Shown: in pieces, positions 1 through 42,035 of the stretch | How positions within the stretch are numbered: position 1 is the stretch's first letter | Layout of the letters: each line of letters starts with the position of its first letter | From: Acidimicrobiales bacterium | GTDB lineage: Bacteria > Actinomycetota > Acidimicrobiia > Acidimicrobiales > CADCSY01 | Assembly: GCA_035512495.1 (NCBI GenBank) | Contig: DATKDW010000015.1 | Coordinates: forward strand, 1 to 42,035 | Length of the DNA: 42,035 nucleotides | Direction: 5' to 3' | The notes under the pieces: model-generated | The model's database searches: none | What the model was told of the DNA's origin: nothing | What the model saw: the letters and a program-made list of their open reading frames with translations, nothing else | Translations under genes and position numbers: made by a program

Positions 1-1
1 C

Positions 2-244
2 GTGTACACCGTCGTCGAGCTCATCGGGACGAGTACGGAGTCATGGGAGAAGGCGGCCGCAGCGGCGGTGACGACGGCATCGCAGTCGCTACGTGATCTT
101 CGGGTGGCCGAGGTCGTCGAGCTCGACATGCAGCTCGAGAAGGGGAAGATCTCGGCATACCGCGCCAAGGTCAAGGTCTCGTTCAAGTACGAGCCGAGTG
201 CAAAGTCTCCGGCAAAGAAGAAGGCCGCCTCCCGGCGGAGCTGA
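2..244 (+). CDS. Dodecin family flavin-binding protein (5' end probably outside window)
   Basis: Small flavin-storage protein of the dodecin fold; family members form hollow dodecamers that bind riboflavin, FMN or FAD and are thought to buffer free flavin. The 80 visible residues carry the family pattern almost from the first codon: a VELIGTS stretch, an SWEKAAAAAV helix, RVAEVVELDMQLE, and a closing SFKYE strand. Family proteins are about 70 residues and normally have a few residues before the VY-x-VVEL strand. The GTG at base 2 therefore may be an internal Val, with the real start just before the window. A Lys/Ser/Arg-rich tail of about 12 residues follows the core; such tails are variable. 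The gene ends 46 bases before the next gene, which has its own -10 box. Confidence 0.9.
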   Translation: MYTVVELIGTSTESWEKAAAAAVTTASQSLRDLRVAEVVELDMQLEKGKISAYRAKVKVSFKYEPSAKSPAKKKAASRRS

Positions 245-278
245 GACAGAGGGCGACGAGGGCTGGTGTCACCTCGTC

Positions 279-284
279 TAGCGT
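279..284 (+). promoter_or_regulatory. -10 box TAGCGT of a leaderless-type promoter
   Basis: TAGCGT is followed by six bases (GGCTCC) and then the ATG at 291, with no Shine-Dalgarno sequence between. The same 6-8 base spacing recurs at many starts in this window, so the transcript probably begins at the start codon. No clear -35 is visible. Confidence 0.6.
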
Positions 285-290
285 GGCTCC

Positions 291-1226
291 ATGGGTGCAA
301 CAGCTGAGGGCCGCGACTCGAGCCGAGAGGCGTCCATCGGCGCAATTGAGCTCGAACCGGTAGCCGGGACGGGCGGTGATGCGGGCGCGCACCACGTCAT
401 CTGGATGCTCGGTTCCTGGGTTGCCATCGTGGTGCTCGTGGCCGTTGGTGTGCTGGCCGTCGGTGCCGTCGAGGCGCCTGAGGACAGGGCCACCGCGGTC
501 GAGACGATCACGGACCTCGGTGGGCTCCGGTCTGCGATCCCCGGCACGTCGGAGTCATCCCGACCCTTCCGCATGACCATGGAGATGGACATCGAGTCCG
601 AGGGTGATGGCTTGTCGGGGTCGTTCGGAATGTCGATGGACATGCGCAGCGATGGCCAGCGCTCGGCGATCGAGCTGTCGATGCTCGGCCGAACCACTTC
701 GATGTTGGCGTCCACCGACATCATCTACCTCCCTACGGTCGGCGGCGAGGGTTGGGTCGCCTACCGGATGCCCGACGTGGATACCGCAGCCACCTCGATG
801 TTCAGGGGCGCCGACCCGCTGGCGATGCTCAACGCCATGTCATCGAGACACCCCGTGGAACTGGTCGGCCACGAGACCATCGATGGCATCGACGCGACGC
901 ACTACCGAGTGCGCAACGACGTCAGTGGGTTGCTCAAGGACACGGTCAGCTCAGAGAGCCAGCTCGAGGCGATCGAGCGGCTCGGCTTCGGCGCGTTGCC
1001 GACCATGACCGTCGATGCCTGGATCGATGCCGACGGCATGATGCGGCGAATGGACATGGGCATCGACGCCGCCGGGAGCACACTCACGATGGTCATGCGG
1101 ATCTACGACGTCGAGGAGTCGGCGGAGATCACCATCCCAACTGACGCCGAGGGGCCATTCGATGTCGATCCCAGCGACCCTGCCGGGCGCTTCAACACGC
1201 ACCTGATCGGCCTCCTCACCGGCTGA
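291..1226 (+). CDS. Membrane-anchored LppX/LprG-like extracytoplasmic protein
   Basis: A 311-residue protein with a short cytoplasmic N-terminus, one strongly hydrophobic segment at about residues 39-62 (WVAIVVLVAVGVLAVGAV), and a large outer domain. The outer domain has alternating strands, a Met-rich MTMEMDIES...SMDMRS section and a GHETIDGIDATHYRV motif. That motif resembles the LppX_LprAFG family, periplasmic lipid-carrier-like lipoproteins of actinobacteria. There is no lipobox cysteine, so it is tethered by the transmembrane helix rather than by lipid. The start is fixed by the -10 box 12 bases upstream and the lack of an earlier plausible start. The function is inferred from fold-like sequence features only; a lipid or hydrophobic ligand is possible but not shown. 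Confidence 0.65.
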   Translation: MGATAEGRDSSREASIGAIELEPVAGTGGDAGAHHVIWMLGSWVAIVVLVAVGVLAVGAVEAPEDRATAVETITDLGGLRSAIPGTSESSRPFRMTMEMDIESEGDGLSGSFGMSMDMRSDGQRSAIELSMLGRTTSMLASTDIIYLPTVGGEGWVAYRMPDVDTAATSMFRGADPLAMLNAMSSRHPVELVGHETIDGIDATHYRVRNDVSGLLKDTVSSESQLEAIERLGFGALPTMTVDAWIDADGMMRRMDMGIDAAGSTLTMVMRIYDVEESAEITIPTDAEGPFDVDPSDPAGRFNTHLIGLLTG

Positions 1227-1255
1227 CCCGGCCATGACTGTCCGTCCCGGTCAGC
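1222..1255. terminator. Imperfect hairpin between convergent genes
   Basis: GCTGACC (1222-1228) pairs with GGTCAGC (1249-1255) across a 20-base loop. It spans the stop of the plus-strand gene and lies next to the stop of the CHRD gene, where a two-way terminator would be expected. There is no T-run, so support is structural only. Confidence 0.35.
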
Positions 1256-1259
1256 AGGC

Positions 1260-1772
1260 CTACGACCCCGGCAGCTGACCGCGCACGGCGCCGGCGGGGA
1301 ACGGCTCGTTGTGGACGTTGACGTAGTAGCCGGCCGGGTTGGCAGCGATGTCGGCGGCAAGGTCGGCGTCGGCGACGGTGCATCCGTCCCACACACCGTC
1401 GTCACTGGGGTCACCGAGTTCGACCACGATCGGTCCGGCCTCGTCGGGAGTGCCCTCGTGGATGTGGGCGGCGGTGGGCGGGTCGATGTTGTCGACCGAG
1501 ACCTCGAAGCAGATCTCGGCGCTGGCGAGGTCGATGGTGACCTCGGCCGCGCCGGAGCCATCATCGTCGCCGGGTCCGGGCACTTCGGCGTCACCCGACA
1601 GGTCGGCCGAGAGCTCGACCTCCCCTTCGGCTTCGTAGCCGGAGGCGGCGGTGGTCGTCGTAGTGTCGTCGCCCGGCGTGAGGGCAGGATCCTGGTCGTC
1701 CCCGCAGGCGCCGAGGAGCAGCGCGGCGGCGACGGGCAGAGCGAACAGGGACGAGCGGCGGAGCATTGGCAC
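1260..1772 (-). CDS. CHRD-domain lipoprotein
   Basis: Secreted lipoprotein: a basic N-terminus, a hydrophobic stretch and a lipobox ending LLGAC (Cys about residue 23), then an acidic/Thr-rich linker (PGDDTTTTTAA) and a CHRD domain. The domain shows the family marks: LSGDAEVPGPGDDDGSG near its start, a strand with CFEVSV, the central AAHIHEGTPDEAGPIVV, and the terminal YYVNVHNEPFPAGAVRGQL. CHRD domains occur in chordin and in many bacterial exported proteins of unknown function. The GTG at 1772 is chosen because AGGAGG at 1785-1780 lies 7 bases ahead of it; an ATG two codons later would sit 13 bases from that site. The gene is convergent with the preceding gene and lies downstream of, and on the same strand as, the acyl-CoA dehydrogenase. 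The substrate is unknown. Confidence 0.85.
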   Translation of the reverse strand: MPMLRRSSLFALPVAAALLLGACGDDQDPALTPGDDTTTTTAASGYEAEGEVELSADLSGDAEVPGPGDDDGSGAAEVTIDLASAEICFEVSVDNIDPPTAAHIHEGTPDEAGPIVVELGDPSDDGVWDGCTVADADLAADIAANPAGYYVNVHNEPFPAGAVRGQLPGS

Positions 1773-1837
1773 GGCGGAACCTCCTGGTGGCGTGGTCCCC
1801 ATTGTGCCCGAGTGCACCCACGGGCGGTCCGCGTCCC

Positions 1838-3004
1838 TCAGCCCCCGGCGCGCTGGGACTCGGCCCAGGTGCGGCCGGCCTCCACGTCGAGGTCGTGCGG
1901 GAGGCCGAGCACCCGCTCGGCCACGATGTTGCGCTGCACCTCGCTGGTGCCCCCGCCGACGGTGAGGGCGGGAGCGAAGAGGTAGCCGTAGTGCCAGCCG
2001 TGGTCGTCGCTGCCACCGAGGGGACCGGCGGTCGCCAGCATCCCGGCGCTGCCGCACAGGTCCTTGGCGATGGCCATCACCTTCTGGCCGTGCTCGTCGG
2101 CCAGCATCTTGCGGATCGACGCCTCGGGGCCGGGCGAGCGGCCCTTCACCACGGCGCTCACCGTCCGCAGCCGGATGAGTCGCAGCACCTCGGCTTCGAT
2201 GGCCAGATCGGCCAGGCGCTGGCGCATCACCGGGTCGGTCACCCCGCCCCGAGCCCGGACGAGGTCGAGCAGGTCGCCGGCCGACGGCCCGTTGCCCCAC
2301 AGGGCGCCCCCCGACGAGAGGGAGACCCGCTCGTTGGCAAGGGTCACCTTGGCCAGCGCCCAGCCTCCGTGCTCCTCCCCGACGATGGCATCGGCTGGGA
2401 GCCGAACGTCGTCGAGGAACACCTCGTTGAAGGTGTGGCCGCCGGTCATCTCGATGATGGGGCGCACCTCGATGCCCGGCAGGTCCATGGGGCAGATGAA
2501 GTAGCTGATGCCCCGGTGCTTCGGCGCGTCGGGATCGGTCCGGGCGATCAGGATGCCGTAGGCGCTGTGGTGGGCGAGGGAGGTCCACACCTTCTGGCCG
2601 CTCACCACCCAGGTGTCACCGTCACGGACGGCGCGGGTCGAGAGGGCGGCGAGGTCCGATCCGGCGCCGGGCTCGCTGAAGAGCTGGCACCAGATCTCCT
2701 CGCCGCTCAGGATGGGCAGGAGGTGGCGCGACTGCTGCTCCTCCGTCCCGGCGTGGAGGAGCGTGGGGCCCGCCCAGCCGATCCCGATCGGGTTCGAGGG
2801 GCGACGCACGCCGGCGGCGCGGAGCTCGTCGTCGACGATCAGCTGGTGGATCGGGTCGGCTCCCAGGCCGAAGGGGCGGGGCCAGTGCGGCGCCACATAC
2901 CCGGCCTCCGCGAGGGAACGACCCGACGGGGAGGGATTGGCCTCGAGCCAGGCGCGCACCGCCTTCCGGCGGGGATCGTCATCGTCGGGGAGCTCGAAGT
3001 CCAT
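1838..3004 (-). CDS. Acyl-CoA dehydrogenase (FadE-like)
   Basis: A 388-residue flavoprotein that introduces a 2,3-double bond into an acyl-CoA. The N-terminal helical domain is followed by the FAD/substrate signature CQLFSEPGAGSDLA (about residues 106-119) and the WVVSGQKVWTS strand. The C-terminal domain ends with GGGTSEVQRNIVAERVLGLP, the usual dimer/FAD contact region. The length matches the short-chain to steroid-side-chain FadE group of actinobacteria. It is divergent from a FadD19-like ligase, with only about 110 bases between starts, which suggests a shared catabolic role. The catalytic base cannot be assigned with certainty. The start is supported by a -10 box (TAGGTT) with a six-base gap to the ATG. 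The natural acyl chain is unknown; branched, alicyclic or steroid side chains are plausible from context. Confidence 0.9.
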   Translation of the reverse strand: MDFELPDDDDPRRKAVRAWLEANPSPSGRSLAEAGYVAPHWPRPFGLGADPIHQLIVDDELRAAGVRRPSNPIGIGWAGPTLLHAGTEEQQSRHLLPILSGEEIWCQLFSEPGAGSDLAALSTRAVRDGDTWVVSGQKVWTSLAHHSAYGILIARTDPDAPKHRGISYFICPMDLPGIEVRPIIEMTGGHTFNEVFLDDVRLPADAIVGEEHGGWALAKVTLANERVSLSSGGALWGNGPSAGDLLDLVRARGGVTDPVMRQRLADLAIEAEVLRLIRLRTVSAVVKGRSPGPEASIRKMLADEHGQKVMAIAKDLCGSAGMLATAGPLGGSDDHGWHYGYLFAPALTVGGGTSEVQRNIVAERVLGLPHDLDVEAGRTWAESQRAGG

Positions 3005-3010
3005 GCGCGG

Positions 3011-3016
3011 AACCTA
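3011..3016 (-). promoter_or_regulatory. -10 box TAGGTT of a leaderless-type promoter
   Basis: On the minus strand TAGGTT runs 3016 to 3011, followed by CCGCGC and the ATG at 3004. The spacing is identical to that at 279, 4775, 19462 and 22397. Confidence 0.6.
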
Positions 3017-3072
3017 CCCCCGGTGGCTGACCCGGGCGTCAGCGACTGGACGGAGCACACCCCGGGGGTGCC

Positions 3073-3078
3073 TACACT
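3073..3078 (+). promoter_or_regulatory. -10 box TACACT for the acyl-CoA ligase
   Basis: TACACT lies 44 bases before the GTG at 3117. A transcript starting near 3085 would have a short leader carrying GGGGGAG (3103-3109) seven bases before the start codon, so this gene is led by an ordinary ribosome site rather than being leaderless. Confidence 0.45.
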
Positions 3079-3116
3079 CGTGGCCGTTCACCACGTCGTC
3101 GAGGGGGAGTGCCGCT

Positions 3117-4736
3117 GTGCCCGGTTGGAACATCGCAGAGATCTGGGAGGCTGTCGCCGAGGCCCAGCCCGAGGCTCCGGCACAGGTCCAGGGCGATCGC
3201 CGCCTCACCTGGGCCGAGTTCGACCGTCGGGCCGACGGGGTGGCCAAGGCCCTCCTCGACCTCGGCGTCGAGCGCCAGGACAAGGTCGCCCAGTACCTGC
3301 ACAACTGCCCCGAGTACCTCGAGTCGCTCTTCGGCGCCTGGAAGGCCGGGCTCGTGCCGGTCAACACCAACTACCGCTACACCGAGTCCGAGCTCACCTA
3401 CCTCTGGGACAACGCCGACGCCGTGGCCGTCGTCTTCCACGGCGCGTTCACCGAGACGATCGAGCGCATCCTCGCCGACGTGCCCCGCGTCCGGCTCTGG
3501 CTCTGGGTCGACGACGGCAGCGGCCCCTGCCCCGACTGGGCCACCCCCTACGAGGACGCCGCCGACTCGGCGACCGGGCGCACCGTGCCCGAGTGGGGCC
3601 GCGCCGGCGACGACCTCTACATGCTCTACACCGGCGGCACCACTGGCATGCCCAAGGGCGTCATGTGGCGCCAGGACGACCTGTTCCACCTCCTCAACTC
3701 CTCCTCGCCCAGCGCCTACGACGCCGATGGCACCATCGACGACGTCAAGGCCAAGCGCCAGTCGGAGGGCCCCGGCTTCGGCGCTATCCCAGCGTGCCCC
3801 CTCATGCACGGCACCGGCGCGCTCATCTCCTTCGCCATCCTCACCGGGGGCGGCACCATCGTCCTGCTGCCCTCCCGCTCCTTCGATGCCGAGGAGCTCT
3901 TCGACGTGCTCGAGAAGGAGCAGGCCAACGCCGCGGTCATCGTGGGCGACGCGTTCGCCAAGCCGATGGTCCGTGCCCTCGACGCCGAACCCGATCGCTG
4001 GAACATCTCCAGCCTGCTCATGATGTACAGCTCCGGTGTGATGTGGAGCGAGTCGACCAAGCAGGGGCTGCTGAAGCACAACCCGGGGATGATGCTCATC
4101 GACGCCCTCGGCTCGTCGGAGGCCATCGGCATGGGCACCAACCTCTCAGCCGGCGAGGACGCGGCCAAGACCGCCAAGTTCTCCCTGGGCGAGAACGCCG
4201 TGGTCATCACCGACGACGGCCGCCTGGTGGAGCCCGGCTCGGGCGAGATCGGCCGGGTCGGCATCAAGGGCCGCGTCCCCGTGGGCTACTACAAGGACCC
4301 CGAGAAGTCGGCTGCGACGTTCCCCGAGATCGATGGTGTCCGCTACTCCATCCCCGGCGACTACGCGACGGTCGAGTCCGACGGCTCGGTGACGCTCCTC
4401 GGCCGTGGCTCGGTGTGCATCAACACCGGCGGCGAGAAGGTCTTCCCCGAGGAGGTCGAAGAGGCCCTGAAGACCTACCCGGGCGTCCGCGACGCCGTGG
4501 CCGTGGGTGTGCCCGATGACAAGTTCGGCGAAGCCGTCACCGCCGTCGTCGAGCTCGACCCGGGCGCCGAGGTCGACGAGGGCGACGTCATCAAGCACGT
4601 CAAGGGCAGCCTCGCCGCGTTCAAGGCGCCCAAGCACGTCATCGTCGTGGAGACGATCGGCCGGGCCCCCAACGCCAAGGTCGACTACAAGCGCCTCAAG
4701 CAGCTCGCAGCCGAGCGCATCGCCGTCCGCTCGTAG
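3117..4736 (+). CDS. FadD19-like acyl-CoA synthetase
   Basis: A 539-residue ANL-superfamily enzyme: ATP-dependent activation of a carboxylic acid to acyl-AMP and then acyl-CoA. The P-loop-like motif YTGGTTGMPKGVMWR is at about residues 170-184. The region DALGSSEAIGMGTN holds the adenine-binding motif, IPGDYATVESDG holds the ribose-binding Asp, and GRGSVCINTGGEKVFPEEVE is the hinge. A C-terminal lysine lies in APNAKVDYK near residue 520. Overall pattern and length fit mycobacterial FadD19, a steroid side-chain CoA ligase, better than FadD long-chain ligases. GTG 3117 is chosen over longer readings because of the strong GGGGGAG site seven bases upstream and because the MPGWNIAEIWE start fits the family. 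It sits between a divergent FadE and a downstream Hsd4A-like dehydrogenase. Substrate assignment is inference. Confidence 0.88.
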   Translation: MPGWNIAEIWEAVAEAQPEAPAQVQGDRRLTWAEFDRRADGVAKALLDLGVERQDKVAQYLHNCPEYLESLFGAWKAGLVPVNTNYRYTESELTYLWDNADAVAVVFHGAFTETIERILADVPRVRLWLWVDDGSGPCPDWATPYEDAADSATGRTVPEWGRAGDDLYMLYTGGTTGMPKGVMWRQDDLFHLLNSSSPSAYDADGTIDDVKAKRQSEGPGFGAIPACPLMHGTGALISFAILTGGGTIVLLPSRSFDAEELFDVLEKEQANAAVIVGDAFAKPMVRALDAEPDRWNISSLLMMYSSGVMWSESTKQGLLKHNPGMMLIDALGSSEAIGMGTNLSAGEDAAKTAKFSLGENAVVITDDGRLVEPGSGEIGRVGIKGRVPVGYYKDPEKSAATFPEIDGVRYSIPGDYATVESDGSVTLLGRGSVCINTGGEKVFPEEVEEALKTYPGVRDAVAVGVPDDKFGEAVTAVVELDPGAEVDEGDVIKHVKGSLAAFKAPKHVIVVETIGRAPNAKVDYKRLKQLAAERIAVRS

Positions 4737-4774
4737 GGGCCAGGCCCGTTTCGCCTCGCCCGGAGGAGGGCGCG

Positions 4775-4780
4775 TAGCGT
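4775..4780 (+). promoter_or_regulatory. -10 box TAGCGT of a leaderless-type promoter
   Basis: TAGCGT is followed by CCGGCC and the ATG at 4787. GGAGGAGG at 4761-4768 is too far from the ATG to be its ribosome site. The dehydrogenase can therefore be transcribed apart from the ligase upstream. Confidence 0.55.
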
Positions 4781-4786
4781 CCGGCC

Positions 4787-5683
4787 ATGGCAGATCTCGG
4801 GTACGACGGCAAGGTTGCGATCATCACCGGAGCAGGCGGCGGGCTCGGGCGCGAGCACGCCCTCCTGCTCGCCTCTCGGGGCGCTCAGGTCGTGGTGAAC
4901 GACCTCGGCGGCTCGGTCAGCGGAGAGGGCGGCGGCAACGAGGGCCCGGCCCACACCACGGCCAAGGAGCTGGAGGACCTCGGCGGCGTCGCCGTGGCCG
5001 ACACCAACAGCGTGGCCACGCCCGAGGGCGGTGAGGCGATCGTGCAGACCGCCCTCGACGCCTACGGCCGGGTCGACATCGTGATCAACAACGCCGGCAT
5101 CCTGCGCGACAAGACCTTCCACAACATGACGCCCGAGTTCGTCGACCCCGTGATCGACGTGCACCTCAAGGGGGCGTTCAACGTCACCAAGCCCGCCTGG
5201 ATCAAGATGCGCGAGCAGGGCTACGGCCGCATCGTCAACACCTCCTCGAACTCGGGCATCCTCGGCAACTTCGGCCAGGCCAACTACGGCGCCGCCAAGA
5301 TGGGCCTCGTCGGCCTCACCCGCGTGCTCGCCGCCGAGGGCGGCAAGTACAACATCAAGGTCAACGCCCTGGCACCGGTGGCCCGCACCCGCATGACCGA
5401 GGAGCTCCTCGGCCCGCTCGCCGACAAGCTCGACCCCAAGCTGGTGTCGCCCATCGTGGCGTGGCTCGTGCACGAGGACTGCCCCGTGAGCGGCGAGATC
5501 TACTCCGCTGCCGGCGGCCGCATCGCACGGTTCTTCATCGGCATGACCGAGGGCTACTACAACGCCGACCTGTCGCTCGAGGACGTCCGCGACAACTTCG
5601 AGCAGATCCGCTCCGAGGACGGCTACACCGTCCCCTCGGGCCCCGGCGACGAGTTCACCCAGCTGCTCAAGCACTTCTCCTGA
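4787..5683 (+). CDS. Hsd4A/MFE-2-type (3R)-hydroxyacyl-CoA dehydrogenase, SDR family
   Basis: A 298-residue classical short-chain dehydrogenase/reductase. The nucleotide-binding motif TGAGGGLGREHA is near residue 15. NNAGI follows at about residue 103. The catalytic Ser is in NTSSNSG and the Tyr-x3-Lys in NYGAAK (about residues 152-170). The GREHA variant, the NDLGGSVSGEG insertion and the RDKTFHNM stretch are typical of the dehydrogenase part of peroxisomal multifunctional enzyme 2 and of actinobacterial Hsd4A, which acts on beta-hydroxyacyl-CoA in steroid side-chain breakdown. The extended C-terminus (about 50 residues after the usual SDR end) is also normal there. The place right after a FadD19-like ligase supports a beta-oxidation role. 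NAD dependence is expected but not tested. Confidence 0.88.
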   Translation: MADLGYDGKVAIITGAGGGLGREHALLLASRGAQVVVNDLGGSVSGEGGGNEGPAHTTAKELEDLGGVAVADTNSVATPEGGEAIVQTALDAYGRVDIVINNAGILRDKTFHNMTPEFVDPVIDVHLKGAFNVTKPAWIKMREQGYGRIVNTSSNSGILGNFGQANYGAAKMGLVGLTRVLAAEGGKYNIKVNALAPVARTRMTEELLGPLADKLDPKLVSPIVAWLVHEDCPVSGEIYSAAGGRIARFFIGMTEGYYNADLSLEDVRDNFEQIRSEDGYTVPSGPGDEFTQLLKHFS

Positions 5684-5699
5684 GCGACGGCCGGGGCGG

Positions 5700-7019
5700 T
5701 CACGCCTCCGGGACGTCGTCCACGGCCACCCCCGCGGCCGCCGCCGCCCGCTCGACCACCTCGAGGTCGGAGGGCAGCGGCTCGTGGGTCACGACACCGG
5801 CCACGCAGCGCTCGATCAACTGGCGCAGGGGCGGTGTGCGCTCGGCCAGGCCCGCAGCCTCCAGCTCGGCGATGAGCTGGCCGGCGACGTTGATCAGCGC
5901 CGCCGACAGGTGCGGCAACGACGCCGCGCTCACGCGAATCTGGTCGAACGCCTCGCCCACGTAGCCGGCGTGGTCGTGATCGTGGGGGCACAGTCCACGA
6001 CGGCCCTGGTCGCCCTCCAGGATCGACGGCGGGAGGTCGCGGTGGAGGATCTCGTGGAGGATCGACCCGAGGTGCACGATGCACTCGTAGGCGGTGGTGA
6101 CGTCGTTGACCCCGGTGGAGAGCGCTCGCAGGGCGATGTCGACCAGCTGTTGGATCCCGAAGCCGGCGTCTTGCTGCATCGACCGCTCGCGGCCCACCAC
6201 GAAGGACCGGTGGACCTCGCGGGCGACGACCTCCTCGTCGGGCAGCGGGCCCCAGACCGTGGCCAACCGCGCCCCGACGTGGACGAAGGAACCGACCCTC
6301 CGGTCGACCCGCACCACGCCTCCGGGCGGGAGCGCATCCAGCAGGCTCTGGTCGCCCACCTGCTGGAGCCACCCGGTGCGCAGCGCCCGAACCACGAGGC
6401 CGTCGCCCACCGGCTCGGGGGGCTCCACCGCACCGGAGCGCCCCTCCCCCAGCTCAGGGAACCGACGGGCGATCAACGATGTGGTCTCGTCGGTCACCCG
6501 CCGGATGAGCGAGGTTGCCTGGAGGGAGTGCACCGTGCGGTTGACGTAGGCGAGGATGGCGAACACGGCGAGGATGGCCAGCACGAGACCAAGGAGGGTG
6601 CCCAGGTTCGGCACCACGTCGCTGCCCTCGCCCTCCACGCCCCGGACGGCCCGCAGGATGATCAACGAGTAGGTGAAGGTGCCGACCATGAACCCGATGG
6701 CGGCCTGCTGGAACCGGTCGCGGAGGAAGCCACGGAGCACCCGAGGTGAGAACTGGCTCGACGCCAGCTGCACGGTCAGGGCGGTCAGGGCGAAGACGGT
6801 GCCGGCAACGGTGATGGTGGCACCGGCCACGGTGCTGAGCAGCGCACGGGCGTTGTCGACGCTGAACTGGAGGAACCGGGGCAGCCGATCGCTGTCCACC
6901 GAAGCGTCGACCAGGATCATCGTCTCACCGAGGACCACCGCGCCGATGACGAAGATGCCCGGCAGGTAGAAGAGGCTCTCCCGGAAGTTGTCGCCGGCCT
7001 TCCGGAGCTTGAGGATCAC
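5700..7019 (-). CDS. DUF2254 family membrane protein
   Basis: A 439-residue integral membrane protein with four hydrophobic segments in the first 170 residues. Between them is the family signature region LASSQFSPRVLRGFLRDR, followed by a large soluble C-terminal domain (about residues 190-439) containing VDIALRALSTGVNDVTTAYEC, also typical. DUF2254 proteins are widespread, and I know of no settled function. It lies divergent from the GGDEF-EAL gene with 167 bases between, and convergent with the Hsd4A-like gene (16 bases between stops). GTG at 7019 is chosen because a -10 box (TAGGCT) sits 13 bases ahead and no ribosome site is seen. No signal for a specific substrate or partner is visible. 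Confidence 0.85.
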   Translation of the reverse strand: MILKLRKAGDNFRESLFYLPGIFVIGAVVLGETMILVDASVDSDRLPRFLQFSVDNARALLSTVAGATITVAGTVFALTALTVQLASSQFSPRVLRGFLRDRFQQAAIGFMVGTFTYSLIILRAVRGVEGEGSDVVPNLGTLLGLVLAILAVFAILAYVNRTVHSLQATSLIRRVTDETTSLIARRFPELGEGRSGAVEPPEPVGDGLVVRALRTGWLQQVGDQSLLDALPPGGVVRVDRRVGSFVHVGARLATVWGPLPDEEVVAREVHRSFVVGRERSMQQDAGFGIQQLVDIALRALSTGVNDVTTAYECIVHLGSILHEILHRDLPPSILEGDQGRRGLCPHDHDHAGYVGEAFDQIRVSAASLPHLSAALINVAGQLIAELEAAGLAERTPPLRQLIERCVAGVVTHEPLPSDLEVVERAAAAAGVAVDDVPEA

Positions 7020-7026
7020 GGGGGCG

Positions 7027-7032
7027 AGCCTA
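7027..7032 (-). promoter_or_regulatory. -10 box TAGGCT of a leaderless-type promoter
   Basis: The minus-strand TAGGCT (7032 to 7027) has a seven-base gap to the GTG at 7019 and no purine-rich ribosome site. Confidence 0.5.
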
Positions 7033-7082
7033 ATGGGGGTCGTTCAGCGCCTCTTCTGGGACGCTAGACGTAGCCTTTCGCC

Positions 7083-7110
7083 TAAACGGGCAGGACCATC
7101 CTGCCGAAAT
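7083..7110 (+). promoter_or_regulatory. Sigma28/WhiG-like promoter with a palindrome in its spacer
   Basis: TAAAC (7083-7087), 16 bases, then CCGAAAT (7104-7110). This resembles the FliA/WhiG consensus (TAAA, about 15-16 bases, CCGATAA), with a spacer roughly one base longer. The same element with the same spacing occurs at 21181-21155 (minus), 23495 and 26696. A perfect inverted repeat, GGCAGGA-CCA-TCCTGCC (7089-7105), fills the spacer and could bind a repressor. TATGAT at 7110-7115 overlaps and could serve a housekeeping sigma factor. The leader to the GTG at 7187 would be about 70 bases. Confidence 0.55.
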
Positions 7111-7186
7111 ATGATGTGGCACTGCGTTGACGAGATCCGCTCGTCGAGCGAGGGATGGTGCGCCATGGGGCCAGGAGGACGCTGAG

Positions 7187-9391
7187 GTGCTGGACAGCCG
7201 CTCCCTGGCGCGCGTGGCCGCTGCCCTCTGGATCGGATGCGGAGGCCTCGTGCTCACCGCCAGCACCGTCCTGCCGATGGGGCCGAGGGCCGAGCGACCG
7301 CTCGTCCTCATGCTCGGCACCTTCGCCGTCGCTGTGGGCGTCACGGTGTGGTACCTGCCGTGGCACCGCTGGCCCGACCGCGCCACCCTCGCCCTCGTCC
7401 CCCTGGCGCTGGTGGTCGTCGCCGGCTTCAACCGCGCCGCTGACGACCCGTGGCTCTACAGCCTCTTCTTCATGGCGGCCTTCGTCTGGGTGGGCCTGGC
7501 CCACCGCCAGGGGGTCGCGCTCCTCAGCGCTCCCCTCCTCGTGATCGCCTACCTGGTGCCCCTGATCGGCCGCACCGACGATCCGCAAGCGGTGGCGGCC
7601 CTCGTCTACATCCTGCCGACCTGCGTGATCCTCGGCGAAGCGTCGGCCTGGGTGGCGTCGCGCCTCCGACGGGCGGAAGCCGCGACCGCTGCCTCGGAGG
7701 CCCGCTACGCCGCCCTCGTCCGCCACGCCGCCGACGTGGTGTTCGTCTTCGACGGCGACGGCCAGATCACCTATGTCAGCCCGGCAGTCGAGCGGGTGCT
7801 CGGGACGACCGCAGCCGATCTCATCCGGGACGGCGCCCCGGCACTGCTTCACCCCGACGACCTTGCGGACGCATCGGCGTGGTTCCAGAGCGCCCTCGAC
7901 GGTGCCATCCTCGACCGCCCGTCGCTCTACCGGGTCCGGGGGTTCGACGGGTGGCGGTGGATGGAGGGGACCGTCAGCGACCTGCGCCACGACCCACACG
8001 TCGCCGGCGTGGTGGTCAACGGGCGCGACGTCACCGAGCGGATCCGCGCCGAGCAGGAGCTTGCCCACCTCGTCGACCACGACTTCCTCACCGGGTTGGC
8101 CAGCCGTTCCGCCTTCCTCCGCCAGCTGGAGCGGGCGCTCGCCGACGACGCCAACGCGGTGACGGTGCTGTTCCTCGACCTCGACGGCTTCAAGGTCGTC
8201 AACGACTCTCTCGGCCACGCCGTCGGCGACTCGTTCCTGATCGCTGTCTCGGAGCGACTCCGCCGCATCGTGGGCGCCTCCGAGCACGTCGCCCGCCTGG
8301 GAGGTGATGAGTTCACCATCCTCGTGGCGGGCGACGATCCGACCCAGGCCTCGGGGCTGGCCCAGCGGATCGTCACCGCCCTCCGGGAGCCCATCGAGCT
8401 CGACGGTCGACGCATCGTCCTGACCGCAAGCATCGGTGTGGCGACGACCACACCAGGGGTCACCGAGCCGGCCGTTGCCCTGCGCCACGCCGACCTCGCC
8501 ATGTACCGGGCCAAGGAGCTGGGCAAGGACCGCTTCGAGGTCTTCGGTGACGAGCTCGAGCGGCGCGTGCAACGTCGCCTCGACGTCGAGACCGAGCTCC
8601 GGATGGCCCTCGACCGCCAGGAGTTGGTGGTCCACTACCAGCCCGAGTTCGACGCGGTGGGTGACCGTCTCGTCGGGATGGAGGCGCTGGTGCGGTGGGA
8701 GCACCCCGAGCGGGGGTTGGTGATGCCCAACGACTTCATCGACGTCGCCGAGGAGAGCGGGCTCATCGGCCCCCTCGGCGCCTCCGTGCTCGTCCAGGCG
8801 TGCGCCACCGCGTCGAGGTGGCGAGCGGAGCACGGTGAGCACGCTCCCGTGGTGGGCGTCAACGTCTCGGCGCGCCAGCTGTCCGACCCCACCTTCCCCA
8901 GCCTGGTGGCGCGGGTCCTCGCCGACGCCGGCCTCCCGCCACACCGGCTCCGGCTCGAGATCACCGAGAGCTTGGTGGTCGACGCAGCCGCCCCGACGGC
9001 CCTCGGGCGGTTGAAGGCGGTCGGCGTCGAGCTGGCCATCGACGACTTCGGGACCGGCTACAGCTCGCTCAGCTACCTCGACCGCCTCCCGGTCGACGTC
9101 GTGAAGATCGACCAGTGCTTCCTCACCCCGATCGACACCACGGCCGACCGGTCACCGGTGATCGAGGCGACGATCGTGCTGGCACGCAGCTTTGGCCTGC
9201 TGGTGGTGGCGGAGGGGGTCGAGACGACGGACCAACGGGAGATGCTCCGCCGCCTCGGGTGCGACCGCCTCCAGGGGTACCTCCTGGGCCGCCCTGTCGA
9301 CGAGGCCACTGCCACCGCCCTGCTGCGGTCACGGCGCGGCGCGGCACACTGGCCCGGCGCCGACCCCGCGGGCAGCGCCCGTCGGCGCTGA
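7187..9391 (+). CDS. Membrane PAS-GGDEF-EAL protein (c-di-GMP synthesis and breakdown)
   Basis: A 734-residue bifunctional c-di-GMP enzyme. Six predicted membrane helices occupy about residues 5-145, followed by a PAS domain (about 175-285). A GGDEF domain follows with LGGDEF intact near residue 372, and then an EAL domain with MEALVRW (about 498), NVSARQL, EITES, DDFGTGYSS (about 618), VVKID and AEGVE. All residues expected for metal and substrate binding are present, so both cyclase and phosphodiesterase activity are possible. The product-inhibition site (RxxD five residues before GGDEF) is absent. GTG 7187 is chosen because AGGAGG (7173-7178) lies eight bases upstream; a start 20 codons earlier has no such support. 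The membrane part is not a MASE domain I recognise. The net direction of activity cannot be read from sequence. Confidence 0.92.
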   Translation: MLDSRSLARVAAALWIGCGGLVLTASTVLPMGPRAERPLVLMLGTFAVAVGVTVWYLPWHRWPDRATLALVPLALVVVAGFNRAADDPWLYSLFFMAAFVWVGLAHRQGVALLSAPLLVIAYLVPLIGRTDDPQAVAALVYILPTCVILGEASAWVASRLRRAEAATAASEARYAALVRHAADVVFVFDGDGQITYVSPAVERVLGTTAADLIRDGAPALLHPDDLADASAWFQSALDGAILDRPSLYRVRGFDGWRWMEGTVSDLRHDPHVAGVVVNGRDVTERIRAEQELAHLVDHDFLTGLASRSAFLRQLERALADDANAVTVLFLDLDGFKVVNDSLGHAVGDSFLIAVSERLRRIVGASEHVARLGGDEFTILVAGDDPTQASGLAQRIVTALREPIELDGRRIVLTASIGVATTTPGVTEPAVALRHADLAMYRAKELGKDRFEVFGDELERRVQRRLDVETELRMALDRQELVVHYQPEFDAVGDRLVGMEALVRWEHPERGLVMPNDFIDVAEESGLIGPLGASVLVQACATASRWRAEHGEHAPVVGVNVSARQLSDPTFPSLVARVLADAGLPPHRLRLEITESLVVDAAAPTALGRLKAVGVELAIDDFGTGYSSLSYLDRLPVDVVKIDQCFLTPIDTTADRSPVIEATIVLARSFGLLVVAEGVETTDQREMLRRLGCDRLQGYLLGRPVDEATATALLRSRRGAAHWPGADPAGSARRR

Positions 9392-9411
9392 ACTGACCCT
9401 GCGCTCAGCGC
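9385..9411. terminator. Hairpin across two convergent stop codons
   Basis: GCGCTGA (9385-9391) pairs with TCAGCGC (9405-9411); flanking GTCGG/CCGAC can extend the stem past a small bulge. Each arm contains a stop codon, TGA of the GGDEF-EAL gene and, read on the other strand, that of the GldG-like gene. No T-run follows. Confidence 0.4.
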
Positions 9412-10733
9412 GGCCGACGCAGCGCCCAGACCATGCCTCCGACGAGGAGGAAGACGCCCGGGATGACCACGAGTCCCAGGAAGCGGGCTGATGCCACGCG
9501 GGCGTCGGTGAGGCCGAGGGGGCGGTCCACCGGCAGGTTCGCCGACAGTGCCACCAGCTCCTCGTCCTCGGCGAGCCAACCGACCGACCTGCTGAGGAGG
9601 CTGCCGTTGGCCGCCTGCTCGACGAAGGCATCGGTGGCGAAGTCGATGTCACCCACGACCACGATCCGGCTCCGACGCACGTCGCCCGCCACGTTGCGGG
9701 AGCGGTCGGCAGCTGCCGCCACCGTCACCGGGCCGGGTCGGTCGGTGGCGGGGTCGAACTCGGCGGCGAGCGGTTCCCGCTCAAGGTACGAGAGGGGCGA
9801 GGTCTCGGCGAGGCCCGTCACGGTGAGGCCCTCGGCGCCATCCTCATCGTCGACCACGACCTCCTGGACACCAGGGAGGTAGGTGGGCGGCAGGCGGCGC
9901 GGGATCGGGTGCGAGCCCGAGTAGCTGCGAACGATCGGGGCGGTGACATCGCCACCGAGGACCGCCTCCGGGTCCCCCTCGAACACGATCCCCCGTTCGA
10001 TCCCCAGCCCATAGGGCGCCAGGAGCGGTGAGAGCTCGAGCCCCGAGAGCGGGTCGAGCAGCACGAGGAGCCGACCGTCAGCATCGACCCAGGTCACCAG
10101 GGCGTCGAGGGCATCGCCGAGCGGCTCGGTGGGGCTGGCCAGCACCACAACGGTGCACTCCTCGGGCACCTCCGGGTCGGCGAGCAGGTCGATCGTGGCC
10201 ACGGTGTACCCCTCGGCCTCGAGGAGCCCGGCGGCGCGACCCAGGGCCGGGCCGCCCAGGGTCGCCCTCATCCCGGGCTCGCCGTGGCCGGCGGTGACGC
10301 ACACCCGCACCTCCCGTCCGCGCACGAGGCGGGCGATGCCCGAGGTGAGGTCCTGCTCACCGGCGGTGGGGACGACCTCCACGCGGTCCCCCAGCTCGAT
10401 GGCGACGCCACCGAGGAACGGGTCGACACCGAGGCGCTGCCGCTCGCCGGGAGCCTCGTCCGGGTCGAGCACCCGGCCCTCCACGTGCGGGCTCCTCGCC
10501 CCGTAGCGCTGGAGCCGGGTGACCGCCTCCACCCGGCCGGGCTCGTTGCGCCGGACGAACGCCGTGATGCGCACCTGACGGTCGAGGGCGTCGAGGACCT
10601 GCCCGGTCTGAGCGGTGAGGGAGTTGGTCCGCTCCGCCGTGAGGTCGACGGTCCCGCCCACGGCGCCGGCCAGGAGGGTGAGGGCCACCACCGCGACGAG
10701 GGCGACGGCGGTGGCGAGGAACCGGCGGATCAC
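9405..10733 (-). CDS. GldG-like ABC transporter auxiliary protein
   Basis: A 442-residue protein with one N-terminal membrane helix (FLATAVALVAVVALTLLAGAVGG) and a C-terminal helix just before the end (FLGLVVIPGVFLLVGGMVWALRR). The outer region between them matches the ABC-2 auxiliary/GldG type: the DLTAERTNSLTAQTGQVLDAL segment after the first helix, a CVTAGHGEP motif and an LLVLLDPLSGLEL strand. GldG-like proteins associate with ABC-2 permeases; apart from Bacteroidetes gliding, their role is mostly unknown. GTG 10733 overlaps the permease stop as GTGA, so translation is coupled. The 66 extra upstream codons in the same frame lie inside the permease gene and are Arg-rich, so they are not coding here. 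This is the last gene of the six-gene chain. Confidence 0.82.
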   Translation of the reverse strand: MIRRFLATAVALVAVVALTLLAGAVGGTVDLTAERTNSLTAQTGQVLDALDRQVRITAFVRRNEPGRVEAVTRLQRYGARSPHVEGRVLDPDEAPGERQRLGVDPFLGGVAIELGDRVEVVPTAGEQDLTSGIARLVRGREVRVCVTAGHGEPGMRATLGGPALGRAAGLLEAEGYTVATIDLLADPEVPEECTVVVLASPTEPLGDALDALVTWVDADGRLLVLLDPLSGLELSPLLAPYGLGIERGIVFEGDPEAVLGGDVTAPIVRSYSGSHPIPRRLPPTYLPGVQEVVVDDEDGAEGLTVTGLAETSPLSYLEREPLAAEFDPATDRPGPVTVAAAADRSRNVAGDVRRSRIVVVGDIDFATDAFVEQAANGSLLSRSVGWLAEDEELVALSANLPVDRPLGLTDARVASARFLGLVVIPGVFLLVGGMVWALRRPR

Positions 10734-11440
10734 CGGCCGGAGCCCGGCGAGCGCCGCATCCCGACAGCGGCGGCGGCCAGCACCACAGCCCCCACCCCGA
10801 CGGCGAGGAACCATGCAGCGTCGGCCGCGCCGATGGCACCCCCGGCAAAGAGCCGGAACCGCTCGCTGAGCGACACCCGCGCAAGGGTCGACCCGGCCGA
10901 CAGCGCGGCGTCGCCACGGTCGGCGAACCACAGGACGAGGACACCGAAGACCGTCACCATGGCGGCGACGGGCTGCGAGGTGGTCAGCGCCGACGCCAGG
11001 ACCCCGATGCCCGCCACCGCGGCGGCGAGCAGCGCCAGGCCCACGAAGCCGGCGACGGCCGGGCCCAGGTCGGGCTCACCCCACAGGGCGATGAGGACGA
11101 CGTAGGTGGCCGCCGGTGCCACCACGACCAAGGTCGAGAGCCACGCCGCCAGCCACTTCCCCGCTGCCAGCGCGGAGCCGGGTACCGGTGCGACGAGGAG
11201 GAGGTCGAGGGTGCCGGAGCGCGCCTCCTCGGCGAAGGCGCGCATGGTGAGCAGCGGCACCACCAGCAGCAGGAGGAACCCGGCGATGGGGAACAGCGGC
11301 TGGACCACCGCCTGACCGCGACCCTGGAGCTGGTCGACGACCAGCACGGCGAGCACGGCATGGAAGGCGGCCCCCGTCAGGTACGGCAGCGGCGACGCCC
11401 ACAGGGTCGCGAGGTCCTTTCGCAAGATGGTGCCGGTCAC
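10730..11440 (-). CDS. ABC-2 type permease (GldF-like)
   Basis: A 236-residue membrane protein with six hydrophobic segments: a long N-terminal pair around YLTGAAFHAVLAVLVVDQL and FPIAGFLLLLVVPLLTMR, then the conserved cytoplasmic motif FAEEARSGTLDLLLVAPVPGS typical of ABC-2 permeases of the GldF/NosY kind, then four further helices. It pairs with the ATPase just upstream and the GldG-like protein just downstream. The start is a GTG whose last bases form the upstream gene's stop (GTGA overlap), the same joint as on the other side. Substrate unknown. Homologous trios export or remodel envelope components in other bacteria, but nothing here points to gliding. Confidence 0.85.
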   Translation of the reverse strand: MTGTILRKDLATLWASPLPYLTGAAFHAVLAVLVVDQLQGRGQAVVQPLFPIAGFLLLLVVPLLTMRAFAEEARSGTLDLLLVAPVPGSALAAGKWLAAWLSTLVVVAPAATYVVLIALWGEPDLGPAVAGFVGLALLAAAVAGIGVLASALTTSQPVAAMVTVFGVLVLWFADRGDAALSAGSTLARVSLSERFRLFAGGAIGAADAAWFLAVGVGAVVLAAAAVGMRRSPGSGR

Positions 11441-12105
11441 GGCGCCGACAGCTCGGCCTCGGCCACGAGGCGGAGGAAGCGTGCCTCGAGGTCGCCCGCC
11501 TCACCCGGTCGCTCCTCGGCCACCACGCGGCCGGCGGCGATGACCACCACGCGGTCGCACATCGCCGCCGCCTCGGCCAGCAGGTGGGTCGACACGAGGA
11601 CCGCCGCGCCGTCGTCGGCGAGGGAGCGCACGAGGCTCCGGGCGGACACGACCTGCCCCGGGTCGAGGCCGATGGTGGGCTCGTCGAGGATGACCGACGG
11701 AGGCCGCCCGAGCACCGCCTGCGCCAGGCCCACGCGCTGACGCTGGCCCTTGCTCAACCGACCGATGGGCCTGGTGGCGAGGTCAGCTACCCGCGCCTCG
11801 TCCATGGCGGGCTCGACCGCGTCGGTCTCCAGCCGCTTGGTGCGGCAGCAGAACCGCAGGTAGCCCCGCACGCTCATCGTGTCGTAGGCGGTGAAGGCCT
11901 CCGGCAGGTAGCCCACGGGGCGGGTGACGTCGGACCGTCCCGCCGCCGGCTCGAGCAGGCCGAGCAGCATCCGCATGGTCGTGGTCTTGCCGGCACCGTT
12001 GGGCCCGAGGAACCCCACCACCTCGCCCGGGCCCACCGAGAAGGTGACGTCGCGGACGACCTCGCGCCCGGCGAAGCTGCGGGTGAGGCCCTCGGCGGCG
12101 ATCAC
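11437..12105 (-). CDS. ABC transporter ATPase (GldA/CcmA-like)
   Basis: A 222-residue ATPase of the ABC-2 drug/Gld type. Walker A is GFLGPNGAGKTTTMR (about residues 31-45). The Q-loop region GYLPEAFTAYDTMSVRGYL has Pro-Glu in place of the usual Pro-Gln/Glu, normal in this group. The signature is RLSKGQRQRVGLAQAV, Walker B is SVILDEPTIGLDP, and the switch His is in LVSTHLLAEA. The GTG at 12105 overlaps the stop of the fused Liv permease by four bases (GTGA). The longer reading starting far upstream is the out-of-frame shadow of that permease. It energises the permease encoded next and is the first gene of the second transport module in this chain. Confidence 0.9.
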   Translation of the reverse strand: MIAAEGLTRSFAGREVVRDVTFSVGPGEVVGFLGPNGAGKTTTMRMLLGLLEPAAGRSDVTRPVGYLPEAFTAYDTMSVRGYLRFCCRTKRLETDAVEPAMDEARVADLATRPIGRLSKGQRQRVGLAQAVLGRPPSVILDEPTIGLDPGQVVSARSLVRSLADDGAAVLVSTHLLAEAAAMCDRVVVIAAGRVVAEERPGEAGDLEARFLRLVAEAELSAP

Positions 12106-14165
12106 CGAGCCGAGGTTACCGCCGGCTCCCCCTCCGCGGCGCGAAGGTCGACGGTGCCGATCGTGGCGGCCGACGGAGGCGGGGTGTCGTCCTCCGGAGG
12201 TGACCCCTCGCCCGGGCCATCCGCCAGGTCGGTGAGCGCGGCAACGATCTTGTGGCGCACGCCTTGGACGATGCCCGCCAGCCCGCCGCGGGTGCGCACG
12301 ATCACCTCGATGGCGAGGATCCCCGTGCCGATCGGCACGATCCAGCGGTTGTCGAAGTGGAGCAGGAACGGCAGCCCGAACACCACGAAGGCGCCGAGGA
12401 ACGACCCCTGGATCGCACCGAGGCCGCCGATCATCACCATGAGGACCAAGACCAGGGAGATCTCCGTGGGGAAGTCGGTGGCGTTGACGTTGCCGACCCG
12501 CACGGCGAACACCAGGCCGGCCAGGGAGGCGATGCCGCCCGACACGGCGAACGCCAGCAGGCGGGCGCGCACGAGCGACACGCCGAGCGTCGCCGCAGCC
12601 TTCTCGTTCTCGCGCAGGGCGTAGAAGCTCCGACCGGTCTGCGACGTGGCCAGGTTGCGGACAACCCACATGCTGGCCAGCAGGAGGACCAGGCCGAAGA
12701 AGAAGAGCGGACGGTTGCTCGGGTCGTCAAGGTCGAACGGGCCCAGCTTCGGCGCCTCCATGGGCCGGCCGGTCTGCGCGCCGCCCACCAGCTCACTCTT
12801 GAAGAGGAACAGCTCGGCGGCGTAGCTGAACGTGAGGGTCACCACCGCGAGGTAGAGCCCCTTGATGCGAAGCGCGGGAAGCCCGATCACGAGGCTCACC
12901 GCCATGCCGATGACGATGACGAGGGGCACCGTGAGCAGGAACGGCACGTGGAACCGCGTGAAGAGGTTGGCTGCGGCGTAGGCGCCCACGCCGACGAGGG
13001 CCCAGTGTCCGAGTGAGATCTGGCCGGTGTAGCCCATCAGCACGGTGAGGCTCACGCCGACCATGGCCGTGATCACGACCATGACGAGGGTGTCGTTGGT
13101 GGCCGAGCCGGTGACCATGCTCACGGCGACGGCGAAGGCCGTCATGGTGGCGATGCCGGTCCACCCGATGGCAGCGGCGAAGGGCGACTCGCGGAGCCGC
13201 GCAGGGAGGTCGCGCATGGTCGGCACGAAGGCCACCTTGTCCTCCGTCTCCTCCCGCTGGCCGAAGATCCCCTGGGGTCGCAGGGCCAACATGGCCACCA
13301 CGGCGACGAAGAAGACGGCGTCGGCGGCGCCGATGGTCGACCTGAAGTAGCCGGAGATCACCGCCTCGCCGATGCCGACCACAAGACCGCCGACAAGGGC
13401 CCCCGGCAGGCTCGTGAGCCCGCCGATCAGGGCTGCCGCCAGGGCGCGCACCAAGAAGCCGGTCGACAGGGTGGTGGTGGCGAGCGAGCCCTGGTTCGCG
13501 GCGAGCAGCACCCCCGCCACCGCGGCGAGGACGAGGCCGACGACCCACGTGAAGCCCGCCACCCGGTCGACCGAGATGCCGAGCAGCCGAGCCGACTCAC
13601 CGTTCTCGGCGGCGGCCCTGATGGCGACGCCGAACCGGCTGACCTTGAAGAACACGGCCAGCGCGGCACCGATGAGCGGGACGAGGACGAGCACCTGGAT
13701 GTCGCCCCCGGTGACGTTGACGTCGCCCAGCCCGATGAACGACCGCACGACGGTGGGGATGATGCGCAGCGTCTCGGCCTGCTCCTGGTTCCGCTCGAAG
13801 AGGATGAGCACGATGCCGACCACACCCTGCCCAATGGCCAGGGTGGCCACCAAGGTCACCAAGCGGGGGGCACGCCGGAGCCGGCGGAACAGGGCCCGCT
13901 CGAGCGCCCACCCGTTGAGCCCCACCAGCACCAGGGTGAGGAGGAATGCCACCACGAACCGCGGGCGGGTGGACTCCTCGAAGGGCAGGAAGGCCGCCCG
14001 CGCCGTGAACCACCACGTCACAAAGGCACCGAGGAGGCCGAAGAACGGCTGGGCGAGGTTGAGGACGCGCGTGCCCTTGTAGATGAGCACGAGGCCGAGG
14101 GCGAGGATGCCGTAGATGAGCCCGCGGCTGAGGCCGAGGACGATGTACGAGAAGAGCTGCTCCAC
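12102..14165 (-). CDS. Fused LivH-LivM permease of a branched-chain amino acid-type ABC importer
   Basis: A 687-residue membrane protein carrying both Liv permeases in one chain. Residues 1 to about 300 are LivH-like: GLIYGILALGLVLIYKGTRVLNLAQ at the start, then FGVAIRAAAENGESARLLGI (coupling helix) and ALIGGLTSLPGALVGGLVVG. About residues 330-640 are LivM-like: VLMGYTGQISLGHWALVGVGAYAA, SFYALRENEKAAATLGV and GGLGAIQGSFLGAF. A hydrophilic tail of about 50 residues ends it. In most bacteria these are two genes. The GTG at 14165 shares its first base with the upstream TAG stop (TAGTG). The 476 codons of open frame upstream are antisense-like sequence within the ATPase gene. The importer probably handles branched-chain amino acids, amides or short carboxylates; the exact ligand is unknown. 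Confidence 0.9.
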   Translation of the reverse strand: MEQLFSYIVLGLSRGLIYGILALGLVLIYKGTRVLNLAQPFFGLLGAFVTWWFTARAAFLPFEESTRPRFVVAFLLTLVLVGLNGWALERALFRRLRRAPRLVTLVATLAIGQGVVGIVLILFERNQEQAETLRIIPTVVRSFIGLGDVNVTGGDIQVLVLVPLIGAALAVFFKVSRFGVAIRAAAENGESARLLGISVDRVAGFTWVVGLVLAAVAGVLLAANQGSLATTTLSTGFLVRALAAALIGGLTSLPGALVGGLVVGIGEAVISGYFRSTIGAADAVFFVAVVAMLALRPQGIFGQREETEDKVAFVPTMRDLPARLRESPFAAAIGWTGIATMTAFAVAVSMVTGSATNDTLVMVVITAMVGVSLTVLMGYTGQISLGHWALVGVGAYAAANLFTRFHVPFLLTVPLVIVIGMAVSLVIGLPALRIKGLYLAVVTLTFSYAAELFLFKSELVGGAQTGRPMEAPKLGPFDLDDPSNRPLFFFGLVLLLASMWVVRNLATSQTGRSFYALRENEKAAATLGVSLVRARLLAFAVSGGIASLAGLVFAVRVGNVNATDFPTEISLVLVLMVMIGGLGAIQGSFLGAFVVFGLPFLLHFDNRWIVPIGTGILAIEVIVRTRGGLAGIVQGVRHKIVAALTDLADGPGEGSPPEDDTPPPSAATIGTVDLRAAEGEPAVTSAR

Positions 14166-15793
14166 TACGCGCCTCCTGCGGCTGCGTCGGCGAACCCGGC
14201 GGTGGCGCCGGCGAGGAAGACGGATCGCAGAAGGTCGCCGCGCTCGCTGAGCCCCGCCGACGGGCCGTCGTAGCGGACCTCGCCCTTCTCCATGAAGTAG
14301 GCCCGGTCGGTGTAGCCGAGGGCGAAGCTGGCCTGCTGCTCGACGATGACCACGGTCAGCCCCTCGTCCTCGACCATGCGCTGCACCGTCTCCATCAGCC
14401 GCTCGATCACGAGCGGCGCCAGGCCGAGGGAGAGCTCGTCGATCATCAGGAGCTCCGGGCGCGTCATGAGCGCCCGGGCTGTGGCGAGCTGTTGCTGCTC
14501 GCCGCCCGAGAGGGTGCCGGCGGGCTGGCCGGCGCGGTCGGCGATCCACGGGAAGTAGGAGGTGACGCGCTCGACCTCGGCGTCGATCTGCTTCTCGTTC
14601 GGGTAGATGTAGCCCCCCATGCGGAGGTTCTCGGCGACGGTGAGCGTGGGGAACAGACCCCGGCCGCCCGGCACATGGCCGAGCCCCCGCCGCACGAGCT
14701 GCTCCGCGGGGATGGTGCTGATGTCCTCGCCCTTCCACCGGATCGTGCCTGCGGTCGGCGACACGAGGCCGGAGGCCGCCTTGAGGACGGTCGACTTGCC
14801 GGCGCCGTTGGTGCCGAGCAGGGCAACGCGCTCGCCTCGGCGCACCTGGATATCGACGCCGTAGAGCACCTGCACCTTGTCGTAGAAGACGTCGAGGCCC
14901 TCGATCTCGAGGAGCACCTCCGCCTCCTCGTCGACCTCTCGGATCGTCGGTGCAGCCGTGCGCTGCTGCTCGGTGGGAGTGCCGAGATATGCCTCGAGCA
15001 CCGCCGAGTCGGCCTGCACGGTCGCGGGCCGACCCTCGCTGAGGTTCTGACCCGCATCGAGGCAGTAGATCCAGTCGGCGAGGCCCATCACCAGCGGCAT
15101 GTCGTGCTCGATCATCAAGATCGTGGCGCCCATCGTGCGCTTGATGTCGAGGAGCAAGGGTCCGAGCGCCTCCGTCTCCTTCTGGCTGATGCCGGACGCG
15201 GGCTCGTCGAGCAGGAGGAAGGTCGGCTCCAGCGCGAGCATGCAGGCCAGCTCCAGCAGTCGGAGCGTGCCGTAGCTGAGCTCGGAGGCGAACTTCTCGG
15301 CGAATGCCTGCATGCCCACCAGCTCGACGATGCCCTGGGCCTTCTCGAGGACGGTGCGCTCCTCGTCGCGCGCCGACGGCAGTCGGAACGCCTGGGACAT
15401 GGTGCCGACGCGGTGGTGACGGTGAAGGGCCACGCGCACGTTGTCGACGACGGTGAGGTACGGGAAGAGCCGGACGTTCTGGAGCGTTCGCCCGATGCCC
15501 AGGTCGGCCCGCGTGCCGGGGGGCCGAGCGAGGAGGTCCTCGTCGCGGTAGCGGACGGTGCCCTGCGTGACCCGCTGGAAGCCCGAGATGCACTCCATGA
15601 GCGTCGTCTTGCCTGCGCCGTTGGGGCCGATGAGCCCGACGATCTCACCCTCGCGGACCTCGAGGTCGACGCCATCGAGTGCCGCGAGGCCGCCGAAGCG
15701 GACGGTGATGCCGTCGCATCGAAGGATCGCCGGAGCATCGGAGCGGGGTTCAGGAGGAGGCGGGACCGGCGTCGCCTTCTTCCGCGCCACCAT
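14165..15793 (-). CDS. Fused LivG-LivF double ATPase
   Basis: A 542-residue protein with two complete ABC ATPase domains. The first, about residues 23-265, is LivG-like: Walker A GLIGPNGAGKTTL, signature LSYGTLRLLELA (variant of the LivG PYG form), Walker B FLLLDEPASGIS, switch His in MIEHDM. The second, about 295-525, is LivF-like: Walker A ALLGTNGAGKST, signature LSGGEQQQLATARAL, Walker B LLMIDELSLGLAP, with Gln in IVEQQ as usual for LivF. The acidic linker between them is about 30 residues. The ATG overlaps the binding-protein stop by one base (TGATG). Together with the fused permease, the whole importer core is built from two polypeptides, one of each. The C-terminus is Ala/Gly-rich and probably flexible. 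Confidence 0.92.
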   Translation of the reverse strand: MVARKKATPVPPPPEPRSDAPAILRCDGITVRFGGLAALDGVDLEVREGEIVGLIGPNGAGKTTLMECISGFQRVTQGTVRYRDEDLLARPPGTRADLGIGRTLQNVRLFPYLTVVDNVRVALHRHHRVGTMSQAFRLPSARDEERTVLEKAQGIVELVGMQAFAEKFASELSYGTLRLLELACMLALEPTFLLLDEPASGISQKETEALGPLLLDIKRTMGATILMIEHDMPLVMGLADWIYCLDAGQNLSEGRPATVQADSAVLEAYLGTPTEQQRTAAPTIREVDEEAEVLLEIEGLDVFYDKVQVLYGVDIQVRRGERVALLGTNGAGKSTVLKAASGLVSPTAGTIRWKGEDISTIPAEQLVRRGLGHVPGGRGLFPTLTVAENLRMGGYIYPNEKQIDAEVERVTSYFPWIADRAGQPAGTLSGGEQQQLATARALMTRPELLMIDELSLGLAPLVIERLMETVQRMVEDEGLTVVIVEQQASFALGYTDRAYFMEKGEVRYDGPSAGLSERGDLLRSVFLAGATAGFADAAAGGA

Positions 15794-17373
15794 CAGAAGC
15801 CGTCCACCAGGCCGGGCGTGATCATCTTGAACTTGTTGTTGGACTGCACCTCGAGCACGGTCATCTGGTTGGCCCCTTTCATGGTGTTCGTGGATCCAAC
15901 GAAGGTGATGGGACCGCTGACGAGGTCGTCGTAGCCGCTGTAGGAGTTCCAGGCTCCCCAGAACCGCTCCCTCGTGAGGTCCGAGCCGGGAGCGGTGAGG
16001 GCGCCCTTGATGAACGAGACGATCTGGTAGCCCGACGCCCCGCCGCTGCCGTTATCGACCCAGTCCTTCTCGCCGTGGGCGGCGATCCACTGCTCACGAG
16101 CGGTCTTCATCCTCCCGCAGTTCGGTCCCTCGACCTCGGGTGCCATGTAGTAGCAGCCGCTCGACAGCCCCCGGACCCCATCCTGCGCCCACTTCGGCGT
16201 CATGAGGGCCGCCGCCGTGTCGCTGTCGTGGGCGAAGTTGGAGAACGAGTACGTCCACCCGCATGCCGCCCCGGCGGCGCAGCGCTGCACGATCTGCTGG
16301 GTCGTGAGGGGGTCGGTGAGGGGGACCACCACCTCGGTGTCGCTGCTCCGGAACTCCAGGATGTAGCCGTTGTAGTCGGGGTTCTCAGCAGGCTTCTGGT
16401 TCGCAACGGTGGTCGACACCACCATGCCGTTTGCCTCCAGCCGGCGCTTGAAGTCGGCGGCGACGGGCTTGATGAACTGCGAGTCGGACACGAGGATGCC
16501 GACCCGCAGGTCCTTGTACTTGTCGTCCTTGGCCATGAAGTCGGCCAGCTGGAGCGCGTGGGTGGTGTAGTTGGCGGCGAGCTGGTACATGCCCGGGATG
16601 GGGTTGTTCTCGTTGCCGCCGGCTGCGGTGTAAGGGACACCGCGCTTGGCCGCCTCGGCCGCCACGATGGCGACCTGGTCGATGCCGAGGGTCCCGCTCA
16701 CCATGAAGTTCTTGTTGTCGTTGATCAGGGTCTGGGCGGCGTTGCGGGCGCCCTCGGATTCGAAGCGGTCGTCCTGGATGTCGAGGACGATCTTGCGGCC
16801 GTGGATGCCGCCGTTGTCGTTGATGAACTTGGCGTAGGTCCTGACGCCCTTGATGGGGTCGTCGGCGAGGCCAAGCGGCACGCCGCTGAAGGTGATCGGA
16901 GCGTGGACGCCGACCTTGATCTCGGAGTCGCTCACCCCGGTGCGGTCGCCCGCCGACTGGGGCTGGGGTGCGGGGGCAGACCCGCCGCCGCCCGTGCCAC
17001 CGCCGCCGCCCGTGCCACCAGTGCCGCCGGTGCCACCGGTGCCGCCGGTGCCGCCGCCGAGCTCGGGCGCAGGTGCGCTCCCCGGCGCTGGGGCGTCAGG
17101 GTCGCCCGGTCCGGTGGGATCGCCGTCGTCGTCGCCCACTTCTCCCAGTCCCGGGACGGTGCCGGGCGCATCCGGGTCGTCGTCGGTGCCCGAGCGGGGT
17201 CCTGCCACCAGGTCGCCGGCGTCGACGGTGGTGCCGTCGTCGTCACCGGAGACGGCGATGACCCCCACCACGCCGAGGAGCACCAGCCACACCGACGCCA
17301 CTCCGAGCGCCAGTGCCGTGCGGGCACCCTGTTGGCCCCGCAGGGTGCGTGCCTGTTCGAGGATGCTGCTCAC
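15793..17373 (-). CDS. Membrane-tethered Liv-type substrate-binding protein
   Basis: A 526-residue type I periplasmic binding protein (ANF/Leu-Ile-Val family) with an unusual N-terminus. A helix at about residues 22-43 (ALGVASVWLVLLGVVGVIAV) has no signal-peptidase or lipobox site. It is followed by about 90 residues of Asp/Pro and then Gly-Thr-Gly repeats, then the binding domain from about residue 140 (SEIKVGVHAPITFSG, FINDNGGIHGRKIVLDIQDD, ETEVV-type receptor strands, several Cys that may pair). It therefore appears tethered outside the membrane on a long flexible arm. The GTG at 17373 is preferred because GGGG lies five bases upstream; an in-frame TTG at 17409 is the alternative. It is the first gene of the six-gene chain, and its stop overlaps the ATPase start. 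Confidence 0.87.
   Translation of the reverse strand: MSSILEQARTLRGQQGARTALALGVASVWLVLLGVVGVIAVSGDDDGTTVDAGDLVAGPRSGTDDDPDAPGTVPGLGEVGDDDGDPTGPGDPDAPAPGSAPAPELGGGTGGTGGTGGTGGTGGGGGTGGGGSAPAPQPQSAGDRTGVSDSEIKVGVHAPITFSGVPLGLADDPIKGVRTYAKFINDNGGIHGRKIVLDIQDDRFESEGARNAAQTLINDNKNFMVSGTLGIDQVAIVAAEAAKRGVPYTAAGGNENNPIPGMYQLAANYTTHALQLADFMAKDDKYKDLRVGILVSDSQFIKPVAADFKRRLEANGMVVSTTVANQKPAENPDYNGYILEFRSSDTEVVVPLTDPLTTQQIVQRCAAGAACGWTYSFSNFAHDSDTAAALMTPKWAQDGVRGLSSGCYYMAPEVEGPNCGRMKTAREQWIAAHGEKDWVDNGSGGASGYQIVSFIKGALTAPGSDLTRERFWGAWNSYSGYDDLVSGPITFVGSTNTMKGANQMTVLEVQSNNKFKMITPGLVDGF
17012..17056. repeat. Five 9-bp tandem units coding the Gly-Thr-Gly linker
   Basis: Five consecutive units of GTGCC(A/G)CC(A/G) on the plus strand (17012, 17021, 17030, 17039, 17048) code for repeated Gly-Thr-Gly on the minus strand. 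Flanking degenerate units extend it to about 16982-17060. Slippage here would change tether length without shifting frame. Confidence 0.85.
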
Positions 17374-17453
17374 CGTGACCCCAATCGATCTGGTCTGCAA
17401 AACGGACAAGTCATCCGACTACCCGACCACTTCGACGTCGTGACGCCAGCCTC

Positions 17454-17476
17454 CTGCCGGCAGTGACAGGCGTCAC
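17454..17476. promoter_or_regulatory. Adjacent palindromes upstream of the Liv operon (candidate operator)
   Basis: CTGCCGGCAG (17454-17463) is a perfect palindrome and runs into GTGAC-AGGC-GTCAC (17463-17476). They lie about 90 bases before the binding-protein start, in the only non-coding gap serving the six-gene chain. The GTGAC...GTCAC form is like many dimeric-regulator sites, but no regulator gene is in the window. Confidence 0.4.
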
Positions 17477-17490
17477 GCCGCGACCGGACG

Positions 17491-17889
17491 TTACTCCGTG
17501 CCGGCGTCTGCCGCCGAGGCCGCCACCGGCGAGGCATGGTGGACGACCATCCGCCACCTCTCCTCGTCTCGCACGAAGAGGTTGAGGGCAGCCATGGTGC
17601 CACCGACGCGAGCGTCGAGGAGGTTCTCGTCGAGCGACACCCAGGCCACGTCGCCGGTCTGCTCCACCTGCTCCCCGGTGAGGATGAACTGCATGCCCCG
17701 CCCGCCCTGGAACAGTGCGAAGAACGACGCCGAGATCGACGACCACCCTCGGAGGGTGACCCACCCAGGGTGGGTGCAGGTCGAGCGCTCGGAGTGCTCC
17801 CAGACCTCGGACATTGCGTCGAGGTCGGCCGCCTCGAATGCCTCGTAGAAGGACCGGTTGGCGGTGAGGACGGCGTCGTGGTCGCTGAT
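17491..17889 (-). CDS. SnoaL-like (NTF2-fold) protein with an apparent ATC start codon
   Basis: Small NTF2-fold protein, 132 residues if started at 17889. The N-terminal sequence (I/M)SDHDAVLTANRSFYEAFEAAD followed by LDAMSEVWEHSE and CTHPGW is the family's usual beginning, and it continues through GMQFILTGEQVEQTGDVAWVSLDEN to MVVHHASPV. The first conventional start, ATG 17814, would remove 25 conserved residues. The codon at the expected first Met is ATC, and the frame closes upstream with TAG. A -10 box (TAGGGT, 17901-17896) sits exactly 12 bases before the ATC, matching other leaderless genes here. GTG 17897 is out of frame and inside the -10 box. So either ATC is used, initiation falls at 17814, or a base was mutated or misread. 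The ligand is unknown. Confidence 0.75.
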   Translation of the reverse strand: MSDHDAVLTANRSFYEAFEAADLDAMSEVWEHSERSTCTHPGWVTLRGWSSISASFFALFQGGRGMQFILTGEQVEQTGDVAWVSLDENLLDARVGGTMAALNLFVRDEERWRMVVHHASPVAASAADAGTE

Positions 17890-17895
17890 GCCCGC

Positions 17896-17901
17896 ACCCT
17901 A
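17896..17901 (-). promoter_or_regulatory. -10 box TAGGGT of a leaderless-type promoter
   Basis: TAGGGT reads 17901 to 17896 on the minus strand, then GCGGGC, then ATC. The six-base gap equals that of the ATG-started genes at 291, 4787, 19474, 22409 and 29376. Confidence 0.5.
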
Positions 17902-17935
17902 CCGACGTGACCGACGGGCCCGGGGAGGTGCCAGG

Positions 17936-18787
17936 ATGGCGCCCATGCGCGTCCCCTCCACCGATGGTGTCGAGCTGACGGTCCACGACCTCGGTGGCGA
18001 CGGCCCGCCGCTCCTCCTGTGCCACGCCACCGGCTTCCACGGCAAGGTCTGGACCCCCATGGCGGAGTACCTCTCCAGCCGGTTCAGGCTCTGGTCGCTC
18101 GACTTCCGCGGGCACGGGATGTCTACGTCGCCCGTGGGCCGGGGCTTCGCCTGGGAGGGCTTCGGGGACGACGTCCTCGCCGTGGTGGACGCTCTCGGGC
18201 TCGACCACCTCGCCGGCATCGGGCACTCCAAGGGCGGCACCGCCCTGCTCCTGGCAGAGCAGGCACGGCCGGGCACCTTCACCTCGCTGGTGCTCTACGA
18301 GCCCATCGTCTTCCCACCCGACCTCGGACCGCCCGGCGGCCGGGGCGACGACAACCCGCTGGCCGCCGGCGCCGAGCGACGCCGGGAGGTCTTCCCGTCC
18401 AAGGAGGCCGCCTACCAGCACTACGCGGCCAAGCCGCCGCTCTCGGTCCTCGCCCGGGAGGCGCTGCGCGCCTATGTCGACCACGGCTTCGAGCCCCTCG
18501 GGGACGGCACGGTGCGCCTCCGCTGCCGCGGGGCCGACGAGGCCCAGGTGTACCGGATGGGTGGCTCCCACGGCGCCTGGGACGGCCTCCCGGGCGTCTC
18601 CTGCCCCACCACCGTCGCCACCGGCGGGACGGGCGGCACCATCAGCCCGGAGGTCGGCGCCCGCCTCGCCGCGCGGCTCGGGGCCGCGCGGCTCGAGGTC
18701 TTCGACGAGCTCGGCCACTTCGGCCCGCTGGAAGACCCCGGCCGGGTCGCCCGCTCGGTCGTCGCCGCCCTGACGGTGGCGCCATGA
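17936..18787 (+). CDS. Alpha/beta-fold hydrolase
   Basis: A 283-residue alpha/beta hydrolase. The oxyanion region LLLCHATGFHGKVW follows the first strands. DFRGHGMS is the usual loop. The nucleophile Ser is in GIGHSKGGTAL (about residue 98), and the catalytic His is in DELGHFGPLEDP near the C-terminus. The acid residue is probably in the strand before TGGTGGT but is not certain. The lid region (about 130-200) is not specific enough to name a substrate. ATG 17936 is chosen because GGGGAGG (17922-17928) lies seven bases upstream; ATG 17945 is possible. It overlaps the PAP2 gene by four bases (ATGA), so the two are co-translated. Together with PAP2 and WS/DGAT, a lipid-related ester or thioester substrate is a reasonable guess. 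Confidence 0.85.
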   Translation: MAPMRVPSTDGVELTVHDLGGDGPPLLLCHATGFHGKVWTPMAEYLSSRFRLWSLDFRGHGMSTSPVGRGFAWEGFGDDVLAVVDALGLDHLAGIGHSKGGTALLLAEQARPGTFTSLVLYEPIVFPPDLGPPGGRGDDNPLAAGAERRREVFPSKEAAYQHYAAKPPLSVLAREALRAYVDHGFEPLGDGTVRLRCRGADEAQVYRMGGSHGAWDGLPGVSCPTTVATGGTGGTISPEVGARLAARLGAARLEVFDELGHFGPLEDPGRVARSVVAALTVAP

Positions 18788-19416
18788 GCGAAGCGGCACG
18801 AAAGCGGGCGGTCGAGGCCCTCGGGGGGACACCGCCCGACGTCAGTCGCCCCCCTACCAGCCCCGTCCGCCAGGTCCTGCCGGCGGCGGTCAGCCGCCGA
18901 GTGGGCGACTTCGACCGCGCCCTCGAGGCGACGTCGAGCCGCCTGCGGGGCCGCCCTGTCGCCGACCGGATCTTCTACTCCGCCTCGGCGCTCGGCGACT
19001 TCAGCCTGGTCTGGCACCTGGTCGCCACGGGCCGGGCGCTGCGGTCCGAGCGCGACGAGCGGGAGGCGGTCCGCCTCGTCACCGCCCTGGCCGTGGAGTC
19101 GGTGGTCGTCAATGGCCTGGTGAAGTCGCTCTTCCGCCGGGAGCGCCCCAGCGTCGAGGACCCGCGGCCCCACCGGCTCCGCCGACCCCGCTCGTCCAGC
19201 TTCCCCAGCGGCCACGCCACCTCCGCCTTCATGGCCGCCACGATCCTGTCCGAGGGCGGCCGGCGCCGCTCGGCTCCGGCCTGGTACGCGCTTGCCGCCG
19301 TGGTGGCGGCCAGCCGGGTGCACGTGCGGATCCACCATGGCTCCGACGTCGCCGCCGGGGCGGTGATCGGCATCGGGATCGGCCAGCTGGTCCGCCGGCT
19401 CTGGCCCCTCCGCTGA
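18784..19416 (+). CDS. PAP2-family phosphatase
   Basis: A 210-residue membrane phosphatase with the three PAP2 motifs in order: KSLFRRERP (about residues 115-123), SSFPSGHATS (about 138-147) and SRVHVRIHHGSDVAAG (about 176-191), the last holding the nucleophile His and its Asp. Such enzymes remove phosphate from phosphatidate, undecaprenyl diphosphate or related lipids at the outer face of the membrane. Hydrophobic segments lie around the motifs, but the N-terminal 50 residues are soluble. The ATG overlaps the hydrolase stop (ATGA). The WS/DGAT gene follows 57 bases later behind its own -10 box, so phosphatidate-to-diacylglycerol supply for storage lipid is an attractive inference, not proof. 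Confidence 0.88.
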   Translation: MSEAARKRAVEALGGTPPDVSRPPTSPVRQVLPAAVSRRVGDFDRALEATSSRLRGRPVADRIFYSASALGDFSLVWHLVATGRALRSERDEREAVRLVTALAVESVVVNGLVKSLFRRERPSVEDPRPHRLRRPRSSSFPSGHATSAFMAATILSEGGRRRSAPAWYALAAVVAASRVHVRIHHGSDVAAGAVIGIGIGQLVRRLWPLR

Positions 19417-19461
19417 CCGCCCTCTCCGCGCCTCGGGGTGGGCGCCACGACCGCCGGGGCC

Positions 19462-19467
19462 TACGGT
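19462..19467 (+). promoter_or_regulatory. -10 box TACGGT of a leaderless-type promoter
   Basis: TACGGT is followed by GGGCAC and the ATG at 19474. GGTGGG inside it could in principle act as a weak ribosome site, but the -10 spacing matches the other leaderless genes. Confidence 0.5.
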
Positions 19468-19473
19468 GGGCAC

Positions 19474-20868
19474 ATGGCGGACCATCGACTGCGCTTCGAG
19501 ACGAAGATGTCCGAGCAAGAAGCGCTCATGTGGGCCCTCGAGCAGGACCCCGTCCTGCGCTCCTCGTTCAGCAACGTCACCTTCTTCGACCGGCCCCCGG
19601 ACGTGGCCCGGTTCCGGTCCCGGATGGAACGGGCCATCCAGGTGCTGCCGCGGCTGCGCCAGCGGGTCTCGGAGCCCGCGGGCGGGCTGAGCAGCCCGTC
19701 GTGGGTCGACGACAGCCTCTTCGACCTCGACTTCCACGTCCGGCACATCGCCGTGCCCCCGCCCGGCACCGAGGACCAGGTCCTCCAGCTGGGGGCGCTG
19801 CTGTCGGGGGACGCCTTCGACCGGGCCCGACCCCTCTGGCAGTTCACGATCGTCGAGGGCCTGGAAGGCGGCCGCGGCGCCATGCTGCAGCGGATGCACC
19901 ACACGATCACCGACGGTGAAGGTGGCATCCGCCTCTCCGCCATGTTCACCGACATCGATCGCGACGCCACCGAACCGCTCGGCGGGTCCTCGGCGGTCGT
20001 GGCGGCACAGGTCGAGGGCCGCTCCGCCATGACCACCGTGCGGGAGACGGTCGGCGACGCCGTGCGAGGCCCGCTCGGCGTCGCCCGCCGAGCGGTCGGG
20101 CAGGTGGGCCACATCGTGACCGACCCGCGCGGGGGCGCCGACGACGCGGTGGAGACCGCCCGCTCGGTCCTGCGCCAGCTCGCCGTCACCGAGCCCTCCC
20201 ACTCCCCGCTCTGGTCGCAGCGGTCGCTGCGACGCCACCTCGAGGTGCTCAGCATCCCCCTCGACGAGGCCAAGGAGGCGGCCCACGCCCTCGACGGGAC
20301 GGTGAACGACCTCTTCGTGACGGGGGCTGTCGGCGGCGCCGGCGCCTACCACCGTGCCCTCGGGTCCGAGGTCGACGAGCTGCGGATGGCCATGCCGGTG
20401 AGCACCCGCACCGACAAGGGCGCCGGGGGCAACGCCTTCGCCCCCACCCGAATGCTGGTCCCGGCGGGGATCGTCGACCCGCGGGAGCGCTTCGCGGCCG
20501 TGCAGGCGGTCCTCGCCGCCGCCAAGGGGGAGCGAGCCTCGGGTGTGACCGCCCAGCTGGCGGGGCTCATCAACGTCCTGCCCACGCCGGTGATCACCAA
20601 GGTGGCCCGACAGCAGGTCGGCACCGTCGACTTCACGACCTCGAACGTCCGCGGGGCGCCGTTCGACCTGTTCATCGCCGGCGCCAGGATCGAGGCGAAC
20701 TACCCGATCGGACCCATGGCGGGTACCGCGTTCAACCTGACCACCATGTCGTACTGCGGCCGACTCGACATGGGTTGCGCCATCGACCTGGCGGCGATCG
20801 ACGACCCCGCGCTCCTGCGCCAGTGCCTGGTCGACGCCTACGACGAGCTCCTCGCCCTGCGCCACTGA
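19474..20868 (+). CDS. Wax ester synthase/diacylglycerol acyltransferase (WS/DGAT family)
   Basis: A 464-residue acyltransferase that moves an acyl group from acyl-CoA to a fatty alcohol or diacylglycerol, giving wax ester or triacylglycerol. The catalytic motif HHTITDGEG (HHxxxDG) is at about residues 142-150. An N-terminal MSEQEALMWALEQ segment and LWQFTIVEGLEGGRG precede it. The C-terminal domain contains TTSNVRGAPFDLFIAGARI and the GTAFNLTTMSYCGRLDMG stretch, both typical. The length is normal for the family. The ATG at 19474 is supported by the -10 box 12 bases upstream and by loss of similarity before it. Actinobacteria often have several copies; the acceptor preference is not readable. 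It is followed by a strong hairpin. Confidence 0.9.
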   Translation: MADHRLRFETKMSEQEALMWALEQDPVLRSSFSNVTFFDRPPDVARFRSRMERAIQVLPRLRQRVSEPAGGLSSPSWVDDSLFDLDFHVRHIAVPPPGTEDQVLQLGALLSGDAFDRARPLWQFTIVEGLEGGRGAMLQRMHHTITDGEGGIRLSAMFTDIDRDATEPLGGSSAVVAAQVEGRSAMTTVRETVGDAVRGPLGVARRAVGQVGHIVTDPRGGADDAVETARSVLRQLAVTEPSHSPLWSQRSLRRHLEVLSIPLDEAKEAAHALDGTVNDLFVTGAVGGAGAYHRALGSEVDELRMAMPVSTRTDKGAGGNAFAPTRMLVPAGIVDPRERFAAVQAVLAAAKGERASGVTAQLAGLINVLPTPVITKVARQQVGTVDFTTSNVRGAPFDLFIAGARIEANYPIGPMAGTAFNLTTMSYCGRLDMGCAIDLAAIDDPALLRQCLVDAYDELLALRH

Positions 20869-20881
20869 CCCCCGCACGCGC

Positions 20882-20907
20882 CACGACCGCCCGGCGGGGC
20901 GGTCGTG
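20882..20907. terminator. Perfect 11-bp hairpin between convergent genes
   Basis: CACGACCGCCC (20882-20892), loop GGCG, GGGCGGTCGTG (20897-20907). It lies 13 bases past the WS/DGAT stop and before the end of the 60-residue minus-strand gene. There is no T-run, as is common in high-GC actinobacteria. Confidence 0.7.
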
Positions 20908-20948
20908 AGGTCGGGGTCAGCTACCCGCCGAGCGGGCGGGCAGGGGCG

Positions 20949-21131
20949 TCAGGTGCTGACGGTCTCGGCTTCGGTCGCGGCCAGCAGCATCCGCACGTCG
21001 AGCAGGAGGTCGGACACCTCGTCGGTGGAGACGAGCTCGCGGTGCATCATCTCGGACAGGCCCTTGTCGATGACTGCCAAGGCGTCGGTGATGATCTTCG
21101 GCTCTCGGGTTTCGGTCATCGAGCTCTCCAT
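20949..21131 (-). CDS. 60-residue acidic helical protein of unknown function
   Basis: I do not recognise this gene. It codes for a 60-residue, acidic, probably all-helical soluble protein (IITDALAVIDKGLSEMMHREL then TDEVSDLLLDVRMLL); the spacing of hydrophobic residues suggests a helical hairpin able to dimerise or bind a partner. There is no Cys or membrane segment. GGAAGAGG lies about eight bases before ATG 21131, and GGAG about six before a second ATG at 21119, so the start is uncertain by four codons. Upstream is a sigma28/WhiG-like promoter (21181-21155) of the same form as those before both c-di-GMP genes. It does not show the helix motif I know for RsiG, the WhiG anti-sigma factor, but a regulatory role is possible. 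Confidence 0.65.
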   Translation of the reverse strand: MESSMTETREPKIITDALAVIDKGLSEMMHRELVSTDEVSDLLLDVRMLLAATEAETVST

Positions 21132-21154
21132 CGACTCTACCTCTTCCTTTGCTC

Positions 21155-21181
21155 ATCGACCCCGTCTGGCACTGCCTTGAG
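21155..21181 (-). promoter_or_regulatory. Sigma28/WhiG-like promoter
   Basis: On the minus strand: CTCAAG (21181-21176), 16 bases, TCGATGA (starting 21159). Same spacing as at 7083, 23495 and 26696. The start codon at 21131 is about 24 bases beyond, leaving room for the GGAAGAGG ribosome site. Confidence 0.5.
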
Positions 21182-21359
21182 GACTGCTGTCAACCCTACC
21201 GGGCCGACGGGTGACCCCGGCACCACCCTGGGTCGCTGCATCTGCTGGCGGCCGTACCCAGCGCAGCGTGAGGCCATGCGCTCCGCCGTGGTCGAGCGCC
21301 TCGGCCGGAGGTAGGACGGGCCCGTCCTCTTGCCGGGTCACCGGCCGTGTCGGCGCCGG

Positions 21360-21365
21360 TAGGGT
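21360..21365 (+). promoter_or_regulatory. -10 box TAGGGT of a leaderless-type promoter
   Basis: TAGGGT with an eight-base gap to the ATG at 21374. Apart from this and the minus-strand promoter, the 242-base gap between 21131 and 21374 shows nothing recognisable. Confidence 0.45.
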
Positions 21366-21373
21366 CCAGCGCC

Positions 21374-22390
21374 ATGGACCCGAGCATCCCCACCGGAGTG
21401 ACCTTCGCCAGCCTGCAGGCCCTCGGGGTGCCCGCCGCAATGGAGGTCGCGACGCGCGCTGAGGCCCTGGCCTACCGCTCGTTCTGGACCGCCGAGGTCA
21501 GCGGGCCCGAGGCGTTCTCGCTGCTCAGCGCGGCCAGCTGCGCGGCCCCGACCCTCGGTCTCGGCACCGGCGTGCTGGCGCTCCAGCTGCGCACGCCGAT
21601 GGTCGTCGCCATGGCGGGCGCCACCCTCCAGGCGACGCGGCCCGACGCCGACATCGTCCTCGGGGTGGGGATCTCGTCGCCGGTCGTCACCGAGCGCTGG
21701 CACAGCGTCCCCTACGGCGAGCGCCCCCTGGCGCGGGTGCGCGAGTACGTCACCTTGGTCAAGGAGTGCCTCACCGGCGAGAGCGTCACCTTCGAGGGCG
21801 ACTTCTACTCGGTCAAGCGGTTCCGCCTCGGCGTCCGCCTCGGCGACCGCAGGCCCAAGGTCGTCGTGGGGGCTCTCAACCCGAAGATGCTCCAGCTCTG
21901 CGGTGAGATCGCCGACGGCGTGCTGCTCAACTACCTGCCCGCCTCGCACGTTCCCTGGTCGGTCGAGCAGGTCCGCACGGGCGAGGCTGCCGCCGGACGC
22001 CCCGAAGGCGACTGCACCGTCTACGCCTACGTCCACGCCGGGGTCTGCGAGCGCGAGGACGGCATCGAGCTCGCCCGACGCGACCTGTTCTCCTACGCGG
22101 TCGTCGACGCCTACGCCCGAAACTTCGAGCGGGCCGGCTTCGGCGACGAAGTGGCCGCCATCCGGGAGGCGCACGCCCGGAAGGACCGCGAGGGCGCGCT
22201 GGCCGCGGTGAGCGACCGCATGGTCGACGCCATCGACGTGATGGGCGACCACGACCACGTCCACGCCACCATGCAGTCCTACGTCGACGCCGGCGTCGAC
22301 GTGCCCGTCCTCATGCCGCTGCCGTGGGGCCCCGACCGCATGGCGGTCGTCGACGCCACTCTCCGCGCCGCCATCGGCGCCCCCGCCTGA
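21374..22390 (+). CDS. LLM-class F420-dependent oxidoreductase
   Basis: A 338-residue TIM-barrel protein of the luciferase-like monooxygenase superfamily. Actinobacterial members mostly use coenzyme F420 rather than FMN. Visible marks are FWTAEVSGPEAFSLLSAA near the start, LGLGTGVLALQLRTPMVVAMAGATLQ, DIVLGVGISSPVVTERWH, ARVREYVTLVKECLTGESVTFEGDFY and PKVVVGALNPKMLQLCGEIADG. Hydride transfer to or from a small organic substrate is expected; the substrate is unknown. The start is placed at ATG 21374 from the -10 spacing and the family N-terminus; a GTG nine codons upstream is weaker. The next gene, an SDR, starts 18 bases after the stop behind its own -10 box. Confidence 0.85.
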   Translation: MDPSIPTGVTFASLQALGVPAAMEVATRAEALAYRSFWTAEVSGPEAFSLLSAASCAAPTLGLGTGVLALQLRTPMVVAMAGATLQATRPDADIVLGVGISSPVVTERWHSVPYGERPLARVREYVTLVKECLTGESVTFEGDFYSVKRFRLGVRLGDRRPKVVVGALNPKMLQLCGEIADGVLLNYLPASHVPWSVEQVRTGEAAAGRPEGDCTVYAYVHAGVCEREDGIELARRDLFSYAVVDAYARNFERAGFGDEVAAIREAHARKDREGALAAVSDRMVDAIDVMGDHDHVHATMQSYVDAGVDVPVLMPLPWGPDRMAVVDATLRAAIGAPA

Positions 22391-22396
22391 CCCGCC

Positions 22397-22402
22397 TACC
22401 AT
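22397..22402 (+). promoter_or_regulatory. -10 box TACCAT of a leaderless-type promoter
   Basis: TACCAT, then CCGGCC, then the ATG at 22409. The six-base gap is identical in length and sequence to that before the dehydrogenase at 4787. Confidence 0.55.
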
Positions 22403-22408
22403 CCGGCC

Positions 22409-23212
22409 ATGGAGCTCGCGGGCAAGGTCGTGATCGTCACCGGCGGAGGCAACGGCATCGGGCGGGCGCTGTCCCGTCGCTTCGCCGCCGAGGGGGCGGC
22501 CGGGGTCGTCGTCGCCGACCTCGACGGTGACGCCGCCACCGCCGTGGCCGACGAGATCACCGGCGCCGGCGGCCACGCCACGGCCACGCGCGTCGACGTC
22601 TCGGTGGAGGACGACGTCCGGGGCCTCGTCGAGCTCGCCGAGGAGCGCTACGGCCCGGTCGACCTGTTCTGCTCCAACGCTGGCATCGCCATCGGCGGCG
22701 GGGTCGAGGCGCCCGACGCCGACTGGCAGCGCATCTGGGACGTCAACGTGATGGCCCACGTCCACGCCGCCCGCGCCGTGCTGCCGTCCATGATCGAGCG
22801 GGGCGAGGGCTACCTCCTCCAGACGTGCTCGGCCGCTGGGCTCCTGTCCAACATCGGCGCCGCCCCCTACGCCGTCACCAAGCACGCCGCCGTGGCGCTC
22901 GCCGAGTGGCTCGCCATCACCCACGGCGACCAGGGCATCAAGGTCAGCGCCCTGTGCCCCCAGGGCGTGCGCACCAACATGCTGCTCGGGGCGAGCGGCG
23001 ACAAGGACACCGGGGCCAGCTCGGTCCTCGCCGCCGCCCCGGCCCTCGAGCCCGAGGACGTGGCCGAGGTGGTCGTCGAGGGCCTTCGGGACGAGCGGTT
23101 CCTCATCCTCCCCCACCCCGAGGTGCACAAGTACCTGCGGAACAAGGCCGACGACCCCGATCGCTGGCTGGCGGGCATGCGCCGCCTCCAGGCCCGGGTC
23201 CGGGGCGTCTGA
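22409..23212 (+). CDS. Short-chain dehydrogenase/reductase
   Basis: A 267-residue classical SDR. The cofactor motif [11 protein letters not shown] starts at about residue 11. DLDGD after the second strand suggests NAD preference. SNAGI is at about 90, the catalytic Ser lies in [10 protein letters not shown], and Tyr-x3-Lys in PYAVTKHA. The PQGVRTNML stretch after the active site is the usual substrate-loop region. The C-terminus is longer than the minimal SDR, with [27 protein letters not shown], a tail common in actinobacterial SDRs near LLM and acyl-CoA genes. The substrate is unknown; alcohol, hydroxyacyl or steroid oxidation all fit. The stop overlaps a CTG in the frame of the next small gene (CTGA). 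Confidence 0.87.
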
Positions 23213-23256
23213 GCGGCCGCGCCGAGGGTCTCGACGCCCTCGGCCTCGCACCGGGC

Positions 23257-23478
23257 ATGAGGGTCCGCTTCCGCCGCCACGACGGCGAGCGATGGAAGCC
23301 CGCCGTGGTCGAGCGCCTCGAGCGTGACGGCAGCCTGGGGCTGCGCGACCCGAGGGGAGCAGCCCGCGCCATCACCCTCGACCGCGTGGAGGTGGCGACC
23401 ACCGGGCCCCGCGGCGGTCCGGCGTGGGAGCCGGCCCTCGAGCGGGCGGCACGCACCGAACAGCTCCGGATGCTCTGA
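23257..23478 (+). CDS. Small basic SH3-barrel-like protein, start uncertain
   Basis: I do not recognise a named family. From ATG 23257 it gives 73 residues: MRVRFRRHDGERWKPAVVERL, then DGSLGLRDPRGAARAITLDRVEV, an alternation of short strands and turns like a small SH3- or Tudor-like barrel, then RGGPAWEPALERAARTEQL. The frame stays coding-like upstream (GLDALGLAPG leads naturally into MRVRF), so the true start may be the CTG at 23209, which overlaps the SDR stop as CTGA and adds 16 residues; no ATG, GTG or TTG lies between. The context suggests co-translation with the SDR. The basic character would allow nucleic-acid binding, but that is only a possibility. Confidence 0.5.
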   Translation: MRVRFRRHDGERWKPAVVERLERDGSLGLRDPRGAARAITLDRVEVATTGPRGGPAWEPALERAARTEQLRML

Positions 23479-23494
23479 CGTGGGCCCGCCATGC

Positions 23495-23521
23495 TCAAGA
23501 ACATCCCCGAATCGACCGATT
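23495..23521 (+). promoter_or_regulatory. Sigma28/WhiG-like promoter
   Basis: TCAAG (23495-23499), 16 bases, CCGATT (23516-23521). The ATG at 23529 is eight bases later, so the transcript would be leaderless. Same element and spacing as at 7083, 21181 (minus) and 26696. Confidence 0.5.
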
Positions 23522-23528
23522 GTGGCTC

Positions 23529-23768
23529 ATGGAGGAGCGGCTCTCCGCGGATGAGGACCAGTGGTTGCGCGCCCTCCACTGGCTGGAGTGCATGGGGATG
23601 CAGCTCTCGCCGCCACTCGCCGAGCTCAAGGCCGAGCTCCTGGCGCGTGATCTCCGCGCCGCTGTTCGCGAACCGAAGTGGGAGGAGATCCTGCCCCCCA
23701 CGACCCCACCGGCGACGGCTGGGCCTGCGACCGCACCGCCGGTGACGGCCGTCGACGACGACGGCTGA
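23529..23768 (+). CDS. 79-residue hypothetical protein
   Basis: I do not recognise this protein. The N-terminal 50 residues look helical and compact (EDQWLRALHWLECMGM, then PLAELKAELLARDLRAAVREPKWEEIL), followed by a Pro/Thr/Ala tail of about 28 residues. There is no membrane segment or signal peptide. ATG 23529 follows the -10 part of the sigma28-like promoter by eight bases and has no ribosome site; reading further upstream runs through that promoter, so the longer frame is rejected. The downstream neighbour is a convergent MFS gene, 51 bases away. Shared promoter type is the only link to a function. Confidence 0.6.
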   Translation: MEERLSADEDQWLRALHWLECMGMQLSPPLAELKAELLARDLRAAVREPKWEEILPPTTPPATAGPATAPPVTAVDDDG

Positions 23769-23819
23769 GGGCCTCCGGGAGCGCGGTCGGTCAGTTGGCC
23801 GGTGCGGCGAGGGGGTCGC

Positions 23820-25289
23820 TCATCTCGGCGACCGCACCGCCTCGGGGACCCGCTCCTCGCCCTGCGCCACGTCGGTCTGGCGGTGGGAGCCACGGGACGT
23901 GGAGCGGACGAAGGTGGCGGCGACCAGGGCGAGGCCGGCCAGACCGACGCCCACCAGGTAAGCCCGCACGAACGCCGGCCCGATGTTGTCACCGGCGTAG
24001 ACGACGGTGAGGGCGGTGATGCCGAACGCCGCACCCACCTGGAAGAGCATGCGCTCCGACGCCGTGGCGATCCCGAGGTCGGACTCGCTCACCGAGTTGG
24101 CCAGCGACGCGGTGAGCGACGGGCGAGAGACCCCGTTTCCGACCCCCTGCATGACGAGGCCGGCGGCGATGAAGCCGATGGCCTGGGTGCTGGAGCCGAT
24201 GACGAAGAGCCCCATCGAGGCGGTGAGCGAGGCCATCCCGGTCACGGCGGTGACCCGCTCGCCCACACGAGTGGCGACGTGGCCGCCGACGGGAGAAGAG
24301 AGGCTGAAGGAGAGCGGGCGCAGCACCATGAGGAGCGCCACCGCCGACAGCGACATCCCGAAGACGAAGCGCAGCAGGAGCGGGGCGAGGATGAAGCCGC
24401 CCATGTAGGCCGCGCCCGCGAAGAACGACGCCACCAGCGGCGCCGAGAAGTTCCGCCGGCGGAAGAAGTCGAGGGGCAGCAGCGGGTCGGTGGTCCGTCG
24501 CTCGACCCGCACGAAGAGGACGAGCCCGGCAGGGCCGACGATGGCCGCCGCCACCACGGAGGGGTGGTCGAAGCCCCGCTCGACGCCCTGGCTGAGGAGG
24601 TACATGAGCCCGGCGGTGCCCAGGGCAAGGGCGGTGGCGCCGGCGAGGTCGAAGCGGACGCGCGCCTTGCGGGTGGTCTCGCCGAGGATGACAACGGCGA
24701 CCGCCACCGCGAGCAGGGCGAAACCCGCCTGGAGGACGAAGATCAGTCGCCACCCGAGCGCCTCCACCAGCGGGCCACCCACGACGAGGCCGATGCTCGG
24801 GGCGCCCGCGGCCACCAGTGACCACCAGCCCATGGCCTTCACCCGCTCCTCGGGGGCGAAGACGCTCATGATCAGCGCCATGGAGGTCGGCATTGTGGCG
24901 GCCCCGACCACCTGGGCGACGGTGCGGAACCCGATGAGCGAGCCCGCGTCCCAGGACAGGGCCGTGAGGGCTGCCACCACGGTGGCGGTCGTGAAGCCGA
25001 CGAGGAACACCCGGCGGTGGCCGTAGAGGTCGCCCATCTTGCCGAGGATCGGCAGGGCCACCGCCGAGGCCAGCAGCGGCGCCGAGATGACCCAGGCAAG
25101 CACTGTCTCGCTGGTGCCGAGGTCGAGGGCGATGTCACCGAGGGAGACGGTGAGGATGGTGATCGGGAAGCTGGTGGCGAACATGCCCGCCAGCGCGGTC
25201 AGCAGCACCCACCGGGGGTAGCGACCCCGAGCCTGCAGGCGCTCGACGACGCGCGCTCGGGTCCGGCCAAGGGCGGTGGCATCGGGCAC
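23820..25289 (-). CDS. MFS transporter, DHA2-like (14 helices)
   Basis: A 489-residue major facilitator protein with about 14 hydrophobic segments, as in the DHA2 drug:H+ antiporter family. Motif A is visible as GKMGDLYGHRRVFLVG after the second helix, and a motif-C-like helix carries GAPSIGLVVGGPLVEALGWRLIF. The TDPLLPLDFFRRRNFSAPL stretch in the middle is typical of DHA2 proteins. Export of hydrophobic or cationic compounds is the family role; the substrate is not readable. GTG 25289 is supported by a -10 box (TAGGGT) 12 bases ahead. The gene is divergent from the Cys-rich protein, with 57 bases between starts, so their promoters abut. Confidence 0.88.
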   Translation of the reverse strand: MPDATALGRTRARVVERLQARGRYPRWVLLTALAGMFATSFPITILTVSLGDIALDLGTSETVLAWVISAPLLASAVALPILGKMGDLYGHRRVFLVGFTTATVVAALTALSWDAGSLIGFRTVAQVVGAATMPTSMALIMSVFAPEERVKAMGWWSLVAAGAPSIGLVVGGPLVEALGWRLIFVLQAGFALLAVAVAVVILGETTRKARVRFDLAGATALALGTAGLMYLLSQGVERGFDHPSVVAAAIVGPAGLVLFVRVERRTTDPLLPLDFFRRRNFSAPLVASFFAGAAYMGGFILAPLLLRFVFGMSLSAVALLMVLRPLSFSLSSPVGGHVATRVGERVTAVTGMASLTASMGLFVIGSSTQAIGFIAAGLVMQGVGNGVSRPSLTASLANSVSESDLGIATASERMLFQVGAAFGITALTVVYAGDNIGPAFVRAYLVGVGLAGLALVAATFVRSTSRGSHRQTDVAQGEERVPEAVRSPR

Positions 25290-25295
25290 CGGGCC

Positions 25296-25301
25296 ACCCT
25301 A
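25296..25301 (-). promoter_or_regulatory. -10 box TAGGGT of a leaderless-type promoter
   Basis: Minus strand TAGGGT (25301-25296), six-base gap GGCCCG, then GTG 25289. It is back-to-back with the TGTCACAC promoter at 25318. Confidence 0.55.
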
Positions 25302-25317
25302 AGGGCGACCTTCGAAG

Positions 25318-25339
25318 TGTCACACCCCCTCGTCATGCT
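25318..25339 (+). promoter_or_regulatory. TGTCACAC-N8-CATGCT promoter (class shared by three genes)
   Basis: TGTCACAC (25318-25325), eight bases, CATGCT (25334-25339), then seven bases to ATG 25347. TGTCACACCC begins exactly 29 bases before the start codon, as at 29157 and 30591. The layout equals the mycobacterial PafBC/RecA-independent promoter (TTGTCRGTG-N8-TANNNT). The downstream half of the upstream box differs, so the assignment is tentative. Confidence 0.6.
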
Positions 25340-25346
25340 GGTTCCC

Positions 25347-25613
25347 ATGAGGTTCCTGATCCGACGCCACCGCCCCACCACCGCCCCACGACCCGCCCAG
25401 GCTCCCGCCTGTGCCGACTGCGCCCACGGCCAGCTCCACTGTCACCACACCCTGGTCCTCCACGCCGACGGCACCGCCGAGTGCGAGGGGTACCCACGCT
25501 GCGGGCTCGACGCCGGCGCCCACGACCACTGGGTGGCCTGCACCGAGCTGGTCGCCTGCGGGTGCACCGGTGCCGACCACGACGGCTGGGCCGGACTGGC
25601 CGCGGCGGCCTGA
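25347..25613 (+). CDS. Cys/His-rich small protein, possible zinc-binding
   Basis: An 88-residue protein I cannot name. After a basic start (MRFLIRRHRP) and a Pro/Ala spacer come CADC, HGQLHCHH, a CEGYPRCGLDAGAHDHW section and ACTELVACGCTGADHD. In all there are eight Cys and eight His in about 60 residues, arranged in paired knuckles. Metal binding (zinc) is likely; a redox role is also possible. There is no signal peptide, so it is probably cytoplasmic. No ribosome site precedes it. The ATG at 25335 lies inside the -10 box of the TGTCACAC promoter, so 25347 is taken as the start of a leaderless message. It shares this promoter type with a 51-residue protein and a nuclease. Confidence 0.7.
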   Translation: MRFLIRRHRPTTAPRPAQAPACADCAHGQLHCHHTLVLHADGTAECEGYPRCGLDAGAHDHWVACTELVACGCTGADHDGWAGLAAAA

Positions 25614-25632
25614 GCAACCGGCGGACGGGCGC

Positions 25633-26604
25633 CTAGGAGCGGGCCGGCGCCAGGTCGCGCACGGCCTGGCGCAGGTCGATCTTGAAGGGCATCACCGCCA
25701 GCGCCGATGTCGTCACCCCGTTCTCGAAGTACCGGTCGAGGTGCTCGCGGCACGCCTCGGGCGAGCCGTGCACGATCAGCTGGTCGACGACCTCGTCGGG
25801 GATTGCCTCGAGGGCGGCCTTGCGGTCACCCGCCTTCCAGTGGTCCCACATGGGCTTGAGCTGCTCGCCTCGTCCGAGCCACTCGTGGAAGGCGGCGTAC
25901 ACCGGGACGTTGAGGTAGGCAGCGATGGCGAAGCGACCCATCGCCCGCACGGTGTCGGCGTCGGTGGAGGGGCAGACGAAGATGCGGGCGACGATCTCCT
26001 TCTCGACCCCACCCCCGGCCTCCTGGACGATGGGCGCCACCGTCGACACGTCGTCGGCGCTGAGCCAGTTGATGATGGCGCCGTCGGACTCGCGCCCGGC
26101 GAGGCGCAGCATCCCCTCGCGCAGGGCGGCGATGAGCAGCTGGGGCTGCTGCTCCGGGGGTCGACCGAGGGCGAAGCCCCCGACCTTGAAGGTCTCGTAC
26201 TCCTCCTTCACCTTCTCGCCCGTGAGCGCCTTGCGCAGGAAGCGGACCATGTCGCGGGTGTGCTGGTAGGGCTGCTCGAAGGGGATGTCGTTCCAGCGCT
26301 CGACGATGACGTTGCTCGAGGTGCCGATCCCGAACGCGACCCGGCCGGGAGCCGCCTCGGCCAGGGCGGCCACGCTCATGGCCATGAGGGCCGGTCCCCG
26401 GGTGTAGGCCGGGACGATGGCGGTGCCGAGTCGTAGCGACGGCGCCCACACCGAGGCCAGCGCCAACGGCGTGAAGGCGTCGGTGCCGTTGGCCTCGCTC
26501 GACCACGCATCGGTGTACCCGAGGTCCTCGAGCTCGCGGAACCAGTCCCGTTGCTCGTGCAGGGGGACACCGTCGAAGGGGACCGTCATGCCGTAGCGCC
26601 TCAT
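25633..26604 (-). CDS. LLM-class F420-dependent oxidoreductase
   Basis: A 323-residue luciferase-like monooxygenase-fold protein. The start MRRYGMTVPFDGVPLHEQRDW, then DLGYTDAWSSEANGTDAF, LGTAIVPAYTRGPALMAMSVAAL, RVAFGIGTSSNVIVERWN, MVRFLRKALTGEKVKEEYETF and QLLIAALREGMLRLAGRESDGAI give the usual order of barrel strands. It probably uses F420 and differs enough from the LLM protein at 21374 to have another substrate. GSPEACREHLDRYFENGVTTSALAVMPF at the end is the normal closing strand. ATG 26604 is chosen because a -10 box (TAGCGT) lies 13 bases upstream; the frame stays open for 29 more codons but these run through the promoter. The substrate is unknown. Confidence 0.86.
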   Translation of the reverse strand: MRRYGMTVPFDGVPLHEQRDWFRELEDLGYTDAWSSEANGTDAFTPLALASVWAPSLRLGTAIVPAYTRGPALMAMSVAALAEAAPGRVAFGIGTSSNVIVERWNDIPFEQPYQHTRDMVRFLRKALTGEKVKEEYETFKVGGFALGRPPEQQPQLLIAALREGMLRLAGRESDGAIINWLSADDVSTVAPIVQEAGGGVEKEIVARIFVCPSTDADTVRAMGRFAIAAYLNVPVYAAFHEWLGRGEQLKPMWDHWKAGDRKAALEAIPDEVVDQLIVHGSPEACREHLDRYFENGVTTSALAVMPFKIDLRQAVRDLAPARS

Positions 26605-26611
26605 GGAGGCG

Positions 26612-26617
26612 ACGCTA
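26612..26617 (-). promoter_or_regulatory. -10 box TAGCGT of a leaderless-type promoter
   Basis: Minus strand TAGCGT (26617-26612) with a seven-base gap to ATG 26604. Confidence 0.5.
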
Positions 26618-26695
26618 GTGGGCCCCGCGTGACCGCGGTCTCGCCAGGACGCAGCAGTCGAGATGCACCAGTCAGGAAAAGGACTAGTCAACCCC

Positions 26696-26723
26696 TCAAG
26701 TCAGACCCCGTCCGTGTCGAAGA
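26696..26723 (+). promoter_or_regulatory. Sigma28/WhiG-like promoter
   Basis: TCAAG (26696-26700), 16 bases, TCGAAGA (26717-26723). The ATG at 26753 is 30 bases beyond and has GGAGG (26743-26747) five bases before it. The region upstream (26674-26700) is the most A-rich stretch nearby and repeats AGTCA-(A/G)-(A-)CCCC twice. This promoter would drive the Pro-rich protein and the diguanylate cyclase. Confidence 0.5.
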
Positions 26724-26752
26724 ACAGGGGCACAGGGTTGCTGGAGGTCACG

Positions 26753-27643
26753 ATGGGGGTCCGGGGGTCGACGCTTCGCACACGTCGGACGACGCTGGCC
26801 ATGCTCACCCTCGTCACCTTCCCACTCGTCTCGGCCGCGCCCCTCCAGGCCGCGCCCGCCAGGGGCGAGGCCTCGGGGCCCCGCCATCACCACGACGACG
26901 GCCATCCAGGCGAGGCGAAGGGGCAGGCCAAGGGCCACGACAAGGAGGACGCCGAGGACGGTGGGCCCGACAAGCCCGGCTCCCGCTGGGTGAGGACCCC
27001 CTCCGGCTATCAGAGCGCCGGTCCGGACGACGATCCCGACCCTGGCCCCCCACGGGGCCGAGAGAGCGCTCCCGGGCAGGTCGACGACAAGCCCCAAGGC
27101 GGCGACCACCCCGACGACGGCACCCCCGGGCCTCCCGGCGGCGACCACCCCGACGTCGGCACCCCCGGGTCTCCCGGCGGCGACCAGGACGCGGACACCC
27201 CGCCCGCCACCACCCCGCCCGGCACCACCCCGCCCGCCACCGTTCCACCGGCGACCATCGACGAGGTCGCCTTCCCTGACCCCGACGCCTCGACGACGAT
27301 CGAGCTCGGCACCGCGCTCCAGCCCCGAGTGGTCCCCTCCTCCACCCCGGAGCGCTCGGTCGACCTGATCCGCCTCTCCGCCATCGCCCCCGCCGGGCCG
27401 GTCGACCCGCCCGCCGGCACGACGCCGGCCACACCTGCAGTGACCCCGTCGGCCCTCCAGGCGCCCTTCGGGCCACCCATCGGCCGCGACGACTTCGGCG
27501 AGGTCGTCACCGTGACCTTCCCCCTCACGCTGGCGGCCATCGTGCTGGTGTTCCTCCTCCTCCACGGCCGTGGCGACCGGCGCGACCCCAAGCTGCTGGA
27601 GGCGCCCCTCGACGGCGGGTCCGACCGGGTCGACTTCTCGTGA
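26753..27643 (+). CDS. Secreted Pro/Gly/Asp-rich protein with C-terminal membrane anchor
   Basis: A 296-residue protein I cannot assign to a family. An N-terminal signal peptide (RTTLAMLTLVTFPLVSAAPLQAAPA) is followed by a His/Asp/Lys-rich segment. Then come two and a half copies of a 13-residue GGDHPDxGTPGxP unit and a TPPATTPPGTTPP run. A more ordinary region (about 190-250) follows, then one membrane helix (TFPLTLAAIVLVFLLLHG) and a short charged tail. It resembles a wall-spanning stalk anchored in the membrane. ATG 26753 is fixed by GGAGG five bases upstream. Its stop overlaps the cyclase start (GTGA), so the two are made together. The sigma28-like promoter and the cyclase suggest a role in surface, motility or attachment signalling, which is inference. 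Confidence 0.75.
   Translation: MGVRGSTLRTRRTTLAMLTLVTFPLVSAAPLQAAPARGEASGPRHHHDDGHPGEAKGQAKGHDKEDAEDGGPDKPGSRWVRTPSGYQSAGPDDDPDPGPPRGRESAPGQVDDKPQGGDHPDDGTPGPPGGDHPDVGTPGSPGGDQDADTPPATTPPGTTPPATVPPATIDEVAFPDPDASTTIELGTALQPRVVPSSTPERSVDLIRLSAIAPAGPVDPPAGTTPATPAVTPSALQAPFGPPIGRDDFGEVVTVTFPLTLAAIVLVFLLLHGRGDRRDPKLLEAPLDGGSDRVDFS
27098..27190. repeat. 39-bp tandem units in the Pro/Gly-rich protein gene
   Basis: Two near-identical 39-bp units (27098-27136 and 27137-27175) and a partial third code for GGDHPDDGTPGPP and GGDHPDVGTPGSP. They are in frame and part of the coding sequence, not a CRISPR or mobile repeat. Confidence 0.85.
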
Positions 27644-29184
27644 GGACGACCGACCAGAGCGAGCTCGTGCCCCTGACCGAGCGGCTCACGGGGATCCAGG
27701 CCGTCCGGACGGTGTCCGCTGCGGCGGTGGTCCTCACCGTCCTGACGATGGGCGAGCGGCTCGGCGACCCCTGGATCGGCCTCGTCCCGCTCGTCGTCGG
27801 CCACCTCGCCGCGACCTGGGTCCTCGAGCTGGTGAGACGGCGCAGCGGCCGGCGCGCCCTGGCGACGGTGTCGTGGCTCCTCCTCGCCGACGGCATCGTG
27901 CTGGCGGTGGCGGTGACCACCACCGGCGGTCCCACCAGCCCCCTGGTGGGGCTCGTCTACCTGCACCTGGTCGCCGTCACCCTCCTGACCTCCTACCGGA
28001 CCGCGCTGCGCGTGGCGGCGTGGCACGCCCTGCTGCTCGTCGGCGCCCACGTGGCCCCGTCCGCACCGGCCGAGGGCGACGCGGTGCCCATCGCGGTGCT
28101 GGTGGCGGTCTCGTACCTGGTCCTGGCCGGTGCGACCGCAGCGCTCGCCGCCGTCAACGAGGGCGCGCTGCGGCGCGGCCGGCAGGACCTCGCCGCCCTG
28201 GTGGAGCTGAGCACCGAGCTCGAGGCATCCCTGGCGCCCGACGACCTCGCCACGACCGCGGTCGGCCACCTGCGCCACCGGCTCGGCCGGCCGGCGGCTG
28301 CGGTGATCGTGCGCGACCACCGGCGCTGGTCGGGGGTGGTCGACGGCGGGCGGGGCCCGGTCGGGCTCGAGAGCGAGGCCGCCGTCGACGCCGTGGTCAT
28401 CCGCGCCGCGAGCGAACGTGCCCCGGTCCTCGTGCGCGAGCTGTCGCCCGACGACGATCCCTTCCTCCACCGCCTTCTGCCCGGCGCCCTCAACGTCGTG
28501 GTCGCACCGCTGATCGCCGACGGCCAGCACCTCGGCTCCGCCGTGGTCGTCTGCGGGCCCTCGGCCCGGACCGGTCTCAGCCAGGCGTCGCTGGCGAGCC
28601 TGTCGCAGACAGCGTCCATGGTCGCCCTCACGCTGCGCAACTCGCGCCTCGTCGCCGAGCTCGAGGCCCTCGCCGGGCGCGACCCGCTGACCGGCCTGGC
28701 CAACCGCCGGGCGTTCGACGACGCCCTCGAAGCCGAGGTGGCCAGGGCGAGGCGCGCCGGGACGCCCCTGAGCCTGGTGATGATGGACCTCGACCGGTTC
28801 AAGGAGGTCAACGACGTCCACGGCCACCAGGTCGGCGACGAGGTCCTCCGACAGCTGGGGGTGGCGCTGGCGACGGCGGCCCGGACAGGCGACGTGGTGG
28901 CACGCTACGGCGGCGAGGAGTTCGTGATCCTCTGCCCGGGGTGCGACTCGGATCAGTCCCTCGCCGTGGCCGACCGGTTGCGGCGGGCCGCCGAGCAGGT
29001 GACGGCGCTCCCGGTGACCGCCAGCGCGGGGGTCGCCACCATGCCCCCTCACGCCACCGACGGCTCGGCGCTGGTGGCCGCCGCCGACCTCGCGCTCTAC
29101 CAGGCCAAGGACGCCGGACGAGACCGGGCGGTCCGCCTGGCGGTCGGGAGTCTCACTGTCACACCCGCTGTTCACAATGGGTGA
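27640..29184 (+). CDS. Membrane GAF-like/GGDEF diguanylate cyclase
   Basis: A 514-residue protein making c-di-GMP. About six membrane helices fill residues 20-175. A GAF-like domain follows (about 185-345: LVELSTELEASLAPDDLATTA ... LNVVVAPLIADGQHLGSAVV). The GGDEF domain comes next, with DPLTGLANRRAF, MMDLDRFKEVNDVHGHQVGD and RYGGEEF (about residue 425). The inhibitory site RTGD lies five residues before GGEEF, so product feedback is expected; the other c-di-GMP gene (7187) lacks it. There is no EAL domain. GTG 27640 overlaps the Pro-rich protein's stop (GTGA). The last codons contain the TGTCACAC promoter for the next small gene. With the coupled surface protein this looks like an envelope-linked signalling pair. 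Confidence 0.9.
   Translation: MRTTDQSELVPLTERLTGIQAVRTVSAAAVVLTVLTMGERLGDPWIGLVPLVVGHLAATWVLELVRRRSGRRALATVSWLLLADGIVLAVAVTTTGGPTSPLVGLVYLHLVAVTLLTSYRTALRVAAWHALLLVGAHVAPSAPAEGDAVPIAVLVAVSYLVLAGATAALAAVNEGALRRGRQDLAALVELSTELEASLAPDDLATTAVGHLRHRLGRPAAAVIVRDHRRWSGVVDGGRGPVGLESEAAVDAVVIRAASERAPVLVRELSPDDDPFLHRLLPGALNVVVAPLIADGQHLGSAVVVCGPSARTGLSQASLASLSQTASMVALTLRNSRLVAELEALAGRDPLTGLANRRAFDDALEAEVARARRAGTPLSLVMMDLDRFKEVNDVHGHQVGDEVLRQLGVALATAARTGDVVARYGGEEFVILCPGCDSDQSLAVADRLRRAAEQVTALPVTASAGVATMPPHATDGSALVAAADLALYQAKDAGRDRAVRLAVGSLTVTPAVHNG
29157..29178 (+). promoter_or_regulatory. TGTCACAC-N8-CACAAT promoter inside the cyclase 3' end
   Basis: TGTCACAC (29157-29164), eight bases, CACAAT (29173-29178), then seven bases to ATG 29186. 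It is 29 bases before the start codon, like the other two members. It is embedded in the last nine codons of the cyclase gene. Confidence 0.6.
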
Positions 29185-29185
29185 C

Positions 29186-29341
29186 ATGGAGAACCAGCTC
29201 ACCCTCGTCGACGCACCCCGGGCGTGGAAGCTCGACCGGCGCACCCGCGAGATCGGCCGCAAGGGCGTGGCCGAGGCCCGCGAGGCGCTCCGCCAGGCAC
29301 ACTCGGGCGATGGCCACGGCACCCCCGCCGAGGCCGCCTGA
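29186..29341 (+). CDS. 51-residue conserved-looking small protein
   Basis: A 51-residue protein: MENQLTLVDAPRAWKLD, then RRTREIGRKGVAEAREALRQA and a Gly/His/Ala tail. The middle is a strongly basic amphipathic helix; there is no membrane segment. Short actinobacterial proteins beginning with a QLTLLD-like strand and a WRLDxRTREIGRRG-like helix exist, to my memory unnamed. The start is fixed by the promoter geometry, ATG seven bases after the -10 box, with only one base separating it from the cyclase stop. A basic helix would suit binding to DNA, RNA or a partner protein. The function is unknown; its promoter class ties it to the Cys-rich protein and the nuclease. Confidence 0.65.
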   Translation: MENQLTLVDAPRAWKLDRRTREIGRKGVAEAREALRQAHSGDGHGTPAEAA

Positions 29342-29363
29342 GGCGCTCACCGTCGTCGCCGCC

Positions 29364-29369
29364 TAGATT
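29364..29369 (+). promoter_or_regulatory. -10 box TAGATT of a leaderless-type promoter
   Basis: TAGATT, then CCGACC, then the ATG at 29376. Confidence 0.55.
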
Positions 29370-29375
29370 CCGACC

Positions 29376-30557
29376 ATGCCGTCCGACACCGAGATCGTCA
29401 TCGTCGACGCCGTCCGCAGCCCCGTTGGGCGACGCGGCGGCGGCCTGTCCACCATGCACCCCGCCGACCTGCTCGGTGGCGTGCTCACCGAGCTGATCGA
29501 CCGCTCCGGCATCGACCCGGCTGCCGTCGGCCAGGTCGTGGGGGGCTGCGTCAGCCAGGTGGGTGAGCAGTCCTTCAACGTCGCCCGCACCGCCTGGCTC
29601 ACCGCCGGTCTCCCCCTGGGCGTGGCCGCCACGACGGTCGACACGCAGTGTGGGTCGTCCCAGCAGGCAACCAACCTCGCCGCCTCCCTCGTGGGCGCGG
29701 GCGCGGTCGACGTCGCGATCGCCTGCGGTGTCGAGGTCATGAGCCGGGTGCCGATCGGCTCCAACACGAAGAACGGCCCCGGCCGGGCCATCCCCGGCTC
29801 CTACTTCGAGCACTACGAGTTCACCTCGCAGTTCGAGGGAGCCGAGCGCATCGCCGAGAAGTGGGGCATCTCCCGCGACGACGCCGACGCCTTCGGCCTC
29901 CGCTCGCAGCAACGCGCCGCCGCCGCATGGGAGCAGGGCCACTTCGAGCGGGAGGTCGTGGCCATCGAGGCCCCCGACCTCGACGACGACGGCAAACCCA
30001 CAGGCACCAGCCACACCGTCAGCCGCGACGAGGGGCTCCGCGAGACCTCGATCGACAAGCTGGCCACGCTCAAGCCCGTCGCCCGCGAGGACGGCGTCCA
30101 CACTGCCGGTTCCTCCTCCCAGATCTCCGACGGTGCCGCCGCCGTGCTGCTCATGAGCCGTGGCCGCGCCGAGGCACTGGGCCTGCGACCCCGTGCCCGG
30201 GTCGTCGACCAGTGCCTGGTCGGCGTCGACCCGGTCCTGATGCTCACGGGGCCCATCGACGCCACGCAGCGCGTCCTCGACCGCACCGGCGTGGGCATCG
30301 ACGACATCGACACCTTCGAGATCAACGAGGCGTTCGCCTCGGTCGTCCTGGCCTGGGCCAAGGAGACCGGGGTCGACATGGACCGGGTGAACCCCAACGG
30401 CGGGGCCATCGCCCTCGGTCACCCGCTCGGCGGCACCGGCGCGGTGCTGACCACCAAGGCCCTCCACGAGCTGGAGCGCATCGAAGGGCGCTACGGCCTG
30501 GTCTCGATGTGCTGCGGCGGCGGCCTCGGCACCGGGACCCTGCTCGAGCGGCTCTGA
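29376..30557 (+). CDS. Acetyl-CoA acetyltransferase / 3-ketoacyl-CoA thiolase
   Basis: A 393-residue thiolase. The nucleophilic Cys lies in VDTQCGSSQQA (about residue 91). The NEAFAS motif, the GGAIALGHPLGGTGA His (about 349) and the second Cys in SMCCGGGLGTG (about 379) complete the active site. The SNTKNGPGRAIP and SYFEHYEFTSQFEGAERIAEKWG stretches resemble the actinobacterial steroid/branched-chain thiolases (FadA5/FadA6 side) more than PhaA-type enzymes. It would cleave 3-ketoacyl-CoA with CoA at the end of a beta-oxidation cycle. It fits with the acyl-CoA dehydrogenase, ligase and hydroxyacyl-CoA dehydrogenase near 2-5.7 kb but is not in their cluster. The ATG is supported by the -10 box 12 bases upstream. 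Confidence 0.9.
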   Translation: MPSDTEIVIVDAVRSPVGRRGGGLSTMHPADLLGGVLTELIDRSGIDPAAVGQVVGGCVSQVGEQSFNVARTAWLTAGLPLGVAATTVDTQCGSSQQATNLAASLVGAGAVDVAIACGVEVMSRVPIGSNTKNGPGRAIPGSYFEHYEFTSQFEGAERIAEKWGISRDDADAFGLRSQQRAAAAWEQGHFEREVVAIEAPDLDDDGKPTGTSHTVSRDEGLRETSIDKLATLKPVAREDGVHTAGSSSQISDGAAAVLLMSRGRAEALGLRPRARVVDQCLVGVDPVLMLTGPIDATQRVLDRTGVGIDDIDTFEINEAFASVVLAWAKETGVDMDRVNPNGGAIALGHPLGGTGAVLTTKALHELERIEGRYGLVSMCCGGGLGTGTLLERL

Positions 30558-30590
30558 GCCGACGCGGGGTTCCCAGTGCGGGGACCCCGC

Positions 30591-30612
30591 TGTCACACCC
30601 CCACGCCACACT
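30591..30612 (+). promoter_or_regulatory. TGTCACAC-N8-CACACT promoter
   Basis: TGTCACAC (30591-30598), eight bases, CACACT (30607-30612), then seven bases to GTG 30620. Third member of the class; the upstream box is again exactly 29 bases before the start codon. Confidence 0.6.
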
Positions 30613-30619
30613 CGATGCC

Positions 30620-31129
30620 GTGACGAGGCAACGCCTGCTTCCCATCACCGTCCTGGTGGCCGCCCTCCTCCTCGCGTGCGGTGCCGACGAGGCCGTCCAC
30701 GACCCCCCGGGCCGGGCCGAGGTGGTGCGGGTGGTCGACGGCGACACGATCGTGGTGCGCATCGCCGGCCAGCGGAGCGACGAGCGGGTCCGGCTCATCG
30801 GCATCGACACGCCCGAGACCGTCGACCCCCGCTCCCCCGTCGAGTGCTTCGGCGAGGAGGCGAGCGCCCGGGCCAAGGAGCTGCTGCCCCCCGGCACCGC
30901 CGTCCGCCTCGAGCGCGACGTGGAGGCCCGCGACCGGTACGAGCGACTGCTCGCCTACGTCTACCGCGCCGCCGACGACCTCTTCGTCAACCTCGCCATG
31001 GTCGAGGAAGGGTTCGCGGCCGTGCTCACCTACCCGCCGAACGTCGCCCACACCGAGGCCTTCGTGACCGCAGCCGCCGAAGCCCGGGCCGCCGGGCGGG
31101 GCCTCTGGGGCGCCTGCCCCGATCCCTGA
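30620..31129 (+). CDS. Thermonuclease-family (SNase) lipoprotein
   Basis: A 169-residue staphylococcal-nuclease-fold protein with a lipoprotein signal (VLVAALLLAC, Cys about residue 20), so it acts outside the membrane. The active-site set is complete: Asp in VVDGDTIVV; Arg, Asp, Thr and Glu in RLIGIDTPET; and the second Arg in RYERLLAYVYR. The family cuts DNA and RNA with calcium. An added Cys pair (ECFGEE and GACPDP) may form a disulfide. GTG 30620 follows the TGTCACAC promoter at the class spacing, so the message is probably leaderless. If the promoter is really damage-responsive, a secreted nuclease would be an odd member; extracellular DNA use or defence is an alternative. Confidence 0.88.
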   Translation: MTRQRLLPITVLVAALLLACGADEAVHDPPGRAEVVRVVDGDTIVVRIAGQRSDERVRLIGIDTPETVDPRSPVECFGEEASARAKELLPPGTAVRLERDVEARDRYERLLAYVYRAADDLFVNLAMVEEGFAAVLTYPPNVAHTEAFVTAAAEARAAGRGLWGACPDP

Positions 31130-31139
31130 CCGGTGTCGG

Positions 31140-31145
31140 TAGCGT
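31140..31145 (+). promoter_or_regulatory. -10 box TAGCGT of a leaderless-type promoter
   Basis: TAGCGT with an eight-base gap to GTG 31154. Confidence 0.45.
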
Positions 31146-31153
31146 TGGCGTCC

Positions 31154-31990
31154 GTGACGACCCTCGCCGAGCGCCTCGGACACCACGCCGACGCCCGCCT
31201 GCTGATCGTCAGCTGCGACGACCTCGGCTCGAGCCACGCCGCCAACGTCGGCTGCTACGAGGCCCTCCGCGACGGCATCGCCACCAGCGCCGGCCTCATG
31301 GTGCCCTGCCCCTGGGCACGGGAGGCCGCCGCCCACTACCGGGGTGAGGATGTCGGCGTGCACCTGACCCTCAACGCCGAGTGGGACCACTACCGCTGGG
31401 GCCCCCTCACCATGTCGCCCTCGCTCCTCGACGGTGACGGCGGCCTGCCCCGCACCCGTGAGGAGGTCTGGGACCACGCCGACCTCGACGAGGTCCGCCG
31501 CGAGCTGCGCACCCAGGTCGAGCGGGCGATCCTGTGGGGCTTCGACGTGAGCCACCTCGACTCGCACATGGGCACCATGCAGCTTCGGCCCGAGTTCTTC
31601 GACCTCTACCTCGAGCTGGCGGTCGAGTTCGCCCTGCCCATCCGGTTGCCGGGCACGCCCTCGGAGCGGGTGGTGGGCTTCCCGTTCCGTCGGGTGGCGA
31701 CCGAGGAGGGCGTGGTGTTCCCGGACCACTTCGTGCACGTGGTGGGCACCGGAAGCCGCCGAGCGCTCGAGCGGACGCTCTTCGACCTGGCTCCCGGTGT
31801 CACCGAGCTCCGGGCACACCCTGCCGTCGATGCTCCCGAGCTGCGTGCCATCTCGGCCGACTGGGCCGACCGGGTCGACGACCACGCCGCCCTCACCACC
31901 GACCGCGAGGTGCAAGCGATGGTGGAGCGCAGCGGCGTGGTCCTGATCGGCTTCCGCGAGCTGCGGGAGCTCCAGCGCTCCGGGGTCTGA
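31154..31990 (+). CDS. ChbG/YdjC-family deacetylase
   Basis: A 278-residue protein of the ChbG/HpnK (YdjC) family, metal-dependent amidases that remove acetyl groups from chito-oligosaccharides or related N-acetyl compounds. Metal and catalytic motifs are present: the Asp pair in IVSCDDLGSSHAAN (about residues 21-22), GVHLTLNAEW, the two His in VSHLDSHMGT, and RAHPA near the end. Length and order match the family. GTG 31154 is chosen over one seven codons earlier because the -10 box lies between them. It is almost end-to-end (3 bases) with the convergent SCP2 gene. The sugar substrate is unknown; mycothiol or wall-derived amino sugars are conceivable. Confidence 0.86.
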   Translation: MTTLAERLGHHADARLLIVSCDDLGSSHAANVGCYEALRDGIATSAGLMVPCPWAREAAAHYRGEDVGVHLTLNAEWDHYRWGPLTMSPSLLDGDGGLPRTREEVWDHADLDEVRRELRTQVERAILWGFDVSHLDSHMGTMQLRPEFFDLYLELAVEFALPIRLPGTPSERVVGFPFRRVATEEGVVFPDHFVHVVGTGSRRALERTLFDLAPGVTELRAHPAVDAPELRAISADWADRVDDHAALTTDREVQAMVERSGVVLIGFRELRELQRSGV

Positions 31991-31993
31991 GAG

Positions 31994-32398
31994 CTAGAAG
32001 GTCGTCTCCTCCTTCAGCTTCTCCTGGATCTCCTTGTACTCGGGCTTGGAGGTCAGAGGCATGAGGCTCATGATCTTGGCCATGTTGCCGGTGACCTTGA
32101 CCCGGCCCTGCATGAAGGCGGCGTTGGCGTCAAGCTCGCCCTTGGCGATCTTGAGGGCGTCCTCGTAGGAGTTGGTGAGGGTGACCTCGGCGTCGGGGTC
32201 CTCCCCGAGCGACTGCTCGAGGGTCTTGCCGTTCTCGATGACGGTGTAGTACTTGACCTCCTCGCCGTCGTTGGCCACGTCGGCCGGGGCGCCGGTGATG
32301 ACCTGTTGCATGCGCACCGAGGCGCCGGGCGTCTCGGGGAAGGCCTGGGCAAGCTCCTTGGCGCGGTCCATGTACTCCTGGGTGAGGTACTTCGGCAT
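31994..32398 (-). CDS. SCP2 sterol-transfer-domain protein
   Basis: A 134-residue protein of the SCP-2 fold, a single hydrophobic-pocket lipid-binding domain. The pattern runs VKYYTVIENGKTLEQSLGEDPDAEVTLTNSYEDALKIAKGELDANAAFMQGRVKVTGNMAKIMSLMPL (shown here only as the order of its parts: strands, the ITNSYEDAL-type helix, and the closing FMQGRVKVTGNM loop that is most diagnostic). It may carry acyl-CoA or sterol-like lipids to enzymes such as the FadE/FadD group. Start at ATG 32398, with CAGGAG about eight bases ahead (32410-32405); a -10 box TATCGT lies 40 bases further up, so this gene has a short leader. Confidence 0.87.
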   Translation of the reverse strand: MPKYLTQEYMDRAKELAQAFPETPGASVRMQQVITGAPADVANDGEEVKYYTVIENGKTLEQSLGEDPDAEVTLTNSYEDALKIAKGELDANAAFMQGRVKVTGNMAKIMSLMPLTSKPEYKEIQEKLKEETTF

Positions 32399-32437
32399 GC
32401 GTTTGCTCCTGGGTCCGGATCGGTCGGTACGAGCGGG

Positions 32438-32443
32438 ACGATA
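32438..32443 (-). promoter_or_regulatory. -10 box TATCGT with a leader
   Basis: Minus strand TATCGT (32443-32438). It would give a leader of about 33 bases containing the CAGGAG ribosome site of the SCP2 gene. Confidence 0.45.
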
Positions 32444-32473
32444 GTCCCCGGGCGGACCCCGCTGACAGGGTCG

Positions 32474-33346
32474 TCAGCCGACGCGCTGTCGGAGCCCGGC
32501 GAAGAGGTCGTCCTCGGGCGTCCCGGTGTCGACCAGCGAGCGGGCCAGCACGTAGTCGTCGTAGGGGTGCACGACGCGTTGCTCCTCGGGCGGGATGCCG
32601 AACCAGAACGGCGAGTTGGGGTCGATCTGGGTCCGATGGGCCAGGAGGGCATTGGCCCGAACCTCGAAGTGGTCGCTCACGTCGACTCGGGTGGTGATCC
32701 GGTCGTCTTGGCCCATGCGGGCGAGGCGCTCTTCCGTGAACGGCGATTCGAGACCGAGCTCGAGGAACTTCGCGTGCATCGCCAGCATCCGGGACCGCGA
32801 CCAGACCGTGTAGTACAGCTTCATCGGCTGCCAGGGCTCGCCGGCGTCGGGGAAGGCCGTCGGGTCACCGGCGGCCTCGAAGGCCAGCACCGAGATGTCG
32901 TGCACCCGGAGGTGGTCGGGGTGCGGGTAGCCCTTCTGGTCGTCCCCGTAGGTGACGAGCACCTGCGGGCGGTGCCGGCGGATGGCCGCCACCAGCCGCT
33001 CCACGGCTTCGTCCTCGGGCGCCCGGGCGAAGCAGCGCGGGTCCTCGTTCTCCGGCGAGTCAGGCATGCCCGAGTCCCGGTAGCCGAGGAACGTGAGCTC
33101 GTCGTAGCCGATGACCTCCATCGACGCCGCGAGCTCCTCCATGCGCACCTCAGCCAGGCGCTCGCGCACCTCGGGGGTGTCCATCGCCGGGTTGAGGATG
33201 CTGCCCGCCTCGCCCCCGGTGCAGCACACGAGCACGGTCCGGATCCCTTCGGCGTGGGCCCGAGCGACGGACCCGGCGCCCTTCGACGCTTCGTCGTCGG
33301 GATGGGCGTGCACCGTCATCAGGCAGAGCTGGTCGTCGGCATCCAT
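32474..33346 (-). CDS. mca: Mycothiol S-conjugate amidase (Mca-like)
   Basis: A 290-residue zinc amidase of the MshB/Mca (LmbE) family, which cuts mycothiol S-conjugates during detoxification. Zinc-binding motifs are AHPDDEASKG (about residues 14-23) and YPHPDHLRVHD (about 140-150). TGGEAGSILNPAMDTPEVRERL and the EPWQPMKLYYTVWSRSRMLAMH stretch, plus the C-terminal DYVLARSLVDTGTPEDDLFAGLR, point to Mca rather than MshB. This is good evidence that the organism uses mycothiol. ATG 33346 is supported by a -10 box 13 bases upstream. The frame remains open for another 540 codons across NfeD and stomatin, which is antisense shadow. The neighbour NfeD is divergent, 70 bases away. Confidence 0.9.
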   Translation of the reverse strand: MDADDQLCLMTVHAHPDDEASKGAGSVARAHAEGIRTVLVCCTGGEAGSILNPAMDTPEVRERLAEVRMEELAASMEVIGYDELTFLGYRDSGMPDSPENEDPRCFARAPEDEAVERLVAAIRRHRPQVLVTYGDDQKGYPHPDHLRVHDISVLAFEAAGDPTAFPDAGEPWQPMKLYYTVWSRSRMLAMHAKFLELGLESPFTEERLARMGQDDRITTRVDVSDHFEVRANALLAHRTQIDPNSPFWFGIPPEEQRVVHPYDDYVLARSLVDTGTPEDDLFAGLRQRVG

Positions 33347-33353
33347 GCCGGGA

Positions 33354-33359
33354 ACGCTA
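33354..33359 (-). promoter_or_regulatory. -10 box TAGCGT of a leaderless-type promoter
   Basis: Minus strand TAGCGT (33359-33354), seven-base gap, ATG 33346. Confidence 0.5.
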
Positions 33360-33403
33360 CCGGTGACGGCTGCACTCCCCCACCCCGCTCCCGGGGGACC
33401 GCC

Positions 33404-33409
33404 TAGCCT
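33404..33409 (+). promoter_or_regulatory. -10 box TAGCCT of a leaderless-type promoter
   Basis: TAGCCT with a seven-base gap to GTG 33417; it would drive the NfeD-stomatin-dehydrogenase group. Confidence 0.5.
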
Positions 33410-33416
33410 CGGCGCC

Positions 33417-33929
33417 GTGGAGGACCCCGAGGTGTGGCGCTGGATCTGGCTCGGCGGAGCCGTGGTGGGCGTGGTCGGCGAGATGGCGGCCGCCGGGACG
33501 TTCTTCCTCCTGCCCTTCGGGGTGGGCGCGGCCGTGGCCTTCGCCCTCGCCTTTGCCGGAGCACCGCTGGTGCTCCAGTGGCTGGCGTTCGTGGCCGTGT
33601 CAACCGTCGGCGTGGTGGCCACCAGGCCCGTGGCCCGTCGCCTCGAGGCGGGCTCACCCACGGCAGGTGTGGGAGCCCGGCGGCTCATGGGCGAGATCGC
33701 CACCGTCCTCGACGACATCCCGGCGGGCACGCACGAGACCGGCCTGGTGCGGGTCGGTCGCGAGGAGTGGCGGGCCGAGAGCCGAGACGGCACCCCGGTT
33801 CCCACCGGCACGAGCGTCCGGGTGATCGACGTGGTCGGCACCCGGGTGGTCGTCTGGCCCGTCGACGAGCTGGACCCCGCCACCGGCGAGCATCCCGACC
33901 CCCGACCCGACCACAAGGAGCCCTCGTGA
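33417..33929 (+). CDS. NfeD-like membrane protein
   Basis: A 170-residue NfeD family protein (short form). Three hydrophobic segments lie in the first 75 residues ([60 protein letters not shown]). A C-terminal OB-fold domain follows (about 85-155: [35 protein letters not shown]..., [15 protein letters not shown]). NfeD proteins pair with stomatin/SPFH proteins, and one follows directly here with a GTGA overlap. The pair is thought to act in membrane microdomains or protein quality control. GTG 33417 is chosen from the -10 spacing. No protease domain is present, as usual for this short form. Confidence 0.86.
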
Positions 33930-34885
33930 CCCTCGTCTACGTCCTCGCCGCCATCGGATTCGTGCTGCTGGTGTACGTGGCGTCCAGCCTCAAGATCGTC
34001 CGCCCCTACCAGCGCGGCATCGTCGAGCGCCTCGGCCGCTACAAGGAGACGGTCGACCCGGGGCTGCGGGTGATCATCCCCGGCATCGACCGCATGACCC
34101 TGGTCGACATGCGTGAGCAGGTGATCGACGTGCCTCCCCAGGAGGTCATCACCGAGGACAACGTCGGCACCTCGGTCGACGCCGTCGTCTACTACGAGGC
34201 CACCGACGCCCAGCGCCTCGTCTACAACGTGGGCAACTTCATCCTCGCCGTCACCAAGCTGGCCCAGACGAACCTGCGAAACGTGATCGGCGACATGGAG
34301 CTCGACGAGGCCCTCACCTCGCGCGACAAGATCAACAACGCCCTTCGGGCCATCCTCGACGACGCCACCGACAAGTGGGGAGTCCGGGTGGTCCGGGTGG
34401 AGATCCAGCGCATCGACCCGCCGCCCGACGTCATGTCGGCCATGCACGAGCAGATGAAGGCCGAGCGCACCCGCCGCGCCGTGGTCACCGAGGCGCAGGG
34501 GTCGCGAGAGGCCGCCATCACCCGGGCCGACGGCGAGAAGGCCTCGGCCATCCTCGAGGCCGAGGGACGCAAGCAGCGCAACATCCTCGACGCCCAGGGA
34601 GAGGCCGAGGCGGTGCGGGCGGTGGCCAAGGCCGAGAAGTACCGCCAGGTCACCGTGGCCGAGGGTGAGGCCGACGCCATCCGCACCGTGTTCCAGGCGA
34701 TCCACGACGGGAACCCCACCAACGACGTCCTCGCCCTCAAGTGGTTCGAGGCACTCGCCCACGTCGCCGACGGCCAGGCGACCAAGATCTTCCTCCCGGC
34801 CGACGGCTCTGCCGGCCTCCTCGGGGCCCTCGCGGGCGTGAGCGAGGTCCTCAAGGAGACGCCCGCCGCCTACGGTGGCGACTGA
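33926..34885 (+). CDS. Stomatin/SPFH (band 7) protein
   Basis: A 319-residue SPFH-domain protein, QmcA/stomatin type. One N-terminal membrane helix ([18 protein letters not shown]) is followed by the band-7 domain from [32 protein letters not shown] through [25 protein letters not shown]. Then comes a long Glu/Ala/Arg coiled-coil (about 180-260) and a short C-terminal part. Such proteins form large rings or microdomains in the membrane. AAGGAG (33915-33920) lies five bases before GTG 33926, which overlaps the NfeD stop (GTGA). The following dehydrogenase starts one base after its stop, so the three are one transcription unit. Confidence 0.9.
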
Positions 34886-34886
34886 G

Positions 34887-36125
34887 GTGGCCCGGACCCC
34901 CTTCGAGGCCGTCAACCAGTACGTCGAGGCGGCAGCCCGGATCATCGGCCTCGAGGACGACATGTACGACGTACTCACCACGTCGTACCGGGAGATCTCG
35001 GTGCAGGTGCCCGTCCGGCGCGACGACGGGAGCCTGCTGGTGGTGCGGGGCTACCGGGTCCAGCACAACGGGGCGCGGGGACCGTACAAGGGCGGGATCC
35101 GCTACCACCCCCACGCCGACCTCGAGGAGATCCGGGCGCTGGCCTCGCTCATGACCTGGAAGACGGCGCTGCTCGACATCCCCTACGGGGGGGCAAAGGG
35201 CGGCATCGAGGTCGACCCCACCGGCATGAGCGACGCCGAGCTGGAGGCCATGACCCGGCGCTTCACCCACGGCATCAGCCACATCCTGGGCGTCTACCGC
35301 GACATCCCCGCCCCCGACGTGAACACCAACGCCCAGACCATGGCGTGGATGATGGACGCCTACTCGGCCCGCAACGGCTACTCCCCCGCCATCGTCACCG
35401 GCAAGCCGGTGGAGCTCGGTGGGGCTCCCGGACGGGAGGCGGCCACCGGGCGCGGACTGGTGTACCTCCTGTCGGCGGCGGCCAGGCGGTGGGGCCTCGA
35501 GCTCGAGGGGATGACCCTCGTCATCCAGGGCTTCGGCAACGTCGGCTCCTGGGTGGCGATCGAGGCCGCCGCCCTCGGCGCCAAGATCATCGCTGTGTCC
35601 GACATCGCCGGCGGCGTGCACGATCCCGCCGGGCTCGACGTCGACCGGCTCCTGTCACTCGTGCACACCCGCCGGTCGGTCACCGAGATCGGTGTCGGCG
35701 ATCTCATCTCGAACGAGGAGCTGCTCACCCTCGAGTGCGACGTGCTCGTGCCCGCCGCCCTCGGCGACGTGCTGCGGGAGGACAACGCCGACGCGGTGCG
35801 CGCCACCATGGTCATCGAGGGGGCCAACCACCCCACCACCCCCGAGGCCGACGACATCATGCGGAGCCGCGGGATCAAGGTGGTGCCCGACGTGCTCGCC
35901 AACGGGGGCGGCGTCACCGGCTCCTACTTCGAGTGGACCCAGAACATCCAGCAGTTCCGGTGGTCAGAGGAACGATTCAACACCGAGCTGAAGACCAGGA
36001 TGGTGGAGGCGTTCGCCAACGTCACCAGCTGGGCCGAGAAGCACGACGTGGGGCTGCGTACCGCCGCCTTCGCCCTCGCCATCGAGCGTGTGGCGCGCGC
36101 CGAGCGTCTCCGCGGCTACATCTAG
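34887..36125 (+). CDS. Glu/Leu/Phe/Val-type amino acid dehydrogenase (glutamate dehydrogenase-like)
   Basis: A 412-residue amino acid dehydrogenase, probably NAD(P)-glutamate dehydrogenase, which interconverts glutamate and 2-oxoglutarate plus ammonium. GPYKGGIRYHP (glutamate-binding Lys) is at about residues 60-70. The catalytic Lys is in PYGGAKGGIEVDP (about 105), the Rossmann motif is VIQGFGNVGSW (about 212-222), and GANHPTTPEAD and DVLANGGGVTGSYFEW follow. The length matches hexameric GDH of about 415 residues. GTG 34887 is chosen because the family N-terminus begins there and GGTGG lies eight bases ahead; GTG 34875 would overlap stomatin by 11 bases. Its TAG stop and that of the convergent deacylase share CTAG (36122-36125). 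Linkage to NfeD-stomatin is unusual. Confidence 0.9.
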   Translation: MARTPFEAVNQYVEAAARIIGLEDDMYDVLTTSYREISVQVPVRRDDGSLLVVRGYRVQHNGARGPYKGGIRYHPHADLEEIRALASLMTWKTALLDIPYGGAKGGIEVDPTGMSDAELEAMTRRFTHGISHILGVYRDIPAPDVNTNAQTMAWMMDAYSARNGYSPAIVTGKPVELGGAPGREAATGRGLVYLLSAAARRWGLELEGMTLVIQGFGNVGSWVAIEAAALGAKIIAVSDIAGGVHDPAGLDVDRLLSLVHTRRSVTEIGVGDLISNEELLTLECDVLVPAALGDVLREDNADAVRATMVIEGANHPTTPEADDIMRSRGIKVVPDVLANGGGVTGSYFEWTQNIQQFRWSEERFNTELKTRMVEAFANVTSWAEKHDVGLRTAAFALAIERVARAERLRGYI

Positions 36126-37819
36126 GGACCCGACGGGCCCTGCGGGCCTCGGACGAGGCGGCCGGGGAGCGGGCCAAGGGCCTCGCCGCCGGCGTAGGTC
36201 TCCACCCCGCTGACGAAGGTGTGCAGGTAGCCGTCGGCCCGCTGCAGGAGGCGCTTGCCACCGGCTGGCAGGTCGAAGGCCATGTATGGCGGGCGCAAGC
36301 ACAGCCCGGCGTGGTCGACGACGTTGACATCGGCCTTCATCCCGGGTGCCAGCACGCCCCGGTCACGGAGCCCGACGGTCTCGGCGGTGTCCCGGCACTG
36401 GCGGCGCACGACCCACTCGAGGGGCAGGCCCTCGGCACGGTCGCGGGCCCAGTGGGCCAGGAGCGTCGTCGGGTAGCTGGCGTCACAGATCGTGCCGACG
36501 TGGGCGCCGCCGTCGGCCAGGCCGGGCACCAGGTGCTCGTCGGCGAGCATCTCGCGCACCGCGTCGAGCGAGCCGTCGACCCAGTTGTGGAACGGGAGGT
36601 AGAGGAATGCCTGCCCGTCATCGGCGAGGAGGAGGTCGTAGGCCAGCTCGGCGGAGGTGCACCCTTGGCGCTCCGCCCGGCGGGCCAGGGAGCGGTCGGG
36701 GTGGGGCTCGTAGTCGGGCGGGTCGCCCAGCTCGAACACCCGGTCGAGCATGCCGAGCAACCCCGGCGGGCCCTCGGCCGCCTGGGCAAGGATCGTCGCT
36801 CGCACCCCCGGGTCGCGCAGGGCGCCCACCCGCTCCTCGAGGGAGCGGGTGGCCACCTCCCGGTACGCCGGCACCCCCACGAAGGGGTTCAGCGTGGCCT
36901 GCAGGCCGAGCAGCACCCCGATGGCACGGGCGCCCACCTGGCCTCGGACGGGCAACCCGTCGGCCGCCGCCCCAGCGATGCGGTCACGAAGGTCCCGCCA
37001 CGGCGCCCGGTGGTCCTCAGCGGCCACGGAGATCGACAGCGGGCAACCCGACTCGGCCACCATGCGCCGCATGGTGGCGAACTCGGCGTCGAGATCGCTG
37101 AAGTCGGACACCACCTGGAGCACGCCCGCACCGCCGATCGCCGACGCGATCCCGACGAGCTCCTCCACCGAGGCCGTGAGCGTCGGCGTGGGCTCGCCTC
37201 GACTCGTGCGGTGGTTGGTGGTGCGCGACGTGGTGAAGCCGAGGGCTCCGGCAGCTACGCCCTCGCGTGCGATGCGGCCCATCTCGGCGATCTCGTCGGG
37301 CTCGGCCACTTCGCGGCGGGCGCCGCGCTCGCCCATGACGTAGAGGCGGACAGCGCCGTGCGGCACCTGCGCGGCCACGTCGATGTCGAAGGAGCGGGCA
37401 TCGAGGTGGTCGAGGTACTCGGGGAAGCTCGTCCACGCCCACGGGATCCCTTCGTGCAGCGCCGTGCCGGGGATGTCCTCCACGCCCTCCATCAGCTCGA
37501 TGAGGCGGTCGCGGTCGTCGGGCCGGCACGGGGCGAAGCCCACGCCGCAGTTGCCCATCACCACCGTGGTCACGCCGTGCCAGGCCGACGGGACCATCCG
37601 CTCGTCCCACGTCGCTTGGCCGTCGTAGTGGGAGTGGATGTCGACGAAGCCCGGGGTCACGATGGCGCCACCGGCCTCGATCACCCGCCGCGCGCCGCCC
37701 TCCACCCGACCCACTGCGGTGATCCGATCTCCCGTGACCGCCACGTCGCCGGCCACCGGCGGCGCCCCGGTGCCGTCCACGATCGTGCCCCCGCTGATGA
37801 TCAGGTCGTGCTCGGCCAC
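36122..37819 (-). CDS. N-acyl-D-amino-acid deacylase family amidohydrolase
   Basis: A 565-residue amidohydrolase-superfamily enzyme (D-aminoacylase/Amidohydro_3 type). The N-terminal small domain ([23 protein letters not shown]) is followed by the metal-binding [17 protein letters not shown] (about residues 56-71) and [17 protein letters not shown], a motif typical of this group. The carboxylated or Cys ligand region, the [18 protein letters not shown] stretch (catalytic Asp region) and the closing [13 protein letters not shown] come later. It probably hydrolyses N-acyl-D-amino acids or a related amide; many actinobacterial members lack a tested substrate. GTG 37819 has GGAGGGAG just upstream (about 37824-37831). 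It lies 25 bases downstream of the PhoU/RCK_C gene and may be co-transcribed. Confidence 0.85.
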
Positions 37820-37844
37820 GGCTCTCCCTCCGCCTCGGATTGGG

Positions 37845-39104
37845 TCAGCGCCCGCCGGTGCCGGCGTCGACGCTGTCGTCGATGGGCACCAGGGTGTCCT
37901 CGCCGGTCTCGTCGTCCTCCATCAGCACCCAGCCACACATCTCGGCGAGGATGGCCTCGCCGGAGCCGGGTCCGCTGGCGATGAGCTCGTCCTCCGGTCG
38001 GAGGACCTCCCGCCCCCCCGGTCGGTAGACGTAGCGACCGCCTCGGCGGATGGCCAGGATGTGGAAGCCGGGGTCGATGTCGAGTCGCAGGTCGGCGAGG
38101 CTGGAGCCGTCGACCCGGGATCCCTCGCCCACGGGGATCCGCATGACGACCTCGTCGGCGTCACCGAGGGCGATGGAGACGATGGGATGGACCTCCTCGC
38201 GTCGCTCGATGAGCCAGACCATCTGCTGGGCGGCGTCGCCGAGGTCCTCGGCCGACTGGGCCAGGTGGAGCAGGCCTCGGAGGGGCGACGGATCGAGGAA
38301 CTCAGCCGACGAGCGCAGCACCCAGATCTCGAGGCGCTCCTTCATCTCGTCGAGGCGGTCCTCGAGGTGGTTCACCTCGGCGGCGAGGCCGACGTCGCGG
38401 TGCACCAGGGCGGACCAGGCAAGGCCCACGCAGGTCGTGGAGATGTTCTTCATCTCCACCAGCACGTCGACGGCGCGGTCGAGGTCGGTGGTGACGACCT
38501 CCTCGGGCGGCGCAGGCGGGTCCCAGTCGGGAGCGCCGGCCAGCTGGCGCAGGCGCGGGATGCCTGCCGGCGAGCCGTGGAGGAACAGCACGTCGCCCGG
38601 CAGCAGGACCTCCTCGCCGCCGACGTCGGTGATCCAGTCGCGCTCGCGGTGGATGGCCACCACCCGCATGCCGGCCACCACCGGCAGCTCGAAGTCGCAC
38701 AGCAGCCGGTGGGCGAAGTGCGAGCCCTCACGCAGCAGCACCCGGTGGGCGACCTCCTCGGCCCCCGACAGGTCGGCCACCAGCTCGCGGGGGATGCCGA
38801 GGCGGTGGGTCACGATGCGGGAGATGTCGACCGCAGCGTTTCCCATGCGTTCGATGGAGGAGATGATCTGCAGCACCGACGCCATGGCGTCGGCCTCGCG
38901 GGGCCCTCGGGCGGCGATGACGCACACCGCCCGCATCTCGTGCACCAGGACCGTGAGGCGGTCCTCCAGCTCGTCGACCTCCTCGGCCATCTCGAGGTCG
39001 CCGAAGTACACCGAGGCGTAGGCGAGGTCGAGCATGAGCTCGAAGGTGTCCTTGGACTCCGAGAGCATGGTCCGAAGGTTCCGAGGTCTGTCGTCCACAG
39101 TCAC
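37845..39104 (-). CDS. Tandem PhoU-like/RCK_C regulatory protein
   Basis: A 419-residue soluble protein with an internal duplication. PhoU-like helices (about 10-110, ...ELEDRLTVLVHEMRAV..., IISSIERMGNAAVDISRI) are followed by a TrkA-C/RCK_C domain (about 120-195, PVVAGMRVVAIHRERDWITDVG, DVLFLHG). Then come a second PhoU-like unit (about 215-330, HLEDRLDEMKERLEIWV, LAQSAEDLGDAAQQMVWLIE) and a second RCK_C (about 340-410, DPGFHILAIRRGGRYVYRPGG). PhoU-RCK_C proteins are regulatory partners of cation transporters, and the MgtE/SLC41-type transporter lies 19 bases upstream on the same strand, so it is probably its cytosolic regulator. Start: GTG 39104, or GTG 39098 which has GGAG at better spacing. 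Ligand unknown; nucleotides or metal ions are candidates. Confidence 0.85.
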   Translation of the reverse strand: MTVDDRPRNLRTMLSESKDTFELMLDLAYASVYFGDLEMAEEVDELEDRLTVLVHEMRAVCVIAARGPREADAMASVLQIISSIERMGNAAVDISRIVTHRLGIPRELVADLSGAEEVAHRVLLREGSHFAHRLLCDFELPVVAGMRVVAIHRERDWITDVGGEEVLLPGDVLFLHGSPAGIPRLRQLAGAPDWDPPAPPEEVVTTDLDRAVDVLVEMKNISTTCVGLAWSALVHRDVGLAAEVNHLEDRLDEMKERLEIWVLRSSAEFLDPSPLRGLLHLAQSAEDLGDAAQQMVWLIERREEVHPIVSIALGDADEVVMRIPVGEGSRVDGSSLADLRLDIDPGFHILAIRRGGRYVYRPGGREVLRPEDELIASGPGSGEAILAEMCGWVLMEDDETGEDTLVPIDDSVDAGTGGR

Positions 39105-39123
39105 TCCAGGGTAGGCCGCCCCG

Positions 39124-40389
39124 TCAACCGATGCCGACGGCGACGATGGCGAGGATCAGGGCGAAGGCGCCGACGAGGTCGACCGACGAGGTGACGAGCG
39201 GGATGCCGTAGGTGTCGGGGTCGACGTGCAGGCGAAGGGCGGCGAGGGCGCCGTAGTACGCCACGAGCACCACGAAGCAGGTGGCGAGGACGCCGCCGAT
39301 GAGGGTCACGCCCAGCATGCGGAGCCAACCGGGGCTGGCCAGCCCGGTCACGACGGCCCCGATGTCGACCACCACCGAGACCAGCACGAACAGCGGCACG
39401 GCGAGGACGAACGTCAGGGCGATGTCGCTGCGCGCCCGCCCCTCCGGCACCCGGCTGGCCCGGATGGTGCCCAGGTGGAGGGCACTGGTGAGGCGGCTGG
39501 AGAGGATCCCCCCGAGTGCGCCGGCGCTGGCCAGGAACGGGGGTACCACGATCAGCAGCGCAGGGAACTCGATGAAGCTGTCCAGCCGCTTCTCGATGGT
39601 GATGCCGGCGACGAGTCCGACGAGGCCGGCCAACAGGACGACGGGGAGCGACTCGATGAGGACGCGGTGGAGGATCACCAGCTTCGAGCGCAGGCCGATC
39701 ACCAAGGTGGTCAGCGAGAGCGCCGTGAGGACGGTGGCGAGCACGGGAGTGACGACGTCGATGCTCACCAGCAGCGTGGAGAGGAAGATCGCGGGAAGCG
39801 TCACCATGTCGCCCGCTGCGGTGATGACCGGGGCCATCACGTTGTCCATGTCCCAGCCCTTGCGGACCGAGCCGGCCGCCAGGGCCACGGTGAGCACCAG
39901 CACCACGATCGACGACATGATCCCGGCGAGGACCGAGATGACCACCAGGTCGGGGATCGAGATCGTGCCGGGGAGCCCGAACGCGATCGCCACGCCCTTG
40001 GCCATGAACGCCAGCGCCAGTGCGGTCGAGAGCGAGAGGACCACAGAGGCGAGCACGTTCTGGCCGACGACGGTGTCCGGCCGGCGGCTCAGGCCGAAGG
40101 TGCCGGTGTGGATGGTGGTGCTGAGCCGGCTGCCGAGGGCGCCGAAGATCGTCCCCCGCATGCCGATGGCGGCCGGCACGAGCACGAGGAGGCCGGGAAG
40201 GGCGACCAGGGTCGACTCGATCGAGCCGAGGGTGAGACCGGCCACGAAGCTGGCCAGGAGCGAGACTCCCAAGGCCACCAGGCTCTGTCGGGCCCCGGCG
40301 AGGTCGGGTCCGAGGAGGCTGACCAGCCGTTGCAGGGGCCGGGGTCGCTGGAGCCCCTGCACGGGCACGGGTGGTCGCAGGCGGGGCAT
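39124..40389 (-). CDS. SLC41/MgtE-type divalent cation transporter with two MgtE repeats
   Basis: A 421-residue membrane protein with about ten hydrophobic segments and two copies of the MgtE membrane domain. The first has [25 protein letters not shown] and [17 protein letters not shown]; the second has [20 protein letters not shown] and [15 protein letters not shown]. The Asp in each second motif corresponds to the pore Asp of MgtE. There are no cytosolic N or CBS domains, unlike classical MgtE; the two-repeat layout is that of SLC41 and archaeal homologues. The separate PhoU/RCK_C protein may replace the missing gate. Mg2+ or another divalent ion is likely. No ribosome site is obvious before ATG 40389. 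Confidence 0.87.
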
Positions 40390-40396
40390 CTCGGGA

Positions 40397-40417
40397 CCCG
40401 AGTCTGCCCGACTCGGG
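40397..40417. promoter_or_regulatory. Inverted repeat just upstream of the MgtE-type gene
   Basis: CCCGAGTC (40397-40404), spacer TGCCC, GACTCGGG (40410-40417), ending 8 bases before the ATG at 40389. It could be an operator or, in RNA, a hairpin masking the start. It does not resemble the long Mg2+-sensing leaders. Confidence 0.4.
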
Positions 40418-40453
40418 ACCGCGAGAGGGGCGCCCCCCGACCGGAGACGGTGC

Positions 40454-40459
40454 TACCGT
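40454..40459 (+). promoter_or_regulatory. -10 box TACCGT for the cold-shock gene
   Basis: TACCGT lies 63 bases after the divergent MgtE-type start and would give a leader of about 55 bases before GTG 40522. Leaders of this kind are common for cold-shock genes. Confidence 0.4.
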
Positions 40460-40521
40460 TCCGCGCCGACGAGCGGGTACGTGCAACAGGCCGACCCCAA
40501 CAGCACCAAGGGGGATCGGTT

Positions 40522-40722
40522 GTGGCAACCGGTACCGTCAAGTGGTTCAACGCGGAGAAGGGCTACGGGTTCATCCAACGTGAGGGTGGCTCCGACCTCT
40601 TCGTGCACTACACCGCCATCCAGGGCTCGGGCTACCGCTCCCTCGAGGAGGGCCAGGCCGTCGAGTTCGAGGTGACCCAGGGCCCCAAGGGCGACCAGGC
40701 CCAGAACGTGACGATGATATAG
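40522..40722 (+). CDS. Cold-shock domain protein
   Basis: A 66-residue CspA-family RNA/DNA-binding protein: [16 protein letters not shown] (RNP1 region) and [17 protein letters not shown] (RNP2 region, with Tyr where His/Ser is commoner after FVH), then [22 protein letters not shown]. It melts RNA structure and is usually constitutive or cold-induced. GTG 40522 has AAGGGGGA (40508-40515) six bases upstream. The larger open frame running in from the left is the shadow of the MgtE-type gene. The Nudix gene follows 11 bases after the stop and may be in the same unit. Confidence 0.95.
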
Positions 40723-40733
40723 GGACCCCGTCC

Positions 40734-41459
40734 ATGGCCCCCGAGCTGGACGACCGGCTCCGGTCCGAGCTCACTGCGAACCTCGAGCGCCACGAACGCC
40801 TCGCCCTCCCCCTCGAGGGCAGGCGCCACGCCGCGGTGGCCGTCGTCGTGGTGGGCAGCGACGCCGAGCGCGACGGCGTCGACGCCCACCCCGCGGCCTC
40901 CGGCAACCTCGTCCACATCCCCGGCGCGGAAGGGATCGAGCTCACCGGGAGCGTGGCCGGCACCGCCGGCGGGCCCGCCGTGCTGCTCACCCGTCGGGCC
41001 GCCACGTTGCGGGCCCACGGCGGCCAGTGGGCGCTGCCCGGCGGCCGCATCGACCCGGGCGAGTCACCCGTGGACGCGGCCCGCCGCGAGCTGCTCGAGG
41101 AGCTGGCCCTCGACGTGGGCGAAGGGGAGGTCCTCGGCATCCTCGACGACTACGCCACCCGGTCGGGCTACGTGATCACCCCGTTCGTGCTCTGGGGTGG
41201 GCCCGACCCCCACATGGTGCCGGACCCCGCCGAGGTCCTGTCGGTGCACCGGATCGCCTTCCGGGAGCTGTGCCGGCCCGACTCCCCCCGGTTCGTCACC
41301 ATCCCCGAGTCGGACCGGCCGGTGGTCCAGCTGCCCATCGGCGGCGACCTCCTCCACGCACCGACCGGCGCCGTGCTCCTCCAGTTCCGGCGGGTCGCCA
41401 TCGAGGGCGTGACTGAGCGCGTAGCCGACTACGAGCAACCCGTCTTCGCCTGGCGTTGA
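40734..41459 (+). CDS. Nudix hydrolase (CoA pyrophosphatase/NudL-like)
   Basis: A 241-residue Nudix hydrolase. The Nudix box GGRIDPGESPVDAARRELLEEL (given as its pattern G-x5-E-x7-RELLEE) lies at about residues 103-124 with all metal-binding Glu present. VLLTRRAATLRAHGGQWALPGG before it matches the NudL/CoA-pyrophosphatase type (LLTxRxxxLRxHxGQxxxPGG), which hydrolyses CoA and related diphosphates. An insertion of about 35 residues (about 42-78, HPAASGNLVHIPGAEGIELT) interrupts the first strands and is unusual. The C-terminal region, ATRSGYVITPFVLW, is also NudL-like. ATG 40734 has no ribosome site; TATAGGGA just ahead may be a -10 box about 14-16 bases away. Confidence 0.85.
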   Translation: MAPELDDRLRSELTANLERHERLALPLEGRRHAAVAVVVVGSDAERDGVDAHPAASGNLVHIPGAEGIELTGSVAGTAGGPAVLLTRRAATLRAHGGQWALPGGRIDPGESPVDAARRELLEELALDVGEGEVLGILDDYATRSGYVITPFVLWGGPDPHMVPDPAEVLSVHRIAFRELCRPDSPRFVTIPESDRPVVQLPIGGDLLHAPTGAVLLQFRRVAIEGVTERVADYEQPVFAWR

Positions 41460-41483
41460 TCGAGCGCCGCTGCGCGGTTTAGG

Positions 41484-42035
41484 TCAGTGGGACAGCGACT
41501 CGGACGGCACGCCGACCTCCACGGTCCCCGCCTCGCCGTCGACGGTGACCAGGGCCCCATCGGGGATGGTGGTGGTCGCCACGCCGGTCCCGAGGACGCA
41601 CGGGATCCCGTACTCGCGGGACGCGATCGCAGGGTGCGACCCCATCCCGCCCGTGTCCGCCACGACCGCAGACGCCAGCCCGAACAGCGGCGTCCATGCA
41701 GGAGAGGTCATCACGCAGACGAGCACGTCGCCGGGCTCGAGGCGGTGGGCGTCGGCGAGGTCCAGGATGACGCGAGCGGGGCCCGTCACCACACCCCGCG
41801 ACACCCCGAGCCCCTGCACGCCGCTGCCCGTGGCCGGTGGTGAGGAGTCCTCGGGAGCCCCTTCGGCCCCGCCGATCACCTCCGGCGGGACGACGGTTCG
41901 CCATCGCTCGTGCGCGGCACGGCGCGACGCCACCAGCGGCCCGAGCTCGCCCTCCCCCGCCTCCACCTCGGCGGGCAACAGGAAGAGGATGTCCTCGGCG
42001 TCGGCGATCACGCCTCGCCGGGCCAACCCACGGCC
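41484..42035 (-). CDS. PEP-utilising-enzyme mobile-domain protein (5' end outside window)
   Basis: C-terminal part of a larger protein whose frame is open to the window edge. The sequence begins with LARRGVIADAEDILFLLPAEVEAG, the usual lead-in to the phosphohistidine domain, and has GVSRGVVTGPARV, LEPGDVLVCVMTSPAWTPLF and the swivelling phosphohistidine motif DTGGMGSHPAIASREYGIPCVLGT, with the His in GSHPA. This domain occurs in PEP synthase, pyruvate phosphate dikinase and rifampin phosphotransferase. The last of these (also called Rph-like) most often carries such a lead-in of EDxxFL. The ATP-binding domain must lie outside the window, so the exact enzyme is not decided. About 184 codons are visible here, convergent with the Nudix gene (24 bases between stops). 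Confidence 0.8.
   Translation of the reverse strand, partial: GRGLARRGVIADAEDILFLLPAEVEAGEGELGPLVASRRAAHERWRTVVPPEVIGGAEGAPEDSSPPATGSGVQGLGVSRGVVTGPARVILDLADAHRLEPGDVLVCVMTSPAWTPLFGLASAVVADTGGMGSHPAIASREYGIPCVLGTGVATTTIPDGALVTVDGEAGTVEVGVPSESLSH

What the first reader, a model, noticed from the sequence alone, without database searches (positions are those of the whole stretch)
17814..17901. ATC at the start position of a leaderless SnoaL-like gene
The conserved N-terminus (SDHDAVLTANRSFYEAF...) begins right after an ATC, the frame closes upstream at TAG, and the -10 box is exactly 12 bases before the ATC as for ATG/GTG starts here. The first normal start, 25 codons in, would delete the first helix. 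Either an ATC start is used in a leaderless message (which would be very unusual), or an ATG has recently mutated, or one base is wrong. A missing base could also join the out-of-frame GTG at 17897, but that codon lies inside the -10 box.
Basis: seen in the sequence. Interest (0 to 1): 0.6.

Follow-up and report, generated by a model that had tools for sequence, protein, structure and literature searches.

The report
Conserved AUC start on leaderless mRNA
A small gene in an uncultured actinobacterium appears to start its protein at ATC instead of ATG or GTG, right at the 5' end of its message; the same odd start recurs across the bacterial order and is nearly fixed in a second gene, so it looks like a real, retained weak start signal and not an error.

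Summary
On the minus strand TAGGGT (17901-17896) is followed by six bases and ATC (17889-17887), which opens a SnoaL_3 protein; no ATG, GTG or TTG lies between the in-frame TAG and the conserved first helix. It is neither a base error nor a fresh mutation. Of 88 distinct orthologues in the order, 25 carry ATC (20), ATA (2), ATT (1) or GTC (2) where others carry ATG or GTG, 12-14 bases after the first T of a -10-like TANNNT; in 13 of these no ordinary start is possible. Their N-terminal codons evolve as translated protein. A second gene, a low-molecular-weight protein tyrosine phosphatase, has ATC there in 27 of 30 close orthologues in the order, a few codons before its catalytic cysteine; 22 of 23 relatives outside the order use ATG or GTG. 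A control gene (MiaB) shows no ATC in 30. infC in the same genomes starts at ATA or ATC, as expected where IF3 polices start codons. Best reading: leaderless mRNAs beginning with AUC (or AUA, GUC), kept as weak, probably IF3-limited starts. Start usage is well supported by comparison; 5' ends and IF3 control are inferred. No published case of conserved leaderless AUC starts was found.

The parts
17887..17889 (-). ATC, inferred start codon at the inferred 5' end of the mRNA
   Evidence: 12 bases after the first T of TANNNT; the same position holds ATC/ATA/ATT/GTC or ATG/GTG in orthologues
17896..17901 (-). TAGGGT, -10-like promoter hexamer; its TAG is also the in-frame stop
   Evidence: TANNNT at this distance in orthologues and enriched before ATG/GTG genome-wide; consensus match only, no transcript data
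17491..17889 (-). coding sequence, 132 codons plus stop, SnoaL_3 (NTF2-like) protein
   Evidence: PF13474 E 6.6e-21 over residues 7-123; matches in 109 of 397 genomes of the order
17812..17814 (-). first in-frame ATG, inside the conserved DLDAM motif; unlikely start because the first helix lies before it
17895..17897 (-). out-of-frame GTG inside the -10-like box; not a usable start

Best explanation
The gene is transcribed from the TAGGGT promoter with its first base at or next to the A of ATC, so the mRNA has no leader and starts with AUC. Initiator tRNA (anticodon CAU) is accepted on AUC with two matched bases and a mismatch in the third, and translation starts there. AUC (in relatives AUA, AUU or GUC) is a weak start, retained by selection to hold expression low and, most likely, to put the gene under initiation factor IF3, which disfavours such codons and leaderless messages. 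Shown here by comparison: the position, the recurrence, the translated N-terminus and the lack of alternatives. Inferred: the 5' end, the tRNA pairing, the IF3 control and the low expression.
For: Position and lack of other starts (13 of 25 non-canonical members have no ATG/GTG/TTG between the stop, or 60 codons, and the helix). Recurrence in 25 of 88 orthologues at offsets 12-14. Codon-position test: differences at positions 1/2/3 are 0.227/0.288/0.421 in the N-terminal block of non-canonical members but 0.717/0.696/0.692 upstream. A tree needs about 8-9 switches between the two start classes, and sisters can differ by the third base alone (GTC beside GTG, ATA beside ATG). The LMW-PTP family (PF01451) has ATC 11-14 bases after TAGACT-like boxes in 27 of 30 close orthologues, mostly six codons before the catalytic Cys of CTGNxCRSP; 22 of 23 relatives outside the order have ATG/GTG 6-8 codons before that Cys. 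A LivH-like gene in one family has ATC in its five closest orthologues, four with a TANNNT box. MiaB control: 0 of 30 ATC. infC starts ATA (18) or ATC (7) in all 25 readable genomes, 23 with a Shine-Dalgarno-like sequence. Precedent: Streptomyces sigR GTC start repressed by IF3 (PMC5472188); IF3 overproduction inhibits leaderless mRNAs and infC mutants relax this (PMC9031893).
Against: No transcript or N-terminal peptide data were available for these organisms. In Mycobacterium smegmatis reporters a leaderless start needs ATG or GTG, and ATC served as the negative control (PMC4633059). Twelve of the 25 non-canonical members have some ATG/GTG/TTG further upstream in the open frame, not linked to the -10 box, so those cases are weaker. 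Four more distant LMW-PTP relatives inside the order use ATG/GTG. Nothing tests IF3 control directly.
Confidence: 0.72

Rival explanations
1. Order-wide tolerance without regulation: ribosomes of this order accept any RTN triplet at a 5' end, and ATC-type starts persist by drift in genes that need little protein.
For: Several third bases (ATC, ATA, ATT, GTC) occur in the SnoaL_3 family and switch back and forth.
Against: ATC-type starts are rare genome-wide: 2 clear cases against roughly 200 leaderless-type ATG/GTG in 953 kb. LMW-PTP keeps ATC in 27 of 30 close members, which drift would not do.
Confidence: 0.18
2. Leadered start: TAGGGT acts as a weak Shine-Dalgarno (AGGG) for the ATC, from an unseen upstream promoter.
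For: AGGG lies a few bases before the ATC here and in the ATA member L032.
Against: Other members have TAACCT, TACGCT, TAGCCT or TAGACT at that place: TANNNT is conserved, a G-run is not.
Confidence: 0.05
3. The true start is the internal ATG at 17814 (residue 26) and the stretch before it is an untranslated leader.
For: It is the first ordinary start in the frame.
Against: The stretch before it is conserved as protein in members with a non-canonical start, contains the start of the SnoaL_3 match, and no such escape exists for LMW-PTP, where the catalytic loop follows the ATC at once.
Confidence: 0.03
4. Sequencing or assembly error, or a freshly broken start codon in this one genome.
For: The window comes from a draft assembly of 97 contigs.
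Against: ATC, ATA or GTC at the same place in other genera and families, assembled independently; the second gene in the same genome and across the order.
Confidence: 0.02

Closest known systems
infC (IF3 gene): ATT in E. coli, ATC in Streptomyces, autoregulated by IF3 (as told in PMC5472188)
   Same: Conserved non-ATG/GTG start of the ATN kind; the infC genes of these same genomes use ATA or ATC
   Different: infC here has a Shine-Dalgarno-like leader; the genes described have a -10 box where the leader would be and do not encode a translation factor
Streptomyces sigR, GTC start repressed by IF3 (Feeney et al. 2017, PMC5472188)
   Same: Actinobacterial gene with a conserved non-canonical start (GTC in 32 of 34 species); GTC also occurs in two SnoaL_3 orthologues here
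   Different: sigR has a strong ribosome-binding site (AGGAGGTG); here the message is inferred to be leaderless. IF3 control was shown for sigR, not here
Mycobacterial leaderless genes (Shell et al. 2015, PMC4633059)
   Same: -10 box directly before the start, no leader
   Different: Those need ATG or GTG at the 5' end; ATC was the negative control
Deinococcus deserti non-canonical starts found by proteomics (Baudet et al. 2010; title seen in a reference list; paper not held)
   Same: A bacterium rich in leaderless genes with non-canonical starts reported by proteomics
   Different: Details could not be read here; whether any of those is leaderless, or conserved across an order, is not known to me

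Membership tests
Leaderless genes (-10 box directly before the start) | TANNNT about 12-14 bases before the start codon | tested here: met
Leaderless genes (-10 box directly before the start) | Mapped transcript 5' end at the start codon | not testable with these tools
   no transcript data
Leaderless genes (-10 box directly before the start) | ATG or GTG at the 5' end (mycobacterial rule, PMC4633059) | tested here: not met
   ATC at 17889
Non-canonical start genes under IF3 (infC, sigR) | Start codon other than ATG/GTG/TTG conserved among relatives | tested here: met
   25 of 88 SnoaL_3 members, 27 of 30 close LMW-PTP members
Non-canonical start genes under IF3 (infC, sigR) | Expression changes with IF3 level or with IF3 fidelity mutants | not testable with these tools
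   needs an experiment
SnoaL_3 / NTF2-like proteins | Match to PF13474 over its cut-off | tested here: met
   75.3 bits against a cut-off of 22
SnoaL_3 / NTF2-like proteins | Enzymatic or binding activity | not tested
   activity of this member unknown

The most novel reading that the evidence does not exclude
An order of actinobacteria keeps a set of leaderless genes whose messages begin with AUC (or AUA, GUC), a start class held to be inactive in leaderless translation, as a dedicated translational control set read by IF3 or by another feature of 70S initiation.
Probability: 0.4. Interest if true: 0.82.

Novelty: new variant of a known kind. Interest (0 to 1): 0.7.

Why it matters
Rare start codons under IF3 are known from very few genes, and those I could read of have leaders. 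A leaderless AUC start kept across an order would break the rule, drawn from mycobacteria, that leaderless translation needs AUG or GUG; it would show that 5'-end initiation can be graded by the third base of the start codon; and it would mean that automatic gene calling truncates or misses such genes. LMW-PTP is a good test gene, because any ordinary start downstream would remove its catalytic cysteine.

Tried and rejected
Sequencing error and recent mutation: rejected by orthologues. Internal start at 17814: rejected by the codon-position test and by LMW-PTP. Shine-Dalgarno reading of TAGGGT: not conserved. Two further ATC candidates in the genome (L128 minus 10508; L147 plus 10276) have a GTG 4-5 codons on and are uninformative; most L147 orthologues match only from about residue 36-50 of the query. 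Initiator tRNA: the one Met tRNA found in the sampled stretches (L341 12-85, minus) was read but not classified as initiator or elongator. IF3 gene: present in 29 of 30 genomes; its fidelity residues were not scored. A Fisher test of order against outgroup printed used wrong counts and is not relied on; the right counts are in this report. Literature: no paper found on AUC leaderless starts in Acidimicrobiia; Baudet 2010 not held.

Full report
What is there. On the minus strand the window reads TAGGGT GCGGGC ATC AGC GAC CAC GAC GCC GTC. The TAG of the hexamer is the in-frame stop, so the open frame begins three codons before the ATC, and the next ATG/GTG/TTG in frame is the ATG at 17814, 25 codons on. 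Counted from the ATC the protein has 132 residues and matches SnoaL_3 (PF13474, E 6.6e-21, residues 7-123). It occurs once in its genome, a 2.8 Mb draft of 97 contigs. The closest named relatives that carry the gene are Acidimicrobiales and other actinobacterial metagenome assemblies.

Is the spacing real? With a simple codon-usage gene finder on stretches of this genome and of two relatives in the order, ATG and GTG peak 12-14 bases after the first T of TANNNT (offset 12: 108 of 228 sites; 13: 96 of 195; 14: 59 of 151), stand at 10-11% at offsets 15-16 and at about 1-5% elsewhere. In the window itself six ATG/GTG starts have the 12-base spacing. So the ATC stands where leaderless ATG/GTG starts stand. 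Among coding frames with no earlier ATG/GTG, ATC, ATA or ATT fall at offset 12 in 8 of 75 sites against 8 of 633 at control offsets (Fisher p 7e-5); some of these candidates are weak.

Orthologues. 88 distinct orthologues were aligned on the conserved AN..FY motif. By the codon that follows the -10-like box: GTG 30, ATG 18, ATC 20, ATA 2, GTC 2, ATT 1, no clear box 15. Examples: TAGGGT GCAGGC ATA AGC (L032), TAGGCT CCCGCC ATC TCC (L003), TAACCT GCTGGC ATC GAC (L023), TACGCT GCCACG GTC GAC (L004). At offset 12, 37 of 39 codons are ATG/GTG or one of the four non-canonical triplets; ATC occurs 20 times at offsets 12-14 and once at the other offsets tried. In 13 of the 25 non-canonical members no ATG/GTG/TTG exists between the stop (or 60 codons) and the helix. 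The other 12 have one further upstream, unlinked to the box; L016, L020, L197, L217 and L229 are the least certain. Differences between non-canonical members at codon positions 1/2/3 are 0.227/0.288/0.421 in the N-terminal block and about 0.70 at all three upstream: the block is translated. A quick tree, with many unresolved forks, needs 8-9 changes between the two start classes; the two GTC members group with GTG members and one ATA member is the sister of an ATG member.

A second gene. The scan of the same genome turned up one more clear case: TAGCCT CAGGCG ATC GAG ATC CTC GTC CTC TGC (L117, minus 10844), a low-molecular-weight protein tyrosine phosphatase (PF01451). Of the 30 closest orthologues in the order 27 have ATC 11-14 bases after a TAGACT-like box; 15 of them have no ATG/GTG/TTG at all in frame in the 40 codons (or back to the stop) before the catalytic cysteine. 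Any later start would delete the CxxxxxR loop, which is intact, so the ATC region must be the start. Of 23 relatives elsewhere in the phylum, often with the same TAGACT box a little further upstream, 22 have ATG or GTG 6-8 codons before the cysteine and one is unclear; of five more distant relatives inside the order one has ATC and four have ATG or GTG. MiaB, a leaderless-type gene taken as control, has ATG, GTG or TTG in all 30. A LivH-like permease in one family of the order is a third, narrower case: ATC in the five closest orthologues, four with a TANNNT box.

Mechanism. From the literature: IF3 disfavours starts other than ATG/GTG/TTG, infC itself uses such a start and so controls itself, and Streptomyces sigR has a GTC start repressed by IF3 (PMC5472188). 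IF3 in excess also inhibits leaderless messages, and relaxed infC mutants favour them (PMC9031893). In these genomes IF3 is present (29 of 30) and infC starts with ATA or ATC in all 25 that could be read, 23 behind a Shine-Dalgarno-like sequence. So start-codon policing by IF3 probably works here, and the same codons recur on the leaderless genes. The best-supported reading is a retained weak start, leaderless and AUC-type, that keeps output low and probably makes it IF3-sensitive. What low output of a phosphatase or of a SnoaL_3 protein would gain the cell is unknown. The near fixation of ATC in LMW-PTP argues against mere tolerance.

What is not shown. No transcript ends, no peptides, no IF3 experiment. 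In M. smegmatis reporters leaderless translation needed ATG or GTG and ATC was the negative control (PMC4633059), so either ribosomes of this order differ or low-level initiation is enough.

Comparison with the known. This works like infC and sigR (conserved rare start) combined with the layout of mycobacterial leaderless genes. It fails the mycobacterial RTG rule, and IF3 control is untested, so it is filed as a new variant of a known kind. No paper describing it was found in the open library; subscription literature was not searchable.

Noticed in passing
L117 minus strand 10844-10275 (same genome, contig C7): LMW protein tyrosine phosphatase with an ATC start at the leaderless position; 27 of 30 close orthologues in the order share it, outgroups have ATG/GTG.
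   Followed up: yes
L167 minus strand 14913-13975 (G050) and L383-L387: LivH-like permease with ATC start in five close orthologues of one family of the order, four with a TANNNT box 12 bases before.
   Followed up: partly
L306-L334: infC in all 25 readable genomes of the order starts with ATA (18) or ATC (7), 23 behind a Shine-Dalgarno-like sequence.
   Followed up: partly
L004, L014: SnoaL_3 orthologues with GTC at the leaderless start, the codon known from Streptomyces sigR.
   Followed up: partly
window 17889-17945: The SnoaL_3 gene and an alpha/beta hydrolase gene (17945-18787, +) are divergent with 55 bases between their start codons, so their promoters must abut.
   Followed up: no
L124 3-98 (-); L353 7420-7515 (+): ARAGORN calls a selenocysteine tRNA and an odd tRNA with a four-base anticodon (tcag) in the same genome.
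   Followed up: no
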